This document shows, piece by piece, positions 1-64,000 of a stretch of DNA of 64,000 nucleotides; the stretch's first letter is position 1; every line of letters begins with the position of its first letter. The translations under genes and the position numbers were made by a program. The notes beneath the pieces are model-generated. The model was given only the letters and a program-made list of their open reading frames with translations. It did no database searches and was not told the DNA's origin. Origin of the DNA: Bacteroidota bacterium (GTDB lineage: Bacteria > Bacteroidota > Bacteroidia > 2-12-FULL-35-15); the NCBI GenBank assembly GCA_947479085.1, contig CANJYB010000021.1, forward strand, positions 1-64,000, read 5' to 3'.

Positions 1-537
1 CCAACAAGCATTTGCGGAGTTACAACTGCAAGTTATTCAGTAGTGGCTTTGTCAGGAAGTTATACCTATAACTGGAGTTTAACATTAACAGGCTGGAGCA
101 TCACTTCAGGTCAGGGAACCAACAGTATTACAGTAAGTGGTCCTGCAACAGGAACATCCTCATCAGGATTGGTGAGAGTATCGGCAACCAATACCTGTGG
201 AAGCACCAGTGCATTGAGAACAATGGCAGTTACTTATTGCCACGATGGAATTGCAATGAACAATACTGAAACCAACAGCAATACCTTCTCCAACATTTAT
301 CCTAATCCTGCAACTTCTGAATTTACAATTGATGTAACATCAGATGTGGATAAAGATGTAACTGTTGAGGTGTACGATGTGTTAGGTAACCTTGTTATCA
401 ATTCAAAACACCAATTAGTAGCCGGAACAAACACCATGAAAACCAACATTGAAGAATTCAAAAACGGAATGTATTTCGTGAGATTGTTAGATGTTGATTC
501 GAATGTTATCCACTCTCAAACGGTGATTAAACAATAA
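1..537 (+). CDS. T9SS cargo protein, 3' part only
   Basis: The reading frame is open from the first base of the window to the TAA at 535-537, so the gene begins upstream; the GTG at 43 is only an internal codon. The visible part has Ser/Thr/Gly-rich beta-type sequence (an Ig-like or PKD-like adhesin repeat) and then a type IX secretion C-terminal sorting domain of about 75 residues, with the usual landmarks: 'NIYPNPATSEF', 'VYDVLGNLV', 'NGMYFVRL' and a final 'HSQTVIKQ'. In this family the domain directs an exported protein through the outer membrane by T9SS and is then cleaved. The natural function of the protein cannot be judged from this fragment. Confidence 0.85.
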   Translation, partial: PTSICGVTTASYSVVALSGSYTYNWSLTLTGWSITSGQGTNSITVSGPATGTSSSGLVRVSATNTCGSTSALRTMAVTYCHDGIAMNNTETNSNTFSNIYPNPATSEFTIDVTSDVDKDVTVEVYDVLGNLVINSKHQLVAGTNTMKTNIEEFKNGMYFVRLLDVDSNVIHSQTVIKQ

Positions 538-556
538 GAACAGATTTAGGTAAAAG

Positions 557-598
557 AACTCCCCCTTTCGGAATATCCGGGAGGGGGAGTTTCTTTTT
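557..598 (+). terminator. Rho-independent terminator of the T9SS cargo gene
   Basis: Perfect 9-bp stem AACTCCCCC (557-565) / GGGGGAGTT (583-591) followed by TTCTTTTT, starting 20 bases after the stop codon. Confidence 0.85.
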
Positions 599-668
599 AA
601 TGAAGTGTTATAGTTTGTGTTTTTAAAGGAAAATATATTCGTCTTGATAAAAAGAGATGAATATTATA

Positions 669-710
669 AAAGGAAAGCCTGTTGTATTTTTCTACAACAG
701 GCTTTCCTTT
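669..710. terminator. Bidirectional terminator between convergent genes
   Basis: Perfect 18-bp inverted repeat (669-686 with 693-710; arm AAAGGAAAGCCTGTTGTA) with a 6-base T-rich loop. It lies between the plus-strand cargo gene and the end of lipA on the minus strand, so it can stop transcription from both sides. Confidence 0.75.
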
Positions 711-730
711 AATTAAGGATGCGTATAAGA

Positions 731-1603
731 CTAGAAAATATGTTTTTCAGCATGATAAGAAGAACGAACCAAGGGTCCACTTTCAACAAAACGGAAACCC
801 TTTTCAAGTCCAACTTGTTTATAAACAGCAAACACTTCAGGACGAATAAATTCAACAACGGGCAGGTGTTTCGGTGTGGGCTGTATGTATTGTCCCATCG
901 TCAACACATCACATCCTGCTTTTCTCAAATCGTCCATGGTTTCGTAAACTTCCTGTTCGGTTTCACCTAATCCGAGCATTATCCCTGATTTAGTTTTCAT
1001 TCCACCATCGTGCAGTCGTTTGATTACTTCCAGACTTCTGTCGTATTTCGCCTGAATACGCACCTGTTTTGTTAAACGTCTTACCGTTTCTAAATTATGA
1101 GAAACAATATCCGGTTGAGCATCAATAATACGTTGCAGGTTTTCCCATTTACCCTGAAAATCGGGAATCAATGTTTCGAATTTTGTTTGCGGGCTTGCTT
1201 TGCGAATAGCATTAATAGTTTCCACCCAAATAATGGAACCTCCATCTTTCAAATCATCGCGGTCTACAGATGTAATTACACAATGTTTTACATTCATTAA
1301 TCTTACCGATTCGGCAACACGATTGGGCTCCTGTAAATCCACTGCTAAAGGACGACCGGTTGCCACGTTGCAAAAACCGCACGAACGGGTACAAATATTA
1401 CCCAAGATCATAAATGTTGCGGTACCGGCACCCCAGCATTCGCCCATATTCGGACAATTTCCGCTTTCGCAAATGGTATGTAATTTATGAGTGGAGACAA
1501 TTTGCCTCACCTGGGCATATTCTTTTCCAGTTGGCAGTTTAACGCGCAACCAATCCGGTTTGCGGACCACCTTTTTTTCTTCGTTTGTTGTTAATTCTGA
1601 CAT
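731..1603 (-). CDS. lipA: Lipoyl synthase LipA
   Basis: Radical-SAM enzyme that inserts two sulfurs into protein-bound octanoyl groups to make the lipoyl cofactor of pyruvate and 2-oxoglutarate dehydrogenases and the glycine cleavage system. At 290 residues it has family length. Both iron-sulfur cluster motifs are intact: the auxiliary cluster cysteines at about C45, C50 and C56 ([12 protein letters not shown]) and the radical-SAM CxxxCxxC at about C71-C78 (CTRSCGFC). The C-terminal 'RSSYHAE' contains the conserved serine that ligates the auxiliary cluster. It is cytoplasmic and stands alone, ending against a bidirectional terminator. The start is the ATG giving 'MSELTTNEE'. Confidence 0.97.
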
Positions 1604-1650
1604 TTTACTTATGATTCCTGATTGGGAAAGGTTAGTATTTTAAAGGGATA

Positions 1651-2412
1651 TTAAAACCACTTTTTACCCCAGATTAATTTGAGGTATAATTCCACAAATA
1701 CCTGTTGGTTTTTATTGTATGCCATCATTGGAATCACCTGCGGATAAATATCTGCAATCACTCCAGTTTCAATTGCTTTTATTCCATTGTAACGATTCGC
1801 ATATTCAAAACTCAATGCAAACTTAGCGTATCCTCCAGGGTAAATTTTTGTATGTTCTATCCCATAGAAAAAATCTGCTTTTCCATATATATTACTCAGG
1901 CTGTCTTTCTCCGGATCGTAACGTTCGGTGGAAGGGGTTTCATCATTCAGATGTTTTATTAATAAATAAATAGGTTTAGCAAAGTTGATGGTCGCTCCAA
2001 TGTAATAGGAACAACGAATTTCCACACTCTTTTTATCACTTTTTTGGTACAGTACATTTTGATAACCAACACCCGGACGGAATAAAAGAAATGAATTGAG
2101 CTTACCGTAAACAAAACCTTTTCCGTTATCACGAATAGCATTTATGCTTTTTATTTCTTTAGGATGTTTAAAATTCTGCACCTCCACTTCAAACATTCTG
2201 TTTCTATTGGCAGTAACGTGATAGCCTCTTCTGTAACCTATACCAATACCCCCGGCAGTATGAACAAAAAGGCTGATGCTTCTTTCGTTCCGGTAAAGCA
2301 TATTTAAGTCTTCCCCTTTTTGCAGACGCGTTTCATTATCCTCCCCTTTTTGAGCAGATAAAGTAAACGAAAAAAGAAAAATTAAAAGAAAAGAAAATTT
2401 GGTTTTGAACAT
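1651..2412 (-). CDS. Secreted hypothetical protein, probably outer-membrane
   Basis: 253 residues. The N-terminus is a signal peptide (Phe/Leu-rich core, cleavage probably after 'TLSA', leaving 'QKGEDNE'). The remainder alternates charged and aromatic residues in beta-strand fashion (for example 'GIGIGYRRGYHV', 'FRPGVGYQNVLYQK') and ends in 'LIWGKKWF'; a terminal aromatic residue is typical of outer-membrane beta-barrels. I know similar uncharacterised proteins in Bacteroidota but no function. It lies 47 bases upstream of lipA on the same strand and may be co-transcribed with it. Barrel topology is inference. Confidence 0.6.
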   Translation of the reverse strand: MFKTKFSFLLIFLFSFTLSAQKGEDNETRLQKGEDLNMLYRNERSISLFVHTAGGIGIGYRRGYHVTANRNRMFEVEVQNFKHPKEIKSINAIRDNGKGFVYGKLNSFLLFRPGVGYQNVLYQKSDKKSVEIRCSYYIGATINFAKPIYLLIKHLNDETPSTERYDPEKDSLSNIYGKADFFYGIEHTKIYPGGYAKFALSFEYANRYNGIKAIETGVIADIYPQVIPMMAYNKNQQVFVELYLKLIWGKKWF

Positions 2413-2417
2413 TGCGC

Positions 2418-2425
2418 TATCTTTG
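2418..2425 (+). promoter_or_regulatory. Promoter -7 box of the OsmC gene
   Basis: TATCTTTG matches the Bacteroidota -7 consensus TAnnTTTG, 46 bases before the ATG. The matching -33 site would fall in the start region of the divergent gene at 2412. Confidence 0.55.
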
Positions 2426-2471
2426 CTATCACAAAAGTATTAATTATAAATAATTAAAAGGCAAAAATAGT

Positions 2472-2876
2472 ATGAAAACTTCGAAAGTAACCTATATGGG
2501 TAACCTAAGCACGGAAGCTGTTCATTTAAAATCGGGGAATAAAATGGTGACAGATGCCCCAACGGATAATAATGGAAAAGGGGAAGCATTTTCGCCCACT
2601 GATTTGTTAGCTACTTCTTTAGGTTGCTGTATGCTAACAGTGATGGGAATTGTAGCTGCAAGACATTCTATTAATATGGATGGGGCAACTGTGGAAATAA
2701 CAAAAATAATGAAAGAAGACCCGAGAAGAGTGGGAGAAATAATTGTTGAACTTATCATGCCTCCTAATGGTTATTCTGAGAGAGATAAGCAATTATTGGA
2801 ACGAACTGCCCTCACCTGCCCGGTTGCAAAAAGCCTTAGTGCGGAAATAATACAAACTATTGTATTTAACTATTAA
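2472..2876 (+). CDS. OsmC/Ohr-family peroxiredoxin-like protein
   Basis: 134 residues, normal for the OsmC fold. Both conserved redox cysteines are present: one in 'LGCCMLTVM' in the central helix and one in 'LTCPVAKSL' near the C-terminus, the arrangement used for thiol-dependent reduction of organic hydroperoxides. 'FSPTDLLATSLGCC' is a family signature. It is cytoplasmic and monocistronic with its own -7 box. Sequence cannot settle whether the substrate is a hydroperoxide or whether this is the YhfA-like subgroup of unknown substrate. Confidence 0.9.
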   Translation: MKTSKVTYMGNLSTEAVHLKSGNKMVTDAPTDNNGKGEAFSPTDLLATSLGCCMLTVMGIVAARHSINMDGATVEITKIMKEDPRRVGEIIVELIMPPNGYSERDKQLLERTALTCPVAKSLSAEIIQTIVFNY

Positions 2877-2910
2877 TAATAAACTGTTGGGAGAATGAAG
2901 AAGAAGACTA

Positions 2911-3063
2911 TTAAATAGCTCTTTGTGTTTTGTCAGATAGAGATTTCCCTGTGTCTATTTTATTTATTTTGCCATAAGCAGCGCAACGCTCGTTGCTTTT
3001 ACAGGATGTAAAAGCGGAACTTATAAAAACCAGACTAAGAATAATTACAAAAATCTTTTTCAT
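2911..3063 (-). CDS. Small lipoprotein, 50 residues
   Basis: A short minus-strand ORF between osmC and ung. It starts at the ATG complementary to 3061-3063 and ends at TAA (2911-2913). The product begins 'MKKIFVIILSLVFIS' and has a lipobox 'FTSC' at residues 18-21, then 'KSNERCAAYGKINKIDTG'. After lipidation a tail of about 30 residues would remain. A TAnnTTTG box (TAATTTTG) lies 41 bases upstream on the same strand. Function is unknown; small lipoproteins of this kind are often missed. A good signal sequence and an aligned promoter support a real gene. Confidence 0.65.
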   Translation of the reverse strand: MKKIFVIILSLVFISSAFTSCKSNERCAAYGKINKIDTGKSLSDKTQRAI

Positions 3064-3103
3064 TTGAGTTGGATAAAATTGATGTTCTCTTTGAATTAAG
3101 GTA

Positions 3104-3111
3104 CAAAATTA
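3104..3111 (-). promoter_or_regulatory. Promoter -7 box of the small lipoprotein gene
   Basis: Reads TAATTTTG on the minus strand (CAAAATTA on plus), 41 bases upstream of the ATG at 3063. Confidence 0.5.
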
Positions 3112-3185
3112 AGATAATTATACGGTTCTACAAATGTTTCAAAAAATATTTTATTAAAAACACTTAAAAAAGGTAATGACGGCTG

Positions 3186-3193
3186 TACTTTTG
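3186..3193 (+). promoter_or_regulatory. Promoter -7 box of ung
   Basis: TACTTTTG matches TAnnTTTG and lies 21 bases before the ung ATG, leaving a short leader. Confidence 0.55.
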
Positions 3194-3213
3194 ACCAAAA
3201 AAAATAATTTTTC

Positions 3214-3894
3214 ATGGAAATAAACAACGTTTCGATACATCCCAGTTGGAAGGAAGCACTAAAAGAGGAATTTTCGGCCCCCTATTTTATCCAACTGAAA
3301 GAGTTTTTGATTCAGGAAAAGAGTCAATTCAAGATATTTCCTCCGGGAAAACTTATTTTCTCTGCCTTTAGTCACACTCCTTTTGACAAAGTAAAAGTGG
3401 TAATAATAGGGCAAGATCCTTATCATGGACCGGGGCAGGCAAACGGATTATGTTTTTCGGTGAGTGACGAAGTAAAAAAACCACCATCATTAGTAAACAT
3501 ATTTAAAGAACTTCAGACAGATTTAGGAATTCCCATACCACAAAGTGGAAATCTTGAAACCTGGGCCGACCAGGGAATACTTTTACTTAATGCTACATTA
3601 ACGGTTAGGGCCAATCATCCCGGTTCGCATCAAAAGAAAGGGTGGGAAAAGTTTACAGACAATGTGATTAAAAAAGTATCTGACCAAAAAAAGGGAATTG
3701 TTTTTATCTTATGGGGAAAGTTTGCCCAGACCAAGGAAGCGCTCATCAATACCGATAAACACTTTGTATTAAAAGCAGCACATCCTTCACCATTAGCTGG
3801 CGGAAAGTTTTTTGGATGTAAACACTTTTCCAAAACAAACAAGTTGCTGGAACATAATTTGATTTTACCTATTGACTGGAGAATTGAAAAGTAA
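3214..3894 (+). CDS. ung: Uracil-DNA glycosylase (family 1)
   Basis: Removes uracil from DNA to start base-excision repair. 226 residues, typical of family 1 UNG. The catalytic water-activating motif 'GQDPYHGPGQANGLCFSV' is complete, with the catalytic Asp at about residue 68. The uracil-binding 'LLLNATLTV' segment is present, and the minor-groove loop 'HPSPLA' carries the catalytic His. Cytoplasmic, transcribed from its own promoter. It is convergent with the next gene, only 1 base separating the two stop codons. Confidence 0.97.
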   Translation: MEINNVSIHPSWKEALKEEFSAPYFIQLKEFLIQEKSQFKIFPPGKLIFSAFSHTPFDKVKVVIIGQDPYHGPGQANGLCFSVSDEVKKPPSLVNIFKELQTDLGIPIPQSGNLETWADQGILLLNATLTVRANHPGSHQKKGWEKFTDNVIKKVSDQKKGIVFILWGKFAQTKEALINTDKHFVLKAAHPSPLAGGKFFGCKHFSKTNKLLEHNLILPIDWRIEK

Positions 3895-3895
3895 T

Positions 3896-4690
3896 CTACT
3901 TTTTATTGGTGATTGCCGGTTTAGGGTTTATTATTCCGGATAGCTTTGCTGAAATGGAGCTTGCAATTGTTGGAAAGCATAAAGCCACTATTTTTTTAGG
4001 GTTGTTTTCTTTGGAAGAAAAAGAGGAGGACAACAATCCCGCATTCAAGGTTTTTCCTGATTTATCGACTATACTGTAATGAACAGTTACTTCCCTTTTA
4101 TAGCTATCTGTGCTTAGGTCGTAAGAGTTAGGAACAGCCAGAATATCGAGTTCATTTATAAAAACAAAATACTCCGATTGATATTTCGAGTTCAAATAAG
4201 TTAATAATTCCTGATTGGTTATTTTGGTATTCATAAACTTTTTATCTGTACTCGCTTCCACACGAATTTCTCCGTTCTTTATGCCTGATTCATGTTTATT
4301 CACTGCAGAAGCATCTGTTGGTTTGCTTACCAAATCGGAGGAAAGATTGGTAGACTTATAAGTGTACATCAGGTCTTTCCATGTTTTTGCTGAGTCGGAA
4401 TAAAAGGAGAAGACGGTAGCTACACTTTGTAATTTTGATTTCAGTTGAGTATCTAACTGGTGACGAAAATTTTCACGAATCTGCTCAAACTTCCAGTTGT
4501 TTAGCTGATTGATTTTCATATCAATTTCGCTCAGGTACAATTTAGGTTCGAATGGAATAATCATTATTTTCCCTCCGGCAGCTGATGTTTTAGATTCTGC
4601 CGGATTGATTGTTCCTTCCTGCGCAAACAAGGAATCAGAAACAAGAAACAAGAAACAAGAAACAAGAAAATATGTTTTTATCCTGCTCAT
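3896..4690 (-). CDS. Secreted hypothetical protein with a 7-bp repeat in its signal sequence
   Basis: 264 residues, with a hydrophobic signal peptide ending in 'LFA' before 'QEGTINPAE'. The mature protein contains the conserved-looking 'KIMIIPFEPKLYLSEIDM' and 'FRHQLDTQLKSKLQ'. I recall similar uncharacterised Bacteroidota proteins but can give no function. The signal-peptide coding region consists of tandem 7-bp units (4637-4669), so gain or loss of a unit would shift the frame. The gene starts 6 bases below the rseP stop and may be the last gene of the dxr-rseP unit. The real start may be hard to fix because of the repeat. Confidence 0.6.
   Translation of the reverse strand: MSRIKTYFLVSCFLFLVSDSLFAQEGTINPAESKTSAAGGKIMIIPFEPKLYLSEIDMKINQLNNWKFEQIRENFRHQLDTQLKSKLQSVATVFSFYSDSAKTWKDLMYTYKSTNLSSDLVSKPTDASAVNKHESGIKNGEIRVEASTDKKFMNTKITNQELLTYLNSKYQSEYFVFINELDILAVPNSYDLSTDSYKREVTVHYSIVDKSGKTLNAGLLSSSFSSKENNPKKIVALCFPTIASSISAKLSGIINPKPAITNKK
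4637..4669. repeat. Tandem heptanucleotide repeat in a coding start region
   Basis: Four exact copies of AGAAACA (4637-4664) and a partial fifth, read on the plus strand. They fall inside the signal-peptide codons of the minus-strand gene 3896-4690. A 7-bp unit is not a multiple of three. Confidence 0.85.
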
Positions 4691-4696
4691 TAATTT

Positions 4697-6016
4697 TTAT
4701 TTGAATAATCTAACAATATCGTTTCCGTTGGCAAATAATAACAATCCAAGCAAAAGGAACATACCCACATATTGTGCATACTCCATAAACTTCTCATTTG
4801 GTTTTCTTCTTGTAATTACTTCGTATAATAGGAACATAACATGTCCACCATCCAATGCAGGAATAGGCAATATGTTCATAATAGCCAATACAATGCTTAG
4901 GAATGCAGTAAACATCCAGAAACTCTGCCAGTCCCATGAAGTACTGTAGGCTTTGCCAATTGACATAAATCCGCCAATTTCGCTTGCCGCACCTTTAACA
5001 GTGAATATTACTTTAAACTGTTTGATGTAATTATCAAACGTTTCTCCGGCTTTATGAATACCTGCCGGAAAGGACTCTAAAAAAGTATAATGCACCGTTT
5101 GCATTTCAAAATATTTACTTGGATCCTGGTTTACACCAATACCAATCATACCCGCATCAGAAACTTCCACTTTGGTTTTAACCGTATCCTTTCCTCTTAA
5201 TACATCAAAATTTATTGTTTTGCCTTTATTTTGCTGAAGTACTTTGGTTACATCCATCCGAAAAGGGGTAGGGATATTATTTACTGCAACCACTCTATCA
5301 TTCACTTTAATTCCTGCCTTGGCAGCTGGTTTACCGGAAGCAACTGATAACACATCCATAGGAAACCGAGGTTCAACAAGACGATTTTTGTTTTTCAACA
5401 TCTCGCTTAAATTATCGTCAGTAACCGGAATTTCTACCTTTTGTCCATCACGCTCTGCCTGTATCGTTTTAGCTTTATTAATAAGAACAGCTCCAAATAC
5501 TTTTTCAATGGTTTCCACGGGTGCATTATCCACCGAAAGAATTTTATCTCCATCCTTCAAACCCATTTTCAAAGCAAGCGAATCGCAGGAAACACCGTAG
5601 GTAGCATTTTTAGCAGGCAGGTATTTATCACCCCAGCCAAACAATACCATTGCATAAATTAAAATACCAAGGATTACGTTTACCGTAACACCTCCACACA
5701 TAATAATTAATCGCTGCCAGGCTGGTTTGGAACGGAATTCCCAATCCTGTGGTGGTAGTTTCATTTGTTCCTTGTCCATCGATTCGTCAATCATCCCGGA
5801 TATTTTAACATATCCTCCTAATGGTAACCAACCTATTCCGTATTCGGTATCTCCTTTTTTATATTTGAATAAAGAGAACCATGGGTCGAAGAACAAATAA
5901 AATTTCTCAACCCTTGTTTTAAATAATTTTGCAGGAATAAAATGTCCCATTTCGTGCAATACGATAAGGATAGAAAGACTTAATATAAATTGTAATGCTT
6001 GTGTTAATACTTCCAT
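4697..6016 (-). CDS. rseP: Site-2 intramembrane protease RseP
   Basis: Membrane zinc protease that cleaves transmembrane segments such as those of anti-sigma factors or remnant signal peptides. 439 residues. The zinc motif HEMGH lies at residues 21-25 in the first membrane segment. Two PDZ domains occupy roughly residues 130-300 ('GLKDGDKILSVDNAP', 'GIKVNDRVVAVNNIP'). The second active-site motif 'NILPIPALDGGH' provides the third zinc ligand. It starts at ATG 6016, 34 bases below dxr, the common dxr-rseP order. An extracytoplasmic sigma/anti-sigma pair at 47.6-49.4 kb could be a substrate pathway, but that is inference. Confidence 0.95.
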   Translation of the reverse strand: MEVLTQALQFILSLSILIVLHEMGHFIPAKLFKTRVEKFYLFFDPWFSLFKYKKGDTEYGIGWLPLGGYVKISGMIDESMDKEQMKLPPQDWEFRSKPAWQRLIIMCGGVTVNVILGILIYAMVLFGWGDKYLPAKNATYGVSCDSLALKMGLKDGDKILSVDNAPVETIEKVFGAVLINKAKTIQAERDGQKVEIPVTDDNLSEMLKNKNRLVEPRFPMDVLSVASGKPAAKAGIKVNDRVVAVNNIPTPFRMDVTKVLQQNKGKTINFDVLRGKDTVKTKVEVSDAGMIGIGVNQDPSKYFEMQTVHYTFLESFPAGIHKAGETFDNYIKQFKVIFTVKGAASEIGGFMSIGKAYSTSWDWQSFWMFTAFLSIVLAIMNILPIPALDGGHVMFLLYEVITRRKPNEKFMEYAQYVGMFLLLGLLLFANGNDIVRLFK

Positions 6017-6050
6017 TGTTTAAATTAGTTCATTAGTAATTGGTCATTCG

Positions 6051-7220
6051 TCATTGGGTGTTTCTCATTTTCAAATTGGCTACTCTTCTTGTTTCTTTAT
6101 CTGTTTCCACATAATCCGTGTAGCTTGGCCGGGAAATGAAGTGCACTGTTTGCAAACACTGTTCCACAATATCACTCATTTGCAAAAAGCCGATTTTATC
6201 TTTCAAAAAAGCTTCTACTGCCACTTCGTTGGCTGCATTTAATACGCAGGGAGCGTTACCTCCTTTGTTCATTGCCTCGAATGCGAGTGCAAGATTACGA
6301 AATGTTTTTGTATCTGCCTGTTCAAATGTCAGTTGCGGATAATTAATAAAATTAAAACGGGGAAAATCCGATTTCATCCGGTCAGGATAGCCCATTGCAT
6401 ATTGTATAGGCAGTTTCATATCGGGCAATCCCATCTGGGCTTTCATGCTACCATCAGTAAACTGAACGATGGAGTGAACAATGCTTTGCGGATGTACTAT
6501 GACATCAATCTGTTCGGCTTTTAATCCAAATAACCATTTTGCTTCTATTACTTCCAGCCCTTTATTCATCAACGATGCAGAGTCGATGGTGATTTTGGCA
6601 CCCATGTCCCAGTTAGGGTGTTTTAATGCCTGTTCTTTTTTAACGGTAGAAAGGAATTCTCTATCCTTTCCCCGGAAGGGACCGCCTGAAGCTGTTAAAT
6701 AAATTTTTTCAATGGGGTTATGAAACTCTCCGGCAAGGCATTGAAAAATGGCCGAATGCTCCGAATCTACAGGGTAAAGGTTTACTCCCTTTTCCTTTGC
6801 AAGCGCTGTTACCAATTCTCCGGCTACTACCAGCGTTTCTTTATTTGCCAAAGCTATCTGCTTGCCTGACTTTATGGCAGCCAAGGTAGATTCCAGTCCG
6901 GCATAGCCTACAATGGCGGTCAGCACCAAATCAATGCTGTGCATTTCTACTACTTCGGCTATTGCTTTTGCGCCAGCGTATACTTTAATATCGTGTGGCT
7001 GAAGGGTATCTTTTACATACTGGTATTTGCTTTCATCGGCTATCACCACTGCATTGGGATTAAACTCAATAGCTTGCTTGATTAACAAATCTGCATTGCT
7101 ACTGCCAGTAAGCACCTCTACTGTAAATGCATCCGAATTGGCACGAATGACATCTAAGGCCTGAGTGCCAATGGAACCAGTGCTGCCAAGAATGGCTATG
7201 TTTTTTTTCTTCTCCCCCAC
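6051..7220 (-). CDS. dxr: 1-deoxy-D-xylulose 5-phosphate reductoisomerase
   Basis: Second step of the MEP isoprenoid pathway: NADPH-dependent rearrangement and reduction of DXP to MEP. 389 residues, family length. The N-terminal nucleotide-binding loop is 'GSTGSIGTQALD'. Conserved active-site segments are 'ANKETLVVAGE', 'PVDSEHSAIFQ' (Asp and Glu metal ligands), 'TASGGPFRG' and 'ASLMNKGLEVIEAKWLFG'. The start appears to be GTG at 7218-7220, giving 'MGEKKKNIAILG'. It stops with TGA, showing that TGA is an ordinary stop codon in this genome. It precedes rseP. Confidence 0.96.
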   Translation of the reverse strand: MGEKKKNIAILGSTGSIGTQALDVIRANSDAFTVEVLTGSSNADLLIKQAIEFNPNAVVIADESKYQYVKDTLQPHDIKVYAGAKAIAEVVEMHSIDLVLTAIVGYAGLESTLAAIKSGKQIALANKETLVVAGELVTALAKEKGVNLYPVDSEHSAIFQCLAGEFHNPIEKIYLTASGGPFRGKDREFLSTVKKEQALKHPNWDMGAKITIDSASLMNKGLEVIEAKWLFGLKAEQIDVIVHPQSIVHSIVQFTDGSMKAQMGLPDMKLPIQYAMGYPDRMKSDFPRFNFINYPQLTFEQADTKTFRNLALAFEAMNKGGNAPCVLNAANEVAVEAFLKDKIGFLQMSDIVEQCLQTVHFISRPSYTDYVETDKETRRVANLKMRNTQ

Positions 7221-7256
7221 CTACATTTATAATTTATAATTCATCATTAATAATTT

Positions 7257-8126
7257 CTAGAATACCATATAATCCTGAGGATTGATGGCCGACCCATTGT
7301 ACCACAACTCAAAATGCAAATGTGGGCCGGTGGTTTGTTCGCCCGAATTACCAATAATGGCAATCGGTTCGCCAGCCTTTACATAATCGCCCACTTTTTT
7401 TAATAAAACAGAATTATGTTTGTAAACCGAAATTAAATTATTGGAATGTTGCACCGTGATGGTGTATCCTGTTTCCGAACTCCAGTTGGCAAGTATAACG
7501 GTACCATCCAGGGTAGATTTTATCGGTTCGTTTTCCGGACCCACTATGTCGACTCCAAAATGTTTTTCTTTATTATTAAATGATGCCGAAACAATTCCTT
7601 TAATAGGAGTGAAAAAGAAGAAATTACTAATTCCGCTTTTGTTGGTTTCGGTGGCATAGGATAAAGTGTACTGGTCCTGCGACTCGATATTTTTTCGCAA
7701 TGCGGCTTCTTTAGCAGAGGCATTTATTTTTAAATTGGGTGGTGCAGGATTTTTGTTGGGGCGGGTTTTGGCACTGTCGTTTTTTATATTTCCGCTCAAT
7801 ACATTGTTCAGGTTTTGAATAAAAAAGTTTTGTTCCGAGATGGTTTGTTCCAGCGAATCGCTTTTTAAAGCCAGCCGTATCATATCCCTTCGCACCCCCA
7901 CATCGGCATAGCCGGGAATGTACTCTCTTAAAGAAGTAAATGCAAGCAACGAAATAACGAGCATGGTCATTACGATTGTAACCGAACCAATGAGGATAAC
8001 CACACCCAGAGGGGTAAGGCGGAGCGAAAATTTTTCCTCAAACGTATCGTCATTCATTATCGTTAACCGGTAACGATTGCGAAGACGGGTAATAAGTTTT
8101 GTTTTTATTTTCGGAGATTCTGCCAT
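7257..8126 (-). CDS. M23-family peptidoglycan endopeptidase, membrane-anchored
   Basis: 289 residues. A cytoplasmic N-terminus is followed by one transmembrane helix (about residues 37-65), a short coiled region (about 85-150), and a C-terminal LytM/M23 domain. Zinc ligands are visible: 'HFGVDIVGP' (His, Asp) and 'GPHLHFELW' (HxH). Active members cut peptide cross-links in the murein sacculus. The ligand set is complete, so this is probably an active enzyme and not a degenerate activator. It heads a probable three- or four-gene minus-strand unit (M23, dxr, rseP, hypothetical) with gaps of 36, 34 and 6 bases. Confidence 0.9.
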   Translation of the reverse strand: MAESPKIKTKLITRLRNRYRLTIMNDDTFEEKFSLRLTPLGVVILIGSVTIVMTMLVISLLAFTSLREYIPGYADVGVRRDMIRLALKSDSLEQTISEQNFFIQNLNNVLSGNIKNDSAKTRPNKNPAPPNLKINASAKEAALRKNIESQDQYTLSYATETNKSGISNFFFFTPIKGIVSASFNNKEKHFGVDIVGPENEPIKSTLDGTVILANWSSETGYTITVQHSNNLISVYKHNSVLLKKVGDYVKAGEPIAIIGNSGEQTTGPHLHFELWYNGSAINPQDYMVF

Positions 8127-8134
8127 CAGGGGCG

Positions 8135-8142
8135 CAAAGATA
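8135..8142 (-). promoter_or_regulatory. Promoter -7 box for the M23-dxr-rseP unit
   Basis: TATCTTTG on the minus strand (CAAAGATA on plus), 9 bases before the ATG at 8126, implying a very short or absent leader. Confidence 0.6.
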
Positions 8143-8196
8143 GGTTAATTTGAAGATTTGCCAATTTGAAAGTCTGAAAATGTGTTTTGTTTAATT

Positions 8197-8229
8197 AAAG
8201 GTACCACCTTTTAAAAAGGTGGTACCTTT
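8197..8229. repeat. 33-nt palindromic element, copy 1
   Basis: Arms AAAGGTACCACCTTT and AAAGGTGGTACCTTT are perfectly complementary over 15 bp with a 3-nt loop. Related copies at 18464-18496 and 37172-37204 keep the pairing while the bases change. Confidence 0.85.
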
Positions 8230-8312
8230 ATAAAGCGGGTATAAAAAACTGTCAAAATTTCTTTTTCGCTGAAAAATTTTCAGTTTGTTTTAAATAAAAA
8301 ATGAAAAAATGT

Positions 8313-8326
8313 CACTGTTTGCAGTG
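8313..8326 (+). promoter_or_regulatory. Possible operator upstream of the small heat-shock gene
   Basis: Small dyad CACTG-tttg-CAGTG 74 bases before the hsp20 start; a second dyad, CTGAAAA a TTTTCAG, lies at 8269-8283. Neither is the CIRCE element. A regulatory role is only suggested by position. Confidence 0.3.
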
Positions 8327-8400
8327 GTTTTGGAAATGGTATGTAGTTTGTAAAACGGCAAACGTAATTCAAAAAATGTTTAACTAAAAACAAAGAAATC

Positions 8401-8862
8401 ATGACAATTGTAAAATGGAAAAAACCTGCTACTGAGGGTCAGAAATCAGTAAATCCTGCATTATTTAATTCTCCGTTTTCAGGATTATTCGAAAATCTAT
8501 TAGGAGAAGAGTATTTCACTAAAGAATTTGCCTCTTATGTACCTGCGGCAAATTTTTCGGAAACGAAAGATCATTTTAATTTAGAGCTTTCGGCTCCGGG
8601 TTTTGAAAAAGAAGATTTCAAAATACAAGTGAACAAAGGAGTATTAACCATTTCGGGTGAACACAAAAGCGAAAAGGAAACCACCGAAAAAAACTATTCG
8701 CGTAAGGAGTTTGCTTACGGTTCTTTTCAAAGAAGCTTTACTTTGCCCGAAGAAGCAAACGAAAATGCCATAGAAGCAAAATACGAAAATGGTATTTTGA
8801 AAATGGCGTTGGCTAAAAAAGAAGAATTGAAAAAAGAAGCTATCGAAATTAAAATTTCGTAA
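8401..8862 (+). CDS. Small heat-shock protein (Hsp20/alpha-crystallin)
   Basis: ATP-independent holdase chaperone that binds unfolding proteins in the cytoplasm. 153 residues. The alpha-crystallin domain runs from about residue 45 ('VPAANFSETKDHFNLELSAP') to about 145, including the family motif 'AKYENGILKMALAKKEE'. The C-terminal IxI motif needed for oligomer assembly is present (IEIKIS). A short membrane-protein gene follows 42 bases after the stop and probably shares the transcript, which ends at the terminator at 9101. Confidence 0.95.
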   Translation: MTIVKWKKPATEGQKSVNPALFNSPFSGLFENLLGEEYFTKEFASYVPAANFSETKDHFNLELSAPGFEKEDFKIQVNKGVLTISGEHKSEKETTEKNYSRKEFAYGSFQRSFTLPEEANENAIEAKYENGILKMALAKKEELKKEAIEIKIS

Positions 8863-8904
8863 TGCAAAGTTGTACTAATGTTTAACTTATAAAACAAATA
8901 AGCT

Positions 8905-9081
8905 ATGAGTTCATTAATTATAAGTCTGGGTATTCTGCTTACAGGTGTGGTAAGTATCATTGTACTTGCCAGCCAGGCAGGAGCCCCTCCGAAACAAAAT
9001 TCTGACAGAAAGGAAGAGAATCTAAAAGACAGCAGGTCCAACGACTTTCTGGATTTCTCCGGAGGCTTTCTGGGCATATAG
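8905..9081 (+). CDS. Small single-pass membrane protein downstream of hsp20
   Basis: A 58-residue ORF from ATG 8905 to TAG 9079-9081. It begins 'MSSLIISLGILLTGVVSII', one strong hydrophobic helix (about residues 4-24), followed by a charged tail ('DRKEENLKDSRSNDF') and 'FSGGFLGI'. Signal-peptidase-like residues 'ASQAGA' follow the helix, so it could also be a small secreted peptide. Position between hsp20 and a good terminator suggests a stress-linked two-gene operon. No family is recognised. Confidence 0.6.
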   Translation: MSSLIISLGILLTGVVSIIVLASQAGAPPKQNSDRKEENLKDSRSNDFLDFSGGFLGI

Positions 9082-9100
9082 TGCAACAGTAATTTTAGCA

Positions 9101-9136
9101 AAAAAGGGGACGGAGATATTCCGTTCCCTTTTTTTG
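9101..9136 (+). terminator. Rho-independent terminator of the hsp20 unit
   Basis: Stem AAGGGGACGGA / TCCGTTCCCTT (one G-T pair), short loop, then a run of seven T. Confidence 0.85.
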
Positions 9137-9216
9137 TTTTACCTGACTCCATGATTTAGCAGGGCTTGTTTCTGCTAAAAACAAAAAATAAAAGCCTTTT
9201 TTTCGAAAAAATACAA

Positions 9217-9224
9217 TATTTTTG
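9217..9224 (+). promoter_or_regulatory. Promoter -7 box of sprE
   Basis: TATTTTTG matches TAnnTTTG, 42 bases before the ATG at 9267. Confidence 0.5.
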
Positions 9225-9266
9225 CAATCCTTTCGTTATCTATAGGATAAACGAAGAACTTAAAAA

Positions 9267-11939
9267 ATGAAATTTAAAAAAATCTATCTCTTCTTTTTGC
9301 CTTTAATGCTGGTATTACTTGGCGGCTGCAAAACCAATAAGAACAACTGGTTTTACAGGGGTTTTCATAACATGAATTCGCGCTATAACGGCTATTTTTA
9401 TTCTAAAGAGAACATGAAAGAGTCAATAAAAAAGGTGGAGAAAGCCTACAAGGAAGATTATACCAAGCTGCTACCCATCTGGATTTATACAGATAATAAA
9501 ACCTCCAAAGGTTTTTATGCTGATTTTGATAAAACCATCAAAAAGTCGTCAACCGTTATTCAGCGCCATGCCATTACTGATAAAAAGAAAATAAAGGAAA
9601 TACCAGGTGCGGTGCGGTGGATAGACGAAAATTATATTCTTATTGGCCAGGCACATTTTTACAAGCGCGATTTGTTTTCGGCTCTCGAAGCGTTTGAATA
9701 TGTAGCTAAAACCTATAATAAAATTCAGAAAGCTAAATACAGCGGTTTGTTATGGATGATGCATGCCGATAATGAAATTGGTAGCTATTCATTAACCGAA
9801 GGGATAATAGATGACATACGTAACTCCAAAGATGTGCCCGATACCCGTGAGTTCAAAAAAGAATACGCCCTGCTTACAGCAGACCTTGAAATAAAAACAG
9901 GAGAATATGCTTCTGCCATTCGCGATTTGGAAAAAGGAATATCATTTACCAAAAAGAAAAAAGAAAAAGGCCGCTATACTTTTATTCTTGCTCAGCTTTA
10001 CGAAAAAGTAGGCGATAACAAAAATGCTTCCCGCCTTTTTGCATTAGTTCCTCCGTTACACCCTAATTACGAAATGGAATTTAATGCCAAAATAAACCAG
10101 GCCCGTCTATACGAGACGGAGAACGGAGACAGCAGGGAAATAAAAAGGCAGTTGGCAAAAATGCTGAAAGATGAAAAAAACATTGAGTACCGCGACCAGA
10201 TTTATTATGCCTATGCAAATATCGCTTATCGCGAAAAAGATATTGCAGCAACAATGGATTACCTCAACAAATCTATAAAAGCAAGTACATCAAATACCAC
10301 CCAAAAAGCTTTATCGTACTTAAAACGTGGTGATATCTACTTCGACCAGACCAATTACCGTGGTGCAGAATCCAATTACGATACCACCATGCAGGTATTG
10401 CCAAAGGATTATCCTGATTATGCAAAAATTGATGAAAAACAAAAAGCATTATCATCTCTGGTATCGAACCTGAAGGTGATAGACATGGAAGACAGCTTGC
10501 AAACATTGGCAAGAATGAGTGAAAAAGACCGGAATAGTGCCATTGATAAACTTATAGCCAAAGCGGAAGAAGAAGAAAAGGCAAGAGAAGAAGAGAAGGA
10601 AAGAAATGAAATGGTGTCGAAAGACCTGGCACCAGATAACAAACCTGCAAATACGACACAGCAAACGGGAGCCTGGTATTTTTACAACCCGGCTACGGTA
10701 AGTTTTGGAGCAGGGGAGTTTGTTAAGAAATGGGGAAACCGTAAACAGGAAGACGATTGGAACAGAGCGGACAAGAGTATTATACAAAATGCAAACACTA
10801 ACGACAACGATACCACCGGACAAGGAGGAACAAAAGATGTAGCTGCAAAAACAAAAAACAAAAAAGACAGAAGCTTTTATTTGAAAAAAATACCGCTAAC
10901 AGAGGATGCGATTGCCAAATCGAATATTAAAATAGTGGATGCTTATTATAATGCAGGGACTATTTATAAAGAACAGATATTAAATAACCAGAAATCGGTT
11001 GAAACACTGGAAGAGTTATTAAAACGTTATCCCGAAAATAAATACAAAATGTCCTGTTATTACCAGCTGTACAGAACCTACCTGGCCATGAACAACCAAA
11101 CTAAATCGGATTATTATAAAAACATCATTCTTAATAATTACCCTGACACTCAGTATTCACAAATCATCAGAGACCCAAGCAAGGCAAAAGATCTGGCAGC
11201 AACCAAGTCGGAAGTGGAGATGTTTTATACCGGAACCTATGGCATGTATACCTCTGGCAGATATACAGAAGCATTGGCGAACTGTATAAAAGCAGAAACT
11301 GATTACTCAAAAAGCAACTTAGTTTCACAGTTTGCTTTTATTAAAGCATTGTGTATAGGCAGAACTCAGGATATCAATGCGTTTGAAGCAGCTTTGCAGC
11401 AGGTAGTTATTAAATATCCAAAAAGCGAAGTAAAACCAAAAGCACAGGAAATTCTGGATGCTATTAAAAAACAAAAAGAATCAGCAGCTAAGGATACCGC
11501 AAATGGTATTAAGCCAGCCAACGATTCCACCAAAACTTCTTCTACAGTAAACAATGATACCACTGCAGCACCAAAATTTGTTTTCAAGGAAGATGGTGAG
11601 TATTATTGGGTAATGATTTGGGACAACGGAAAGGGAAACATTAATAATTTCAAAATGAAATTATCAAATGCCACGACCGAGTCGTTTGGAACCCAGGACT
11701 TGAGTATTTCCAGCATCTTTTTGGACCTGGCGCACCAGTTAATTTCTGTAAAAACATTTGACGGAAGAGAGCAGGCCATGAACTATTACAACTTCTTTAA
11801 GGAAAGAACAGCAACTTACACCGACCTGGAGGCGGGTAGTTATCAGTCGTTTATCATTTCGGCAGAAAATTACACTGTGTTTTATAAAGACAAAAACGTG
11901 GAAGACTATCAGGAGTTTTTTGCACAAAACTATCAGTAA
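9267..11939 (+). CDS. sprE: TPR lipoprotein of the type IX secretion system, SprE/PorW-like
   Basis: 890 residues. Lipoprotein signal with lipobox 'LGGC' at about residues 18-21, then the family-like start 'KTNKNNWFYRGFHNMNSRYN'. TPR-like helical repeats cover about residues 110-400 and 560-730 ('AHFYKRDLFSALEAFEYVA', 'YLKRGDIYFDQTNYRGAE'). A low-complexity Lys/Glu stretch sits near 430-460. The C-terminal domain carries 'YYWVMIWDNGKGNINNFK'. SprE (PorW) is an outer-membrane lipoprotein needed for T9SS secretion and gliding, reported to link the PorK/PorN ring to the translocon. Assignment is by architecture and start sequence. It is transcribed in the same direction as the bactofilin and atp genes. 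Confidence 0.8.
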   Translation: MKFKKIYLFFLPLMLVLLGGCKTNKNNWFYRGFHNMNSRYNGYFYSKENMKESIKKVEKAYKEDYTKLLPIWIYTDNKTSKGFYADFDKTIKKSSTVIQRHAITDKKKIKEIPGAVRWIDENYILIGQAHFYKRDLFSALEAFEYVAKTYNKIQKAKYSGLLWMMHADNEIGSYSLTEGIIDDIRNSKDVPDTREFKKEYALLTADLEIKTGEYASAIRDLEKGISFTKKKKEKGRYTFILAQLYEKVGDNKNASRLFALVPPLHPNYEMEFNAKINQARLYETENGDSREIKRQLAKMLKDEKNIEYRDQIYYAYANIAYREKDIAATMDYLNKSIKASTSNTTQKALSYLKRGDIYFDQTNYRGAESNYDTTMQVLPKDYPDYAKIDEKQKALSSLVSNLKVIDMEDSLQTLARMSEKDRNSAIDKLIAKAEEEEKAREEEKERNEMVSKDLAPDNKPANTTQQTGAWYFYNPATVSFGAGEFVKKWGNRKQEDDWNRADKSIIQNANTNDNDTTGQGGTKDVAAKTKNKKDRSFYLKKIPLTEDAIAKSNIKIVDAYYNAGTIYKEQILNNQKSVETLEELLKRYPENKYKMSCYYQLYRTYLAMNNQTKSDYYKNIILNNYPDTQYSQIIRDPSKAKDLAATKSEVEMFYTGTYGMYTSGRYTEALANCIKAETDYSKSNLVSQFAFIKALCIGRTQDINAFEAALQQVVIKYPKSEVKPKAQEILDAIKKQKESAAKDTANGIKPANDSTKTSSTVNNDTTAAPKFVFKEDGEYYWVMIWDNGKGNINNFKMKLSNATTESFGTQDLSISSIFLDLAHQLISVKTFDGREQAMNYYNFFKERTATYTDLEAGSYQSFIISAENYTVFYKDKNVEDYQEFFAQNYQ

Positions 11940-11991
11940 AACATCTATTTGAATAAATTTTTATATCTTCGCTAACTAAAATCTGGAAATT

Positions 11992-12420
11992 ATGGCAATG
12001 TTCAACGGCTCAAACGAAAAAACCGGCTCTTCTGAAAGCAACTCCTCAGTAAATTTAATTGGTGCAGGCACCAAAATAGAAGGGGATATAATCACCAATG
12101 GAGATATCCGTATTGATGGAACTCTTACAGGTTCTATTAACGTAAAAGGCAAATTAGTAGTTGGCGCTTCCGGTATATTGGAGGGTGAAATTATTTGTCA
12201 GAATGCAGATATTTCAGGAACCGTAAAAGGTAAAATAGGTGTGGCTGAATTATTGTCTTTAAAAGCTTCCGCAAAACTTACCTGTGATATTATTACTAAC
12301 AAAATAGCTGTTGAACCGGGAGCTACTTTCTCCGGTTCGTGCTCTATGGGAGGAGTAATAAAAGACATTAAAGGTGCTCAGCAACAGGAAAAATCCAAAG
12401 TCAACGAAAAAACCGCTTAA
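11992..12420 (+). CDS. Bactofilin (polymer-forming cytoskeletal protein)
   Basis: 142 residues. The central region (about 20-120) is the DUF583 right-handed beta-helix: repeating hydrophobic/Gly pattern 'GAGTKIEGDIITNGDIRIDG', 'GSINVKGKLVVGASGILEG', 'AVEPGATFSGSCSMGG'. Such proteins polymerise without nucleotide into filaments that scaffold cell-wall enzymes or polar structures. The flanks are short, charged and probably disordered. The last 47 bases overlap the start of atpZ in another frame, so the two are tightly linked; bactofilin next to ATP synthase genes is an arrangement I have seen in Bacteroidota. Confidence 0.93.
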   Translation: MAMFNGSNEKTGSSESNSSVNLIGAGTKIEGDIITNGDIRIDGTLTGSINVKGKLVVGASGILEGEIICQNADISGTVKGKIGVAELLSLKASAKLTCDIITNKIAVEPGATFSGSCSMGGVIKDIKGAQQQEKSKVNEKTA

Positions 12421-12610
12421 CAATTACGCTAAGTATTCTGTAATGGGCTTCCAGATGGGAGCTATCATTTTTGTGGGGATGTATGGCGGTATTAAGCTGG
12501 ATGAATACCTTGGCATTAAGAAATTTCCAATATTTACCATTGTCCTTTCCTTACTTTCTGTTTTCGGGGCTATTTATTTTGTTATTAAAGACTTTTTGAA
12601 AAAGAAATAA
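12374..12610 (+). CDS. atpZ: AtpZ-like ATP synthase accessory protein
   Basis: 78 residues with two transmembrane helices. 'NNYAKYSVMGFQMGAIIFVG' and 'YGGIKLDEYLGIKKFPIFTI' match the AtpZ/AtpI family (Fo assembly factor or Mg2+/Ca2+ carrier). There is no GTG or TTG after 12374 that retains the conserved 'NNYAKYS' block; the next ATG (12443) would remove it. The 47-nt overlap with bactofilin therefore looks genuine. Confidence 0.85.
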   Translation: MLSNRKNPKSTKKPLNNYAKYSVMGFQMGAIIFVGMYGGIKLDEYLGIKKFPIFTIVLSLLSVFGAIYFVIKDFLKKK

Positions 12611-12624
12611 CCCAACCTTTTGAT

Positions 12625-12987
12625 ATGATTAAGAATACCATCATTTTTTCCTTCGTTTTAATAGTTATTGCATTACTTTGGGACCTTTTTGTTCCTGAAA
12701 ACCTGAAATCTCCGGCTTCGCCTTATATTGTTATCTACTTTTTTCTTGCCACCATTATTACTCACCGGATATTGATGAAAACCAATAAACAATCTCCACA
12801 GAATTTTATTCGGGCCTACTTGGGAACCACCGCCCTTCGACTTTTTTTAAACCTGATGATTATTATTGCCTTTATGTTGATTAACAGGGCAGGAGCCACG
12901 GCTTTCACCCTTTCTTTTCTTGTTTTTTACTTCCTTTACCTTATTTTCGAAATCATTTCTTTGCAAAAAGATTTGAAAGCAAAATAA
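12625..12987 (+). CDS. AtpI-position small membrane protein
   Basis: 120 residues with four predicted transmembrane helices (about 5-22, 33-50, 68-85 and 92-112), starting 14 bases after atpZ and preceding atpB. In Bacteroidota a protein of this size sits between atpZ and atpB and is thought to help assemble the c-ring, like AtpI; similarity to E. coli AtpI is not evident by eye, so no gene symbol is given. Rich in Phe, Leu and Ile, with a basic C-terminus 'LQKDLKAK' that would face the cytoplasm by the positive-inside rule. Confidence 0.7.
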   Translation: MIKNTIIFSFVLIVIALLWDLFVPENLKSPASPYIVIYFFLATIITHRILMKTNKQSPQNFIRAYLGTTALRLFLNLMIIIAFMLINRAGATAFTLSFLVFYFLYLIFEIISLQKDLKAK

Positions 12988-13055
12988 TACTTCCATTGTT
13001 AAAAGAATTCGGCAAAAAAAGCACTTATTTTTTCCCGATAAGTAGTTTAATTTTA

Positions 13056-13063
13056 TACATTTG
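13056..13063 (+). promoter_or_regulatory. Internal promoter -7 box before atpB
   Basis: TACATTTG fits TAnnTTTG exactly. Initiation about 7 bases downstream (near 13070) would leave no room for a leader before the TTG at 13072, but gives about 30 nt before the ATG at 13102. Confidence 0.55.
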
Positions 13064-13101
13064 CACCCGATTTGAAAAAAAAGAACAACACATTCCCTGC
13101 A

Positions 13102-14202
13102 ATGACTAACAAAATCAATATATACAAGCACTTTTTAGTAATTCTTTCATTATTCGTTTCTTTCTCTGTTTTTGCCCAGGAACCTACCATGGTTTCTGAA
13201 CAAAAAGAAACCGCTTCCGAAGAACCAAAATCAGAGAAATTTAATGCAGGGGAATTAATCATTGACCACATTATTGACGCTCACGAATGGCATGTTGCCG
13301 GACATATTGCTTTACCGCTTCCCATCATTCTTTATTCTTCCGAAAAAGGACTTAGCATGTTTTCTTCTTCTCACCTGGAAGGTGGTGAAGTGTATAACGG
13401 ATATAAATTAATTAAAAACGACATCGTTGAAGTAAACGAAGACGGAACAACCAATGAAGCAGCAACTGCAAAACTTTGGGACATTTCCATTACCAAAAAC
13501 GTAGCTTCCATGTTTATCAGCATTTTGTTAATGCTTTGGATGTTTACTTCGGCTGCAAAAGCATACAAACGTAATCCGGGAAAAGCACCGAAAGGAATGC
13601 AGGGGTTATTGGAACCATTAATCATTTTCGTAAGAGATGATATTGCCAAATCTGCTATTGGTGAAAAAAAATACAAAAGATACCTTCCTTTTTTACTTAC
13701 TGTTTTCTTTTTTATCTGGGTCAATAACTTGATGGGGTTAATTCCCTTCCTTCCGGGTGGGGCTAACTTAACAGGTAACATTGCAATTGGGATGACCCTG
13801 GCAATTGTAGTATTTTTAATCACCATTTTCACTGCCAACTGGAATTACTGGAGACACATTATCGCCATGCCCGGTGTGCCAATTGGTGTATTGGTTATTC
13901 TTACCCCTATTGAAATTTTCGGAATGTTTTTAAAACCAATGGTATTGATGATACGACTTTTTGCTAACATGCTGGCTGGTCACATCATCGCATTGTCGTT
14001 CTTTTGTTTGATATTTATATTTGCAGAAATGAGCACCGGCTTAGGTTACGGAGTAGCTGTGTTTTCTGTGGCGTTCACCATCTTTATGGGAATGTTGGAA
14101 TTATTAGTTGCATTTCTTCAGGCGTATGTGTTTACACTATTAGCAGCAATGTATTTCGGAGCTGCTATTGAAGAACATCATCACGAAGAAGCACATCATT
14201 AA
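13102..14202 (+). CDS. atpB: ATP synthase subunit a
   Basis: Fo stator subunit forming the proton half-channels. From ATG 13102 it has 366 residues, longer than E. coli AtpB (271). The extra N-terminal part is a signal peptide ('FVSFSVFA' then 'QEPTM') and a periplasmic domain of about 100 residues, usual in Bacteroidota. The core has the essential Arg in 'MIRLFANMLAGHIIAL' and the C-terminal helix pair 'VAFLQAYVFTLLAAMYFGAA'; it ends in a His-rich tail. An upstream in-frame TTG (13072) is possible, but the ATG fits the promoter and leaves a clean signal peptide. Confidence 0.95.
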   Translation: MTNKINIYKHFLVILSLFVSFSVFAQEPTMVSEQKETASEEPKSEKFNAGELIIDHIIDAHEWHVAGHIALPLPIILYSSEKGLSMFSSSHLEGGEVYNGYKLIKNDIVEVNEDGTTNEAATAKLWDISITKNVASMFISILLMLWMFTSAAKAYKRNPGKAPKGMQGLLEPLIIFVRDDIAKSAIGEKKYKRYLPFLLTVFFFIWVNNLMGLIPFLPGGANLTGNIAIGMTLAIVVFLITIFTANWNYWRHIIAMPGVPIGVLVILTPIEIFGMFLKPMVLMIRLFANMLAGHIIALSFFCLIFIFAEMSTGLGYGVAVFSVAFTIFMGMLELLVAFLQAYVFTLLAAMYFGAAIEEHHHEEAHH

Positions 14203-14236
14203 GATATTACTGCTGAATTCCCTTGCAGCAGATTAA

Positions 14237-14530
<294 letters not shown>

Positions 14531-14545
14531 TCTGCAATCAAATTT

Positions 14546-14581
14546 TCTGAACTGCAACGGTTGGTTGCAGTTCAGATTTTT
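14546..14581 (+). terminator. Hairpin with T-run inside the atp operon
   Basis: Perfect 13-bp stem TCTGAACTGCAAC (14546-14558) / GTTGCAGTTCAGA (14564-14576), 5-nt loop, then TTTTT. It has terminator shape but lies between atpE and atpF, so it is probably a partial terminator or a 3' end that protects the upstream mRNA. Confidence 0.7.
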
Positions 14582-14633
14582 AAAAACTGAAACAATTAAT
14601 AAATAATATTCAATAAAAAATAATCAATAGAAA

Positions 14634-15128
14634 ATGGAATTAGTTAAACCAGCCTTCGGTCTTATATTTTGGATGTGTATCTCTTTCGGGTTAATATTAT
14701 TTATCCTTAAGAAATTTGCCTGGAGCCCGATTTTAAAAATGTTGAACGACAGAGAAACTTCCATACAGGAAGCGTTGGATTCTGCTGAACGTGCTAAAGA
14801 AGAAATGAAAGCACTACAGGCAGGAAATGAAAAAATATTAGCAGATGCCCGTCACGAACGCGATCAGTTATTGAAAGATGCGCGCGAAATCAGAGAAAAA
14901 ATGATTTCAGAAGCAAAAGGCGTGGCAGCTAAAGAAGGAGAGCGTATGTTAAAATCGGCTCGTGAGAATATTCAAAACGAAAAGATGGCAGCTATCACCG
15001 AACTGAAAAACCAGGTAGGCGTTTTGTCTTTGGAAATTGCTGAAAAGATTTTAAGATCAGAACTTGCTTCTGACGATAAACAAAAAGCATTAGTAAATAC
15101 TTTATTAAAAGACGTTAACTTAAATTAG
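14634..15128 (+). CDS. atpF: ATP synthase subunit b
   Basis: 164 residues: one N-terminal membrane helix ('FGLIFWMCISFGLILFILKK') and a long charged coiled coil ('RAKEEMKALQAGNEKILADA') forming the peripheral stalk that holds the stator against rotation. Length and motif 'MLNDRETSIQEALDSAE' are typical. It follows subunit c after a 103-base gap with the hairpin, and precedes delta. Confidence 0.95.
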   Translation: MELVKPAFGLIFWMCISFGLILFILKKFAWSPILKMLNDRETSIQEALDSAERAKEEMKALQAGNEKILADARHERDQLLKDAREIREKMISEAKGVAAKEGERMLKSARENIQNEKMAAITELKNQVGVLSLEIAEKILRSELASDDKQKALVNTLLKDVNLN

Positions 15129-15130
15129 TT

Positions 15131-15208
15131 TCAAGTTAAAAAGTCCAAAGTTCAAAGTTAGCAGCATTTAAAAACTTTGGACTTGGAACTTTCAAACTTT
15201 GAACTCAA
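15131..15208. repeat. Imperfect palindromic spacer between atpF and atpH
   Basis: Built from inverted and direct copies of AAAGTCCAAAGTTCAAAGTT-like sequence: one arm at 15138-15160, the other (ACTTTGGACTTGGAACTTT) at 15172-15190, and a further CAAACTTTGAACT. It differs in sequence from the spacers of the neighbouring atp genes. Confidence 0.7.
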
Positions 15209-15213
15209 AACAA

Positions 15214-15771
15214 ATGGAAGGAACAAGAGTAGCAGCGAGATACGCAAAATCATTCATTGACCTGGCAATTGAACAAAATGCTTTGGAGCAGGCTTATACT
15301 GATATGAAATACATTGCAGAGGTTTGTGCTTCTACACATGAATTTGTTACATTTTTAAAAAGCCCTATTATTAAAACAGATAAGAAACAAGCTGTTTTGA
15401 AACAAATATTTGAAGGTAAGTTAAGCAAAGTAACTGATGCTTATGTTCGCTTGATTACTGAAAAAAGAAGAGAAATTTACCTTGCTGAAATTGCTCACGA
15501 ATTTATTGAACAATACAAGGAAAAAAACAAAATACTTACTGCTGTGGTTACCACCGCAAACGGAATTGACGACACCATTCGTAAGAAAGTAATGGAAATC
15601 GTTAAAGGTGTAACAACAAGTGAAGTGGTATTACAGGAAGTGATTGACAAAGACATTATCGGAGGATTTATTATACGCGTGGGCGACAAACAGGTGGATG
15701 CAAGTATTGCCCGCAAGTTGAACAGTCTGAAACGCAGCTTTGCTGAGAATCCGTTTATAAAAGAATTTTAA
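15214..15771 (+). CDS. atpH: ATP synthase subunit delta
   Basis: 185 residues from ATG 15214 ('MEGTRVAARYAKSF'); the in-frame TTG at 15199 lies in the palindromic spacer and is a poorer choice. The N-terminal helical domain starts with the family motif 'RVAARYAKSFIDLAIEQ'; the C-terminal domain has 'IDKDIIGGFIIRVGDKQVDASI', the OSCP/delta signature. It joins the top of the alpha3-beta3 hexamer to the b stalk. Confidence 0.95.
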   Translation: MEGTRVAARYAKSFIDLAIEQNALEQAYTDMKYIAEVCASTHEFVTFLKSPIIKTDKKQAVLKQIFEGKLSKVTDAYVRLITEKRREIYLAEIAHEFIEQYKEKNKILTAVVTTANGIDDTIRKKVMEIVKGVTTSEVVLQEVIDKDIIGGFIIRVGDKQVDASIARKLNSLKRSFAENPFIKEF

Positions 15772-15848
15772 GAGTCCTACGAATTACGAATTTTAACGAA
15801 TTACGAATCGTACTAACAACAAACAACAAATAACAAACAACAAAAGAA

Positions 15849-17429
15849 ATGGCTGAAGTAAAACCTGCAGAAGTATCTGCAATTTTAAGACAACAATTAT
15901 CCGGATTTAAATCGGAACAGGAATTAGAAGAAGTAGGAACCGTGTTGCAGGTAGGTGACGGTATTGCCCGTATCTACGGACTTTCGAAAGTTCAATCAGG
16001 AGAGTTGATTGAATTTGAAAGCGGATTGAGAGGAATCGTTTTGAACCTTGAAGAAGATAACGTAGGGGCGGTAACTCTTGGTTCTTCCAATGATATTAAA
16101 GAAGGTGATGTGGTAAAACGTACCGGAAAAATCGCTTCTATCCAGGTGGGAGAAGGGATGTTGGGTCGTGTGGTAGATACCATGGGATTACCGATTGACG
16201 GAAAAGGACCTATCACAGGAACATTATATGAAATGCCCCTTGAGCGTAAAGCACCGGGAGTTATTTACCGTCAGCCGGTAAACGAGCCTTTGCAAACAGG
16301 TTTGAAAGCGGTGGATGCGATGATTCCTATCGGTAGAGGTCAGCGTGAGTTGATTATCGGTGACCGTCAGACAGGTAAAACTGCTGTGGCTATTGATACC
16401 ATCATCAATCAAAAAGAATTTTATGAAGCAGGTCAGCCTGTGTTCTGTATATATGTGGCTATCGGACAAAAAGGTTCGACAGTAGCAAACATTCAGCGTG
16501 TGTTGGAAGAAAACGGAGCAATGGCTTATTCTGTTATTGTATCTGCAACCGCTTCTGACCCTGCTCCGATGCAGTTTTATGCTCCTTTTGCAGGTGCAGC
16601 TATCGGTGAGTTTTTCAGAGACAGTGGCCGTCCGGCATTAATTGTTTATGATGATTTGTCTAAACAGGCAGTTGCTTACCGTGAGGTTTCGTTGTTATTA
16701 CGTAGACCTCCGGGACGTGAGGCATATCCTGGTGACGTGTTTTACTTACACAGCAGATTATTGGAGCGTGCCGCAAAAATCAATGCGAATGATGACATTG
16801 CTAAAAACATGAACGATTTGCCTGATTCCATCAAAGGAATTGTGAAAGGTGGTGGTTCGTTAACCGCTTTGCCAATCATCGAAACACAAGCGGGTGACGT
16901 TTCTGCATATATCCCTACCAACGTAATTTCGATTACTGACGGACAGATATTCCTTGAGTTAAACCTGTTTAACGCTGGTGTTCGTCCTGCTATCAACGTG
17001 GGTATTTCGGTATCTCGTGTGGGTGGTAATGCTCAGATTAAATCAATGAAAAAAGTGGCAGGTACCTTAAAACTTGACCAGGCACAATACCGTGAGTTGG
17101 AAGCGTTCTCTAAATTCGGTTCGGATTTGGATGCTGCTACCAAAGCAGTACTTGACAAAGGTAGCCGTAACGTGGAAATTCTTAAACAAGGACAGTTTTC
17201 GCCAATGAAAGTGGAGCAACAAACAGCTATTCTTTATTGCGGAACCAAAGGCCTTTTGAGAGATGTGCCGGTAAATAAAGTAAGAGAATTTGAAGCAGAA
17301 TTCATTGCTTTCCTTGAAGCAAAACATAAAAACGTATTGAACGATTTGAAAGCCGGTAAATTAACTGATGACATTACCAACGTATTGGAAACAGTAGCAA
17401 AAGATTTATCGAGAGGGTATAAAAACTAA
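15849..17429 (+). CDS. atpA: ATP synthase subunit alpha
   Basis: 526 residues. The Walker A site 'GDRQTGKT' (about residues 174-181), '[20 protein letters not shown]' and '[20 protein letters not shown]' are canonical for alpha; this subunit binds nucleotide non-catalytically and the catalytic beta (atpD) is not in the window. The N-terminal '[18 protein letters not shown]' contacts delta. The 77-base gap before it holds ACGAATTACGAA-type and AACAA-type repeats. Confidence 0.98.
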
Positions 17430-17510
17430 TTAATTGATGTGCAGATTTACCGATGTGCGGATTAATGCAATTGGTACATTGGTAAATCGGTACATTGGTA
17501 CATCAATAAA
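17430..17510. repeat. Palindromic spacer between atpA and atpG
   Basis: Two inverted blocks of short words: GATGTGCAGATTTACCGATG and GCGGATTAATGC, then TTGGTACATTGGTAAATCGG and TACATTGGTACATC. Words such as GATTTACC and GGTAAATC are complementary, so the spacer can fold on itself. Confidence 0.6.
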
Positions 17511-18395
17511 ATGGCAAATTTAAAAGAGGTTCGTAATCGTATAGTATCTGTAAGCAGTACGCAGCAGATAACAAGCGCCATGAAAATGGTGAGTGCGGCT
17601 AAGTTGCGTAAAGCGCAGGATGCCGTTACCGCTATGCGTCCGTATGCTGGCAAGCTGAAAGAATTACTTGAAAATTTAAGTGCAAGTATTTCTGACGGAA
17701 AATATTCTCAGCAGAGAGAAATTAAAAATGTATTGCTGGTGGTTATTACCTCTAACAGAGGATTGTGCGGTGGATTTAATGCAAACGTTATTAAAGCAAC
17801 CACCCGTCTGGCAAGAGAAGAATATGCAGGCAAAAAAATATCGGTGCTTTGCATTGGTAAAAAAGGAGCTGATTTTTTCAAGAAAACAGAATACGGAATA
17901 GTAGGTACAGTAGGTACAGATATGCCCCGCGGATTAAATGAATTGTTTGATCAGTTGATTTTTTCAAACGTTGCACCGGTAGCTGAAAAAGTAATGCAAT
18001 TGTTTGCTGATGGTCAGTTCGACAGAGTGGATTTGATTTACAACCAGTTTAAAAATGCAGCAGTGCAGATTACCACTGTGGAGCAGTTTTTACCGGTAAA
18101 ACCACCTGCAGCATCTGCCACCAAAAAACATTCGGTAGATTACATATACGAGCCTAACCAGGAAGAAATTGTAAAAACATTGATTCCTCTTTCATTAAAA
18201 ACACAATTATTCAAAGCATTGCGCGACTCGTTGGCTTCCGAACACGGTGCCCGTATGACTGCCATGCACAAAGCAACCGACAATGCCGGTTCATTAATAA
18301 AAGAATTGAAACTGATGTACAACAAAGCCCGCCAGGCTGCTATTACTAATGAGATATTAGAGATAGTGGGTGGTGCTGAGGCGTTGAATGGTTAA
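17511..18395 (+). CDS. atpG: ATP synthase subunit gamma
   Basis: 294 residues, the rotating central shaft. The N-terminal 'VRNRIVSVSSTQQITSAMKM' and C-terminal 'MYNKARQAAITNEILEIVGG' are the two most conserved family segments and form the coiled-coil shaft; 'VITSNRGLCGGFN' starts the Rossmann-like domain. It is the last gene of the operon, with a terminator 35 bases after the stop. atpD and atpC (beta, epsilon) do not follow; in many Bacteroidota they form a separate operon. Confidence 0.97.
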   Translation: MANLKEVRNRIVSVSSTQQITSAMKMVSAAKLRKAQDAVTAMRPYAGKLKELLENLSASISDGKYSQQREIKNVLLVVITSNRGLCGGFNANVIKATTRLAREEYAGKKISVLCIGKKGADFFKKTEYGIVGTVGTDMPRGLNELFDQLIFSNVAPVAEKVMQLFADGQFDRVDLIYNQFKNAAVQITTVEQFLPVKPPAASATKKHSVDYIYEPNQEEIVKTLIPLSLKTQLFKALRDSLASEHGARMTAMHKATDNAGSLIKELKLMYNKARQAAITNEILEIVGGAEALNG

Positions 18396-18430
18396 AAGAT
18401 TTAAAAATTCAGATTTCAAATTGTTATTAA

Positions 18431-18460
18431 GGGGTACAAGAAATTGTATCCCTTTTTTTT
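18431..18460 (+). terminator. Terminator of the atp operon
   Basis: Stem GGGGTACAA / TTGTATCCC (one G-T pair) with a short loop, followed by TTTTTTTT. Confidence 0.8.
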
Positions 18461-18463
18461 GCA

Positions 18464-18496
18464 AAAGGTACTACCTTTTAAAAAGGTAGTACCTTT
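18464..18496. repeat. 33-nt palindromic element, copy 2
   Basis: Arms AAAGGTACTACCTTT and AAAGGTAGTACCTTT. Compared with copy 1, a C-G pair has become T-A on both arms, keeping the stem. Confidence 0.85.
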
Positions 18497-18670
18497 AATA
18501 AATAAACAAAAAGTCCCCCGATTAATCGAGTGGCTTTTTGTCTTGGTCTATATACAAAACATTCTACTCAGAAATACAATCTTTTAAGCCCTAAATTAAT
18601 TATTTATAAAAACTTCCCTAAGTTAATTATATCAAGCCTTTCAAAGCAAAACTCCTCATTTCCCAAATAC

Positions 18671-18696
18671 CAATTATTGGTTATAACCAATAATTG
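18671..18696. promoter_or_regulatory. Perfect 26-bp palindrome
   Basis: CAATTATTGGTTA followed directly by its exact reverse complement TAACCAATAATTG, no loop. It lies in the 388-base gene-free stretch 18396-18783, which otherwise holds only the atp terminator, the 33-nt element and an AAAAAGTC hairpin at about 18507-18540. Such dyads are typical of dimeric regulator or partition/resolution sites; function unknown. Confidence 0.5.
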
Positions 18697-18783
18697 AACC
18701 CAAAAAATTTCTTTTTTCTTCCAAAGCTGGCAGGTTTTTAAAATCCGATGCTATAAACGAGTTTGATTTTTTTATTGGTTTTG

Positions 18784-19275
18784 CTACGAAGATTTATTAA
18801 TATAAATTCTTCTGAAACGGTTGTCTCCTGCCTTTAATAAATATTTATGAAGCTGGTCCACCTTATCCTGGTCAGTTATATCTGTTCTTTCTAATATGTC
18901 TATTAAAACCCGTTTACTTTTTTTACCCATCACATTTACTGCATATAAGCCTTCTTCCCTTAATAAGCTTTCGAGGTTAAACTTTTCATTTCTCAAATTA
19001 TTGATTTCAGTGTATTGTTTTGCGATTTTATTATTACTATCGGTAATAAATATTTTTAACCTCCTGTTTTCTTCACTTGTCATTTCATGGTGTTTCATCA
19101 GTTCTGTCAGCAGCAGCTGAGTATTTACTCTTACTGCGGGTTCAAAACCATATTTGGTAAGAATAAATGAATTACCATTTTCGTCTTTATAAATATTTTC
19201 TTTCAAGTGAGTTAGTTTTAAACAGCGGGCTATAATGTCGTAAGCTGTTTCGGTATTTATAAAATCATTGTTCAT
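18784..19275 (-). CDS. Coiled-coil hypothetical protein (163 aa)
   Basis: 163 residues, no signal peptide or membrane helix. The N-terminal part ('FINTETAYDIIARCLKLT', 'NGNSFILTKYGFEPAVRVN') could be a small globular domain; residues about 60-110 form a coiled coil ('NRRLKIFITDSNNKIAKQYT', 'EINNLRNEKFNLESLLRE'). The C-terminus is basic. No family is recognised. It is divergent from the gene at 19441 and shares with it a spacer holding four GCGGACAA repeats, which suggests joint regulation. Confidence 0.6.
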   Translation of the reverse strand: MNNDFINTETAYDIIARCLKLTHLKENIYKDENGNSFILTKYGFEPAVRVNTQLLLTELMKHHEMTSEENRRLKIFITDSNNKIAKQYTEINNLRNEKFNLESLLREEGLYAVNVMGKKSKRVLIDILERTDITDQDKVDQLHKYLLKAGDNRFRRIYINKSS

Positions 19276-19295
19276 GGTGATGTCTTTTTAATGAA

Positions 19296-19303
19296 CAAAT
19301 ATA
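19296..19303 (-). promoter_or_regulatory. Promoter -7 box of the 163-aa gene
   Basis: TATATTTG on the minus strand, 21 bases upstream of the ATG at 19275. Confidence 0.55.
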
Positions 19304-19353
19304 CAGCTTAAAAATCTCGGAATAAAATATTTTTAAAGACATCGTTTTACGTA

Positions 19354-19406
19354 TTTGTCCGCGATATGGCGGACAATGTTTGGTTTGCGGACAAATTGCG
19401 GACAAA
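19354..19406. promoter_or_regulatory. Four-copy operator-like repeat in a divergent spacer
   Basis: TTTGTCCGC (19354-19362, inverted) and three direct GCGGACAA copies at 19369, 19387 and 19398, the last two extended to GCGGACAAA. The first two copies form a dyad with a 6-base centre. GC-rich words in AT-rich DNA between two divergent genes look like sites for a shared regulator. Confidence 0.55.
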
Positions 19407-19440
19407 ACTTATTTCATACTCTTATATATTTATATCCGAA

Positions 19441-19832
19441 ATGAATGAAGGACAATTTTTAAGAGATAAGCTAAAGGAAGCCCAAAAGAAAATAACATTT
19501 GATAAAAATGTGTTTTGGGGAAACATTGGTGCGGGCCATACTAAAGGATACCAGTTGTGTCATCTGGAAACTCTTCCTGAACCTTACAGGTCGAACGTTC
19601 AAAAACATTTTAAAGTTAAATTCACTGACCTCAAAGAGAGAAAAACCCGGAATTTGCTGAAAGCAAAAAGGACATAACGATAAGAAAACAGCAAAACAAA
19701 ATAAGGGATTTAAAAAACACGGTAACAAGTAAGGAAATAGAAATAAAAATACTGGAGGATGAGTTGATTCTTTACAGAAGCCTGAACGAAAATAAAACTG
19801 TAAAAAGTAAAAAGAAAAAAAACGACAAGTAG
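19441..19832 (+). pseudogene. Small Lys-rich coiled-coil protein gene, apparently frameshifted
   Basis: From ATG 19441 the first frame gives 78 residues ('MNEGQFLRDKLKEAQKKI ...') and stops at 19675-19677. The -1 frame, entered near the A5 run at 19641-19645, continues without a stop to TAG 19830-19832 and encodes a clean coiled coil ('RKQQNKIRDLKNTVTSKEIE', 'IKILEDELILYRSLNENK') with a lysine tail. Joined, the protein would be about 130 residues, with a compact N-terminal domain possibly of helix-turn-helix type (weak) and a C-terminal coiled coil. The break could be a real mutation, a sequencing error in the homopolymer, or recoding. I prefer the first two because the site is not a good slippery heptamer. 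Confidence 0.5.
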
Positions 19833-19908
19833 CGATGCATATCATTGGCATCCGGTTAAGTTAAAACCCGAAAACTCATCATCCGATTAAACAAAATGAT
19901 TAAAACAT

Positions 19909-20118
19909 TGAAAATAACCTGTATGGCAGGCAACAGTTGGTTAGCCAAATGTTACCTGATAAACCAATCAGGTGGCATTTGGGCAACAAAATGCTACCTG
20001 ATTGGTTTGGCAGGCAGTACTTTGTTGCCCCAAAGTAAGCTGACCAGATAGTCAGGTGTTACTTTACCTGCCAGGTGTTACCTGCAGGGGTTGGCAGGTA
20101 ACATTTTAGCAAAAATAA
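19909..20118. repeat. Array 1: 42-bp-period repeat (5 units of two 21-bp halves)
   Basis: A-halves start at 19909, 19951, 19993, 20035 and 20077. Four begin G[TC][TA]A[CG]CTG-like (GTTACCTG, GCTACCTG, GTAAGCTG, GTTACCTG) and all end in CAG. B-halves start at 19930, 19972, 20014, 20056 and 20098 (GTGGCATTTG, GCAGTACTTT, GTGTTACTTT, GTAACATTTT). Spacing is exactly 21 throughout. Neighbouring halves also pair: GGGCAACAAA (19981-19990) with TTTGTTGCCC (20021-20030), and TTACCTGCCA with TGGCAGGTAA (about 20064-20101). It lies in the gene-free stretch 19833-20213 upstream of the gene at 20214. Confidence 0.85.
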
Positions 20119-20213
20119 CAAGCCTGCCAATGTAGTAAACAGGCATTTTGAAACAAAAGAATTACTCAACTTTATAAATATCAATACATTAATCTTAAAA
20201 ACAAGTTAAAACC

Positions 20214-21140
20214 ATGTCAGCAGAATCATTTCAAACTCCAAAAAGCAATCGCACACGCCTGATAGGGCTAAATGGTGCAAAAACTAAAAATGACGCCCTT
20301 GGTTCGGGCAGTTACCTGAGCACGGCTACCAAAGGCAAGTTAAACACCAATCAGCCGCTTTATAAAGGCAAAATGAACTTGCGGGCCATAGCCAGCAGCG
20401 ATTCGCAATTGGCTACTGCTACCAGCAATGCCTCTAGCACGCTGCTTCGCAGAAAATGTTCCCGGTTTATCCAGGTATTTGGCCTGGGAGTGGACGATGG
20501 AGCTTTTTTACGCTCCGATTTTGCAAAGTATCAGTTGGAAAGTAATGGCAACCTGCCCGATATGGGCACTGATGCCGAACTGGTAACTGTGGCTGATAAC
20601 CTAGTGACAGGGGAAGCTGCCCGGATAGCGGCAGGGCAACCTGCTATGAGCAACCCTGATATTACAGAGGTAAGCAACCTGCTCACCATACTTAACACCA
20701 ACCTGACAGCTGAAAATACGGCTAAAGATGCATTGAAAACTGCTGAGCGCAATGTTAACGACCTGAACGAAGTGGTGGACGACACGCTGAGGTTTGTAGC
20801 CAAAGAAGTGGAAGCCAAGTTCAGCGACCGCAGCCCGTCAGAAAGACGCGATGAAGGCAGGTTATGGGGCTTCAGGTATGCGCGAGTGGGAAGTACTAAA
20901 AGGGTTACCGGAACGGTGCGAGATAGCGTAACGGGTGATGTAATTATAGGAGCGGATGTGTTTTTTGAAAACGGAATAAACGATGCTACCACCACTGCCA
21001 TCGGTTATGAACTAAACACCTCGCTTATGGGCGACCAGGTAATAAAAGCCGCTCATGTGCTTTACCTGCCTTATTCAAGCACTGTTACACTTGTTGAAAA
21101 TACCAACCCGGTGGTGGATATTGTGATGGTGAGGATTTAG
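20214..21140 (+). CDS. Uncharacterised protein with C-terminal carboxypeptidase-regulatory-like domain (paralogue A)
   Basis: 308 residues, no signal peptide. The N-terminal two thirds are mostly helical: 'SNRTRLIGLNGAKTKNDALG', 'LLRRKCSRFIQVFGLG', 'NGNLPDMGTDAELVTVADNL', then an Ala/Glu/Asn-rich helix pair about residues 145-210. 'DEGRLWGFRYARVG' leads into a beta-sandwich-like C-terminus, 'VTGTVRDSVTGDVIIGADVF', the pattern of the CarboxypepD_reg-like fold. A paralogue is encoded at 50405-51334 with the same motif order. Both genes are directly preceded by a 42-bp array. Function unknown; lack of a signal peptide suggests a cytoplasmic or non-classically exported protein. Confidence 0.8.
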   Translation: MSAESFQTPKSNRTRLIGLNGAKTKNDALGSGSYLSTATKGKLNTNQPLYKGKMNLRAIASSDSQLATATSNASSTLLRRKCSRFIQVFGLGVDDGAFLRSDFAKYQLESNGNLPDMGTDAELVTVADNLVTGEAARIAAGQPAMSNPDITEVSNLLTILNTNLTAENTAKDALKTAERNVNDLNEVVDDTLRFVAKEVEAKFSDRSPSERRDEGRLWGFRYARVGSTKRVTGTVRDSVTGDVIIGADVFFENGINDATTTAIGYELNTSLMGDQVIKAAHVLYLPYSSTVTLVENTNPVVDIVMVRI

Positions 21141-21207
21141 GATTGCGGATTTTTGATTTCGGATTGGTGCTAATAATCCAAAATTTAAAATCCGAAATCC
21201 GAAATAA

Positions 21208-21242
21208 AAAATCCTGCTCTTGAAAGAGGGTAGGATTTTTTT
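21208..21242 (+). terminator. Terminator after paralogue A
   Basis: Stem AATCCTGCTCTT / GAGGGTAGGATT with GAAA-type loop and some G-T pairs, then TTTTTTT. It is preceded by an inverted spacer of GATTTCGGATT / AATCCGAAATC words (21141-21205). Confidence 0.75.
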
Positions 21243-21288
21243 GTTTAAAGGAAATAAAAGGTATTTTTACGGGGAAATTAAAAAGAAG

Positions 21289-21906
21289 ATGATGAAAAGA
21301 TTTACATTGATCATACTCTTCCTTTTATTCAAATTGATTACTAGTGCACAAAATATTAGTAAGGTGTTTGATAAGGAGGAGCCATTAACATATTTTGGAT
21401 TGGATTTTTACAAGGCAAAATTAATAGGTAATTTCGGTAGTACTCCTATTGTTCTTATTCCACAATGGAATTATAATGTTGCAAGCAATCAAAAAAGATT
21501 TGATATTCAAGGTTCTTTTAATAAAAAAGTTATTAAATATGATATGGATCCTGTAGTGGTTAGAAATGATAGCATTAAAAAAAATAAATTAATGGGATAT
21601 AATAACGCATTACTTACCGATGAGGAAATACAACAGGAAATAAATGTTTTACCAGTTGGAGAAATGAAAAATGGGATGGGGGTTATTTTTTTAGTCGATT
21701 ATATAAATAAAAATGAAGGAATAAGTGCCGTAAATATTACATTTTTTGACATCGCCACAAAACATATTTATTTCTCACAAATAATGGAGGGCGAACCGGG
21801 AGGGGTATCTCTTCAAAATTATTTTATTAAGGCCATTGAAGATATATTAATACAAATAAAGGGAGGCGAGTTCAATAAATGGAAACGCAATTACACTGAT
21901 AAATAA
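21289..21906 (+). CDS. Secreted hypothetical protein (205 aa)
   Basis: From ATG 21289 the product starts 'MMKRFTLIILFLLFKLITSA' followed by 'QNISK', a good signal peptide; the longer frame from 21220 would read through the preceding terminator. The mature part of about 185 residues is lower in GC and richer in Lys/Asn/Ile than neighbouring genes, for example 'EEIQQEINVLPVGEMKNG' and 'GISAVNITFFDIATKHIYFS'. It looks like a soluble alpha/beta periplasmic or surface protein, but no family is recognised. The divergent base composition hints at acquisition. Confidence 0.6.
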   Translation: MMKRFTLIILFLLFKLITSAQNISKVFDKEEPLTYFGLDFYKAKLIGNFGSTPIVLIPQWNYNVASNQKRFDIQGSFNKKVIKYDMDPVVVRNDSIKKNKLMGYNNALLTDEEIQQEINVLPVGEMKNGMGVIFLVDYINKNEGISAVNITFFDIATKHIYFSQIMEGEPGGVSLQNYFIKAIEDILIQIKGGEFNKWKRNYTDK

Positions 21907-22136
21907 GCGATACAAAAACAACCACCCTCACCTTTTCCGAACAACAAAAAAACACTTCTTTAACAATAACTGATGTTTTAGGAAATATAGTTCTTCAATC
22001 AACAATAAACAGTAATCAATACACAATTGATATGAGCGGGTATGCAAAAGGGGTTTATTTTGTGAGGGTAACGGATGCTTCGGCAGGCTCAGCACAAGTG
22101 AAAAATGTGATGAACAGGAAGATAATTAAGAATTAA
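21906..22136 (+). pseudogene. T9SS C-terminal sorting-domain remnant
   Basis: No start codon or N-terminal protein, but the frame from 21906 to TAA 22134-22136 encodes a complete sorting-domain tail: 'TLTFSEQQKNTSLTITDVLG', 'DMSGYAKGVYFVRVTD' and 'NRKIIKN'. The repeat TGCTTCGGCAGGCTCAGCA (22076-22094) interrupts the domain and adds codons without breaking the frame. This is the end of a lost cargo gene, abutting the secreted hypothetical gene at its stop codon. Confidence 0.75.
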
Positions 22137-22235
22137 CCGCAGAGAAAAAGGAGGAAACGCAGAGAACCGCAGAGTTTAATATCTCTGCGGTTCTCTGCGT
22201 TTTCACTTCTCTGTTTGCTCTGCGGTAAAATAATT
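22137..22235. repeat. GCAGAG-type hairpin repeat
   Basis: CGCAGAGAACCGCAGAG (22161-22177) pairs with CTCTGCGGTTCTCTGCG (22185-22201), flanked by further CGCAGAG and CTCTGCGG words. A 17-bp perfect stem in a non-coding spacer. Similar CTTTGCG words appear at 63715-63740. Confidence 0.75.
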
Positions 22236-22255
22236 TTCAGGAAAAAGAAAAAACT

Positions 22256-22263
22256 TATCTTTG
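22256..22263 (+). promoter_or_regulatory. Promoter -7 box, small gene at 22268
   Basis: TATCTTTG, only 4 bases before the GTG at 22268. This implies a leaderless message, or initiation further into the ORF. Confidence 0.5.
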
Positions 22264-22267
22264 TATC

Positions 22268-22480
22268 GTGCAATCCAAAAAGTTAAATCTATGTATTGAT
22301 ACTTCATTGGAAACTAAAACAGAAAAACAAAAAGATTTTGATGCAGTAAAGTTTATGCGTCAGGTAAGAGATGAGATCAGTAAAGAAACTCAAGGCATGG
22401 ACTTCAAACAATTGAAGAATACAATTTATATTACTGATGTGTTTGATTGCCGTCAAAACCCTGAAAAAATGAAAAGATAA
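22268..22480 (+). CDS. Small antitoxin-like protein (70 aa)
   Basis: Up to 70 residues from GTG 22268; the next in-frame ATG is at 22355. 'FDAVKFMRQVRDEISKETQG' and 'MDFKQLKNTIY' resemble small Bacteroidota antitoxin-type proteins in which an 'R-x-x-I-S-x-E-x-x-x-M' helix precedes a short tail. That similarity is from memory and weak, and there is no toxin gene beside it. It is charged, with no membrane helix. It may be an orphan antitoxin or a small regulator. Confidence 0.45.
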   Translation: MQSKKLNLCIDTSLETKTEKQKDFDAVKFMRQVRDEISKETQGMDFKQLKNTIYITDVFDCRQNPEKMKR

Positions 22481-22507
22481 TATTGCAATAAAAGGCTTCT
22501 CCTTTAA

Positions 22508-23074
22508 TTATTTTTTCTTTTCCTCCTTGTCTTTCAGTTTCACTTTTACATCCACATCCACATCTTCGGGCTTGGGAATCAACTCCCCTATTTTACTATT
22601 ATTAAGTGCAGGAATTAAAGTAGGAGCTATTTTCCCGATGGGTTTATACAGAAGCGATTCTTCCTTTGTTTTAAATGAAATCAGCGGATACGATTTTTCG
22701 ATAGCATCCATCACAAAAATGATGACACTCATTACCATTGCAAATTTTAAGGCACCAAACACCGCCCCGCATACTTTATTTATTCCGCCCAATGCCATTC
22801 CTGAAACCATTTTTTGCACCAGTTTGGCAATAAAGAATACCGTAATAATAATGCATAAAAAAGTAACAGCAAACGATACTACCGGCAGGTAAGGCGAATG
22901 CCAGTTGAACCAACCTGATATTTTAACGGCTACAAAATCGGAAAAGTGAATTCCTCCCCATACACCCAGGCCAAAAGCTACCAGCGAAGCTGCCTCTATT
23001 ATGAGTCCTTTGGTAAACCCTTTATAAAGTCCCCAAACCAGAGGAATACAAAGAATAATGTCGATATAGTTCAT
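22508..23074 (-). CDS. CvpA-family membrane protein
   Basis: 188 residues with four transmembrane helices and a highly charged C-terminal tail ('DVDVDVKVKLKDKEEKKK'). 'DIILCIPLVWGLYKGFTKGL' and 'INKVCGAVFGALKFAMVMSV' match the CvpA family (colicin V production protein), whose members act in the inner membrane in envelope or purine-linked processes not well understood. Start is ATG 23074. It is divergent from the T9SS gene at 23211. Confidence 0.88.
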   Translation of the reverse strand: MNYIDIILCIPLVWGLYKGFTKGLIIEAASLVAFGLGVWGGIHFSDFVAVKISGWFNWHSPYLPVVSFAVTFLCIIITVFFIAKLVQKMVSGMALGGINKVCGAVFGALKFAMVMSVIIFVMDAIEKSYPLISFKTKEESLLYKPIGKIAPTLIPALNNSKIGELIPKPEDVDVDVKVKLKDKEEKKK

Positions 23075-23139
23075 TTATATTTAAGCTCTTATGCAACCAT
23101 TTCTGGCTTTATTGCGTCTATTTATATACAAAGAAAGAT

Positions 23140-23147
23140 TATATTTG
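23140..23147 (+). promoter_or_regulatory. Promoter -7 box of the T9SS gene at 23211
   Basis: TATATTTG, 63 bases before ATG 23211. It supports that ATG over the earlier in-frame ATG at 23091, which lies upstream of the box. Confidence 0.6.
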
Positions 23148-23210
23148 GTCTTTATTTCTATTTATTCATTTAAACTTATTAAAACATCATTGTCAATTAA
23201 ACTTATCTCT

Positions 23211-25451
23211 ATGAAAAAAACATTACTTACCTCAGCCTTATTCTTAATCCTGTTTTCATCTGTCAGTTTTGCTTCACATATTTCGGGGGGAGAAGTAAGT
23301 TACCAATCGGTAGGGGTCAATCAGTTCAAAGTAACATTAGCACTCTATTGGGATTGCCAAGGCATTAATCCCGGAAATACAGCCAGTATGAACACCACCA
23401 ATGCCTGTGCATTAACTGATATGAATTTCACGGTAAATCTGGATACTACTTACGAAGTATCGCAACTTTGTCCTTCCGTTCTTTCCACTTGCTCAGGAGG
23501 TTCAGCTCCAGGAATGAATAAAAATATATATTCGGCTATCATTACCCTTCCGGGGGGCTGCACCAACTGGACGTTTGTACATACTTCCTGCTGCAGAAAT
23601 ACCATAACAAATGCTCCCAATGGTGATAGTTATTCCTATTATGCAACTTTGAATAGTGTTGCTGCACCATTTAACGACTCTCCTTATTTCACTTCTCTTC
23701 CTTTTCCTCTTGTTACAGTCAGTCAACCTTTCTCCTGCAATCCTTGGGTGCACGAAATAGATGGCGATTCATTATCCTATTCTTTGGTAAATGCAATGTC
23801 AACAGATGTCACCACTTCTGTTACTTATGCCGGAGGTTATTCCGGTGCGGTACCAGTTCCGGGAATCACCATTGATGCGGCTACCGGGCAGATAAACCTT
23901 ACCCCTGCCTCCATCGGTACGTACGTTGTTTCCATATTAGCAACCGAATACAATAGCTCCGGAGTTATGGTAGGAGCAGCAGTAAGAGATGTTCAAATGA
24001 TGGTAATCAATGGAACCAACCAATCCTTAGCTGCAGGCAGTGGGGTAATTACAAACCTTACCGGTGCAACCCTTATTAACAGTAATACCATACAAAGCTG
24101 TGCAACTTTACCTTTCTCTTTTCAGTTAACTTTTACCGACCTTAATGCCGGTGATATATTAGGCTTTACTTCTGATATTGCAACTCAAATGCCGGGAGCA
24201 ACCATTGTTTCTACAGGTACTAACCCAATGACACTGACAGTAACCTGGACGGCTCCTCCAATAGCTGCATTCAATAACATTTACTTTTCATTAAATGTTG
24301 CTGATAATGCCTGCCCTGCTCCGGGACAACAAACTTTTCAATACTACATCCTTCCATTTCCTACCGTAAATCTTGCTTTAGGTCCTGATGTAACTGTTCC
24401 TTGCGGAACAAATACCTATAATGCATCCACCACTTCATTGGGTGCTGGTGTCACATACAATTGGACTGCCGGGGCTTATGGAACCATAACAAGCGGACAG
24501 GGAACAAATTCGATTACTATAACATGGCCTTCATCCGGCAGTACACTTGTTACCGAAGTTACCTGCACCGCTGTAGGTTTTCCTTATTGCGGTACCATTA
24601 CCGATACCATGAACCTGACTATTAACGGGGCTCCCATTCCAAATTTTGTTATGGTTCCCGATTCCACCAATGCTTTAAATTACTGGGCTTTTAATTCAAC
24701 CGTTAATGCCGGAATAACCTATAGCTGGGATTTCGGAGATTTAACCACCTCATCGTTACCAAGCCCTACGCATACTTACGCAGCCCCGGGAACCTGTAAC
24801 GTTTGTTTAACCGAAACTTCAGGCACCTGCAGCAATTCCACCTGTATTCCACTTGTGGTTACCGGAACGTTAAATACCTGCCTGGCTTTGTTTAATGTAG
24901 CTCAGGATACCGCATCTTCCAACCCGAATGCTTATTTAATTACTGACTTGTCGTATGGTTCAAACCTTACTTATTCCTGGGATTTTGGAGACACTACTAC
25001 TTCAACAGCTCAACACCCTAGTCATACCTATCTTGGTGGCGGTCCTTATCAATTATGTTTAACAGTAGATAACGGTGCCGGTTGTACTCAAACCTATTGT
25101 GACTCTTTATTTGCAGTAGATTCATTGCATGCTCACCTTCAGCCCATAGCTATTAATGTTGTAGATGGAACTCCATTTGGAACCACCGTAGCTGTAAATG
25201 AAACTGCCGCAGAAAATGAAGAGTGGATAATTACCCCTAATCCTTCAGCAGGAATAGTAACCCTTACAGGTTCAAAATCAAAACCGGAAAGCTTAAAAGT
25301 AATGAATGTGTTTGGAGAAGTAATAAGCGAACAACTTATGTTAAACAACGGACAATGGACAATAGATTTAACAAAGGAAGCCAAAGGAATTTACTTTGTG
25401 CAAATACAAACCGAACGCGGCAGTATTAATAAGAAAATAATAAAAGAGTAA
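23211..25451 (+). CDS. Large secreted PKD-domain protein with T9SS sorting domain
   Basis: 746 residues from ATG 23211. The signal peptide ends near 'VSFA', then 'SHISGGEVSYQSVGVNQFKV', a conserved N-terminal module of Bacteroidota surface proteins. Cys-rich beta segments follow. Two PKD-like domains ('SWDFGDLTTSSLPSPTHTY' and 'SWDFGDTTTSTAQHPSHTY') lie at about residues 540-690. The last 80 residues are the sorting domain ('ITPNPSAGIVTLTG', 'VMNVFGEVISEQ', 'KGIYFVQIQTERGSINKKII'). It is predicted to be surface-attached or released through T9SS. PKD and Cys-rich domains suggest adhesion or matrix binding; the ligand is unknown. Confidence 0.9.
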   Translation: MKKTLLTSALFLILFSSVSFASHISGGEVSYQSVGVNQFKVTLALYWDCQGINPGNTASMNTTNACALTDMNFTVNLDTTYEVSQLCPSVLSTCSGGSAPGMNKNIYSAIITLPGGCTNWTFVHTSCCRNTITNAPNGDSYSYYATLNSVAAPFNDSPYFTSLPFPLVTVSQPFSCNPWVHEIDGDSLSYSLVNAMSTDVTTSVTYAGGYSGAVPVPGITIDAATGQINLTPASIGTYVVSILATEYNSSGVMVGAAVRDVQMMVINGTNQSLAAGSGVITNLTGATLINSNTIQSCATLPFSFQLTFTDLNAGDILGFTSDIATQMPGATIVSTGTNPMTLTVTWTAPPIAAFNNIYFSLNVADNACPAPGQQTFQYYILPFPTVNLALGPDVTVPCGTNTYNASTTSLGAGVTYNWTAGAYGTITSGQGTNSITITWPSSGSTLVTEVTCTAVGFPYCGTITDTMNLTINGAPIPNFVMVPDSTNALNYWAFNSTVNAGITYSWDFGDLTTSSLPSPTHTYAAPGTCNVCLTETSGTCSNSTCIPLVVTGTLNTCLALFNVAQDTASSNPNAYLITDLSYGSNLTYSWDFGDTTTSTAQHPSHTYLGGGPYQLCLTVDNGAGCTQTYCDSLFAVDSLHAHLQPIAINVVDGTPFGTTVAVNETAAENEEWIITPNPSAGIVTLTGSKSKPESLKVMNVFGEVISEQLMLNNGQWTIDLTKEAKGIYFVQIQTERGSINKKIIKE

Positions 25452-25454
25452 AAA

Positions 25455-25781
25455 TTGAAATCGAAAACAAACTATTTACTTACAATTATTTTAATTGTCA
25501 CGTTTTGTTTTCAGACTCTGGCCGATTACACACTTACCAACCCGACAGGTTTCCAGCACCTGTCGGGTTTAACCAATCCGCAATCAGCATCACAACTCAC
25601 CTCCCTCCTTCCTTCGGTTTTACAAAAAGGCGACCCTAAGGAGAAAAAGTCTTCGAAGAAAAAGAAGAAAAAAAAGGTTCACAAAAAGAAGAAAAAGAAG
25701 AAAAAGAAAAAAAAGAGTAAAAGGAAAAAGAAAAAAACCTTAAAAAAAGGAAAAAGCAGGAAAAAGCATGGGATTAGATAG
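25455..25781 (+). CDS. Secreted protein with a poly-lysine tail (doubtful gene)
   Basis: An ORF from TTG 25455, three bases after the preceding stop, to TAG 25779-25781; 108 residues. The N-terminal 24 residues form a plausible signal peptide ('YLLTIILIVTFCFQTLA'). After a short linker the last 48 or so residues are mostly Lys with some Ser and Arg. A palindromic repeat typical of spacers in this genome (ACCCGACAGG ... CCTGTCGGGT, 25539-25570) lies inside the linker codons. Either a very basic secreted protein that could bind nucleic acid or acidic polysaccharide, or decayed sequence with an accidental ORF. Confidence 0.4.
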   Translation: MKSKTNYLLTIILIVTFCFQTLADYTLTNPTGFQHLSGLTNPQSASQLTSLLPSVLQKGDPKEKKSSKKKKKKKVHKKKKKKKKKKKSKRKKKKTLKKGKSRKKHGIR

Positions 25782-25844
25782 CCAAACCGGATTTTAATTT
25801 TCATTTAATAGGTAAAACTTAAATAAAAACAATACTATTTTGGA

Positions 25845-26012
25845 TAGTTGATTGCTTCCACTCAATAGAATGTCGTCCGCATTAAATAGCATGTCGTCCA
25901 CATTAAATAGAATGTCATTTCCATCAGATAGAATGTCACTTCCACTCATTAGATCGGTAATTCCTCTCAATCGATTAACAGAATCAGAGAATAGTTTGGC
26001 AAAAACATCAAA
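25845..26012. repeat. Array 2: eight 21-bp units
   Basis: Units start at 25845, 25866, 25887, 25908, 25929, 25950, 25971 and 25992, exactly 21 bp apart; seven of eight begin TAG. The best-matching pair read TAGAATGTCGTCCGCATTAA and TAGCATGTCGTCCACATTAA. Later units diverge strongly but keep the spacing. It occupies the gene-free stretch 25782-26232. ORFs cross it on both strands (25852-26136 plus, 25794-26033 minus), but neither has a signal, a ribosome site or family likeness. Confidence 0.8.
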
Positions 26013-26232
26013 ACTTTCATCATTTCGTGTCAAAATGTCGGTAGTTTCGCTTTGTTTATCCTCTCTTCCGGCTTTTAGGGGAAATAAAATAAACTTCTTC
26101 CGGATAATATCAATTACCTTGCGGTTCTTTTCTTAAAAAAAACAATTTTCTCATGCAACCATTCATTTATTCCATACATCTCTATAGGTAACAAACCATT
26201 TAATCTATTAATAAACTTTATTATAATAAACT

Positions 26233-28080
26233 ATGAAAAAACAGTACTTTCTATTCATCATCATTGCAGCATTTTCTTTTTCAAAAGCAAAAGCTCAGGC
26301 ATATTCGCAAGGCGATATTCAGGTTTTTCTGCAACCAAACGGCTCTCACGACTCCACCACCTGCTCCAGTATGGGCCAAATGATGTATATGATTACCATT
26401 AACAATTCGTTTATGGGTGATGATGTAATTGTAAAAGACCAGTCGGGTGGATTTGTAGTTTACCAGGAAACAAATATTAATGGTCAAAACCCCTGGTATG
26501 TTATGGCTCCAATAGGTAATGCTTTTGGTTTTGTAACCGATGATATGGTAACAGGAGGTTTCGCTAATTTTTTTGGTGGAGTTAACAAAGTAATTTCGGG
26601 AACAGATACTGTTTTTAATATTTATAATTTTTATCAGATTCCGGTTCCTAACCCTTGTCATTATGCAAGTGTCTCGGGAACAGTATATGTAGATTATAAT
26701 AATGATTGTTCTTATAACGGAACGGATGTGGGACTTAATTCTGTCGGGGTTTCTTTAAACGAAGCTTTAAACAGTCCATCCATGTCATCCGCATCTTATA
26801 GCGGCTATAGCAATGGTAGCGGTAATTATAGTATTCAAGGATTACAATCCTGGATGACCGGGTACACCGTAAGCATCCCTTCCTATTACCAGTTTATTTT
26901 CCCATCCACAGCCTGTTCTCCGGTGGTTTATAATTATACCACTTTGCCCCAAACGGGTGTGGACTTTTCGTTGCAATGCACCAGCAATATAGATGTGCAA
27001 TGTGCAGCTGCTTCTCAGGGCATTGTTCGTCCTAATCTTCCTTTTATATTATCTCCTTACATTAGCAATACAGGATGTAATAATGCTTCCGGAACATTAA
27101 CACTTGTGCTGGATGCCAATGTGGTGTATAATGCAGCCATGAGTTCCAACCCCGCTACCACCGTAAATGGTGATACCCTTACCTGGAACTATACCAACTT
27201 AAATAGCCTAAGTAACAATGCATACTGGAACAGTTTTATGGCTGGAGTTTATCTTACTCCCACCACTGCTGTTACTTCGGGAAGTACACTTTGTTTTCAT
27301 GTATATACCAATGTTCTTGCGGGAGATGTAAATGCAGCCAATAACGATTATTCCTTCTGTCTTCCTGTTGTAAATTCTTACGACCCTAATTTAAAAGAAG
27401 TAAGTCCGCAGGGAGTTGGTCCCGGAGGAGATATTCCTATGGCCACAGACGAACTGACATATACCATTCACTTTCAGAATACCGGAACTGCTGCTGCATT
27501 TAATATAAGTATAAAAGATACATTGGATGCTGATATAGATCCTGCTAGTTTAAAAATACTTGGAACCAGTCACAATGCTACTCCTCTTTGGGCGTCACCG
27601 GGAGTGGTGCAATTTAATTTTAATAACATCAACTTACCCGACAGCACCAGCAACGAACCGGCAAGTCACGGATTCATCCGTTTCAGTGTTAAGTTAGTTG
27701 CTGCATTGCCTTCGGGAACTGTCATTCAAAACAAGGGTAGTATTTATTTCGATTCCAATCCTGCTATTGTAACCAACACAGTAACCAACACACTTTCGTC
27801 CACAGTAGGTATTAACGAAACCGAAAGCACCAACGGGCAGGTTTCTGTTTATCCTAATCCGATGGATGACAATACTACTTTTTCTATCAGGGAGAATAAC
27901 ACGAACGAATCGTATTCTTTCGAACTGATGGATGTGGTTGGTAAAACAGTTAAAATAATTAAAGACATTAACACCAAACAATTCACCATTTCCCGTTCGG
28001 GATTAACAAATGGAATTTACTTTTATAAAATAAATTCAAAAGAAAGCGTAATAGGTGTTGGAAAAATAGTAATTCAATAA
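26233..28080 (+). CDS. Secreted beta-rich protein with T9SS sorting domain
   Basis: 615 residues. Signal peptide 'YFLFIIIAAFSFSKAKA' then 'QAYSQGDIQVFLQPNG'. The middle carries an SdrD-B-like segment ('SVSGTVYVDYNNDCSYNGTD'). Residues about 380-530 form a conserved repeat-domain block ('DPNLKEVSPQGVGPGG', 'YTIHFQNTGTAAAFNISIKD', 'NKGSIYFDSNPAIVTN') common in Bacteroidota surface proteins. The C-terminal sorting domain reads 'VYPNPMDDNTTFSI', 'LMDVVGKTVKII', 'NGIYFYKINS'. Exported across the outer membrane by T9SS; role unknown. Ends at a strong terminator. Confidence 0.9.
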   Translation: MKKQYFLFIIIAAFSFSKAKAQAYSQGDIQVFLQPNGSHDSTTCSSMGQMMYMITINNSFMGDDVIVKDQSGGFVVYQETNINGQNPWYVMAPIGNAFGFVTDDMVTGGFANFFGGVNKVISGTDTVFNIYNFYQIPVPNPCHYASVSGTVYVDYNNDCSYNGTDVGLNSVGVSLNEALNSPSMSSASYSGYSNGSGNYSIQGLQSWMTGYTVSIPSYYQFIFPSTACSPVVYNYTTLPQTGVDFSLQCTSNIDVQCAAASQGIVRPNLPFILSPYISNTGCNNASGTLTLVLDANVVYNAAMSSNPATTVNGDTLTWNYTNLNSLSNNAYWNSFMAGVYLTPTTAVTSGSTLCFHVYTNVLAGDVNAANNDYSFCLPVVNSYDPNLKEVSPQGVGPGGDIPMATDELTYTIHFQNTGTAAAFNISIKDTLDADIDPASLKILGTSHNATPLWASPGVVQFNFNNINLPDSTSNEPASHGFIRFSVKLVAALPSGTVIQNKGSIYFDSNPAIVTNTVTNTLSSTVGINETESTNGQVSVYPNPMDDNTTFSIRENNTNESYSFELMDVVGKTVKIIKDINTKQFTISRSGLTNGIYFYKINSKESVIGVGKIVIQ

Positions 28081-28103
28081 AACTTAAAACCATTTTTAAT
28101 CCG

Positions 28104-28144
28104 AAAGGCATTTCCCAGAAAAGGGAAATGCCTTTCCTGTTTTT
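28104..28144 (+). terminator. Terminator of the T9SS gene at 26233
   Basis: Perfect 13-bp stem AAAGGCATTTCCC (28104-28116) / GGGAAATGCCTTT (28123-28135), followed by CCTGTTTTT. Confidence 0.85.
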
Positions 28145-28174
28145 AATACACCCACTGCCGAAAAAGGAAAATAT

Positions 28175-28182
28175 TATCTTTG
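28175..28182 (+). promoter_or_regulatory. Promoter -7 box of the MtfA-like gene
   Basis: TATCTTTG, 24 bases upstream of the TTG start at 28207. Confidence 0.6.
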
Positions 28183-28206
28183 TCCTAACCAAACCAATTA
28201 ACTATT

Positions 28207-29421
28207 TTGGAATTCGAAGATTTTGTTCAGGCTCCCATCGACCCCGAAACCATTCATCTGGAGTTGGAAAGAGAATATCCTTTTTACAGAAAGTTGAATG
28301 TTGAATTAAAACACCGGTTCCTCGAGCGTATAGGAAATTTTATTGAACAGAAAAAATTTGTTGCTCGCCAAAGCCTTGTTTTAAACGATACCGTTCGGAT
28401 TATTATTTCGGCCTGTGCAGTGCAGGTTACCTTTGGCCTCGATACATATACCCTTGATACATTCGAATACATTGTCATTTATCCCGATGTGTACGAATCA
28501 CCGATAACCAAAAAGATGCACAAAGGCGAAACCAATCTGAATGGTTTTATTTGCCTGAGCTGGAAACACATATTGGAAGGAATAGAAAAACCGAATGATA
28601 ATTACAATCTTGGCTTGCATGAATGGACCCATGCCCTGCGGTTCAACAGTATTAAGTATGAAGAGACGGATTATTTTTTTGACGGATATATTAATAAGTG
28701 GGTGGCCTGTGCTTATCATGAATACAATAACCTGAAAAGCGGAAGGCCCAGTATTTTCAGAAAGTACGGAGCCACCAATATTCATGAATTTCTGAGTGTG
28801 GTGGTCGAACATTTTTTTGAATCTCCAGATGAGTTTCGCGAAAAAGCAAAAGACCTGTTTATTCAACTCTGCATTTTACTTAACCAGGAACCCGACAACG
28901 AACATTCGACACAAATAAATGTAAGAGACCTCTACCTGCAAACCAACGAAGATACTCCTGAAGAACCTTTTCCACCGGTGTTGGTATTCGAAGCGTCTTT
29001 CTGGAGAACACTCTTAAACCTGAAATGGCAAGTGGTTCGCGTTCTTTTTATATTGATCATCCTCCTGCCCAATCAAAACTTAATTTCCAATATTATTTCG
29101 TTTCTTATTATTCTTTCGGCAGTGGTATACATGAACGGAAAGTATTTCACCATCATGTTTTACGAAAACAGCATTTACCTTCAGTCGGGATTCGTTCAGG
29201 CCCTGTCGCGAAAACTTACTGTCAATTATCACTCATTAATAAAACTTGAAATATACGACAGTAACCTGGACATTACGGATGGAAAGGCTTTTCAGTTAAA
29301 TTATTATAACGGAAACAAGTTTATTAAAAAGACCGCCTACTGTTCAGCCATCGATGTTCCTCACGAAAAGATAACGAGCTTTCTTGCCAGGAAAAATGTA
29401 TTGATTCTTTTTCCGGATTAA
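28207..29421 (+). CDS. MtfA-like zinc metallopeptidase with membrane tail
   Basis: 404 residues from TTG 28207. The first 260 or so residues match the M90/MtfA fold: 'YPFYRKLNVELKHRFLERIG', 'IIISACAVQVTFGLDTYTLD' and the zinc motif HEWTH at residues 138-142, with a downstream Glu in 'VVVEHFFESPDEF' as likely third ligand. MtfA in E. coli is a cytosolic peptidase that inactivates the repressor Mlc; no Mlc is known here. Unlike E. coli MtfA, this protein has a C-terminal extension with one or two hydrophobic helices (about 278-315, 'VVRVLFILIILLPNQNLI') and a PH-like tail, so it may be membrane-bound. Confidence 0.85.
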   Translation: MEFEDFVQAPIDPETIHLELEREYPFYRKLNVELKHRFLERIGNFIEQKKFVARQSLVLNDTVRIIISACAVQVTFGLDTYTLDTFEYIVIYPDVYESPITKKMHKGETNLNGFICLSWKHILEGIEKPNDNYNLGLHEWTHALRFNSIKYEETDYFFDGYINKWVACAYHEYNNLKSGRPSIFRKYGATNIHEFLSVVVEHFFESPDEFREKAKDLFIQLCILLNQEPDNEHSTQINVRDLYLQTNEDTPEEPFPPVLVFEASFWRTLLNLKWQVVRVLFILIILLPNQNLISNIISFLIILSAVVYMNGKYFTIMFYENSIYLQSGFVQALSRKLTVNYHSLIKLEIYDSNLDITDGKAFQLNYYNGNKFIKKTAYCSAIDVPHEKITSFLARKNVLILFPD

Positions 29422-29427
29422 GTAAAA

Positions 29428-29460
29428 CAAAAAAGGCAATCCTTTCAGATTGCCCTTTTT
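29428..29460. terminator. Bidirectional terminator between convergent genes
   Basis: GGCAATC (29435-29441) pairs with GATTGCC (29448-29454), flanked by A- and T-runs on both sides, between the MtfA-like gene and the minus-strand gene ending at 29486. Confidence 0.75.
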
Positions 29461-29485
29461 GCGTTGTTTAGTTTCAATTAACTAA

Positions 29486-30451
29486 TTACCACCATCCACT
29501 AACGTTATATGTCACAGATTTTGGTTGACCATTACCATAAGCAACACCAACATCTCTGTAAGCTTTAATCATCTCACTGGTTTGTTGTTGTTCTTTCAAC
29601 TTATAGTTCCATTCGCGTTTGTCAATTTCCTGAACGCGTTTTGATATTTTTCCTGCCAAAGCCTGAACATCTTTAAAACAAGCTGCTCCCGGGTCAACAG
29701 ATGAAAGTATTTCTCCTGCAGAATTAGCAGCATTTACATCCTGGTTTGCATTCCAAAGGTTAGTAGCTTCTGCCAGTTTCAGTTTACATTCTCTGTCTAT
29801 TTTTTGTTTGTAAATAGGCGCAACTGCAGCAATACATTTATCAAAACACTCCTTGCAAACATCAGGTACCGAAGTTAATTTATAAATCGCTTCGTCTTGC
29901 TGGTTCTGCGTAGCCAATGATTGAGCTTCCTTAATAATGAAATCACATTTTGTATTATAGTATTTCATGATTTTGTTTTTACCTTCTTCAATAAAAGCCG
30001 CATAAGCAGGGTCGTTTGTTTTAATCATTTTAATACCTTCTATATATGCTTTGGTATCATTGGTTCCAACTCCTTTTACTGAAACTGTTTTACTTGCAAA
30101 CTTGGTTCCGTCTATTCCGTCACCAATGTATAAAGTAATGTCCAAATTAAGAGCAGTCATTGGCGGAGGTCCGGCAACAATGTCTTTTGACATAGTAACA
30201 ATGTTAGCAGTAATAATAAAGCGCTCGTTTAAAGCACTTCCTCCAAGTCCGTTCGCAGAAACAATCTGACTTAGTTTATTAGTCAGCATGTTTCTTGCCG
30301 CATCACTCATTTTATCTACCTGTTGAGGAACGTATGCCGCTATGGTCAATCGTCCTGCATCTTCCGACTTACCAGCAGTGTTTTGTGCAACAGCACCAAA
30401 ACCAAGTGCAACAATAGCACTAAGGGTAAGAAATATATTTTTATTTTTCAT
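29486..30451 (-). CDS. Secreted hypothetical protein, gene 5 of a conserved locus
   Basis: 321 residues. Signal peptide 'IFLTLSAIVALGFGAVA' then 'QNTAGKSEDAGRL'. An N-terminal alpha/beta domain ('LTIAAYVPQQVDKMSDAAR', 'NERFIITANIVTMSKDIV', 'LNLDITLYIGDGIDGTKFAS') is followed by a helical, four-cysteine region (about residues 185-260, 'CKECFDKCIAAVAP') and a C-terminal helix rich in Lys/Gln. I recall the same architecture in uncharacterised Bacteroides proteins. It is last in a row of five secreted proteins (29486-34045), consistent with a periplasmic or outer-membrane assembly. Function unknown. Confidence 0.75.
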   Translation of the reverse strand: MKNKNIFLTLSAIVALGFGAVAQNTAGKSEDAGRLTIAAYVPQQVDKMSDAARNMLTNKLSQIVSANGLGGSALNERFIITANIVTMSKDIVAGPPPMTALNLDITLYIGDGIDGTKFASKTVSVKGVGTNDTKAYIEGIKMIKTNDPAYAAFIEEGKNKIMKYYNTKCDFIIKEAQSLATQNQQDEAIYKLTSVPDVCKECFDKCIAAVAPIYKQKIDRECKLKLAEATNLWNANQDVNAANSAGEILSSVDPGAACFKDVQALAGKISKRVQEIDKREWNYKLKEQQQTSEMIKAYRDVGVAYGNGQPKSVTYNVSGWW

Positions 30452-30486
30452 GGTTTTTTATTTGTTATTAATGTTGGTTTAACCCT

Positions 30487-30519
30487 ACCCCCGTCAGGGT
30501 TTAGAACCCTGACAGGGGT
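30487..30519. repeat. 33-nt ACCCC-type palindrome, copy 1
   Basis: Arms ACCCCCGTCAGGGTT / AACCCTGACAGGGGT, 3-nt loop, one C-A mismatch. A sister element at 59768-59800 has the same length and core. It sits between the last two genes of the secreted locus. Confidence 0.7.
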
Positions 30520-30538
30520 AAAATGTAAGTTATCTAAA

Positions 30539-31486
30539 TTATTTATCTCCCAATACTATTGTTGCCTGTCCAAGTCCTTTCATCATCAATTTGTTGGTGA
30601 TAGAATAAGGTGGTGAATTCAGAAACTTTTGTAATCCTTTTACAAAACCTCTTGCATCAGTAGCGTTTCCGCCAGCATCGTATAATGGAATACGAACTTG
30701 TTCGAACAACATCATGTTTTCAGTAGCATCAGTAGTGCTGAATCTTCCTTTCACGGTGTTTGCTTTCAACCAGTCTTCAATAACAGCACTTAATTCTTTT
30801 CCACCGAATTCTTTTTCCAAATCTCCATCCCATGAATCAAATTTCTTAACACGGATAACGATTTCTCTTCCGTTTTCGAACATGTCATCAAAATGTTTTT
30901 GCAACGTACCGTTAAAATTATCCAATTGAGAAAGCACTGCTTCTTCTAATAATACAGGCAATTCAGCAGAAAAAGAAGGAGCACCTGTACCTTGTGCGGT
31001 AGCCACTTGTTTATCCGTGTATGAATCCAATCCTTGTAAGTTAAAAGTAATTGATTTTTTAGGACCGGTAGTATTTACAGTCCAGGTAAGTTGCATAATA
31101 ATATCTGCTTTTGCAGTTTTCTTTAATTTATCAACCGGGCTTTCAGCAACAGACGCTCCACCTTTACTGGTAAGCATTGCGTTTTCTGCACTTTCCGATT
31201 CCAATGATTTTAATGCTGACTCGGCATTTTTCAAAGGAAATCCTCTGTCTGCCATCAACCCGTTTATTTTACTGATAACGTTTACCAAATCAGAACTTGT
31301 TTGAAATGCTTTTTTATAATCAGGCACTTTTACTTTTGTTCCCTGGTTATCATATTCAATCATAAATCCGTTTTGATTGCACCAAACATCACTTGGCAAA
31401 ATCATTATCGTTGGTTTTTTGGCTTGTCCGAAACCTGCGTTAACCACCAACATAACGCTGCATATTGCGAGTACTAATTTTTTCAT
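30539..31486 (-). CDS. DUF6175-like secreted protein, gene 4 of a conserved locus
   Basis: 315 residues, signal peptide 'LAICSVMLVVNAGFG' then 'QAKKPTIMILPSDVWCNQNG'. 'LMADRGFPLKNAESALKSLE', 'AKADIIMQLTWTVNTTGPKK', 'FDDMFENGREIVIRVKKFDS' and 'GRFSTTDATENMMLFEQVRI' are strongly conserved segments in Bacteroidota proteins that I remember as DUF6175. The fold and role are undetermined; 'PTIMILPSD' followed by alternating alpha/beta suggests a domain related to those of periplasmic lipoproteins such as CsgG (speculative). Third closely spaced gene on this strand. Confidence 0.8.
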   Translation of the reverse strand: MKKLVLAICSVMLVVNAGFGQAKKPTIMILPSDVWCNQNGFMIEYDNQGTKVKVPDYKKAFQTSSDLVNVISKINGLMADRGFPLKNAESALKSLESESAENAMLTSKGGASVAESPVDKLKKTAKADIIMQLTWTVNTTGPKKSITFNLQGLDSYTDKQVATAQGTGAPSFSAELPVLLEEAVLSQLDNFNGTLQKHFDDMFENGREIVIRVKKFDSWDGDLEKEFGGKELSAVIEDWLKANTVKGRFSTTDATENMMLFEQVRIPLYDAGGNATDARGFVKGLQKFLNSPPYSITNKLMMKGLGQATIVLGDK

Positions 31487-31505
31487 ATCTGTTTTTTATT
31501 TGTTT

Positions 31506-32006
31506 TTAAGGGATTACTAAAATATTATCTGCTATCATTTTTTGTTTTAACTCCGAGCGTTTTACCAGAACCACTATACCATAGGTTACACCATTTTCTG
31601 CCGACTTACGGTCAGTAGCTCTTGTGAAAATTCGGATGGGTTCATCGCTCATGGAGGTGTACTTTAAATACTCTCCGCCATCAGTAAAAAATTTATTGAA
31701 GTATGCCTCCTGTTTTTCCTGGATGTTTACTTCGTTCAATACCGGTTTAGGGTTGCATTCAGTTTTTCCTCTGAAGTTGCCTTTGAATAATACATCTCTC
31801 ACAGCATTTTTTTTAGCCTGTTCAATAGCATCATTTTTTGAGTTACCAAATCCGTAGGCTTTCAGTGTTTGAGAACCATCGCCCTCTAAACCCAAACATT
31901 CGGTTTCGTAAGTATAGTCTCCGGCTATCTTCTTTTGAGCTCTCTGGGCAACTCCGCTTAGGGAAGATGCCGCAACAAGAACTGCGATTGCAATTATTTT
32001 TTTCAT
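31506..32006 (-). CDS. Secreted hypothetical protein, gene 3 (paralogue of gene 2)
   Basis: 166 residues; signal peptide 'IAIAVLVAASSLSGVA'. 'DYTYETECLGLEGDGSQTLK', 'NDAIEQAKKNAVRDVLFKGN' and 'FFTDGGEYLKYTS' correspond in order to 'FRYEIECMGNGAAGTYLIKV', 'KEQSKKNAVHGVIFKG' and 'FFADGGKYMKYVS' of the adjacent gene 32026-32571, so the two arose by tandem duplication. Both keep one Cys in the first block and one in the middle, possibly forming a disulfide. 19 bases separate it from gene 4. Confidence 0.75.
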   Translation of the reverse strand: MKKIIAIAVLVAASSLSGVAQRAQKKIAGDYTYETECLGLEGDGSQTLKAYGFGNSKNDAIEQAKKNAVRDVLFKGNFRGKTECNPKPVLNEVNIQEKQEAYFNKFFTDGGEYLKYTSMSDEPIRIFTRATDRKSAENGVTYGIVVLVKRSELKQKMIADNILVIP

Positions 32007-32025
32007 TGCTTGTTGGTTTTAAAAA

Positions 32026-32571
32026 TTAAAATCCTGAGGTCAATCCTCTGATTACACCGGCAGCTTCTAGGTCTTTACGCAAAGCATCTTTCATTACAGT
32101 AACTACTACCCCAACTTTGTATTCTTTACCTACTTTCATTACATCTTCAGCAGCCACTGCACCATCGCTTGATTCAGAAACGTATTTCATGTATTTACCA
32201 CCGTCTGCAAAAAAGCTTTCAAAAAATTCAGCTTTTTGTTGTTCGATAGCAGGGTCAGTTGCCAATGCTTTTTGAGATACACAACCTTGTCCGCCACCTG
32301 CAAACCCTTTAAAAATAACACCGTGAACAGCGTTCTTTTTTGATTGTTCTTTTGCTACTGTAGCTTTTTTGGAGTAACTCCATACTTTAATTAAATAGGT
32401 ACCTGCTGCACCATTTCCCATACATTCAATTTCGTACCGGAAATTATCAGTATCTGCATTTGCTTTTTTCTCAGCCTTTTTTGTTCCTATTTGTGCTGAA
32501 ACGGTATTTGTAAATACCAATCCGACAATAAGGGTTAAGGCACACATAATTGATGTTGTTGTTTTTTTCAT
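32026..32571 (-). CDS. Secreted hypothetical protein, gene 2 (paralogue of gene 3)
   Basis: 181 residues; signal peptide ending 'TNTVSA' before 'QIGTKKAEKKANAD'. It shares with gene 3 the pattern of a conserved Cys-containing strand, an 'E-Q-x-K-K-N-A' helix, an 'FF-x-DGG-x-Y-x-KY' motif, and a C-terminal strand-helix ('KVGVVVTVMKDALRKDLEAA'). This is the periplasmic alpha/beta type of fold seen in proteins that associate with outer-membrane assemblies; no function is known. It lies 19 bases upstream of gene 3. Confidence 0.75.
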   Translation of the reverse strand: MKKTTTSIMCALTLIVGLVFTNTVSAQIGTKKAEKKANADTDNFRYEIECMGNGAAGTYLIKVWSYSKKATVAKEQSKKNAVHGVIFKGFAGGGQGCVSQKALATDPAIEQQKAEFFESFFADGGKYMKYVSESSDGAVAAEDVMKVGKEYKVGVVVTVMKDALRKDLEAAGVIRGLTSGF

Positions 32572-32625
32572 AATTGATTTGTTTTTAATTGTGGTTTTGT
32601 TTTTTTGCGATTCGATATTAAAAAT

Positions 32626-32667
32626 AATGCCACAAATTAAAAGGTAAACTTTTTAATTTGTGGCATT
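32626..32667 (-). terminator. Hairpin after the first gene of the secreted locus
   Basis: Arms AATGCCACAAATTAAAA / TTTTAATTTGTGGCATT, 17 bp with no mismatch. On the minus strand it is followed by ATTTTTAA, so it may attenuate transcription between gene 1 (32675) and gene 2 (32571). Confidence 0.65.
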
Positions 32668-32674
32668 TGTTTGA

Positions 32675-34045
32675 TTAATTCATTTGTCTGATAAGCAAAC
32701 CGGCATAGAACTTACTGTTTCCGCCTTTAAATAAAGTTCTGTCTACTTTAGGTTTTGCAGCAGCGTTGGCACCAGTTGCGGTAGCGTCAGCCGGAGCTGT
32801 AGCTTCTGATTCCTGCATCAAATCTGCCATATAACGGTTGTCCCAGATTTGGGTATCGTCTACTTTTATTTTTCCAATTCTGTTATAAGTAGTTTTCCCT
32901 GTTTTAGGATCTACTGTTTGTTCCAATACTTCGTATTTATCTCCTGCTTCCAGACCTTCTTTCAAACCAATTTTAGCAGTTGCAGGGTCCCCTGTAAACA
33001 AAGGAGTTTTAGTTCTGAACACTTCGTAGGATTTCTCTAATTTAGCAATTACTGCATCTACTGAATTAACTGTAGCAACTGAAACTAATTCATCATCCGA
33101 ACGTTTTTGTTTTAAAGATAAAGGCACATTAGCCATTGCTTTTTCATCTCCTATGTATTTTAATTTGAATAAAGAGGTATTATCAAATGCTTCTTTTTTC
33201 TTTGCATCTAAGCTTGAAGCGTCCATCCATAAATCCTGATAAAATACAGCCTCAATAGAATCGTTCCAAACCAATTGATATAAGTAAGAAGTAGTTTGAA
33301 CAACGTAACCTTCAGTTAATTTTTTAACTGCTGCCTGTTTTGCTGCTTCCAGTTCAGGAGAGTTGGTTTTAATACCTAATTTTGAACCTGCTGCACTTCC
33401 AAGTGCACCTCCGCCAGCAGACTGAGCAGCATCATAAATTGCTTTTTTGCTGATGTAATTTAAACGGGTAACTACCACAAAAGTATTACCAATTAATTCC
33501 TGACCTGCATCTGCAATAGATGCTAAACCTCTTGCTGATTTTTTTGCAATATTAATTTGCATTTCTGATGCATTATAAGACCCTCTCTCTCCGATAAGAT
33601 TCATATTGAAACCACCTTTAGCATCTCTGTTAAACCATTTAGCCACCATGTCTCTTGCCACATGGTTTTGGGTAAGGTATTTGTCGATAATCTGTGGAAG
33701 GTATTTCGTGTTGGTAGTGTCTACCAATCCTCCGGAAGCAGAGGATGCAGCACCTTTCAACATTGTTTTACCTTTCCCTTCTTTTTCCACTTTACCTTTT
33801 TCCTCAGCGGTTAATGCATATTTTCCTGAATCGAACGAACGAACCGCTAATGTATGGTCGTTAAATTTTTCAGGAATTGGTGCTTTAACAAAAGCAGTTT
33901 TGATAACATCTGCTTTTACCAGGCCGGCATCATCAATAATAATAGTGTGTAGTGAACTTCTGCGATATTTAATATCTGCAGTTTTTGTTTGCGCACCTGC
34001 TGCGAGGGAGGCAAACACAAATAATGTAACGTAGCATGCTTTCAT
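32675..34045 (-). CDS. Secreted hypothetical protein, gene 1 of a conserved locus
   Basis: 456 residues. Signal peptide 'YVTLFVFASLAAGA' then 'QTKTADIKYRRSSLHTIIID'; that mature start and 'ELIGNTFVVVTRLNYISKKA' and 'SLFKLKYIGDEKAMANVPLS' are segments I recall from Bacteroides proteins of the same length without function. A Gly/Ala stretch ('QSAGGGALGSAAGSKLGIK') resembles a glycine-zipper. The C-terminus 'FYAGLLIRQMN' is short and hydrophobic. It heads the five-gene locus behind a TAnnTTTG promoter, with a possible attenuator behind it. Confidence 0.78.
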   Translation of the reverse strand: MKACYVTLFVFASLAAGAQTKTADIKYRRSSLHTIIIDDAGLVKADVIKTAFVKAPIPEKFNDHTLAVRSFDSGKYALTAEEKGKVEKEGKGKTMLKGAASSASGGLVDTTNTKYLPQIIDKYLTQNHVARDMVAKWFNRDAKGGFNMNLIGERGSYNASEMQINIAKKSARGLASIADAGQELIGNTFVVVTRLNYISKKAIYDAAQSAGGGALGSAAGSKLGIKTNSPELEAAKQAAVKKLTEGYVVQTTSYLYQLVWNDSIEAVFYQDLWMDASSLDAKKKEAFDNTSLFKLKYIGDEKAMANVPLSLKQKRSDDELVSVATVNSVDAVIAKLEKSYEVFRTKTPLFTGDPATAKIGLKEGLEAGDKYEVLEQTVDPKTGKTTYNRIGKIKVDDTQIWDNRYMADLMQESEATAPADATATGANAAAKPKVDRTLFKGGNSKFYAGLLIRQMN

Positions 34046-34101
34046 GTCTTTTCCTTTTTTGTTAGTTTTTTTAGATTAATATTAATAATTTTTATATTGG
34101 G

Positions 34102-34109
34102 CAAATGTA
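34102..34109 (-). promoter_or_regulatory. Promoter -7 box of the five-gene secreted locus
   Basis: TACATTTG on the minus strand, 57 bases upstream of the ATG at 34045. The rest of the AT-rich gap 34046-34349 shows nothing further to me. Confidence 0.6.
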
Positions 34110-34349
34110 TAATTATTTTTAAATAATAAAACACCTGTTTAAACCACAAATAGACTTTTTTGAAATACCCAAGGAACTCTTTTTACTATCAGCATTAATT
34201 AATAAGCGAAAAAAGAGAATGTGAAATAAAGTTATTAACAAAACATTTCAGCCTTCGCAAATTTATTTTTTTAAGTATAAATCTCTTGTTTTTTGATTTT
34301 AAGGAAACTTTTTGCTTAAAAACATATGAAAGAGAGAAATCAAAAAATT

Positions 34350-35957
34350 CTATTGCTTCATTAACAGAATTGCTTTCTTTAAAACATTGTCCTCGCTTTG
34401 AATAACCGGATAGTAACCTTCCGAGTTCCAAATGGTTCTTGCTATTAATGCTTTCATTTGATTTTTTATTATCGCAGACGATGCCCTTATTTGTTTTTCT
34501 TTCCTGACAACTTTGTTTTTTTCGCCATACTCAACAAATTCATTCAACAAAGCATCCGAAACCTCAAACTCCTTATTATACTTTTCTACAGTTGTGTACA
34601 CTGCGAATTTCTTTCTGTTTTTATCTGCGTATTCAAAAGCAAAATCGTTTATCAACCCACTGTACAAAACTTCTGTTAAGTAGCGAGAGTGGCCAACAGT
34701 ATCTAACGGGACAAAAACATCAGGAGTAATTCCACCTCCGCCATACACTATTTTCCCCATAGGAGTTTTAAACTTCTGGGCATTTTTCACTTTCATACTG
34801 TCTGCATTTTCCATTTCCCCATTTGTATATCTTGCATATTCTTCACTGTAATAAGCTTCCACCCCGTTGGCATACGATTTTTGAATACAGCGACCGGTTG
34901 GGGTATAATACCTTGCAATAGTTAGCCGGATCGCAGAACTGTCAGAAAACTCTGACTGTTCCTGAACAAGTCCTTTTCCAAAAGAACGCCTTCCTACAAT
35001 GGTTGCCCTGTCATTGTCCTGAAGCGCTCCTGAAAGAATTTCGCTCGCTGAAGCAGAGCCATCATCAATCAACACCATCAATTTTCCATGTTCAAAATCA
35101 CCTGTTGAAGTCGCCTTGTAATCTTTTCTTGGACGGGCTTTTCCCTCCGTGTAAACTATTTCTTTCCCGTCAGTTAAAAACTCATCGGCAATGCTTACTG
35201 CCGTATTCAGATATCCTCCTCCATTCCCCCTCAGGTCAATAATGAGTTGAACCATTCCTTTCTTTTGAAGCTTTTTAAACGCTTCCGTGTATTCATCGTA
35301 GGTGGTAGCTGCAAAGCGTGATATTTTTATATATCCTGTTTTTTCACTTACCATGTAAGCCACATCAATACTATGGATGGGAATGGTTCCTCGGGTAATT
35401 GTAAAGTCTATCAGCTCCTTTTTCCCTCTTCTCATCATCGAAACTTTTACCTTGGTTCCTCCTTTGCCTTTTAGCTTTTCCATCACCCCTTTGTTGGTAA
35501 TCTTAACACCTGCTACCTTTTTCCCATCCACCATAATTACTTTATCTCCTGCCTGCACCCCAACTCTTTCCGCAGGGCCTTCAGTTATTGCATTTACTAC
35601 CCTGATGGTATCATCTACAATATTAAATTCCACCCCGATTCCTTCAAAGTTTCCTTGCAAGGGTTCGTTCATGTCGGCAATTTCGTCCTTGGTAATATAG
35701 GCAGAATGGGGGTCAAGTTGCTGAAGCATCGCCACAATGGTTTTATCAACCAGTTGGTCCTGTTTTATGGTATCCACATATTCTTCATTCACATAATTTA
35801 AAATTTCATCTATCTTGGTAAACTTTCCACTGTTTTTTACCAATAAACTTCCTTTATTATTATCCAGGTGAAAAGTGCTTCCTATGAAAATTCCAAGAAT
35901 CAGAATTAGTGCAAAAACAATTGGCAGGTAAACGTAAAATTTCGGGCGATTAATCAT
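34350..35957 (-). CDS. C-terminal processing peptidase (S41, Ctp/Prc family)
   Basis: 535 residues. An N-terminal membrane anchor/signal (about residues 7-28) is followed by a helical region, a PDZ domain about 85-170 ('GIGVEFNIVDDTIRVVNAIT', 'GVQAGDKVIMVDGKKVAGV') and the S41 protease domain. The catalytic Ser is in 'DDGSASASEILSGAL', the catalytic Lys in 'RRSFGKGLVQEQ'. Such enzymes trim periplasmic or exported proteins. A C-terminal extension of about 130 residues follows the core, as in other Bacteroidota members. It has its own promoter upstream and is monocistronic. Confidence 0.93.
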   Translation of the reverse strand: MINRPKFYVYLPIVFALILILGIFIGSTFHLDNNKGSLLVKNSGKFTKIDEILNYVNEEYVDTIKQDQLVDKTIVAMLQQLDPHSAYITKDEIADMNEPLQGNFEGIGVEFNIVDDTIRVVNAITEGPAERVGVQAGDKVIMVDGKKVAGVKITNKGVMEKLKGKGGTKVKVSMMRRGKKELIDFTITRGTIPIHSIDVAYMVSEKTGYIKISRFAATTYDEYTEAFKKLQKKGMVQLIIDLRGNGGGYLNTAVSIADEFLTDGKEIVYTEGKARPRKDYKATSTGDFEHGKLMVLIDDGSASASEILSGALQDNDRATIVGRRSFGKGLVQEQSEFSDSSAIRLTIARYYTPTGRCIQKSYANGVEAYYSEEYARYTNGEMENADSMKVKNAQKFKTPMGKIVYGGGGITPDVFVPLDTVGHSRYLTEVLYSGLINDFAFEYADKNRKKFAVYTTVEKYNKEFEVSDALLNEFVEYGEKNKVVRKEKQIRASSAIIKNQMKALIARTIWNSEGYYPVIQSEDNVLKKAILLMKQ

Positions 35958-35978
35958 TTTTGTTTGTCAAAAGGTCGG

Positions 35979-35986
35979 CAAAGATA
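35979..35986 (-). promoter_or_regulatory. Promoter -7 box of the S41 peptidase gene
   Basis: TATCTTTG on the minus strand, 22 bases before the ATG at 35957. Confidence 0.6.
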
Positions 35987-36081
35987 AGTTAATTTTTATT
36001 CCTGACTGTTGCCACCGGATACTTAAGAAGAAAACAAATCTATTAACTTGTTTTCTATTCACTTACTTTCAAATAAATAAT

Positions 36082-36113
36082 TTTGTTTTTTATAGTTAGA
36101 TGGTTTACTTTTG
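36082..36113 (+). promoter_or_regulatory. Promoter (-33 and -7) of the broken T9SS gene
   Basis: TTTG at 36082-36085 and TACTTTTG at 36106-36113, 20 bases apart, the consensus layout. The start ATG downstream is 36151; the earlier ATG at 36100 lies inside the promoter. Confidence 0.65.
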
Positions 36114-36150
36114 CGTAATAACCAAATCGAACACCTTTAAATCCAAAAAA

Positions 36151-37089
36151 ATGAGATTGAAAATTACTTTAAAACCAAGAGCATTTACTTATACCGGGGG
36201 CAATTTGGTGGTGGAGGTATTTGGCGGAACCGCATTTGGAGCATCATCCTTCAATCCACAAATTGCAGGAAACTTTGGGTTTACAAGTATTATGTCCCAT
36301 CAATTTGTTCAAAACGGGACAAGTGGCTGTGTAGGAACCAATCAGATAGTTTCCGTTACGGTTGTTCCTACTCCAACAATGACTAGTGCTAGCTCGGCAA
36401 GCATTTGTTCCGGAGGTAATGTTAGTGTTTTTTTAACAAGCAATGTTACTTCTTCCTATACCTGAATTGCATCTAATAATGTGAATACAACAGGTGAAAG
36501 TTTGACCACCCAATCAACCTATACTTTAACCAATACAATTACAAATAATACTACTTCTCCACAGGTGGAAAGTTATACTGTAACGCCAACTTCCTCTTAT
36601 ACTGCTTTGGACGGTGGTGGTTATTTCTACTTTGATAGTATTCCTGCAGGTTGTTATGATGTGATGGTAGATATTCCTGGGTTACATCGCGATTCGATAT
36701 GGAATATTTGCATCGACTCATTTAATACCCCTAACCAATCTTACCAGTTTTTAGATTATGTAGCCGATTCGTTCTCGGTTTACATCCTTCCTCAGGTGGT
36801 TACAGGTACCAGCAGTAATACCAATTCAAACAAATTTACGGTGTATCCTAATCCATTTATTGGAAATACCACCATCGAATACGATTTACAAAACGATGCT
36901 GAAGTTCGACTGGAAATATTTGATGTGGTTGGTAAGAAAATAGAATCGTTGATTGATTTGAGACAACAATTGGGAAATCATAAGTACACTTTAAATGCAC
37001 CTGACAAAAAACTGAAAGTGGGTGTTTACTTTGTCACTTTGATGGTAAATGGTAACTCACAAACGAAAAGGGTTATTATAATGGATTAA
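36151..37089 (+). pseudogene. T9SS cargo gene broken by a nonsense codon
   Basis: Starts at ATG 36151 ('MRLKITLKPRAFTYTGG') without a convincing signal peptide. An in-frame TGA at 36463-36465 follows 'TSSYT' and precedes 'IASNNVNTTGES'; the context fits an original Trp (TGG to TGA). Downstream the same frame continues: Ig-like repeat, then an abrupt join to a different module ('GGGYFYFDSIPAGCYDVMVD'), then a full sorting domain ('VYPNPFIGNTTIEY', 'IFDVVGKKIESL', 'VGVYFVTLMVNG'). Missing signal peptide, nonsense codon and mosaic join point to decay. Promoter and terminator are intact. Confidence 0.75.
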
Positions 37090-37130
37090 TAAAATGTAGA
37101 AACGAAAGACAAAAGGTTCTTTCTAAAAAC

Positions 37131-37170
37131 AAATCCTCCTGTTGTATTAATAGAAGAGGAGGATTTTTTT
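37131..37170 (+). terminator. Terminator of the broken T9SS gene
   Basis: AAATCCTCCT (37131-37140) pairs with AGGAGGATTT (37157-37166) and is followed by a T-run. Confidence 0.8.
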
Positions 37171-37171
37171 T

Positions 37172-37204
37172 AAAGGTTCCACCTTTTAATAAGGTGGAAC
37201 CTTT
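37172..37204. repeat. 33-nt palindromic element, copy 3
   Basis: Arms AAAGGTTCCACCTTT and AAGGTGGAACCTTT (a one-base loop change relative to copies 1 and 2). The A-T pair of copy 1 has become T-A with pairing kept. Confidence 0.8.
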
Positions 37205-37419
37205 GTAGGGTGATAACAAACAATATCGCCTTTTTTCTAAAGCGGGATTGTTTTCCGAAACCCTTACTTATTAAATAATAACCACACTAAACACTTCCCC
37301 GCATGTGCGGACACTTTCTATTTCTGCTTATTATACTTGTCCACCGGTTGTTTAAAGCCTGGTAACCGGTTTCTTAAAAGCCTGTTTAATTTAAAATAGT
37401 ACGTTTTTGCTCCTTTTCA

Positions 37420-37651
37420 GTTCAAGAAGCAAACACAAACGTTCAAGAACGAAACTTAAACGTTTGAGATTGCTTCTTAAACGTTCGTGATTGCTTCACG
37501 AACGTTCGAGTTTGCTTCTTGAAGGTTTGATATCATGTCATTAAAGTTAAATGGGTGGTCATTTAACTTTAATCACCACTCATTTAAGTTGAATGATGTC
37601 ATCTTGAACGTTTGTGATTGCTTCTTGAACGTTTATGATTGCATCATTAAC
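37420..37651. repeat. Array 3: eleven 21-bp units with internal dyads
   Basis: Units start at 37420 and every 21 bp after, except unit 9 (37588-37609, 22 bp); unit 11 is 37631-37651. Most begin GTT. Many units have 7-bp arms around a 7-bp centre: GTTCGTG / CACGAAC, TTAAATG / CATTTAA, and GTTTGAG / CTTAAAC (one G-T pair). The arms differ from unit to unit yet still pair. No long ORF crosses it in any frame. It lies in the gene-poor stretch 37090-37842; 37205-37419 also holds a CCGCATGTGCGG dyad and two CCGGTT...AAAGCCTG words. Confidence 0.85.
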
Positions 37652-37842
37652 GGAAAACATGGAAATTGGTGTTTTTAACACTCCCTTTACTCCTTACTAT
37701 TTACCTCAAGAACCCGGACTATCGCTAATACGATGTAAAAGTAGAGGGCTAATTTTTGAGAAATGTTAAAATTCTCCTGCAGCGAGAGAAATCCGGGATA
37801 ATTCTTTCGTTTTTAATAAAAATTTTTCTGCTAATTGTTTTT

Positions 37843-38013
37843 GCCAAGCGAAACATTAAAATAATTAACCTGCTTGGAGAATTAATTCAGCAACAAACCA
37901 ACAACACTAAACAGGTTACTATTGATATGAGCAGTTATGCAAAAGTGGTATATTTTATAAAGGTGATGGACGAGAAAGGGAATGTGGCAGATAGGAAAAT
38001 AATTTTGCAATAA
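37843..38013 (+). pseudogene. T9SS sorting-domain remnant
   Basis: Only the tail of a sorting domain remains: 'KRNIKIINLLGELIQQQ', 'TIDMSSYAKVVYFIKV', 'NVADRKIILQ', ending at TAA 38011-38013. The upstream part of the frame (37756-37842) is hydrophobic and unlike a cargo protein. This is the second decayed cargo gene within 2 kb. Confidence 0.65.
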
Positions 38014-38081
38014 AAAACATTAAGTATACATTTGTAACTCTTGAATTACGAAAGTAATCTGAGTTGGTTTTCATGGAGTGT

Positions 38082-38114
38082 GAAGCCGGGCTGGAGGGCC
38101 TGGCTTCTTTTTTT
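38082..38114 (+). terminator. Rho-independent terminator
   Basis: GAAGCCGGGC / GGCCTGGCTTC stem with a short loop, followed by TTTTTTTT. It follows the sorting-domain remnant. The rest of 38014-38335 shows a CACTTCGGCTTCGCTCAG-type word at about 38209-38230 and no gene. Confidence 0.75.
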
Positions 38115-38335
38115 AATAAGCTATTTAAAAAGAAACAAAAAGCGATACATTGTCCCTCTGCACCTGACCCGCGTGAGTATCCTTTTTTTGGCTGAAAGGT
38201 TTGAAGGGGTGACACTTCGGCTTCGCTCAGTTACAGGATTCGGAGGGAGGAGGTGATTAAAAAAAGATACCGCGTGAGGGCAGGAAGACTGCAAACGATG
38301 AAATGGTAAACTACCTGCCCAAATATATTAAAAAC

Positions 38336-39328
38336 CTATACCATCACCATCTCCGAATACTTATTCTGCACTTCGTTTAAAATGCTGATTATTTCGTCAT
38401 ACGAATAAGTGGTGACCAGTTTGAGCCTGTAATCTTTAAAATGAGGAAGCCCTTTAAAATAGTTGGTGTAATGCCTGCGCATTTCCACAATGCCTGCATG
38501 GTTTGATTTCCAGCGCATGGAAAAATCGAGGTGTTCCTTGCATACCGTTACCCTGTCGGCAATGGTAGGAGGCGCCAGGTGAGTGCCGGTATTAAAAAAA
38601 TGTTTGATTTCGTTGAATATCCATGGATAGCCAATGCTTGCACGGCCTATCATTATTCCATCTACCCCGTAGCGGTCTCTCATTACTTTTGCTTTTTCGG
38701 GAGAGTCGATGTCGCCATTTCCGAAAATGGGAATCCTGATGCGGGAGTTGTTTTTTATTTCGCCAATCAATGTCCAGTCGGCATCGCCTTTATACATTTG
38801 CGAACGGGTGCGCCCATGAATGGTTAATGCACCTATGCCAATGTCCTGGAGGCGTTCGGCTACTTCCACCACGTTTTTTGTATTGTCGTCCCAGCCAAGG
38901 CGGGTTTTAACGGTAACAGGTCGGTGTGCTATTTTTACAATCTCCGAGGTCATTTGCACCATCTTGGGAATGTCCTGCAGCAGGGCTGCTCCTGCACCTT
39001 TGCAGGCTACCTGTTTTACCGGGCACCCGTAATTAATGTCAATCAAATCGGGGTTGGCATTGTCGGCAATGATGCCTGCTTCGCGCATGGAATTGATGTC
39101 CGAACCAAACAACTGGATACCAATGGGGCGTTCGTATTCAAAAATATCGAGTTTCTGAACGCTTTTGGCAGCATCGCGAATTAAGCCTTCGGAAGAAATA
39201 AATTCTGTGTACATCAGGTCTGCACCGTTCTTTTTACAAACCGCACGAAATGGAGGGTCGCTCACATCTTCCATGGGTGCCAGAAGCAATGGGAATTCGC
39301 CTAATTCTATATTTCCTATTTTAACCAT
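38336..39328 (-). CDS. tRNA-dihydrouridine synthase (Dus family)
   Basis: Flavoenzyme reducing uridine to dihydrouridine in tRNA D-loops. 330 residues. The FMN-binding TIM barrel begins 'PLLLAPMEDVSDPPFRAVCK' and has the family motif 'DINYGCPVKQVACKGAGAAL', in which Cys (about residue 101) is the proton donor. 'KTRLGWDD', 'IHGRTRSQMYKGDADW' and 'GNGDIDSPEKAKVM' line the active site. The C-terminal helical domain binds tRNA. DusB is the likely subgroup, but the motif alone does not separate DusB from the others. Confidence 0.94.
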   Translation of the reverse strand: MVKIGNIELGEFPLLLAPMEDVSDPPFRAVCKKNGADLMYTEFISSEGLIRDAAKSVQKLDIFEYERPIGIQLFGSDINSMREAGIIADNANPDLIDINYGCPVKQVACKGAGAALLQDIPKMVQMTSEIVKIAHRPVTVKTRLGWDDNTKNVVEVAERLQDIGIGALTIHGRTRSQMYKGDADWTLIGEIKNNSRIRIPIFGNGDIDSPEKAKVMRDRYGVDGIMIGRASIGYPWIFNEIKHFFNTGTHLAPPTIADRVTVCKEHLDFSMRWKSNHAGIVEMRRHYTNYFKGLPHFKDYRLKLVTTYSYDEIISILNEVQNKYSEMVMV

Positions 39329-39438
39329 TCTCTACGAATTACGAATAAAAAACGAATTAGGAATTCTTAGGAATATCAATTACTACAGTGTGAATAAAAT
39401 TCATACATTCGTAATTCGAAAAGAGTCGTAATTCGCAG

Positions 39439-39446
39439 TACATTTG
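39439..39446 (+). promoter_or_regulatory. Promoter -7 box of the CPBP protease gene
   Basis: TACATTTG, 28 bases before the ATG at 39475. Upstream (39340-39436) lies an inverted spacer of ACGAATTACGAAT / ATTCGTAATTCG words, like those in the atpH-atpA gap. Confidence 0.55.
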
Positions 39447-39474
39447 CGCAAAATTACCAAAAATAATAGAATTA

Positions 39475-40371
39475 ATGGAAAACATTGAACAAGAGCGAAA
39501 ACCCTGGGGTAAATTATCTGTTGTATTGAGCTATATTTTTCTGTTTGGTTTGCTCACCGCAATAAGCAGTGGAGGTGGAGACATAAAGCTGAATCTGGAA
39601 GATGCCAACATGATGAATGTTTTGAAATTTGCACAGGCAGTTGCTGTTATTTTACTGTTCATTGTTCCTGCTGTTTTGTTTGCCGGCTTATGGACAAAGG
39701 ATAAAACACATTACCTTGGAATAACCACCAGGCCTGCTGTTTCCACCCTTTTTATAGGTGCTGCAGGTATGTTACTTGCCCTGCCCATGATAAACTGGCT
39801 GGCCGAAATGAACTCGCAAATGCACCTGCCTGCTGCTTTCAGCGGAATAGAAACCTGGATGAAAAACAGTGAAGCAGAAGCAGCACAACTTACTGAGGCC
39901 TTTACAAAAGGCACATCGGTGGGTGTATTAATCCTCAATCTTTTTGTAATTGCATTTATGGCTGCCCTTAGCGAGGAAATATTTTTCAGAGGAGTGTTGC
40001 AGAAAATATTAATGGAATGTGTGAAGAACAAACACGTTGCCATCTGGATAGGGGCCGCTTTGTTTAGCGCTTTCCACATGCAGTTCTACGGCTTTGTTCC
40101 AAGGATGCTGATGGGCGCTTATCTTGGTTACCTCTTTTTCTGGAGCGGTTCGTTATGGCCAGGAATCATTGCTCACTTTATTAATAACGGTGCAGCGGTT
40201 TATCTGGTATGGCTTTCGAACCGGGGAACAATAAGTGTGGATGCAGATAAAATAGGTGTTGAAAATAATGAATGGGTATATGTGCTGGTGAGTGTGGTAA
40301 TGGTAGTTACCAGCATGGTGCTTGTTTACAGGGCAGAGCAGAAAAGGAAGGGTGAGATTTTAAATACATAA
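39475..40371 (+). CDS. CPBP-family intramembrane metalloprotease
   Basis: 298 residues with about eight transmembrane helices. The CAAX-protease/bacteriocin-processing (CPBP, Abi) motifs are complete: 'EEIFFRGVLQ' (Glu-Glu-xxx-Arg, about residues 164-171), 'FSAFHMQFYGFVPRMLMG' (FxxxH) and 'WPGIIAHFINNGAAV' (HxxxN). Family members cleave prenylated or membrane peptides in eukaryotes; bacterial substrates are mostly unknown. Monocistronic, followed by a palindromic spacer before dnaG. Confidence 0.93.
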   Translation: MENIEQERKPWGKLSVVLSYIFLFGLLTAISSGGGDIKLNLEDANMMNVLKFAQAVAVILLFIVPAVLFAGLWTKDKTHYLGITTRPAVSTLFIGAAGMLLALPMINWLAEMNSQMHLPAAFSGIETWMKNSEAEAAQLTEAFTKGTSVGVLILNLFVIAFMAALSEEIFFRGVLQKILMECVKNKHVAIWIGAALFSAFHMQFYGFVPRMLMGAYLGYLFFWSGSLWPGIIAHFINNGAAVYLVWLSNRGTISVDADKIGVENNEWVYVLVSVVMVVTSMVLVYRAEQKRKGEILNT

Positions 40372-40377
40372 ATGCCT

Positions 40378-40504
40378 CACCCCTTTATCCCCTCTCCAAA
40401 AGAGAGGGGGCAGCAGGTGAGATACTTAAAATAAAAGAAAACAATTCAAATAGCAAACGTCACGTTCCGGCTCCCCTCTCCTTAGGAGAGGGGCTGGGGG
40501 TGAG
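40378..40504. repeat. CTCACCCC/GGGGTGAG inverted spacer
   Basis: Starts CCTCACCCCTTTATCCCCTC and ends GAGGGGCTGGGGGTGAGG, with AGAGAGGGG and CCCCTCTCC inside. It can fold into a large imperfect hairpin between the CPBP gene and dnaG. A similar CCTCACCCC word occurs at 49399. Confidence 0.65.
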
Positions 40505-40516
40505 GCTTAATTAAAA

Positions 40517-42523
40517 ATGATACACAAAGAAGACATAGATAAAATATTTGAAGCTGCCCGCGTAGAGGAAGTGGTGGCTGACTATGTCACGCTTAAAAAA
40601 AGGGGAGTGAACCTGATAGGGCTTTGTCCGTTTCACGATGAAAAAACACCTTCCTTTTACGTGTCTCCGGCAAAAGGTATTTATAAATGTTTCGGTTGCG
40701 GAAAAGGGGGCAACCCTGTCAACTTCCTGATGGAAAAAGAGCAAATGTCGTATCCCGAAGCATTGCGACACCTTGCCAGGAAATACAATATTGAAATAAC
40801 AGAAGAGGAAGAAACACCTGAACAGATACAATCGAACAACGACCGCGAGAGTTTGTTTGTGGTTTCCTCGTTTGCTCAAAAACATTTTACGGAGAACTTA
40901 AGCAATAGTGATGAAGGCAAATCCATTGGCCTGGGCTATTTCAAAGAGAGAGGATTTCGTGAAGACATAGTCCAGAAGTTTCAGTTGGGGTATAGTATTA
41001 ACAAACGAACTGCATTTACCGATGCCGCTTTGGCAGCAGGACATAAGTTTGAATACCTTGCAAAATCAGGACTTGCCATCGACTTTAATAAGGACGAAGA
41101 AAAACCTGCAGAAGAAAACGAACCCGCTCATCCTTCTTCGGAAAAAAAATATGTGGACCGTTTCTGGGGCAGGGTCATGTTCCCGGTTCATAATATCAGC
41201 GGGCGGGTGATTGCTTTTGGAGGAAGAACCTTACGCACTGATAAAAAAGTAGCCAAGTACATCAACTCTCCCGAAATGGAGATATACCACAAGAGTGATG
41301 TATTGTATGGAATTTATTTTGCAAAAAAAGAAATCATTCATTCTGACAATTGCTTTTTGGTAGAAGGTTATACGGATGTGATTTCCATGCACCAGGCAGG
41401 AATTGAAAATGTGGTGGCTAGCAGTGGTACTTCCCTAACAGTAGGCCAGATAAAACTCATCCGAAGGTTTTCGAACAACATTACCATTTTATACGATGGT
41501 GATAATGCCGGTATCAAAGCCAGTTTCAGGGGAATTGATTTAATCCTTGAAGAAGGAATGAATGTAAAAGTATTGCTGTTTCCTGATGGAGAAGACCCGG
41601 ATTCATTCTCGAAAAGGGTAAGCAGCGAAGAACTGAAAACATTTATAAAAGAAAATTCAAAGGATTTTATTTCTTTCAAAACAAGCCTGCTGATGGGCGA
41701 AGTGCAAAACGACCCGATTAAAAAAGCACAGCTGATTAAGGAAATTGTGGAAAGTATAGCGTTGATTCCTGAAGCCATTTACCGTTCTGTGTATATTAAA
41801 GAATGCAGCAGGATAATGGATGTGCAGGAAGAAGTGCTGCTGAATGAATTAAACAAAATAAGAAGAAAGAAATTTAACGAGAAAGGAATTCCTGCTTCTC
41901 AGCCTTCTCCCGAAACGCCTAACATTGAAGAACTGGAGGAGGAGAAAAGAGAAACTAATACTGTAAATGCAGAACACCAGGAAAGAGATATCATTCGTCT
42001 GCTCATCAATTACGGAAACAAAATAATGCAGGTGGACAGTGATGATGTGGATGAAGATGGAAAACCAATTCAACTGGATATAAGTATTGCCGGGCTAATT
42101 ATTCATGAACTGCAGCACGATGATATTAAATTTGAAAACCCACTGTACAAAATGGTTTATGATGAATTTGTTTCGCAGCTCGAAAAAGATAACGTTCCTG
42201 ATTATAACTTTTTTACCAATCATGAGAACACCGAAATATGCGAATTGACTGTTGACTTGGTTAGTAGTCCTTATTCGCTTTCCAACTGGGAACAACACAG
42301 TATTTTTATTATAAAGGAAGAAGATATTTTAAAAACATCCCTTAACAATGCCGTGTATGCTTTAAAAAGCAGGAAAATAGAAATAATGATACATGACATT
42401 CAGAAACAACTGAAAGAAAACCCGCCCGAAGAAGAAATGATGACCCTCATGCAAACCCAATACAGCCTTTTGCAGGCAAAAAAGGAATTCAATAAGCTAT
42501 TGGGCAGAATAATTGTGAAATAA
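40517..42523 (+). CDS. dnaG: DNA primase
   Basis: Makes RNA primers at the replication fork. 668 residues. The N-terminal CHC2 zinc domain 'CPFHDEKTPSFYVSPAKG' and 'YKCFGCGKGGN' has all ligands (about residues 38-64). The Toprim catalytic core carries 'LVEGYTDVISMHQAGIENVV' (Glu) and 'ITILYDGDNAGIKASF' (DxD). The C-terminal part would be the helicase-binding domain. A linker of about 50 residues rich in Glu and Asn (about 460-490) separates the core and tail. Start ATG 40517. Confidence 0.97.
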   Translation: MIHKEDIDKIFEAARVEEVVADYVTLKKRGVNLIGLCPFHDEKTPSFYVSPAKGIYKCFGCGKGGNPVNFLMEKEQMSYPEALRHLARKYNIEITEEEETPEQIQSNNDRESLFVVSSFAQKHFTENLSNSDEGKSIGLGYFKERGFREDIVQKFQLGYSINKRTAFTDAALAAGHKFEYLAKSGLAIDFNKDEEKPAEENEPAHPSSEKKYVDRFWGRVMFPVHNISGRVIAFGGRTLRTDKKVAKYINSPEMEIYHKSDVLYGIYFAKKEIIHSDNCFLVEGYTDVISMHQAGIENVVASSGTSLTVGQIKLIRRFSNNITILYDGDNAGIKASFRGIDLILEEGMNVKVLLFPDGEDPDSFSKRVSSEELKTFIKENSKDFISFKTSLLMGEVQNDPIKKAQLIKEIVESIALIPEAIYRSVYIKECSRIMDVQEEVLLNELNKIRRKKFNEKGIPASQPSPETPNIEELEEEKRETNTVNAEHQERDIIRLLINYGNKIMQVDSDDVDEDGKPIQLDISIAGLIIHELQHDDIKFENPLYKMVYDEFVSQLEKDNVPDYNFFTNHENTEICELTVDLVSSPYSLSNWEQHSIFIIKEEDILKTSLNNAVYALKSRKIEIMIHDIQKQLKENPPEEEMMTLMQTQYSLLQAKKEFNKLLGRIIVK

Positions 42524-42538
42524 AATAATTCAAAATTA

Positions 42539-42571
42539 TTTGCAATTATTATTTTTCATTTTATATATTTG
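42539..42571 (+). promoter_or_regulatory. Promoter of ssb-gldE-gldD
   Basis: -33 TTTG at 42539-42542 and -7 TATATTTG at 42564-42571, spacer 21. Start ATG of ssb is 31 bases downstream. Confidence 0.65.
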
Positions 42572-42601
42572 CTACAGAATTAACCTTAAATCCAAAACAA
42601 C

Positions 42602-43012
42602 ATGGCAGGAATCAACAAAGTTATTTTAGTGGGTAACTTAGGAAAAGACCCCGAAGTGCGTCACCTGGAAGGTGGTGTATCTGTAGCAAAATTTACACTT
42701 GCTACTTCAGAATCTTACAAAGACAAATCAGGCAACAAAGTAGAACAAACCGAATGGCATAATATTGTTGTTTGGAGAGGGCTTGCGGATGTTGCAGAAA
42801 AGTACCTGAAAAAAGGTTCAACTATTTATCTGGAAGGTAAAATAAAAACACGCTCGTACGACAAGGATGGTTCCAAACATTATGCAACAGATATAGTAGC
42901 AGATTCATTTACAATGTTAGGAGGCAAAAAAGAAAGTTCTCCATCTTCTGAAGCAGGAAGTGGATTATCAGCAGAAATGGCTCCTGATAAAACAGACGAT
43001 TTGCCATTCTAA
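42602..43012 (+). CDS. ssb: Single-stranded DNA-binding protein
   Basis: 136 residues. OB-fold N-terminus 'INKVILVGNLGKDPEVRHLE' and 'TEWHNIVVWRGLADVAEKYL', with 'KKGSTIYLEGKIKTRSYDKD' typical of SSB. A flexible Ser/Glu-rich linker leads to the acidic tip 'DDLPF', the docking peptide for replication and repair partners. It precedes gldE as in Flavobacterium johnsoniae, where ssb, gldE and gldD are linked. A strong hairpin follows at 43026, so gldE/gldD may be partly separate. Confidence 0.95.
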   Translation: MAGINKVILVGNLGKDPEVRHLEGGVSVAKFTLATSESYKDKSGNKVEQTEWHNIVVWRGLADVAEKYLKKGSTIYLEGKIKTRSYDKDGSKHYATDIVADSFTMLGGKKESSPSSEAGSGLSAEMAPDKTDDLPF

Positions 43013-43025
43013 AAAATCCCTATTC

Positions 43026-43069
43026 ATGTTTGGTTGTAATAAAGTATCTTTACAACCAAACATTTTTTG
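43026..43069 (+). terminator. Terminator after ssb
   Basis: Perfect 14-bp stem ATGTTTGGTTGTAA (43026-43039) / TTACAACCAAACAT (43050-43063) followed by TTTTTTG. Confidence 0.85.
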
Positions 43070-43089
43070 TTTAACCAATACCCATAACA

Positions 43090-44436
43090 TTGTACGATTC
43101 GAGTAGCTTTTCTTTTTTCTTATCACCACTCCTTACTGTAACTGTAAATCCCTTTTCCTTAGGTATCTTCCTTTCTATCCTTGCCATGCTGATATTGCTG
43201 GTGGTGGTGGCTTTTGTGTCTGCTGCCGAATCGGCTTTCTTTTCGCTTACTCCAACAGATATGGAAGAGTTAAAAACATCAGGGAAAAAAACAGATGAGA
43301 AAATTCTTAAGCTGGTGGCTGGTCCCAAACGATTACTCGCAACTCTTTTAATCAGTATTAATTTTATCAATATTGCCATTGTGGTGCTTTCCACATTGGT
43401 TATGGAAGAACTGTTTGACTTTTCCCAGAATCATTTGCTTGGTTTTATCATTCAGGTGGTGGTGGTTACCTTTATGATTCTGATGGTGGGTGAGGTTATT
43501 CCTAAAATATATGCTACTCAGAATCCTTTAAGCTCTTCCCGTATACTGGTGTTCTTTGTTCAGTTTCTGCAAAAACTGTTTTATCCTATTTCTTCATTTT
43601 TAATTTTTTCTACTTCCATACTCGATAGAATTATTAAACCCAAAAAACATAATATTTCTGTTGATGAACTATCGCAGGCGCTGGAACTGGCTTCTGATAA
43701 AAACAACCCGGAAGAGGACCATAAAATATTACGCGGAATTGTAAAGTTTGGAAGTACGGATGTGAAGCAGATAATGAAATCGAGAATGGATGTTATTGCT
43801 TTTGAATACGACAGGGATTTTAAAAAACTGCTGGATGATATTACCAATAGCGGGTTTTCGCGCGTGCCTATTTACAAAGAGAAACTGGATAATATTGCCG
43901 GAGTATTATATGCTAAAGATTTGTTACAACATATAGATGAAGGAAACGAGTTCGACTGGCATACTATTATTCGTCCTCCGTTCTTTGTTCCTGAAAATAA
44001 AAAGATAGATGATTTGTTACGTGAGTTTCAAAGCAAAAAAATCCATCTTGCTATAGTGGTGGACGAATATGGTGGCACATCGGGCATTGTAGCGCTGGAA
44101 GATGTTATTGAAGAAATAGTGGGTGAGATAAATGATGAGTTTGATGATGATGACCTGGTATATTCAAAACTGGATGATGCTAATTTTGTGTTTGAAGGCA
44201 AGGCGCATTTGAATGATGTGTATCGCATACTGGAGATAGATGGAGAATTGTTTGAAGATGCAAAAGGAGAAGCGGATACCCTTGCTGGATTGATTATTGA
44301 AATAGAAGGCCGCATACCTACCAGGAATGAAAAAATTAAATTCCATAACCTGATGTTTACCATTGAATCTGCAGATAACAGAAAAATAAAACGGGTGAAA
44401 ATAACTATTGAAAAAGATGAAGAAGAAGAAATATAA
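43090..44436 (+). CDS. gldE: GldE-like CNNM/CBS membrane protein
   Basis: 448 residues from TTG 43090. An N-terminal hydrophobic DUF21 (CNNM) domain with about four helices (residues 20-190, 'FVSAAESAFFSLTPTDMEEL'), two CBS domains ('IMKSRMDVIAFEYDRDFKKL', 'IIRPPFFVPENKKIDDLLRE') and the C-terminal CorC_HlyC domain ('FVFEGKAHLNDVYRILEI'). GldE is a gliding-associated paralogue of ion-exporter-like proteins, and suppresses gldD phenotypes in F. johnsoniae. Its placement between ssb and gldD supports GldE rather than a generic CorC. It overlaps gldD by 20 bases. Confidence 0.87.
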   Translation: MYDSSSFSFFLSPLLTVTVNPFSLGIFLSILAMLILLVVVAFVSAAESAFFSLTPTDMEELKTSGKKTDEKILKLVAGPKRLLATLLISINFINIAIVVLSTLVMEELFDFSQNHLLGFIIQVVVVTFMILMVGEVIPKIYATQNPLSSSRILVFFVQFLQKLFYPISSFLIFSTSILDRIIKPKKHNISVDELSQALELASDKNNPEEDHKILRGIVKFGSTDVKQIMKSRMDVIAFEYDRDFKKLLDDITNSGFSRVPIYKEKLDNIAGVLYAKDLLQHIDEGNEFDWHTIIRPPFFVPENKKIDDLLREFQSKKIHLAIVVDEYGGTSGIVALEDVIEEIVGEINDEFDDDDLVYSKLDDANFVFEGKAHLNDVYRILEIDGELFEDAKGEADTLAGLIIEIEGRIPTRNEKIKFHNLMFTIESADNRKIKRVKITIEKDEEEEI

Positions 44437-45073
44437 ATTTCAAATTCTGATTGTAATGGCTCTTGGTTCTTACATCTTCCTTCCTTCCTGTTCGGGTGAT
44501 GATGATGCAACTCCCAAACCAAGGGCTTATCTTCGCATTACTTTTCCTGAAAAGAAATATGTGAAGTATGATAAAGATTGTCCGTTTACTTTTGATATTC
44601 CGGTTTATTCGCAGGTGGACAATGATAATAATAACAATGCCGAACCCTGCTGGTTAAATTTGAATTTCCCTTCTTTTCAGGGCACATTACATTTGAGTTA
44701 TAAAGAAGTGAAAAACAATATCAATGCCTATATGCAAGATACGTATACCCTTGCATCCAAACACCAGATTAAAGCATCAGGAATGGAAATGCAGCAAATA
44801 TCAAAGCCCAAAAACAAAGTATATGGTTTGATGTATGATATTCAAGGTAATGCTGCCTCTTCGTTCCAGTTCTTTTTAACAGACAGTACCAAACATTTTA
44901 TAAGAGGTGCTCTGTATTTTAATGCTGTTCCCAATACCGACTCCATAGCTCCTGTAGTAGCTTTTATAAAGCAGGATATTTATCATTTCATTGAAACCTT
45001 TGAATGGAAAGATGACGCAGCATCAAACAGTTTTGCGAAGGCTGTGCATGAAAAACAGGGAGGAGGCAAATAA
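44417..45073 (+). CDS. gldD: Gliding motility lipoprotein GldD
   Basis: 218 residues from ATG 44417 (an earlier TTG at 44408 adds three residues). Lipobox in 'FLPSC' at about residues 23-27, then 'SGDDDATPKPRAYLRITFPE', 'CPFTFDIPVY', 'PCWLNLNFPSFQGTLHLSYK', 'YGLMYDIQGNAASSFQFFLT' and 'IKQDIYHFIETFEWK', all recalled from GldD. Needed for T9SS function and gliding, likely at the outer or inner membrane face as a lipoprotein. Its last 51 bases overlap the end of ctaA on the other strand. Confidence 0.9.
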   Translation: MKKKKYKFQILIVMALGSYIFLPSCSGDDDATPKPRAYLRITFPEKKYVKYDKDCPFTFDIPVYSQVDNDNNNNAEPCWLNLNFPSFQGTLHLSYKEVKNNINAYMQDTYTLASKHQIKASGMEMQQISKPKNKVYGLMYDIQGNAASSFQFFLTDSTKHFIRGALYFNAVPNTDSIAPVVAFIKQDIYHFIETFEWKDDAASNSFAKAVHEKQGGGK

Positions 45074-46051
45074 AAAGAAAGCCCCTGTCTGGTGCAACAC
45101 TCCCATGGTTACCGGCACAGCATAAAGTATTGTAATTACTCCCAGTAAAAACTGGGCACATACCACTGCCAGCATAAAGTTAGAAGCCCTGCGTTGCAGC
45201 GCAGTCATATTTATTTTTCTTGCTGTTTCCCAAACAAACAAAACTACAATCACCACAAAGTAAGCAAGTGTACGGTGTATAAACTGAACTCCGGCTGGGT
45301 TCTCCAACAGGTTTTTATAAAACGGATCGAAGGAAGTAACGGTTTCAGGTATAAACTTTGTTCCCATTTTTGGAAAGGTATTGTAAAACAAACCTGCTTT
45401 TAAGCCCGCCACAAATGCTCCATAAATTATTTGTATAACTATTAAAGTAAACATGGTAATGGTCATTCGCTTTACCTTTTTTGTAATTTCATTTGTTTGA
45501 ACGGGCTTAGGATAAAGCAAATCCAATGCATACCAGAACGTGAAACCAAAAACAGTGAAGGCAGAAATAAGATGTGCTGCCAGGCGGTAATGACTTACAT
45601 GTGGTTCTTTTTGCAAACCGCTGTACACCATGTACCAGCCCAATACTCCCTGAAATGCACCCAGGGCAAGTAATACACCCATCTTTCTTAACAAGGGTTT
45701 ATCAAATCTCTTTTTAAATAAAAAATAAAAGAAAGGAATAAGGAACACCACACCAATGCTGCGACCTAGGAAACGGTGAATATACTCCCACCAGTAAATG
45801 GATTTGAATTCTTCCAGTGAAAACTGATTGTTGATGATTTGATATTCGGGAGATTGCTGGTATTTCTCAAATGGCATTTTCCAGTCCGCATCGCTCATTG
45901 GGGGCAGGGAACCGAGAATAGGGTTCCATTCTACCATAGACAAACCTGAATGGGTAAGCCTTGTGATACCACCAATTACTACCATTAAATAAATTAAAAA
46001 ACATCCTGTGAGTAGCCAGATGATGATGGATTTGTGCGGGTTATTTTTCAT
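45023..46051 (-). CDS. ctaA: Heme A synthase (COX15/CtaA family)
   Basis: Converts heme O to heme A for cytochrome c oxidase. 342 residues from ATG 46051; an ATG at 46075 would add eight residues but lies within the promoter. About eight membrane helices. 'TRLTHSGLSMVEWNPI' is the family signature; heme-ligating His are in 'EYIHRFLGR', 'HLISAFTVF', 'IHRTLAYFV' and 'LHQTGAF'. It is convergent with gldD. Presence implies an aerobic a-type oxidase elsewhere. Confidence 0.93.
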   Translation of the reverse strand: MKNNPHKSIIIWLLTGCFLIYLMVVIGGITRLTHSGLSMVEWNPILGSLPPMSDADWKMPFEKYQQSPEYQIINNQFSLEEFKSIYWWEYIHRFLGRSIGVVFLIPFFYFLFKKRFDKPLLRKMGVLLALGAFQGVLGWYMVYSGLQKEPHVSHYRLAAHLISAFTVFGFTFWYALDLLYPKPVQTNEITKKVKRMTITMFTLIVIQIIYGAFVAGLKAGLFYNTFPKMGTKFIPETVTSFDPFYKNLLENPAGVQFIHRTLAYFVVIVVLFVWETARKINMTALQRRASNFMLAVVCAQFLLGVITILYAVPVTMGVLHQTGAFFLFASSLFFMHSLRKTV

Positions 46052-46072
46052 TCTCCTTCTTTCTTTGGGGCG

Positions 46073-46080
46073 CAAAGATA
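46073..46080 (-). promoter_or_regulatory. Promoter -7 box of ctaA
   Basis: TATCTTTG on the minus strand, 22 bases before ATG 46051. Behind it (46087-46122) lie AATTTTAGAATTTTAG words. Confidence 0.6.
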
Positions 46081-46160
46081 ACAGGTTAATTTTAGAATTT
46101 TAGAGTTGAGGAATTTTAGAATGAAAAAATAAAAGGACCAACCGGAGTTTTATAATAAAA

Positions 46161-46191
46161 CCTCCAAAGGGGCCCAAAGCCCCTTCGGAGG
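46161..46191 (-). terminator. Terminator of the TonB plug protein gene
   Basis: CCTCCAAAGGGGC (46161-46173) pairs with GCCCCTTCGGAGG (46179-46191) with one mismatch; on the minus strand a TTTTATT tract follows. Confidence 0.7.
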
Positions 46192-46198
46192 TGTAGCA

Positions 46199-46972
46199 TT
46201 AATCAATTGGCTTTACGACTGTTTCTTCCTTTTCCTTGCGTTCCCTGTAGGCAATTTCTTTTCTGCGCATTTCTGTTTTAAAATCCTTGGTGGTAATAAT
46301 TACCAGCCCCCCTGTGCAGTCGCCATACTCGGCAGGTACGCCACCTGTTAATACAATCATTTCAGAAATGCCCTGACCCGGAACTTCTGCTGTGCCTGTT
46401 ATCCGGTTTCCATCTATATAATATCCATTGGTACCTGTTCTGGAGCCTCGCATGTATAAGTCCTTTCCATCATCCGAAGGTTGTACATCTGCTGAAAGCG
46501 CCACCACCATAGCCATTATATCCGACTTGCCGGTGGAAAGATGTTCTATCTGATCGATGGAAATGGTTTGCATGGTAGAAAAGTCGATGTTGATAATTGG
46601 TTTTACCCAGGCATCTGCCACCACTTCGGCCCCTGTTAATACTATACTTTCGGGTACCAGACTTTTGTAAACATACGAAGTTCTGTTGGGGCTCACCTCC
46701 ACTCCATCTACTTTTTTAAGGTGATATCCCACAAAGGAGAACCGGAGGTTATACAAACCCGGAGTGAGCAGTTTAAACGTAAAGTCTCCATTGTTATCTG
46801 TGGAGATGGCCGCAAGCAAGGTGGAATCTTCCATCAGGGCCACGGTGACCATGGGCATGTTTCCCCCTTTTTCATCGGTAATGGTTCCTTTAATAATTCC
46901 TGTTTCCTGTGCTGATAGCACTGTTGCGAATGTAGCAGCTACAAGGGCTGCTATTAGTTTTACTTTTTTCAT
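46199..46972 (-). CDS. TonB-dependent-receptor-like protein: plug without barrel
   Basis: 257 residues. Signal peptide 'KLIAALVAATFATVLSA' then a carboxypeptidase-regulatory-like domain (about 25-110, 'IKGTITDEKGGNMPMVTVAL', 'LYNLRFSFVGYHLKKVDGVE') and a TonB plug domain (about 125-235, 'SADVQPSDDGKDLYMRGSRT', 'NGYYIDGNRITG', 'IVLTGGVPAEYGDCTGGLVI'). A full SusC/receptor would continue for 500 or more residues of barrel, but this one ends shortly after the plug with a charged tail. It may be a genuine truncated form or an old truncation; codons and terminator look intact. Confidence 0.8.
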   Translation of the reverse strand: MKKVKLIAALVAATFATVLSAQETGIIKGTITDEKGGNMPMVTVALMEDSTLLAAISTDNNGDFTFKLLTPGLYNLRFSFVGYHLKKVDGVEVSPNRTSYVYKSLVPESIVLTGAEVVADAWVKPIINIDFSTMQTISIDQIEHLSTGKSDIMAMVVALSADVQPSDDGKDLYMRGSRTGTNGYYIDGNRITGTAEVPGQGISEMIVLTGGVPAEYGDCTGGLVIITTKDFKTEMRRKEIAYRERKEKEETVVKPID

Positions 46973-47574
46973 ACTGATTTTTGGTTTTAGTTAAATTGAT
47001 TCTTTTACTGATAAGACAAGAAAACAGATTGAATTCCATAAAATGAATTGTTAAATCTTTTTCAAACACATTAAATAAGTATGATTCTGTTCTTCATCTT
47101 ATGGGTAAAAAATTTTGTACGCAGATAAAATATGTTTTAATTTATGATAATAATGATTTAGGAGTTGTGTGATTGGAGTTATGATAGGGCAAACAGCCAC
47201 TGGCTGTTTGAGCCTGTTCGTGCGATAGGGGGATGTTACTCACAAGAGCATATCATAATTGCCGAAGGCAAAAATCATAAATCCAATCATAAATCATTTC
47301 TTATCATCATTAATAAGTTAAATCTGCGTACTTTTTTCTATTCTGCAGAAATCGGAGTAGAATCATATCATTTAATAAAGAATTTTCACTTCAAAAATTT
47401 CCCCCGTTTACCATTCACATGCCCAAACCGTTCATTCACGTCCCAAAACGACCGTATTCTCAAAGTGCTAAGCCAAAAAGAAAATAATTACCGTATAAGT
47501 TTATGGAAAGTGACCTCTTTTTTTGTCTTACTATAAAGAGGACCGATTCCGAAACTTTAAAAACTTAATCGGCT
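46973..47574. other. Gene-free stretch
   Basis: 602 bases without a convincing gene. An ORF at 47165-47536 has no signal or ribosome site. The stretch holds an AT-rich region (46973-47160), the palindrome at 47190-47210, and low-GC sequence leading into the sigma-factor gene, whose promoter I cannot identify. Confidence 0.5.
47190..47210. repeat. 21-nt palindrome, copy 1 of a pair
   Basis: Arms CAAACAGCCA / TGGCTGTTTG with a single central C. A sister copy at 49426-49446 reads CAAATAGCCA / TGGCTATTTG. Confidence 0.75.
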
Positions 47575-48147
47575 ATGAAGGATTCTAAATCAGGTTACAG
47601 CAGTTTTAGCGATAGCGAACTGGTGGAGGAGTACAAAAAAACAGGTGACAAAGTAGTGGTGGGCGAACTTTACAAACGTTATACCCACTTGGTTCTGGGC
47701 TTATGCATTCATTTTTATAACGACAGGGATGAAGCAGAAGATGCTGTGCTGATGATTTTCGAAAAATTGTTTGAAAATCTGAAACATCACGAAGTAAACA
47801 CGTTTAAGGCCTGGCTGATTACCATTGCCAAAAACCATTGCCTGAACGACATCCGGCTGAAAGAAAACCGGAAAAAGCTGGAACCCGATTATCAATATTA
47901 TATTAAACAGAATAATCCGCAGGACGAAGAGAACAACGATGATGAAGCTGATATGATGTTGAAACGATTGGAAAAATCGATGCTGGAACTGAACGATTTT
48001 CAAAAGCGCTGTATTGAACTGTATTATTTAAAAAATAAAACCTATGCACAGATAGTGGAACTGACCGGCTACTCGATGAAAGAAGTAAAAAGCTATTTGC
48101 AAAACGGAAAACGTAATTTGAAACTATTAATGCTTAACAATAAATAA
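47575..48147 (+). CDS. ECF-type RNA polymerase sigma factor
   Basis: 190 residues. Region 2 spans about 20-95: 'GDKVVVGELYKRYTHLVLGL', 'FYNDRDEAEDAVLMIFEKLF', 'FKAWLITIAKNHCLNDIR' (promoter melting and -10 recognition). Region 4 spans about 130-185: 'LNDFQKRCIELYYLKNKTYA', 'QIVELTGYSMKEVKSYLQNG' (helix-turn-helix). An acidic linker separates them. The next gene encodes a membrane protein with a His/Cys motif that is its probable anti-sigma factor; CTTCGGCAGG repeats lie between the two. Confidence 0.93.
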   Translation: MKDSKSGYSSFSDSELVEEYKKTGDKVVVGELYKRYTHLVLGLCIHFYNDRDEAEDAVLMIFEKLFENLKHHEVNTFKAWLITIAKNHCLNDIRLKENRKKLEPDYQYYIKQNNPQDEENNDDEADMMLKRLEKSMLELNDFQKRCIELYYLKNKTYAQIVELTGYSMKEVKSYLQNGKRNLKLLMLNNK

Positions 48148-48213
48148 TGCTTCGGCAGGCTCAGCAACCATGCTTCGGCAGGCTCAGCAAACGTGCTTCG
48201 GCAGGCTCAGCAA
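48148..48213 (+). repeat. Three tandem CTTCGGCAGGCTCAG repeats
   Basis: Copies of TGCTTCGGCAGGCTCAGCAA at 48148-48167, 48171-48190 and 48194-48213, 23 bp apart, directly after the sigma stop. They are followed by AACAAACAAC words (48214-48252). A single copy sits within the T9SS remnant at 22076-22094. Confidence 0.85.
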
Positions 48214-48266
48214 ACGACAAACAAACAACAAACAACAAACAACAAATAACTAAAACAACATCCCCA

Positions 48267-49352
48267 ATGAAAAAAATGTATCAACACGAACAATGCCTTA
48301 CTTACCATGAACTGAAATGGTATTGCACAAAAAGTATGGACATGGAAGAACAGAAAGAAGTTTATAAACACCTGTCGGGCTGCGAACTATGTGCGCTTGC
48401 TGTCAACGGGTTTTCGGCAATGCCTTTTACTGAAAAGAAAGTGGAACGCATCCACGAACGAATGGATATGAAAACCAGAGCTGCTTACCGCCTGCCAAGG
48501 TTGCCATTTGCCGAGGTGCTGGTGGCAGGCTGCCTGCTATTGGCAGTGCTTGGGTATTTGGTAGTTGTTAATTCTTCTTCAGAAATAAAACCAGCACTTA
48601 CTTCCATCTGCAACATAGAACCACCCACTGCAACTGCTCCGGTAAAGAAAGCGGATGCAGGGGAGGATTCTCAAAGCTCCCTTCGGGAAACGAAACGCCC
48701 GGTGATGATTAAAAAGGAGGAAACAAAACCGGAGGAACGCAAGGCGGTGGAGGTTGAAAAACTGCCTACCCCTGCCCTGCCGTTCAATGATTTGTTAATC
48801 ACTCGTCCGGCCACGGACCCTGTTTCGCGCACTTCTATAACAGATGAGTACATGTACATAGAAGATTTTAAGGTGGTGGATTACAGCCGGCTGTACACCC
48901 CTGCTGCCCCGCTGCCCGAACCGGGAGGTTTTACTCCTGCTTCAAAAGAAAATAAAAAATCGGTGGAGAATGAGACAGCAAGCATGGATGAACAAAAACT
49001 ACCTGCGGGGCAATTGCTGAAAAACAGTTTGCATTACCTGCACAAACAAAACTACCTAGAAGCCAATACAGGGTTTTTACTATTGCTGGCGCAAAATGAT
49101 AAGGATGTAAATGCCTTGTTTTACAGTGGTATCTGCTGCATGGAAATGAACAATTATAACTTTGCCATTAAGCAGTTTGGGCTGGTGCTTAAAAACAACA
49201 ACCCTGCTTTTCGGCAGGAGGCCAACTGGAAACTGGCCCAGACGTATCTTTTAACAGGCGAAAAAGAACAGGCAAAGGCTATGTTTAAAGAAATAGCAGA
49301 AGAAGGTGGTTTTTATGCGGAGAAGGCAAGGGAAAAGCTAGTTTACAAATAG
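48267..49352 (+). CDS. Probable anti-sigma factor with zinc motif, membrane helix and TPR-like tail
   Basis: 361 residues from ATG 48267. The long frame from 48147 would read through the CTTCGGCAGG repeats and is rejected. N-terminal 'LTYHELKWYCTKSMDMEEQK' and 'HLSGCELCALAV' give His...Cys-x2-Cys, as in zinc-containing anti-sigma domains. One membrane helix ('FAEVLVAGCLLLAVLGYLVV') follows, then a Pro/Lys/Glu-rich periplasmic linker and a C-terminal TPR-like region ('YLEANTGFLLLLAQNDKDVN', 'KLAQTYLLTGEKEQAKAMF'). It probably holds the sigma factor at 47575 at the membrane. Confidence 0.82.
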   Translation: MKKMYQHEQCLTYHELKWYCTKSMDMEEQKEVYKHLSGCELCALAVNGFSAMPFTEKKVERIHERMDMKTRAAYRLPRLPFAEVLVAGCLLLAVLGYLVVVNSSSEIKPALTSICNIEPPTATAPVKKADAGEDSQSSLRETKRPVMIKKEETKPEERKAVEVEKLPTPALPFNDLLITRPATDPVSRTSITDEYMYIEDFKVVDYSRLYTPAAPLPEPGGFTPASKENKKSVENETASMDEQKLPAGQLLKNSLHYLHKQNYLEANTGFLLLLAQNDKDVNALFYSGICCMEMNNYNFAIKQFGLVLKNNNPAFRQEANWKLAQTYLLTGEKEQAKAMFKEIAEEGGFYAEKAREKLVYK

Positions 49353-49425
49353 AAATGGGCTGTTTTGTAAAGTACCCAGCAAATTTTGTTTTATCGACCT
49401 CACCCCGCTTCCACACGGACTCGCT

Positions 49426-49446
49426 CAAATAGCCACTGGCTATTTG
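49426..49446. repeat. 21-nt palindrome, copy 2 of a pair
   Basis: Arms CAAATAGCCA / TGGCTATTTG, central C. Compared with 47190-47210, a C-G pair has become T-A. Confidence 0.75.
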
Positions 49447-49529
49447 CCGTCCTTGAAATAAGGGGAGGGGAGCCATATCCTGAAGCACTTTGTAAATATT
49501 GGGTTTAGCTATTATTAGTTCTTTTTGCC

Positions 49530-50135
49530 TTAATAATAATATTTGTCGCAAAACGGTCCTAATGAAAACCTTTCCAAAAGCGGTGTTGAAGGAATGTCTT
49601 TCAAATTGTCTTCATATATATATTTTAAACCAAAACTGCCAATATGAATTCCATTTGTATAAACCCGTAAAACATCAGGAATTTTTTTTATTCCGGAAAT
49701 AGCTCCCATGCTCTTCAAAAGCGTATCTCCGTTTCCTACAATTATGAAATTCTTATCCCAATAATTTAGATGTTCTTTTACCCAGACGGCTGAATCTTGA
49801 CTTGTTATTTTCGAACTAATGAACACATCATCATTTATATAAAAACAATCAGAGTATTCAGAAGGTGAATAATATATGTATTCATATTTGACCAAAGTAT
49901 GCATGCGGTCTAAAAACAGCTCCTGACGAAGCAGATTTGCTAATTCTTTATTTGCTGTGTCGTTAAAAATATATTTGGCAATAATGGTATGTTTTTCGAT
50001 TGCCTCTTGCATTGTTGAGGAAAGGGAGCCCTCTCTATGAGTTTTCCCAAGCATAAGCAAAGATAAAGAGGTAAAACCCACAAATGCAATTAATAATAAA
50101 AGCATTACTATTTTTAAAGTTCTTCTTAATGTCAT
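49530..50135 (-). CDS. Membrane-anchored hypothetical protein (201 aa)
   Basis: 201 residues from ATG 50135; a longer frame from 50228 would run into a palindromic spacer and past the promoter. One N-terminal helix ('KIVMLLLLIAFVGFTSLSLL'), then a soluble domain with helical ('NKELANLLRQELFLDRMHTL') and beta sections ('YSDCFYINDDVFISSKITSQ', 'VYTNGIHIGSFGLKYIYED'). No family is recognised. The topology, single helix with a C-terminal exported domain, suggests the periplasmic face of the inner membrane. Confidence 0.65.
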   Translation of the reverse strand: MTLRRTLKIVMLLLLIAFVGFTSLSLLMLGKTHREGSLSSTMQEAIEKHTIIAKYIFNDTANKELANLLRQELFLDRMHTLVKYEYIYYSPSEYSDCFYINDDVFISSKITSQDSAVWVKEHLNYWDKNFIIVGNGDTLLKSMGAISGIKKIPDVLRVYTNGIHIGSFGLKYIYEDNLKDIPSTPLLERFSLGPFCDKYYY

Positions 50136-50150
50136 TCGGTTATTCTCCCT

Positions 50151-50158
50151 CAAAACTA
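50151..50158 (-). promoter_or_regulatory. Promoter -7 box of the 201-aa gene
   Basis: TAGTTTTG on the minus strand, 16 bases before ATG 50135. Confidence 0.5.
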
Positions 50159-50229
50159 CAAAAACTTTTCCTACAGACCGACTAAAAAAGGGTACTTGGG
50201 CTAAAGCCCTTATTGGGTGCGGTTTCATT

Positions 50230-50253
50230 AACCCCAGCCTTAAGGCTGGGGTT
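50230..50253. repeat. AACCCCAGC palindrome with GGCTAAAGCC flank, copy 1
   Basis: 24-nt perfect palindrome AACCCCAGCCTT / AAGGCTGGGGTT. A GGCTAAAGCC word lies just before it (about 50199-50208) and AAACC/TTTCATT words flank it. A sister element is at 63112-63135. Confidence 0.75.
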
Positions 50254-50362
50254 ACTAAATGAAACTACCTGCATTTAGGGACTTTAGTCCCATTAGTCGG
50301 TTAGTAATGAAAAACTTTCCTAAGTCCAGTCAATATTGTACGCATCCCGCAAAATAAGGCAT

Positions 50363-50394
50363 AAAAAAAGGGGGCTGGTAATTTGCCCCCTTTT
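50363..50394 (-). terminator. Terminator of paralogue B
   Basis: On the minus strand AAAAGGGGGCAAAT ... GCCCCCTTTTTTT, giving a 10-bp stem and T-run just after the stop of the gene 50405-51334. Confidence 0.8.
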
Positions 50395-50404
50395 GCTTGT
50401 TACA

Positions 50405-51334
50405 TTATGGCCGCCTTACCATTTCTATGTTTATCACCGGGTTTTGGCCTTCCACCAGGGTTACATCCAACTGAAAATCTTCGTAAAGCGGGTGAACTGC
50501 ATTTAGTTGTTGAACATCCATCAGCGAAGTGTTCAATGTATAACCATCCGCATTGCTGTCTGTATCGTTTCTTCCGTTAGTAAAATATATATTTACTCCG
50601 GCAATTTCATCACGGGTAACACTATCTTTTACCGTTCCGCTTACCACTTTAGGACCACCCTCTCGACCGTAAATTACTCCCCACAATCTGGCTTCATCCC
50701 TCATAGTAGGGCGAGGCAGGTTGATAAAATGAGTTTCCACTTCTCCCCAAAACAAAGAAATACAATCATCCACCTGCTGATTAAGCGCATTGCAGTTAAT
50801 CTGAGCTGTTTTTAGAGCCTGTTCAGCATTGTTCTGAGTTGTCATGGCATCTTCGCAATTGGTTTTTGCAGTAGCCACCTCGCTTATAGGCGGCATTGCC
50901 ATTGCTGCTCCGCCATCTGCCACTCGGTCTGCATCGCCCCGGATAAGGGTGGCTGCTACTGACAAAACTTCTGCATCTGTGCTCATGTCGGGCAAATTTC
51001 CTTTTTCATTTACATCATAATACGCAAGCGCTCCCACCGGAAACACCCCTCTTTGCGTAGCAAGAAAAAACACTTGTATAAAATGAGAACACAACTTTCT
51101 TAATATCTCCACCTTTACATCCTTATCGGCAGTAGCTATATAAAATCCTGCTTTTTTAGCATTTACAATGGCCATTAAGTTAAAATAAGCCGGTTGCAAG
51201 GTATTTAATAATGCTGCTGTGGGTGCAGTAATAAAACTGCTCGCTCCCATTGCAGTTTGTTTTTGTTTTCCGGCATCCAAAGCCGCCTTGCGGGTTCGGT
51301 TGCTGTCCGGTTGTTGTTTGTTTTCTGATGCCAT
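50405..51334 (-). CDS. Uncharacterised protein with C-terminal carboxypeptidase-regulatory-like domain (paralogue B)
   Basis: 309 residues, no signal peptide. It shows the same motif order as 20214-21140: 'SNRTRKAALDAGKQKQTAMG', 'LRKLCSHFIQVFFLATQRGV', 'KGNLPDMSTDAEVLSVAATL', 'DEARLWGVIYGREG', then 'VSGTVKDSVTRDEIAGVNIY' at about residue 233, starting the beta-sandwich C-terminus. The middle is helical and Ala/Asn/Gln-rich ('TQNNAEQALKTAQINCNALN'). It has a terminator behind it and Array 4 (51387-51575) in front. Role unknown; presence of two paralogues each behind an array suggests a repeated cassette. Confidence 0.8.
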   Translation of the reverse strand: MASENKQQPDSNRTRKAALDAGKQKQTAMGASSFITAPTAALLNTLQPAYFNLMAIVNAKKAGFYIATADKDVKVEILRKLCSHFIQVFFLATQRGVFPVGALAYYDVNEKGNLPDMSTDAEVLSVAATLIRGDADRVADGGAAMAMPPISEVATAKTNCEDAMTTQNNAEQALKTAQINCNALNQQVDDCISLFWGEVETHFINLPRPTMRDEARLWGVIYGREGGPKVVSGTVKDSVTRDEIAGVNIYFTNGRNDTDSNADGYTLNTSLMDVQQLNAVHPLYEDFQLDVTLVEGQNPVINIEMVRRP

Positions 51335-51386
51335 TGTTAATTGTTTTTAAGTAAATGTATATCTAACGGGTTTTTGAACTACTGAT

Positions 51387-51575
51387 TTTTATCCTTTTTT
51401 CGGGTTAGCTGATTGCCCGGGTATGTTTTTCTTAACCAAACTTGCCCTCGCTGAGTGGCTAACTATAAATTTCTTTCCTTTTATCTTCCTCGCTGAGTGG
51501 CTAACTACAAATTTCTTTACCTTTTTCGACCTCGCTGACTGCCTAAGTACAAATTTCTTTAGAAATATCGAGTTA
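51387..51575. repeat. Array 4: 42-bp-period repeat (4.5 units)
   Basis: A-halves (21 bp) start at 51408, 51450, 51492 and 51534, each GCTGA-; the second and third differ at one base only. B-halves start at 51387 and at 51429, 51471, 51513 and 51555, the last four beginning TTCTT. Spacing is exactly 21 throughout. It lies in the gene-free stretch 51335-51731, whose remaining part (51576-51731) shows no further structure to me, just upstream of paralogue B in the sense of its transcription. Confidence 0.85.
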
Positions 51576-51731
51576 GGCAGTAATGATTTTCAACACTTTA
51601 GCAATTTTACCCCTCCATGGCCCCTTTTTGCCTTTTTGGTTTCAGGGATTAAATTCCCCTCTCTATACAGTAGTATTTTCCGACACGCACTTTTCAGAAC
51701 AAATACAAAACCATCTCCTTTTTCATCTGCT

Positions 51732-52286
51732 TTATCGTTTAATCGGATGGCATATTTCCCCGACAAGGCAAAATTTTTTTGCCAACGGGCAGGTTTTGTG
51801 ATTATAATGATTTCTATGAGGCTTTCGTTTACACTTGTTTTTACTTTGCAGAATGCACAGAATAGGGTCAGGACTTTTTTGTTCTATTTTATGCAAAGCT
51901 CTTTCCGTCACCTGGCGAGCCTTTTTTCGCTGGTACGAAGGGGCATTGTTTTCCCGCTGTTTTTTAGCCGATTTGTTTTTCTGTTCTTTCAGCCGTTTTG
52001 CATAATCCTTATCTCTTGCACATTTTGTTCTTGTAGTTTCATTGCACTGTTTCACTTTCCTGTCGTTCCATTCCGGGTCCATGCTGAATTTTCGTTTATC
52101 GTTCAGCTGTTTGTTCATTACTTCCCGCACTTTGGCTTTTTTTTCTTCCAGCGTACTGTCCATATATAAACAATAAAGGTCCTGCACCACATCATCTGCA
52201 TCCAGCTCGTTTCTGAATTGGGAACTGTTGCACTTTGCTTTTACATACGCTTTCAGTTCATTGTATTCCTGTTGTTCGTTCATCAT
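51732..52286 (-). CDS. Small Lys-rich protein, weakly like sigma region 2
   Basis: 184 residues from the tandem ATG at 52281-52286. The start region 'YNELKAYVKAKCNSSQFRNE', 'LDADDVVQDLYCLYMD' resembles region 2 of ECF sigma factors (the D-D-V-V-Q-D motif), but region 4 is lacking; the rest is Lys/Arg/Asn/Gln-rich and probably disordered, with six cysteines. The match may be chance. The opposite-strand frame 51423-52169 is Phe-rich and likely a shadow. The gene lies upstream of Array 4 and paralogue B, the same position as the gene at 19441 for paralogue A. Confidence 0.5.
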   Translation of the reverse strand: MMNEQQEYNELKAYVKAKCNSSQFRNELDADDVVQDLYCLYMDSTLEEKKAKVREVMNKQLNDKRKFSMDPEWNDRKVKQCNETTRTKCARDKDYAKRLKEQKNKSAKKQRENNAPSYQRKKARQVTERALHKIEQKSPDPILCILQSKNKCKRKPHRNHYNHKTCPLAKKFCLVGEICHPIKR

Positions 52287-52289
52287 TTT

Positions 52290-52299
52290 GGGGGGGGGG
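52290..52299 (-). repeat. G10/C10 homopolymer next to a start codon
   Basis: Ten consecutive G on the plus strand. On the minus strand the C10 run ends three bases before the ATG of the Lys-rich gene, in the ribosome-binding region. Confidence 0.85.
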
Positions 52300-52429
52300 T
52301 TAAAAAATTAATAATGCACTTGCGGGATTAAAAATAAAACAAAACATAATTATCTCAAATAGGCTAACGCAGAAACATGAAATTTATTGTGTGATTGGGA
52401 AAATATTTTTGCGGGTTTATATAAAGGTG

Positions 52430-52437
52430 TATCTTTG
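52430..52437 (+). promoter_or_regulatory. Promoter -7 box of the T9SS gene at 52468
   Basis: TATCTTTG, 30 bases before GTG 52468. It rules against the TTG at 52387, which lies upstream. Confidence 0.55.
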
Positions 52438-52467
52438 GAGGAGGAAATAAGTAAAGGGATTATCTCG

Positions 52468-54153
52468 GTGAAGGAATATTTATTGATTATTGTTGTGATG
52501 AACTTTGTTCATTGTTTGGGTTTTTCACAAACTGGAAATTGGTTGTGGGCGAGACAGGGAGTGGGGAATAATGACCAATATGGAAGAAGTTGTGCAACAG
52601 ACCCTTTCGGCAACATATATGCAGCAGGAGATTACTTTGATTCAACAATCACTTTTGGTTCGACTACTCTACCTAATGCAGGAGGTATTCACGTATTTCT
52701 TGTAAAGTATTCACCAAATGGCAATGTACTTTGGGCGAAATGTGGAAAAGAAGGAGATAGTTTTGGATATTCAGTTACATCAGATGCATCAGGTAATGCA
52801 TATGTAACTGGCAATTTTTCTAGCAATACTTTAATTTTTGATAATGATACACTAACCAATCCAAATGGAAATGGAGGAGGTATGTTTATTGTTAAATATT
52901 CACCAACAGGAGTAATATTATGGGCTAAAATTGCGGGACGATCCGCTGATACAGGGTTCTCGATAGTGACTGATACAGCTGGAAATGTTTTTGTAACTGG
53001 TTATTTCCATAGTCCTTCAATTATTTTTGGAACAGACACACTTTATACTTTAACAAATAGCTTTAGTCCTTTCATAGTAAAATACTCATCATCAGGAACT
53101 GTTCTGTGGGCCAAAGGCATAGCAGGATATGGACTTAACCAAGGAGTTTCTCTTGCAACAGATTTATACGGTAATGTTTTTGTTTTAGGATATTTTAATA
53201 CTGCTTTATTTATAGGAATGGATACCCTAACCAATACATTTTCAGTGGCCATTTATAATCTTTTTATGGTAAAATATTCATCAACAGGAGCAGCACTTTG
53301 GGTGAAAAATATTGGTGCAACCTCAAGTGAATATGAAGGGTCTGTGGCTACAGATATATTGGGGAACGCGTATGTAACTGGAAATTTTCAGGGGCGAACA
53401 ATTGTTTTGGGTTCAGATACATTATTTAATGCAGATACTTCCGGTGTTACTTCTGATATGTTTATAGTAAAATATAGTACAAATGGTGCTGTCATTTTGG
53501 CGAAAAGGGCAGGTGGCATAAATGGAGATTATGGTTGTACCATAGCGACAAATACTAATGCAAGTACTTCTGATATATATGTAACTGGAAGTTTTAATAG
53601 TAGTACAATTATATTTGATTTGGATACTTTGGTTTCTCCAAGTTTCATGAATTGGCCATCGTTCATAGTTAAATATGATGAAAACTTAAATATTAAATGC
53701 GCTTCTTCATTAGCAAATCATACCAGTTGTTTCATCGCTAAAGACAATTCTGATAATGCATATATTGTAGGAGGATTTCCGACAAATCCGTTTGTTGTTG
53801 GTTCTGATACCTTATTAGCAACAAGTATGCATGCAAATGGACCTACATTTTTTATTGCAAAATATAATTGTAATGGCGAACCTGTTGGTATTACGAAACA
53901 AAGCGACATTGAAACAATTTCTATTTGCCCGAACCCATTTACCTCCCAAACCACCATTATTTTTTCGGAAGAACAGAAACATACAATAGTAAGTATTACA
54001 GATGTTCTGGGCAAGGAAGTATATCATACCCTTATGTCCGGAGGAGCAAAAAGCCTGACCATAGAAAAAGGAACGATGCAGCCGGGGATATATTTTGTAA
54101 AAGCAACAGACCAACACAATAAGGTTTCCAACCTGAAGGTAATGGTGCAGTAA
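52468..54153 (+). CDS. Secreted beta-propeller-repeat protein with T9SS sorting domain
   Basis: 561 residues from GTG 52468, giving signal peptide 'EYLLIIVVMNFVHCLGFS' then 'QTGNW'. The body is six or seven SBBP-like repeats of about 55 residues, each with 'D-x-x-G-N-x-Y-x-x-G-x-F' and 'FIVKYSPTG-x-x-x-W-A-K' (for example 'ASGNAYVTGNFSSNTLIFDN', 'MFIVKYSPTGVILWAKI'), which probably close into a propeller. The C-terminal sorting domain reads 'ICPNPFTSQTTIIF', 'ITDVLGKEVYHTL', 'PGIYFVKATD'. Exported by T9SS; ligand unknown. Confidence 0.88.
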   Translation: MKEYLLIIVVMNFVHCLGFSQTGNWLWARQGVGNNDQYGRSCATDPFGNIYAAGDYFDSTITFGSTTLPNAGGIHVFLVKYSPNGNVLWAKCGKEGDSFGYSVTSDASGNAYVTGNFSSNTLIFDNDTLTNPNGNGGGMFIVKYSPTGVILWAKIAGRSADTGFSIVTDTAGNVFVTGYFHSPSIIFGTDTLYTLTNSFSPFIVKYSSSGTVLWAKGIAGYGLNQGVSLATDLYGNVFVLGYFNTALFIGMDTLTNTFSVAIYNLFMVKYSSTGAALWVKNIGATSSEYEGSVATDILGNAYVTGNFQGRTIVLGSDTLFNADTSGVTSDMFIVKYSTNGAVILAKRAGGINGDYGCTIATNTNASTSDIYVTGSFNSSTIIFDLDTLVSPSFMNWPSFIVKYDENLNIKCASSLANHTSCFIAKDNSDNAYIVGGFPTNPFVVGSDTLLATSMHANGPTFFIAKYNCNGEPVGITKQSDIETISICPNPFTSQTTIIFSEEQKHTIVSITDVLGKEVYHTLMSGGAKSLTIEKGTMQPGIYFVKATDQHNKVSNLKVMVQ

Positions 54154-54248
54154 GCAGTTGCACCATTACTTTATCCTTTGGTATTACCGCTTATCCTTCC
54201 TTTAATGAATTCATATACATTCGTATGTGAACCATTCATTTCTTTTCC

Positions 54249-54256
54249 TACTTTTG
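54249..54256 (+). promoter_or_regulatory. Promoter -7 box of the M16 peptidase gene
   Basis: TACTTTTG, 20 bases before the ATG at 54277. Confidence 0.55.
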
Positions 54257-54276
54257 ATACCTCAAAATAAAAACCA

Positions 54277-57264
54277 ATGAACATAAAAAACATTCTTTTT
54301 ACTTCGGCCATAGCTGGTGCCATAGCCACCACAACCATAGCCCAGGAAACCAAAACCAAACTGATAGAAAAAGTTACCCGCAAAGGCAGCGAACTGGTAA
54401 TACCGTACGAAAAATATGTATTGCCAAACGGGCTTACGGTGGTGGTTCACGAAGACCATTCGGACCCGATAGCTTACGTGGATGTAACTTACCATGTGGG
54501 TTCGGCCCGCGAACAGGAAGGCCGTTCGGGCTTTGCACATTTTTTCGAACACATGATGTTTGAAGGTTCGGAACATGCCGGAAAAGGAAAACATTTTAAA
54601 ATACTTACCGAAGCCGGTGGAACTATTAATGGGTCTACCACTACAGACAGAACCAACTACTGGGAGCTGATACCAAGTAACCAACTGGAAACTGCCCTTT
54701 GGCTGGAAAGCGACAGGATGGGCTTTTTGCTGGATTCGGTAACACAGGAAAAGTTTGAAAACCAACGAAGCACTGTTAAAAACGAACGCGGACAAAACTA
54801 TGATAACCGTCCGTATGGTGTGGTGGGCGAAAAGATAAATGCCGCCATGTATCCTCCTTCTCATCCTTATTCATGGATGACTATTGGGTATATCGAAGAT
54901 TTGAACCGGGTAGATGTAAATGATTTAAAGAAATTCTTTTTACGTTGGTACGGTCCAAACAATGCAACATTAACTGTTTCAGGAGATGTAAAGGCTGCTG
55001 ATGTGGTGAAAGCAGCAGAGAAATATTTTGGTTCCATTCCTCCTTGTCCTGCTGTAAAGGCTCAAACCATAGCACCGGTAACATTAGAAAAAGACCGTTA
55101 TGTATCTTACGAAGACAATATCCGCGGACCACAGGTAAGCTTCACATGGCCTTCTGTGCCTCAGTACCATCCTGACGAGGCACCACTGGATGTATTGGCA
55201 GATATAATAACAGGTAGCAAATCTTCTATCTTTTACCAGAACTTTGTAAAATCAGAACTTGCACAGTCCGCTTATGCAAGCAATTCCACACAGGAATCGG
55301 TGGGAGATTTCACCATTTCTGTTCGTGCATTTCCTGATAAACGCTTGTCACAAATGGATTCATTGATTCGTTCTTCGCTTATTCAATTTGAGAAACGTGG
55401 AGTTACTGATAATGATTTGAAAAAATTTAAAGCCGGATTCGAAGCCAATATGGTGAATTCTTTATCCAGTGTTCAGGGAAAAGGAAGAATGCTGGCTGCT
55501 TTCCAAACCTTTAGTGGAAACCCAGGGTTTATTGTAAAACAAATAGAAGCTTACAACAGTGTGACCAAGGAAGATGTGATGCGGGTGTACAATAATTACA
55601 TTAAAGGTAAAAAAGCGGTGATTCTTTCTGTTTATCCTAAAGTTAACCAAAAGGGAAGTCCTAATCTGGCTATGCCAAATAACTTTGTTCCTCCTGCAAG
55701 AAACACAGATGCGAAAGAAGGAGCAGAATACAAAGACCTGGTGTATCGCAAAGCAAAGGATAATTTCGACAGGAATAAACAACCCGCAGCAGCCGGTGCG
55801 GTATCGGTTAAAGTTCCGGACGTATGGATGCTGAACTATGCGAACGGAATGAAAATAATCGGTTCCAAATCAGATGAAGTACCAAGTGTAACCATCCAGG
55901 TAAATGTGGAAGCAGGACATCGTTACGAAGGTTTAAGCCAGGCAGGAATCTCCTCCCTTTTAACAGCTTTGATGAACGAGTCCACCACCAAGCATACTGC
56001 AGAAGAAATCTCTGAAAAACTGGACATGTTGGGAAGTTCTGTTAGTATTCAAAACAACGGGCAGGATGTTGTACTTTCCATTTCATCACTCACAAAGAAT
56101 CTTGATTCCACACTTGCTATTGCCGAAGAAATGTTTTTTCACCCTAAGTTTGATAAAACAGAATTTGAAAGAGTGAAAAAACAACGCCTGGAAGCAATAG
56201 CTAACCAGGTAACACAAGCTACCACTATTGCGAATAATGTATACGCTCATTTATTATATGGCAAAGACCATATCATGGGTGTATCTTCGCTTGGAACCAA
56301 AGAAACGATAAGTGCCCTAAAACTTGAAGATTTAAAAAAATATTATGGAGTAGCCATTTCTCCTTCGGTTTCCAATATTGTAATAGTTGGAGACATCAAT
56401 CAGGAAGAGGTGATGACCAAATTGAGTTTCCTTAAATTATGGAAATCCGATGTTGTAAGGCATAATGAGGAACATGCCGTGCCTCGTATAGACCGGACAA
56501 GAGTTTATTTTGTGAACAAAGACAAGGCTCCTCAGTCTGAAATAAGAATTGGTTACATGGCAATGCCTTTTGACGCTGTTGGAGATTTTTATAAATCTAC
56601 TATCATGAATTATGTTCTTGGTGGATCCTTTAACAGCCACATCAATATGAACCTTCGTGAAGATAAAGGTTGGACATACGGTGCTCGTTCAGCATTTACA
56701 GGAAATAAATATCCGGGACCTTTTACAGCAAGTGCCGGAGTAAGAGGCAATGCTACTGATAGCTCGGTGGTGGAATTTTTAAAAGAAATAAGAAACTATA
56801 CCAAGACGGGAATTACAGATGAAGAACTTGCTTTCACCAAAAACTCCATTGGTCAGGCTGATGCATTAAAATACGAAACAGCAGGGCAAAAGGCGGTGTT
56901 CATTAAACGTTTAATGGATTTCAATCTGGAGAAAAATTATGTGGAGAAACAAAATGAATTGCTGAAAACCATTACTAAAAAAGAAATAAATAGCCTTGCT
57001 GTTAAACATTTACCGTTTGACAATATGGTTATCTTAGTTGTCGGGGATAAATCAAAATGTTGGGATGGGTTTACTAAATTAGGTTATGAATTGATAGAGT
57101 TGGATATGGATGGAAATCCAATAACCGGACCGACTTTAAAGATGGTTGCTCCAACTGATTCGAAAGAGGATGAAATGAAAAAACCTGAACCGGCAAAAAA
57201 GGACACACCAGACCCTAAAAAAACTCCCGTTAAAGTAGAACACAGAGATATTAAACCAAGATAA
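54277..57264 (+). CDS. M16-family zinc metalloprotease, two-domain fusion
   Basis: 995 residues, a signal peptide ('ILFTSAIAGAIATTTIA'). The first M16 half has the inverted zinc motif HFFEH at residues 88-92, with the downstream Glu in 'FENQRSTVKNERGQNYDNRP'. The second half (about 510-960) has the same fold but no HxxEH ('SLLTALMNESTTKHTAEEIS'), as in pitrilysin-like and processing-protease pairs with an inactive half. The C-terminal 40 residues are Lys/Pro-rich and probably disordered. Predicted to be periplasmic; substrates in this family are peptides and exported protein fragments. Own promoter and terminator. Confidence 0.93.
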   Translation: MNIKNILFTSAIAGAIATTTIAQETKTKLIEKVTRKGSELVIPYEKYVLPNGLTVVVHEDHSDPIAYVDVTYHVGSAREQEGRSGFAHFFEHMMFEGSEHAGKGKHFKILTEAGGTINGSTTTDRTNYWELIPSNQLETALWLESDRMGFLLDSVTQEKFENQRSTVKNERGQNYDNRPYGVVGEKINAAMYPPSHPYSWMTIGYIEDLNRVDVNDLKKFFLRWYGPNNATLTVSGDVKAADVVKAAEKYFGSIPPCPAVKAQTIAPVTLEKDRYVSYEDNIRGPQVSFTWPSVPQYHPDEAPLDVLADIITGSKSSIFYQNFVKSELAQSAYASNSTQESVGDFTISVRAFPDKRLSQMDSLIRSSLIQFEKRGVTDNDLKKFKAGFEANMVNSLSSVQGKGRMLAAFQTFSGNPGFIVKQIEAYNSVTKEDVMRVYNNYIKGKKAVILSVYPKVNQKGSPNLAMPNNFVPPARNTDAKEGAEYKDLVYRKAKDNFDRNKQPAAAGAVSVKVPDVWMLNYANGMKIIGSKSDEVPSVTIQVNVEAGHRYEGLSQAGISSLLTALMNESTTKHTAEEISEKLDMLGSSVSIQNNGQDVVLSISSLTKNLDSTLAIAEEMFFHPKFDKTEFERVKKQRLEAIANQVTQATTIANNVYAHLLYGKDHIMGVSSLGTKETISALKLEDLKKYYGVAISPSVSNIVIVGDINQEEVMTKLSFLKLWKSDVVRHNEEHAVPRIDRTRVYFVNKDKAPQSEIRIGYMAMPFDAVGDFYKSTIMNYVLGGSFNSHINMNLREDKGWTYGARSAFTGNKYPGPFTASAGVRGNATDSSVVEFLKEIRNYTKTGITDEELAFTKNSIGQADALKYETAGQKAVFIKRLMDFNLEKNYVEKQNELLKTITKKEINSLAVKHLPFDNMVILVVGDKSKCWDGFTKLGYELIELDMDGNPITGPTLKMVAPTDSKEDEMKKPEPAKKDTPDPKKTPVKVEHRDIKPR

Positions 57265-57272
57265 AACCAAGA

Positions 57273-57300
57273 TTCAGGGTGTAAGCAATTACACCCTGAA
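57273..57300. terminator. Bidirectional terminator
   Basis: TTCAGGGTGTAA (57273-57284) pairs with TTACACCCTGAA (57289-57300), 4-nt loop, T-tract beyond. It overlaps the stop codon of trmB. Confidence 0.8.
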
Positions 57301-57960
57301 TTTTAAATAACAAATCTTAAATCCCTTGGCGGAGAATAGTTTTTCGTAATGGGTTTTAATGGTGGTAAGGGCTTCGTCTCTTAAAGAAACATCGGCATAC
57401 AAATCGTTGGTGGAATCTAAAACTTCAAATTTGTTTTCCATCGCTACTTCCTTAGAGTAATCACAAAACGGTTCGTTATCCGTTTTCAGGTTGATACAAC
57501 CTCCCTCCTTCATTATCTTTTTATACCGGTTAATAAACATCATGTTGGTGAGTCGTTTCCGCTCCCTTGTTTTTTGTGGCTGAGGATCAGGAAAGGTAAT
57601 CCATATCTCATCTATTTCATTGGCTCCAAAGCAGGCTTCTATAAAATCGATACGTGTGCGCACAAAGGCCACATTGTTCATTTTATTGTCCACAGCTGTT
57701 TTGGCTCCGGTATGTATGCGGTTTCCTTTTATGTCTACCCCTATAAAATTCTTTTCGGGATATCGTTCTGCAAGCCCCACGGTGTATTCTCCCTTTCCGC
57801 AACCCAATTCCAGCACAATGGGATTATTGTTCTTAAAATACTCCTTATGCCATTTTCCTTTCAATGGCAGTCCATTATCCCTAGCTTCTTCGAATGATAA
57901 AAAGAAACAATTGTGAAATGAGGCTACTTCTGCAAACTTCTTTAATTTTCTTTTTGCCAT
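57289..57960 (-). CDS. trmB: tRNA (guanine-N7-)-methyltransferase
   Basis: Makes m7G46 in tRNA with S-adenosylmethionine. 223 residues. The SAM-binding 'VLELGCGKGEYTVGLAERYP' and 'FIGVDIKGNRIHTGAKTA' are clear, and the family-specific 'IWITFPDPQPQKTRERKRLT' contains the catalytic Asp. 'KTDNEPFCDYSKEVA' completes the TrmB pattern. Convergent with the M16 gene, with a shared terminator. Monocistronic from a TAnnTTTG promoter. Confidence 0.95.
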   Translation of the reverse strand: MAKRKLKKFAEVASFHNCFFLSFEEARDNGLPLKGKWHKEYFKNNNPIVLELGCGKGEYTVGLAERYPEKNFIGVDIKGNRIHTGAKTAVDNKMNNVAFVRTRIDFIEACFGANEIDEIWITFPDPQPQKTRERKRLTNMMFINRYKKIMKEGGCINLKTDNEPFCDYSKEVAMENKFEVLDSTNDLYADVSLRDEALTTIKTHYEKLFSAKGFKICYLKFRV

Positions 57961-57979
57961 AAATTATTTCTAAAAAAAA

Positions 57980-57987
57980 CAAAGATA
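57980..57987 (-). promoter_or_regulatory. Promoter -7 box of trmB
   Basis: TATCTTTG on the minus strand, 20 bases before ATG 57960. Confidence 0.6.
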
Positions 57988-58024
57988 GAGAATATGTGAA
58001 TGGTTGGAATTAAATTTAATGGTG

Positions 58025-58032
58025 TATATTTG
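58025..58032 (+). promoter_or_regulatory. Promoter -7 box of the vapBC pair
   Basis: TATATTTG, 22 bases before ATG 58054. It excludes the in-frame start at 58000. Confidence 0.6.
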
Positions 58033-58053
58033 TACATCAAAATACAATATAAG

Positions 58054-58293
58054 ATGAAAAGAACTCAGATTTATCTGGAAGAAGATTTACTTCACTACCT
58101 GAAAGCAGAAAGTAAATTAAGGGGCAAGCGTATGTCGAGCATTATCAGAGAAATGCTTATGAAAAACTTTAAAAACAAATCGAAAAGCATTGCTTTTATT
58201 GATAATGCTTATGGTATATGGAGCGATAAGAAAGAGAACGTGGATAAGGAAATTCGTGATTTAAGGAAGTCCACAAGAAAAAATGAAAGATAA
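58054..58293 (+). CDS. VapB-type antitoxin
   Basis: 79 residues from ATG 58054. 'KRTQIYLEEDLLHYLKAESK' and 'RGKRMSSIIREMLMKNF' are the strand-helix-helix pattern of ribbon-helix-helix DNA-binding antitoxins; the Lys/Arg-rich C-terminus would wrap the toxin. It overlaps the toxin gene by 11 bases, typical of translational coupling. RHH antitoxins usually repress their own promoter, here the box at 58025. Confidence 0.85.
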   Translation: MKRTQIYLEEDLLHYLKAESKLRGKRMSSIIREMLMKNFKNKSKSIAFIDNAYGIWSDKKENVDKEIRDLRKSTRKNER

Positions 58294-58666
58294 AGGAGTT
58301 CTTATAGACAGTGATATTATCATTTGGATATTGCGGGGAAACGAAAAAGTTTTAGTAAGATTTAAAAAACTTTTTGAAGAACACCCTTTATATACTACCC
58401 CAATAACGGTAGCTGAAATTTGGTCCGGAGCGAGAAAGAATGAAGAAAAAATTATTACTGATGTTTTTCAATCTCTCGAAGTGCTTTCAATTGATAAACC
58501 AATAGGAATGGGTGCCGGGGAATTCATGAGTAAATTCTCTAAAAGTCATTCAGTTGAATTGGCAGATGCTTTAATCGCAGCCTCTGCAATTCATTATGAT
58601 TTGCGATTATGGACAATGAATGTAAAACATTATCCAATGCTGAAGAAGAATCAATTTGTGATTTAA
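58283..58666 (+). CDS. VapC-type PIN-domain toxin
   Basis: 127 residues. PIN-domain ribonuclease with acidic residues at the expected places: 'LIDSDIIIWILRG' (first Asp), 'VAEIWSGARKNEE' (Glu), 'ELADALIAASAIHYDLRLWT' (Asp) and 'TMNVKHYPML'. Toxins of the family cut tRNA or rRNA when freed from the antitoxin. The gene directly overlaps its antitoxin and is followed 15 bases later by the glycosyltransferase, without an obvious terminator in between. Confidence 0.9.
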   Translation: MKDKGVLIDSDIIIWILRGNEKVLVRFKKLFEEHPLYTTPITVAEIWSGARKNEEKIITDVFQSLEVLSIDKPIGMGAGEFMSKFSKSHSVELADALIAASAIHYDLRLWTMNVKHYPMLKKNQFVI

Positions 58667-58681
58667 AAACTGTTACGCAGG

Positions 58682-59761
58682 ATGTCTCTTAAAAAAAGAA
58701 TACTAATTGCCCCTCTCGATTGGGGCCTTGGGCATGCCACCCGTTGCATCCCTATTATCCGTTTATTAATTAAAAAAAATGCGGAAGTAATCATTGCTGT
58801 TGATGGTCGTCCGTATGATCTGTTAAAGCTGGAGTTTCCTAACCTGGAATTTATTCGTTTGAAAGGGTATGATATTACTTACCCTTCCATTGGCCCGATG
58901 GTTTTAAAGATGGCACTTTCTGTTCCTAAAATACTTTCCGGAATTAAAGCCGAACATGAGGCTTTAAAACAAATTATCAAGCAAAAGAAAATAGATGTGG
59001 TTATTTCTGATAATCGGTTTGGGTTATGGAACAAAGAAGTAAAAAGCATTTTCATTACCCACCAGTTAATGATTAAATCTCCGCTTGGCGAAAAACAATT
59101 ACATAAAAAGAACTTAGATTATATCAGCAAGTTTGATGAATGCTGGATTCCGGATACGGAAGGAACTGATAACTTATCCGGGGACTTATCACATAAATAC
59201 CCGCTGCCAGCTAACGCTTTTTTTATTGGTGCTTTATCCCGTTTCTCTTATTGGGAATCCCGTCCGATTTCTACAGGAGAAAAAGAGGAGATGACGTACG
59301 ATGCTATGATAATCATCTCCGGACCGGAACCACAAAGAGGAGCTTTGGAATTTTTAATAATGAAGCAACTTCTTTTAAGCAAAATGAAAATATTAGTTGT
59401 AATGGGAAGAACAGAAGACGATGATACAATTACAATAAATCAAAACATAAAAATGGTAACCCGGATGAGTTCCCAGGAAATGGAGGAGGCAATAATGAAG
59501 TCAAAAATAGTTATCGCCAGGAGTGGCTATTCCACCATTATGGACCTGGCGGCACTTGGAAAGAAAGCTATTTTTGTTCCAACCCCCGGACAAACCGAAC
59601 AGGAATACCTGGCCGAAGAATTCAAACAAAAAAAGATTGCCTTCTTTCAAAAGCAATCTGAATTTGATATACAACAGGCATTGATTGAAGCGGAAAACTA
59701 TACCGGGTTTGAGGCAATTCTAAATACAGGCGGGTTAGAAAAAAGAATTGATTTGTTATAA
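58682..59761 (+). CDS. Glycosyltransferase, GT28/MurG-like
   Basis: 359 residues. The N-terminal 'RILIAPLDWGLGHATRCIPI' contains the Gly-rich loop of GT-B glycosyltransferases; 'GALSRF' and 'IVIARSGYSTIMDLAALGKK' with 'FVPTPGQTEQEYLAEEFKQK' are the C-terminal UDP-sugar-binding segments of the MurG/GT28 type. Acceptor and donor sugar are not deducible. No signal peptide; membrane-associated on the cytoplasmic face is usual. It probably follows vapC in the same transcript by read-through. Confidence 0.85.
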   Translation: MSLKKRILIAPLDWGLGHATRCIPIIRLLIKKNAEVIIAVDGRPYDLLKLEFPNLEFIRLKGYDITYPSIGPMVLKMALSVPKILSGIKAEHEALKQIIKQKKIDVVISDNRFGLWNKEVKSIFITHQLMIKSPLGEKQLHKKNLDYISKFDECWIPDTEGTDNLSGDLSHKYPLPANAFFIGALSRFSYWESRPISTGEKEEMTYDAMIIISGPEPQRGALEFLIMKQLLLSKMKILVVMGRTEDDDTITINQNIKMVTRMSSQEMEEAIMKSKIVIARSGYSTIMDLAALGKKAIFVPTPGQTEQEYLAEEFKQKKIAFFQKQSEFDIQQALIEAENYTGFEAILNTGGLEKRIDLL

Positions 59762-59767
59762 AAAAAT

Positions 59768-59800
59768 ACCCCTGTCAGGGTTTTAAACCTTGACAGGGGT
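59768..59800. repeat. 33-nt ACCCC-type palindrome, copy 2
   Basis: Arms ACCCCTGTCAGGGTT / AACCTTGACAGGGGT, one G-T pair. Same length and core as 30487-30519. It may also end transcription from both convergent neighbours. Confidence 0.75.
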
Positions 59801-59828
59801 AGTAATATAAAAAAAGAAGATTTAATCT

Positions 59829-61211
59829 TTACGCAACTATCGGCTGCACCACAGGCACTCCCGCTTCTTTAATTTTTCCTATTCCTCCTCTTACATTGGT
59901 AATATTGGCAAATCCATTCTTTTTAAGAATAGAAGCAGCCATCATGGAACGATAACCTCCGGCACAATGAATAAAGTAATGTGAGTTTTTGTTCAGCATA
60001 TTCATTTCCTTTTCCAAGTCTCCTAATGCTATCAGTTGTGCATTTTCAATAATGCCACTGTTCCATTCTCCCGGATTACGAACATCAATAATATTATCTG
60101 TCTGGTAAGTTTTTGCAAATTCATCTGCATTAACACTATCCATTATTTCCACTTTTTTATCTGCTTTTGCCCAGGCTGGTACTCCTCCCTGCAAATAACC
60201 TTTTACGTTTTCGTAACCTACACGGGCCAGGCGCAATACCGCTTCCGTTTCTTTTCCTTCATTTGCTATCAACAGTAATGGTTTTTTTGCGTCCAGCAAA
60301 GCTCCAACCCATGGAGCGTATTGTCCGTTAAGACCGATGTTTAATGCATTAGGTACTGTTCCTGTTTCAAATTCCTCAGGGGTACGGGTATCTAATATAA
60401 TAACATCTGTTTTTGAAAGCGCATCAAACTCCTCTACTGATAATGCTTTGGTGTTTTTGCTCAACACCTCATCAATGTTTTCATATCCCTGTTTGTTCAA
60501 CATAGCATCCATAAAGAAATAACTTGGCGGTGCCGAAAGCCCATCGGTTACTGCTTTTACAAACTCCGGCTTGGTCATTGGTTGCAATGCATAATTCATT
60601 TTCTTTTGAATACCAATGGTAGAAAATGTTTCCTTGCCAATATTTTTGCCGCAGGCAGAACCGGCACCGTGACCGGGATAAACAATCACCTCATCTGCTA
60701 ACGGTTTTATTTTAACGTTTAAAGAATCATACATCATTCCTGCCAAATCGGTAATGGTCAGGTTACTTTTTATGGCTAAGTCGGGGCGGCCTACATCTCC
60801 CACAAACAAAGTATCTCCGGTGAATACGGCATTTTCTTTCCCGTTTTCATCAATTAATAAATAACAGGACGACTCCATGGTATGACCCGGAGTATGCAAT
60901 ACTTTCAGTTTTATTTTTCCAATGGAAAATAGTTCATTGTCTTTTGCAATTCTGCTTTCAAAACCGGTTTGCGCAGTAGGACCATAAACAATGGTAGACC
61001 CTGTTTTCTTAGCCAGATCAATATGTCCAGAAACAAAATCAGCATGAAAATGGGTTTCGAAAACATATTTAATTTTTGCATTTCGCTTGTTGGCCAATGC
61101 TATATAAGGTTCTGTTTCGCGCAAAGGGTCAATGATTGCGGCTTCTCCTTCCGATTCGATGTAATACGCAGCTTCGGCAAGACAGCTGGTATAAAGTTGT
61201 TCTATATACAT
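59829..61211 (-). CDS. Metallo-beta-lactamase-fold / rhodanese fusion (persulfide dioxygenase-like)
   Basis: 460 residues from ATG 61211. The N-terminal MBL domain has 'ETHFHADFVSGHIDLAKKTG', 'LHTPGHTMESSCYLL' and 'VYPGHGAGSACGKNI', the ETHE1-like persulfide dioxygenase pattern with a mononuclear iron. Two rhodanese domains follow (about 270-360 and 370-455). The first lacks the catalytic Cys ('LLLIANEGKETEAVLRL'), the second has it in 'YFIHCAGGYRSMMAAS'. Probably oxidises persulfides from sulfide detoxification in the cytoplasm. An upstream start at 61268 would lie beyond the promoter and is rejected. Confidence 0.9.
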   Translation of the reverse strand: MYIEQLYTSCLAEAAYYIESEGEAAIIDPLRETEPYIALANKRNAKIKYVFETHFHADFVSGHIDLAKKTGSTIVYGPTAQTGFESRIAKDNELFSIGKIKLKVLHTPGHTMESSCYLLIDENGKENAVFTGDTLFVGDVGRPDLAIKSNLTITDLAGMMYDSLNVKIKPLADEVIVYPGHGAGSACGKNIGKETFSTIGIQKKMNYALQPMTKPEFVKAVTDGLSAPPSYFFMDAMLNKQGYENIDEVLSKNTKALSVEEFDALSKTDVIILDTRTPEEFETGTVPNALNIGLNGQYAPWVGALLDAKKPLLLIANEGKETEAVLRLARVGYENVKGYLQGGVPAWAKADKKVEIMDSVNADEFAKTYQTDNIIDVRNPGEWNSGIIENAQLIALGDLEKEMNMLNKNSHYFIHCAGGYRSMMAASILKKNGFANITNVRGGIGKIKEAGVPVVQPIVA

Positions 61212-61230
61212 AGTTTTAAATTTTGTACCA

Positions 61231-61238
61231 CAAAGGTA
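61231..61238 (-). promoter_or_regulatory. Promoter -7 box of the MBL/rhodanese gene
   Basis: TACCTTTG on the minus strand, 20 bases before ATG 61211. Further upstream, CGCTAAC / GTTAGCG (61277-61294) forms a small hairpin behind the HepT gene. Confidence 0.6.
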
Positions 61239-61330
61239 ATGGATTACCGCGAAGCAAAAAAATGACATTCATCATGCGCTAACTTTCGTTAGCGAAGCGT
61301 GCCATTATGGCAAAAAGGAGAAGCTCTCTG

Positions 61331-61675
61331 TTATTCTTTTTCCCGGATTATGCGTTCTACATATTTCTTCAGGATACTCAAATAATTTTTTATTACCTCC
61401 CAAACCATTTCATAATCTACTCCAAAGTATTCGTGAATTAACCTGTTTCTGAACGATATTACTTTGTACCATTCTATTTCATTATATTTAACAGTAGTTT
61501 CAGCACTAAGTTTGTTCGCAGCTTCACCTATTATACTAAAGGAACGAATTACCGCATTAAAGGTTTTTTTATCGCCAGCAAAGTCTTCGTAAGAAAACCC
61601 TGATGTAAAATTTTCAATGTCTGTTATTGCTTCCAGTATATCTTCCAAAAGCAATAGATCATTCCTTTCAGACAT
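61331..61675 (-). CDS. HepT-like RNase toxin (HEPN domain)
   Basis: 114 residues, helical. The RNase motif R-x4-H-x-Y is present in 'RNRLIHEYFG'. 'DILEAITDIENFTSGFSYED' and 'AVIRSFSIIGEAANKLS' are typical of HepT/DUF86. Overlaps the nucleotidyltransferase gene by 8 bases, forming a MNT-HEPT toxin-antitoxin pair in which the toxin is disabled by AMPylation or by contact with the partner. Confidence 0.88.
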   Translation of the reverse strand: MSERNDLLLLEDILEAITDIENFTSGFSYEDFAGDKKTFNAVIRSFSIIGEAANKLSAETTVKYNEIEWYKVISFRNRLIHEYFGVDYEMVWEVIKNYLSILKKYVERIIREKE

Positions 61676-61958
61676 ATTGCAAATCTTTTTTTAACGCTTC
61701 GAAATATTTTGGCTTTATAGCTTTGCGGGATACTAAATCTACTTTTGTTCCAAGCATTTTTTCGAGTTCAAAAGATAAATCAATGAACTCCATTCCTACA
61801 GGTTTGCTGAACTCCACCATTATATCAATATCACTGTTTGCCTGTTGCTCATTACGCGCATAGCTGCCAAACAGTGCAAGACGTGAAATAGGATATTTTT
61901 TTTGCAACAGGGGAAGTGCAAGTTGTAATGAAGCTAGTACCTGACTTTGGCTTTGCAT
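61668..61958 (-). CDS. MNT-type nucleotidyltransferase antitoxin
   Basis: 96 residues. 'LALFGSYARNEQQANSDIDI' holds the GS-x10-DxD pattern of the minimal nucleotidyltransferase fold (Asp-x-Asp metal ligands), and 'GTKVDLVSRKAIKPKYFEAL' carries the third Asp. In MNT-HEPT pairs this protein AMPylates the HepT toxin at the Tyr of its R-x4-H-x-Y motif. It is the first gene of the pair and has its own promoter 15 bases upstream. Confidence 0.88.
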   Translation of the reverse strand: MQSQSQVLASLQLALPLLQKKYPISRLALFGSYARNEQQANSDIDIMVEFSKPVGMEFIDLSFELEKMLGTKVDLVSRKAIKPKYFEALKKDLQYV

Positions 61959-61972
61959 TTATTGTTTTTTTA

Positions 61973-61980
61973 CAAAGATA
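61973..61980 (-). promoter_or_regulatory. Promoter -7 box of the MNT-HEPT pair
   Basis: TATCTTTG on the minus strand, 15 bases before ATG 61958. Confidence 0.6.
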
Positions 61981-62061
61981 CTTTCTTTTTAGAAATCAAA
62001 AAATGTTTCTGCTCTTTATAATGAAGTAATAAAAATGACTTTTATCAGCCCTTTTAATAAT

Positions 62062-62069
62062 TATATTTG
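62062..62069 (+). promoter_or_regulatory. Promoter -7 box of the YeiH-like gene
   Basis: TATATTTG, 29 bases before the ATG at 62098. Confidence 0.55.
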
Positions 62070-62097
62070 CCCACTTCAATTAATATATAAATTGTAA

Positions 62098-63042
62098 ATG
62101 AATAATCCATCCGGTAAAATAGGCTTTGCACATACATTATTTTGTTTGTTGATTGTTCTATGCCTGTTTCCATTCATTACAGCACCCATTGCCCTCACCC
62201 TAGGGCTTGTGTTTGCGTTAACCATCGGAAATCCTTTCCCTAAATTTAATTCGAAAGCCACAGGTTTACTTTTAAGAGCATCCGTGGTCGGGCTCGGGTT
62301 TGGAATACAAGCTAACCAGGCGTTGGAAGCCGGAAGCAAAGGTTTTTTATTCACCATAGTTTCCATCCTGGGCACCATAATATTGGGATACCTTGTGGGT
62401 AAATGGGCAAAAATTGACAGCAAAACCTCTCACCTTATTTCCTGCGGAACAGCAATATGCGGAGGCAGTGCCATCGCTGCAGTAGCCCCTGTTATCAAAG
62501 CCAGCCAGCACCAGATATCAGTAGCATTGGGAACGGTATTTATACTCAATGCGGTAGCTCTTTTTATATTCCCGGTAATTGGCAACTATTTTCATTTAAC
62601 CCAGCAACAATTTGGCTTATGGGCTGCCATTGCCATTCACGATACCAGTTCGGTGGTGGGTGCGGCCAGTAAATACGGGGCTGAAGCCCTGCAAATTGCC
62701 ACTACTGTAAAACTGGCAAGGTCATTATGGATAATTCCGGTGGTGTTTTTTTCGGCCTTTGTTTTTAAAAACAAGGAATCCAAAATATCCATCCCTTACT
62801 TTATTATCCTGTTTTTTGTGGCCATGCTCATCAACTCTTACATTCCTGCCATTGCCCCCATATCTAATGTCATCACCATGATTGCCAAGCGGGGAGTAGT
62901 CGTTGTTCTTTTCCTGATTGGTTCCGGCTTATCCAAAGAAGCTTTAAAATCGGTGGGAATAAAACCCTTTTTCCAGGGGGTGTTTTTATGGATTGTTATT
63001 GCTTCGGCTTCGCTGTTTACCATTATGGAAACGGTTGGGTAA
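62098..63042 (+). CDS. YeiH/UPF0324-family membrane transporter
   Basis: 314 residues, about ten transmembrane helices. The family motif 'ISCGTAICGGSAIAAVAPVI' lies about residues 115-135, and 'AIHDTSSVVGAASKYG' is the second conserved loop. Annotated in databases as putative sulfate exporter; the substrate has not been proved for most members. Two inverted structural repeats of five helices each are expected. It is monocistronic from the promoter at 62062, and is followed by a large palindromic element. Confidence 0.87.
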   Translation: MNNPSGKIGFAHTLFCLLIVLCLFPFITAPIALTLGLVFALTIGNPFPKFNSKATGLLLRASVVGLGFGIQANQALEAGSKGFLFTIVSILGTIILGYLVGKWAKIDSKTSHLISCGTAICGGSAIAAVAPVIKASQHQISVALGTVFILNAVALFIFPVIGNYFHLTQQQFGLWAAIAIHDTSSVVGAASKYGAEALQIATTVKLARSLWIIPVVFFSAFVFKNKESKISIPYFIILFFVAMLINSYIPAIAPISNVITMIAKRGVVVVLFLIGSGLSKEALKSVGIKPFFQGVFLWIVIASASLFTIMETVG

Positions 63043-63057
63043 AATAAACAGAAGCTA

Positions 63058-63200
63058 TCCCTGTAACGGATTTAAATCATGGCTAAAGCCAAATCGTATA
63101 AACCTTTCAATAACCCCAGCATTAATGCTGGGGTTAAAATAGAATATTGTGACGCAGGCTTTAGCCATGACACTCATTAATATTTAATCCGATAAAGGGA
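63058..63200. repeat. Large nested palindrome (AACCCCAGC family, copy 2)
   Basis: Core AACCCCAGCATT / AATGCTGGGGTT (63112-63135). Around it, CATGGCTAAAGCC (63078-63090) pairs with GGCTTTAGCCATG (63157-63169), and TCCCTG...GGATTTAAAT (63058-63078) with ATTTAATCC...AAGGGA (63182-63200). A three-level imperfect cruciform of about 140 bp within the 702-base gene-free stretch 63043-63744. Confidence 0.75.
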
Positions 63201-63246
63201 TAAGTGCAAAATAAAAGGTCAAAAACCCTCAAAACCTTCATTTTCG

Positions 63247-63498
63247 CTTTTTATTTTATAAAAAATGATTTTTATAAAAGGAAAAACACTTTTTAAAAAA
63301 TAAAAAATACTTTTTATAAAATAAATTCTGCTTTTTAAAAAACAAAAAATGCTTTTTATTAAATAATTTCTATTTTTTATAAAAGAAAAAACGTTTTTTT
63401 AAAAAGGAAAAGTACTTTTTATAAAAGAAAAACTATTTTTTATAAAAGGAAAAATGCTTTTTTAAAAATAAAAACTACTTTTTATAAAATAAAAAACG
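63247..63498. repeat. Array 5: twelve 21-bp A/T-rich units
   Basis: Twelve units, each exactly 21 bp, start at 63247, 63268 and on to 63478. They share [CTA]TTTTT in front, an A-rich back, and one G or C near the end. Each unit has a TTTTTATAAAA-type dyad. Units differ at several positions but never in length. No long ORF crosses it. Beyond it, 63499-63744 shows only CTCTTTGCGTCTTTGCGTG (about 63719-63737), resembling the words at 22137. Confidence 0.85.
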
Positions 63499-63744
63499 GA
63501 AATGGAGAAATAAAGTGTGGGTAAGGAAAAAATGTGTGTTTTTGGACAACTAAAAACAACGTAAATTTGTTTGTGAAAACAAATCCGGAGAATAACTTCC
63601 TTCCCTTTTTTATATTTACTTTGTTCCTTAACCGGTTGATTTTGAGTAAAAATTAAGGGCAGTTAGGCTGTTTATATTTCTAAGATAAACCAAATATCTC
63701 CTCAATATTTTCCTTCGCGCTCTTTGCGTCTTTGCGTGACACCC

Positions 63745-64000
63745 TTACTCCAAATCAAATAAACTTCCCTTTTGTGCTCTTGGAATTTTACCAAGGTGTT
63801 TATACGCCAGTTCGGTAGCTTCTCTTCCGCGCGGGGTGCGCACCAGGTAACCTTCTTGTATTAAAAAAGGTTCATATACCTCTTCAATAGTTCCGGCTTC
63901 TTCTCCCACAGCAGTAGAAATGGTAGTAAGTCCTACAGGGCCACCTTTAAACTTTTCTATCAAGGCAGATAATATGCGAATGTCCATTTCGTCCAACCCG
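63745..64000 (-). CDS. ruvB: Holliday junction helicase RuvB, 3' end only
   Basis: 85 C-terminal codons; the frame continues past the window edge, so the TTG at 63996 is internal. '[20 protein letters not shown]', '[20 protein letters not shown]' and '[20 protein letters not shown]' form the RuvB C-terminal winged-helix domain that contacts the DNA. The ATPase part lies outside. RuvB drives branch migration in the RuvABC complex. Confidence 0.93.

What the first reader, a model, noticed from the sequence alone, without database searches (positions are those of the whole stretch)
19441..21140. Repeat-linked cassette: small Lys-rich gene, 42-bp array, 308-aa paralogue
Seen: gene 19441-19832 (coiled-coil, Lys-rich), then Array 1 with an exact 42-bp period (five units, each two 21-bp halves), then the protein at 20214. 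The same order in the same relative orientation recurs at 52286-50405: a Lys-rich gene, Array 4 with a 42-bp period, and a 309-aa paralogue. The array sequences and the first genes are not alike, but the layout and the period are. This could be an undescribed cassette in which a divergent repeat array (DNA sites or structured RNA) works with the paralogous protein.
Basis: partly seen in the sequence, partly recalled or inferred. Interest (0 to 1): 0.85.

Follow-up and report, generated by a model that had tools for sequence, protein, structure and literature searches.

The report
Phased repeat arrays upstream of orphan proteins
In a sparse set of Bacteroidota genomes, several families of small unknown proteins are almost always encoded just downstream of a DNA array whose sequence differs at every locus but whose repeat length is a multiple of 21 base pairs (two helix turns), which gives the first protein handle on the unexplained constant-length DNA repeats of bacteria.

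Summary
Both 42-bp arrays exist. The 308/309-aa paralogues belong to an undescribed family (A). Outside one divergent clade, all 28 intact members with enough upstream DNA (several genera, two classes), plus one pseudogene, have a 42-bp-period array upstream. The 30 members of the divergent clade have none. Arrays of unrelated sequence with period 21n occur about 36 times per Mb in this genome. They also precede at least four more unrelated protein families (B, C/E/J, F, H/I). In carrier genomes 21 of 23 family genes have an upstream 21n array, against 42 of 798 other genes. Families A and C co-occur across genomes, and non-carrier congeners have essentially no arrays. Units are palindromic, strand-symmetric, keep register through thousands of substitutions, and drift with the protein. 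The Lys-rich gene is not a conserved part. Best explanation: each array is a helically phased multi-site DNA platform bound by the product of the gene downstream. Binding is inferred, not shown. Constant-length variable-sequence satellites are known (Subirana and Messeguer); their link to protein families appears new.

The parts
19900..20128 (.). Array 1: about five 42-bp units, alternating inverted half-units 21 bp apart (e.g. AAATGTTACCTGAT/AATCAGGTGGCATTT); noncoding
   Evidence: period; dyad z 8.0; units
20214..21140 (+). Family A protein, 308 aa: helical N-domain (residues 1-222, no known family) plus transthyretin/CarbopepD_reg-like C-domain (about 225-308)
51358..51611 (.). Array 4: 42-bp-period array upstream of the second paralogue
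50405..51334 (-). Family A paralogue, 309 aa, 44% identical to the first
19366..19677 (+). Not a conserved cassette part
51732..52286 (-). 184-aa Lys-rich ORF before array 4; related ORF upstream of only one other member (L028). Not a conserved cassette part
25845..26013 (.). 21-bp-period array of the same general type, not next to a recognised family gene
37385..37681 (.). 21-bp-period dyad array (AACGTTC units), no recognised family gene adjacent
63193..63592 (.). 21/63-bp-period array, no recognised family gene adjacent

Best explanation
The unit is an array-gene cassette. SHOWN: a noncoding array of units 42 bp long (family A) or 21n bp long (other families) lies about 20-600 bp upstream of the gene. 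Its sequence is specific to the locus, its pitch is fixed, its units are mostly palindromic and strand-symmetric, and it is inherited with the gene. INFERRED: the array is read as double-stranded DNA. Dimers of the downstream gene's own product bind the palindromes. The 21/42-bp pitch (two or four helix turns) puts all sites on one face of the helix, so bound dimers can contact each other and form a filament-like complex that controls the cassette (autoregulation) or organises the locus. Each paralogue has its own operator sequence, which drifts together with the protein. The several sequence-unrelated families would then be divergent or convergent versions of one class of array-binding protein.
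For: Association: all 28 intact family A genes outside clade f12 with enough upstream DNA have lag-42 self-identity of at least 0.50 upstream, against at most 0.43 in 30 f12 homologues (p=6e-11). A truncated pseudogene copy keeps its array too. Families B (3/3), C/E/J (10/11, the last at 0.57), H/I (3/4) and F (2/2) also have one. In carriers 21/23 family genes against 42/798 others have an upstream 21n array (odds ratio 189; includes seeds). Pitch goes with the family: A is always 42 with lag-21 at background, C is mostly 21. Dyads: 19 of 29 family A arrays exceed z=3. Register is kept: about 6150 adjacent-unit mismatches against 2 phase shifts in 62 arrays. DNA rather than RNA: mismatches in dyads are G-T 273 against A-C 294, and sense folding is not better than antisense (14/29, p=0.63). 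Stop codons fall in all six frames in 21 of 29 family A arrays. Array similarity tracks protein identity and is lost below about 60%. Flanks are not conserved. Arrays and families co-occur.
Against: No DNA-binding domain is recognisable in any family (structures 62, 116). The families are mutually unrelated by profile comparison, so self-binding would need a hidden common fold or repeated convergence. About half of the 21n arrays lie beside ordinary genes. The f12 homologues work without an array. Ten of 29 family A arrays show weak or no dyad. No binding or expression data exist.
Confidence: 0.38

Rival explanations
1. A shared trans-acting factor, not the adjacent gene product, reads all 21n arrays by pitch (a nucleoid-like filament or silencer) and controls a class of exchangeable small genes; array sequence is free to vary.
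For: Fixed 21n pitch across unrelated array sequences genome-wide; several unrelated gene families share the feature and co-occur in the same few genomes; about half of the arrays stand beside ordinary genes. Subirana and Messeguer proposed a protein polymerising on constant-size repeats (PMC8161180).
Against: Pitch depends on the neighbouring family (A only 42, C mostly 21); dyad sequences are locus-specific and drift with the adjacent protein; no candidate factor was identified.
Confidence: 0.27
2. The arrays are transcribed leaders or small RNAs that act as chains of hairpins (translation control, guide or sponge RNAs).
For: Dyads make strong hairpins (mean z -3.7 against column shuffles); many arrays lie within 20-200 bp of the start codon.
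Against: No strand bias in wobble pairs (273 against 294) or folding energy (14/29, p=0.63); RNA hairpins do not need an exact 42-nt register, yet it is kept; no Rfam match.
Confidence: 0.12
3. The arrays are by-products of a mutational or mobilisation process that makes 21-bp-step duplications where these genes insert, as in a gene-cassette integration system; they have no function of their own.
For: Unrelated sequences with the same step; patchy distribution; arrays beside a pseudogene (L006) and beside degraded sequence (L228); cassettes with unconserved flanks.
Against: Units diverged by 30-50% still keep register almost without indels and keep dyads; arrays are vertically co-inherited with the gene; no integrase or transposase is linked.
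Confidence: 0.13
4. Chance: the two loci share a layout by coincidence.
For: 21n arrays are common in this genome (about 1 per 26 kb).
Against: 28/28 intact family A members outside f12 carry one; odds ratio 189 in carriers.
Confidence: 0.01

Closest known systems
Constant-size, variable-sequence bacterial tandem repeats ('satellites'; Subirana and Messeguer, PMC8161180, PMC6749651)
   Same: Noncoding arrays, several sequence-unrelated arrays per genome, constant unit near 21 nt (two helix turns), no known function; a polymerising protein was suggested there.
   Different: Here most arrays belong to a 21n series (21/42/63/84), family A units are palindromic 42-mers, and arrays are tied to specific protein families and to the genomes that carry them. 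I found no such link in the papers I could read.
Plasmid centromeres (parC/parS arrays) with their centromere-binding proteins
   Same: Tandem phased sites next to the gene of a site-specific binding protein; sites and protein co-diverge (general knowledge).
   Different: No partner NTPase gene is conserved beside the cassettes; many chromosomal copies; no plasmid match; proteins unrelated to known families.
REP/BIME elements with RAYT transposases
   Same: Alternating inverted palindromes in intergenic regions.
   Different: REP sequences are shared genome-wide and tied to a transposase; here each array has its own sequence and no transposase is linked.
Integron gene cassettes (attC sites)
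   Same: Element of conserved structure and variable sequence joined to exchangeable small genes.
   Different: Multi-unit arrays upstream of dispersed single genes; no integrase found in the flanks; no cassette clusters.

Membership tests
Constant-size variable-sequence tandem repeats (array part) | Constant repeat size near 20-23 nt or multiples | tested here: met
   33 of 50 intergenic arrays in 859 kb have period 21n
Constant-size variable-sequence tandem repeats (array part) | Sequences unrelated between arrays of one genome | tested here: met
   23 of 33 arrays have no similar place elsewhere in 859 kb
Constant-size variable-sequence tandem repeats (array part) | Noncoding | tested here: met
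   51 of 62 arrays (21 of 29 in family A) have stops in all six frames
CarbopepD_reg-like (transthyretin-like) domain proteins | CarbopepD_reg domain above curated cut-off | tested here: inconclusive
   C-domain matches below cut-off (19.6-24.8 of 32.2 bits) but the fold matches carboxypeptidase D TTL domain; one member (L043) has another C-terminus, distant members lack it
Known family for the N-domain (Pfam, NCBIfam, PHROGs, PADLOC, PDB fold) | Significant match to residues 1-222 | tested here: not met
Partition (par) systems | NTPase (ParA/ParM/TubZ-like) gene beside the centromere | tested here: not met
   neighbouring genes not conserved among the family A loci; no NTPase cluster
Partition (par) systems | Protein binds the adjacent array | not testable with these tools
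   needs EMSA or ChIP
Integron cassettes | Tyrosine integrase IntI and attC at cassette ends | not tested
   no recurrent integrase cluster in flanks, but no genome-wide search was made
Structured RNA family | Rfam match or strand-specific pair conservation | tested here: not met
   no Rfam match in the window; no strand bias

The most novel reading that the evidence does not exclude
A previously unrecognised chromosomal DNA-protein system: dozens of array-gene cassettes per genome, from at least five sequence-unrelated families of small cytosolic helical-plus-beta-sandwich proteins, each assembling on its own helically phased palindromic array, gained or lost as a set in sparse Bacteroidota lineages, and the functional explanation of constant-length satellites in this phylum.
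Probability: 0.3. Interest if true: 0.92.

Novelty: categorically new. Interest (0 to 1): 0.8.

Why it matters
Constant-length, sequence-unrelated tandem repeats in bacteria are a described puzzle without a function or a protein. Here they are tied to defined protein families, and the pitch goes with the family. The question 'what reads the repeats' becomes directly testable by expressing one protein and offering it its own array, a paralogue's array and a phase-shifted array. Positive results would add a kind of DNA-organising or self-regulating element to bacterial chromosomes. The label 'categorically new' applies to the array-protein cassette; the array class taken alone is known.

Tried and rejected
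The small Lys-rich gene as a component: no conserved homologue. Coding repeats: stops in all frames in most arrays. Structured RNA: no strand bias, no Rfam match. Phage or plasmid origin: no relatives in viral contigs for family A, none in plasmids for family A, none in phages for family C. Known defence system: no PADLOC match beyond a weak coiled-coil-type hit to ZorA. The idea that the f12 (Bacteroidales-like) homologue explains 22-bp arrays there: rejected, because G738 lacks the gene and has such arrays while G429 and G756 have the gene and none in 100 kb. Remote homology between families A, B, C and H by hhalign: not found. A common dyad-centred motif over arrays: only a mild A enrichment at +6.

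Full report
CHECK OF THE OBSERVATION. The window lies in a 4.28-Mb genome (G000, contig C21); the window is 38% GC. Self-matching at lag 42 is 0.53 over 150 bp at 19905-20139 and 0.66 at 51322-51652, against a mean of 0.285 (SD 0.055) for the window. Both arrays are real and have the stated period. The proteins at 20214-21140 and 51334-50405 are paralogues, 44-45% identical. The first small gene as drawn (19441-19832) is not one reading frame: it stops at 19677 and the Lys-rich tail is in another frame.

THE FAMILY AND ITS ARRAYS. The own genome holds five intact copies and one truncated copy, and each has a 42-bp-period array directly upstream. Relatives were fetched from congeners, from other classes of the phylum and from public contigs. 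Outside clade f12, all 28 distinct intact members with enough upstream DNA score at least 0.50 at lag 42 (f12 homologues: at most 0.43; Mann-Whitney p=6e-11), usually with lags 84 and 126 also on top and lag 21 at background. Not counted: L071 (228 bp upstream only), L026 and L029 (169 and 17 bp) and L077 (degenerate start). Thirty f12 homologues have none; in the three examined closely the gene directly follows a polyprenyl-synthetase gene. The core of the family is the helical N-domain (A2); the C-domain varies: transthyretin-like in most, different in L043, missing in the distant members.

A WIDER PHENOMENON. In 859 kb of the own genome, 33 of 50 intergenic arrays have a period that is a multiple of 21 (42, 21, 84, 63, 126), and most are unrelated in sequence. 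Inspection of their neighbours revealed further small unknown proteins: families B, C/E/J, D, F and H/I. Members found by protein similarity have an upstream 21n array in 3/3 (B), 10/11 (C/E/J), 3/4 (H/I) and 2/2 (F). In three carrier genomes 21 of 23 family genes against 42 of 798 other genes have one (odds ratio 189, p=3e-23). Caution: families B to H were first noticed because of array adjacency, so seeds inflate that test; family A was not chosen by screening for arrays across its members and gives the same answer alone. These families match nothing convincing in Pfam, NCBIfam or PADLOC and are unrelated to one another by profile comparison. Models of A and C share an outline: helical N-domain plus beta-sandwich C-domain.

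CO-OCCURRENCE. Two congeners without family A or C (G014, G017; G014 has one weak family B hit) have no 21n array in 400 kb, while carriers have 20-75 per Mb. With matched loci added, congeners without family A give 1 array in 529 kb against 55 in 1352 kb in carriers (p=3e-7), and that one array lies in G019, which carries families B and C. Over 36 congeners all six A carriers also carry C, which occurs in eight (p=1.4e-5). In a sample of 395 genomes of the phylum C occurs in two, both A carriers (p=4e-5; f12 members left out of A).

WHAT THE ARRAY IS. Units contain palindromes that differ from locus to locus (for example TTCTAATATTAGAA, GTTCGCA-TGCGAAC, TCCGGTACACCGGA, CCTTACCAGTTGGTAAGG). 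Nineteen of 29 family A arrays have dyad z of at least 3. Register is kept: about 6150 adjacent-unit mismatches against 2 detectable phase shifts in 62 arrays (trimming by period makes this partly conditional). Mismatched dyad pairs show no G-T over A-C bias (273 against 294, p=0.40), and sense and antisense fold equally well (p=0.63). This points to double-stranded DNA rather than RNA. Arrays of close protein relatives are alike and lose likeness below about 60% protein identity, so array and gene are inherited together while flanks change.

MECHANISM. The best single account is a self-contained cassette in which the product, as a dimer, binds its own phased palindromes and assembles on one face of the DNA. 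Pitch that goes with the protein family, locus-specific palindromes and co-drift favour this over one general reader of all arrays. Sequence-unrelated families and stand-alone arrays favour the general reader. Binding, function and any benefit to the cell are inferred, not shown.

COMPARISON WITH THE KNOWN. Subirana and Messeguer described constant-size (20-23 or 52 nt) but variable-sequence tandem repeats in bacteria, noted that 20-21 nt is two helix turns, and suggested a protein that needs a constant repeat size to polymerise on DNA (PMC8161180). The arrays here fit that class; the protein families, the palindromic 42-mers, the family-dependent pitch and the genome-level co-occurrence do not appear in the papers I could read. 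Their main 2020 paper and preprints were not available to me, so priority is not certain.

LIMITS. Carrier genomes are mostly metagenome-assembled. The array census outside the own genome covers 20-200 kb per genome. Detection thresholds were my own choice and were varied slightly between scripts (0.54-0.58). No expression or binding data exist.

Noticed in passing
L173-L177 (e.g. L176:9638-9850) and L221-L224: Bacteroidales-like genomes (family f12) hold 22-bp-period arrays of alternating palindromes (AACTAGTT and CACGGTG types), independent of the f12 homologue of family A.
   Followed up: partly
L085:16395-16630, L112:2492-2840, L113:12362-12628: A few intergenic arrays have period 41 instead of 42; one of them precedes a family H member (L085:15623-16294).
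   Followed up: no
L006:1501-1912: A truncated family A pseudogene (about 80 residues) runs into a DEAD-box helicase gene but keeps its 42-bp array with the palindrome TTACCAACTGGTAA.
   Followed up: yes
L043:4980-6167: Family A N-domain joined to an unrelated, repeat-rich C-terminus instead of the transthyretin-like domain.
   Followed up: partly
L068-L070, around 500-2980: In f12 genomes a single-copy array-less homologue sits between a polyprenyl synthetase gene (about 324 aa) and a conserved 258-aa gene; its role may be easier to study there.
   Followed up: partly
L228:40-380: In a genome with weak B and C hits (G019), a 42-bp palindromic array (ACACGAGATCTTGTGT) stands before a degraded ORF.
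   Followed up: partly
window 48148-48216: Three copies of a 23-bp unit TGCTTCGGCAGGCTCAGCAAACG, a different repeat type.
   Followed up: no
L079:6883-7272 and L115:1796-2152: Small XRE-type HTH genes lie beside two of the 84-bp-period arrays.
   Followed up: no
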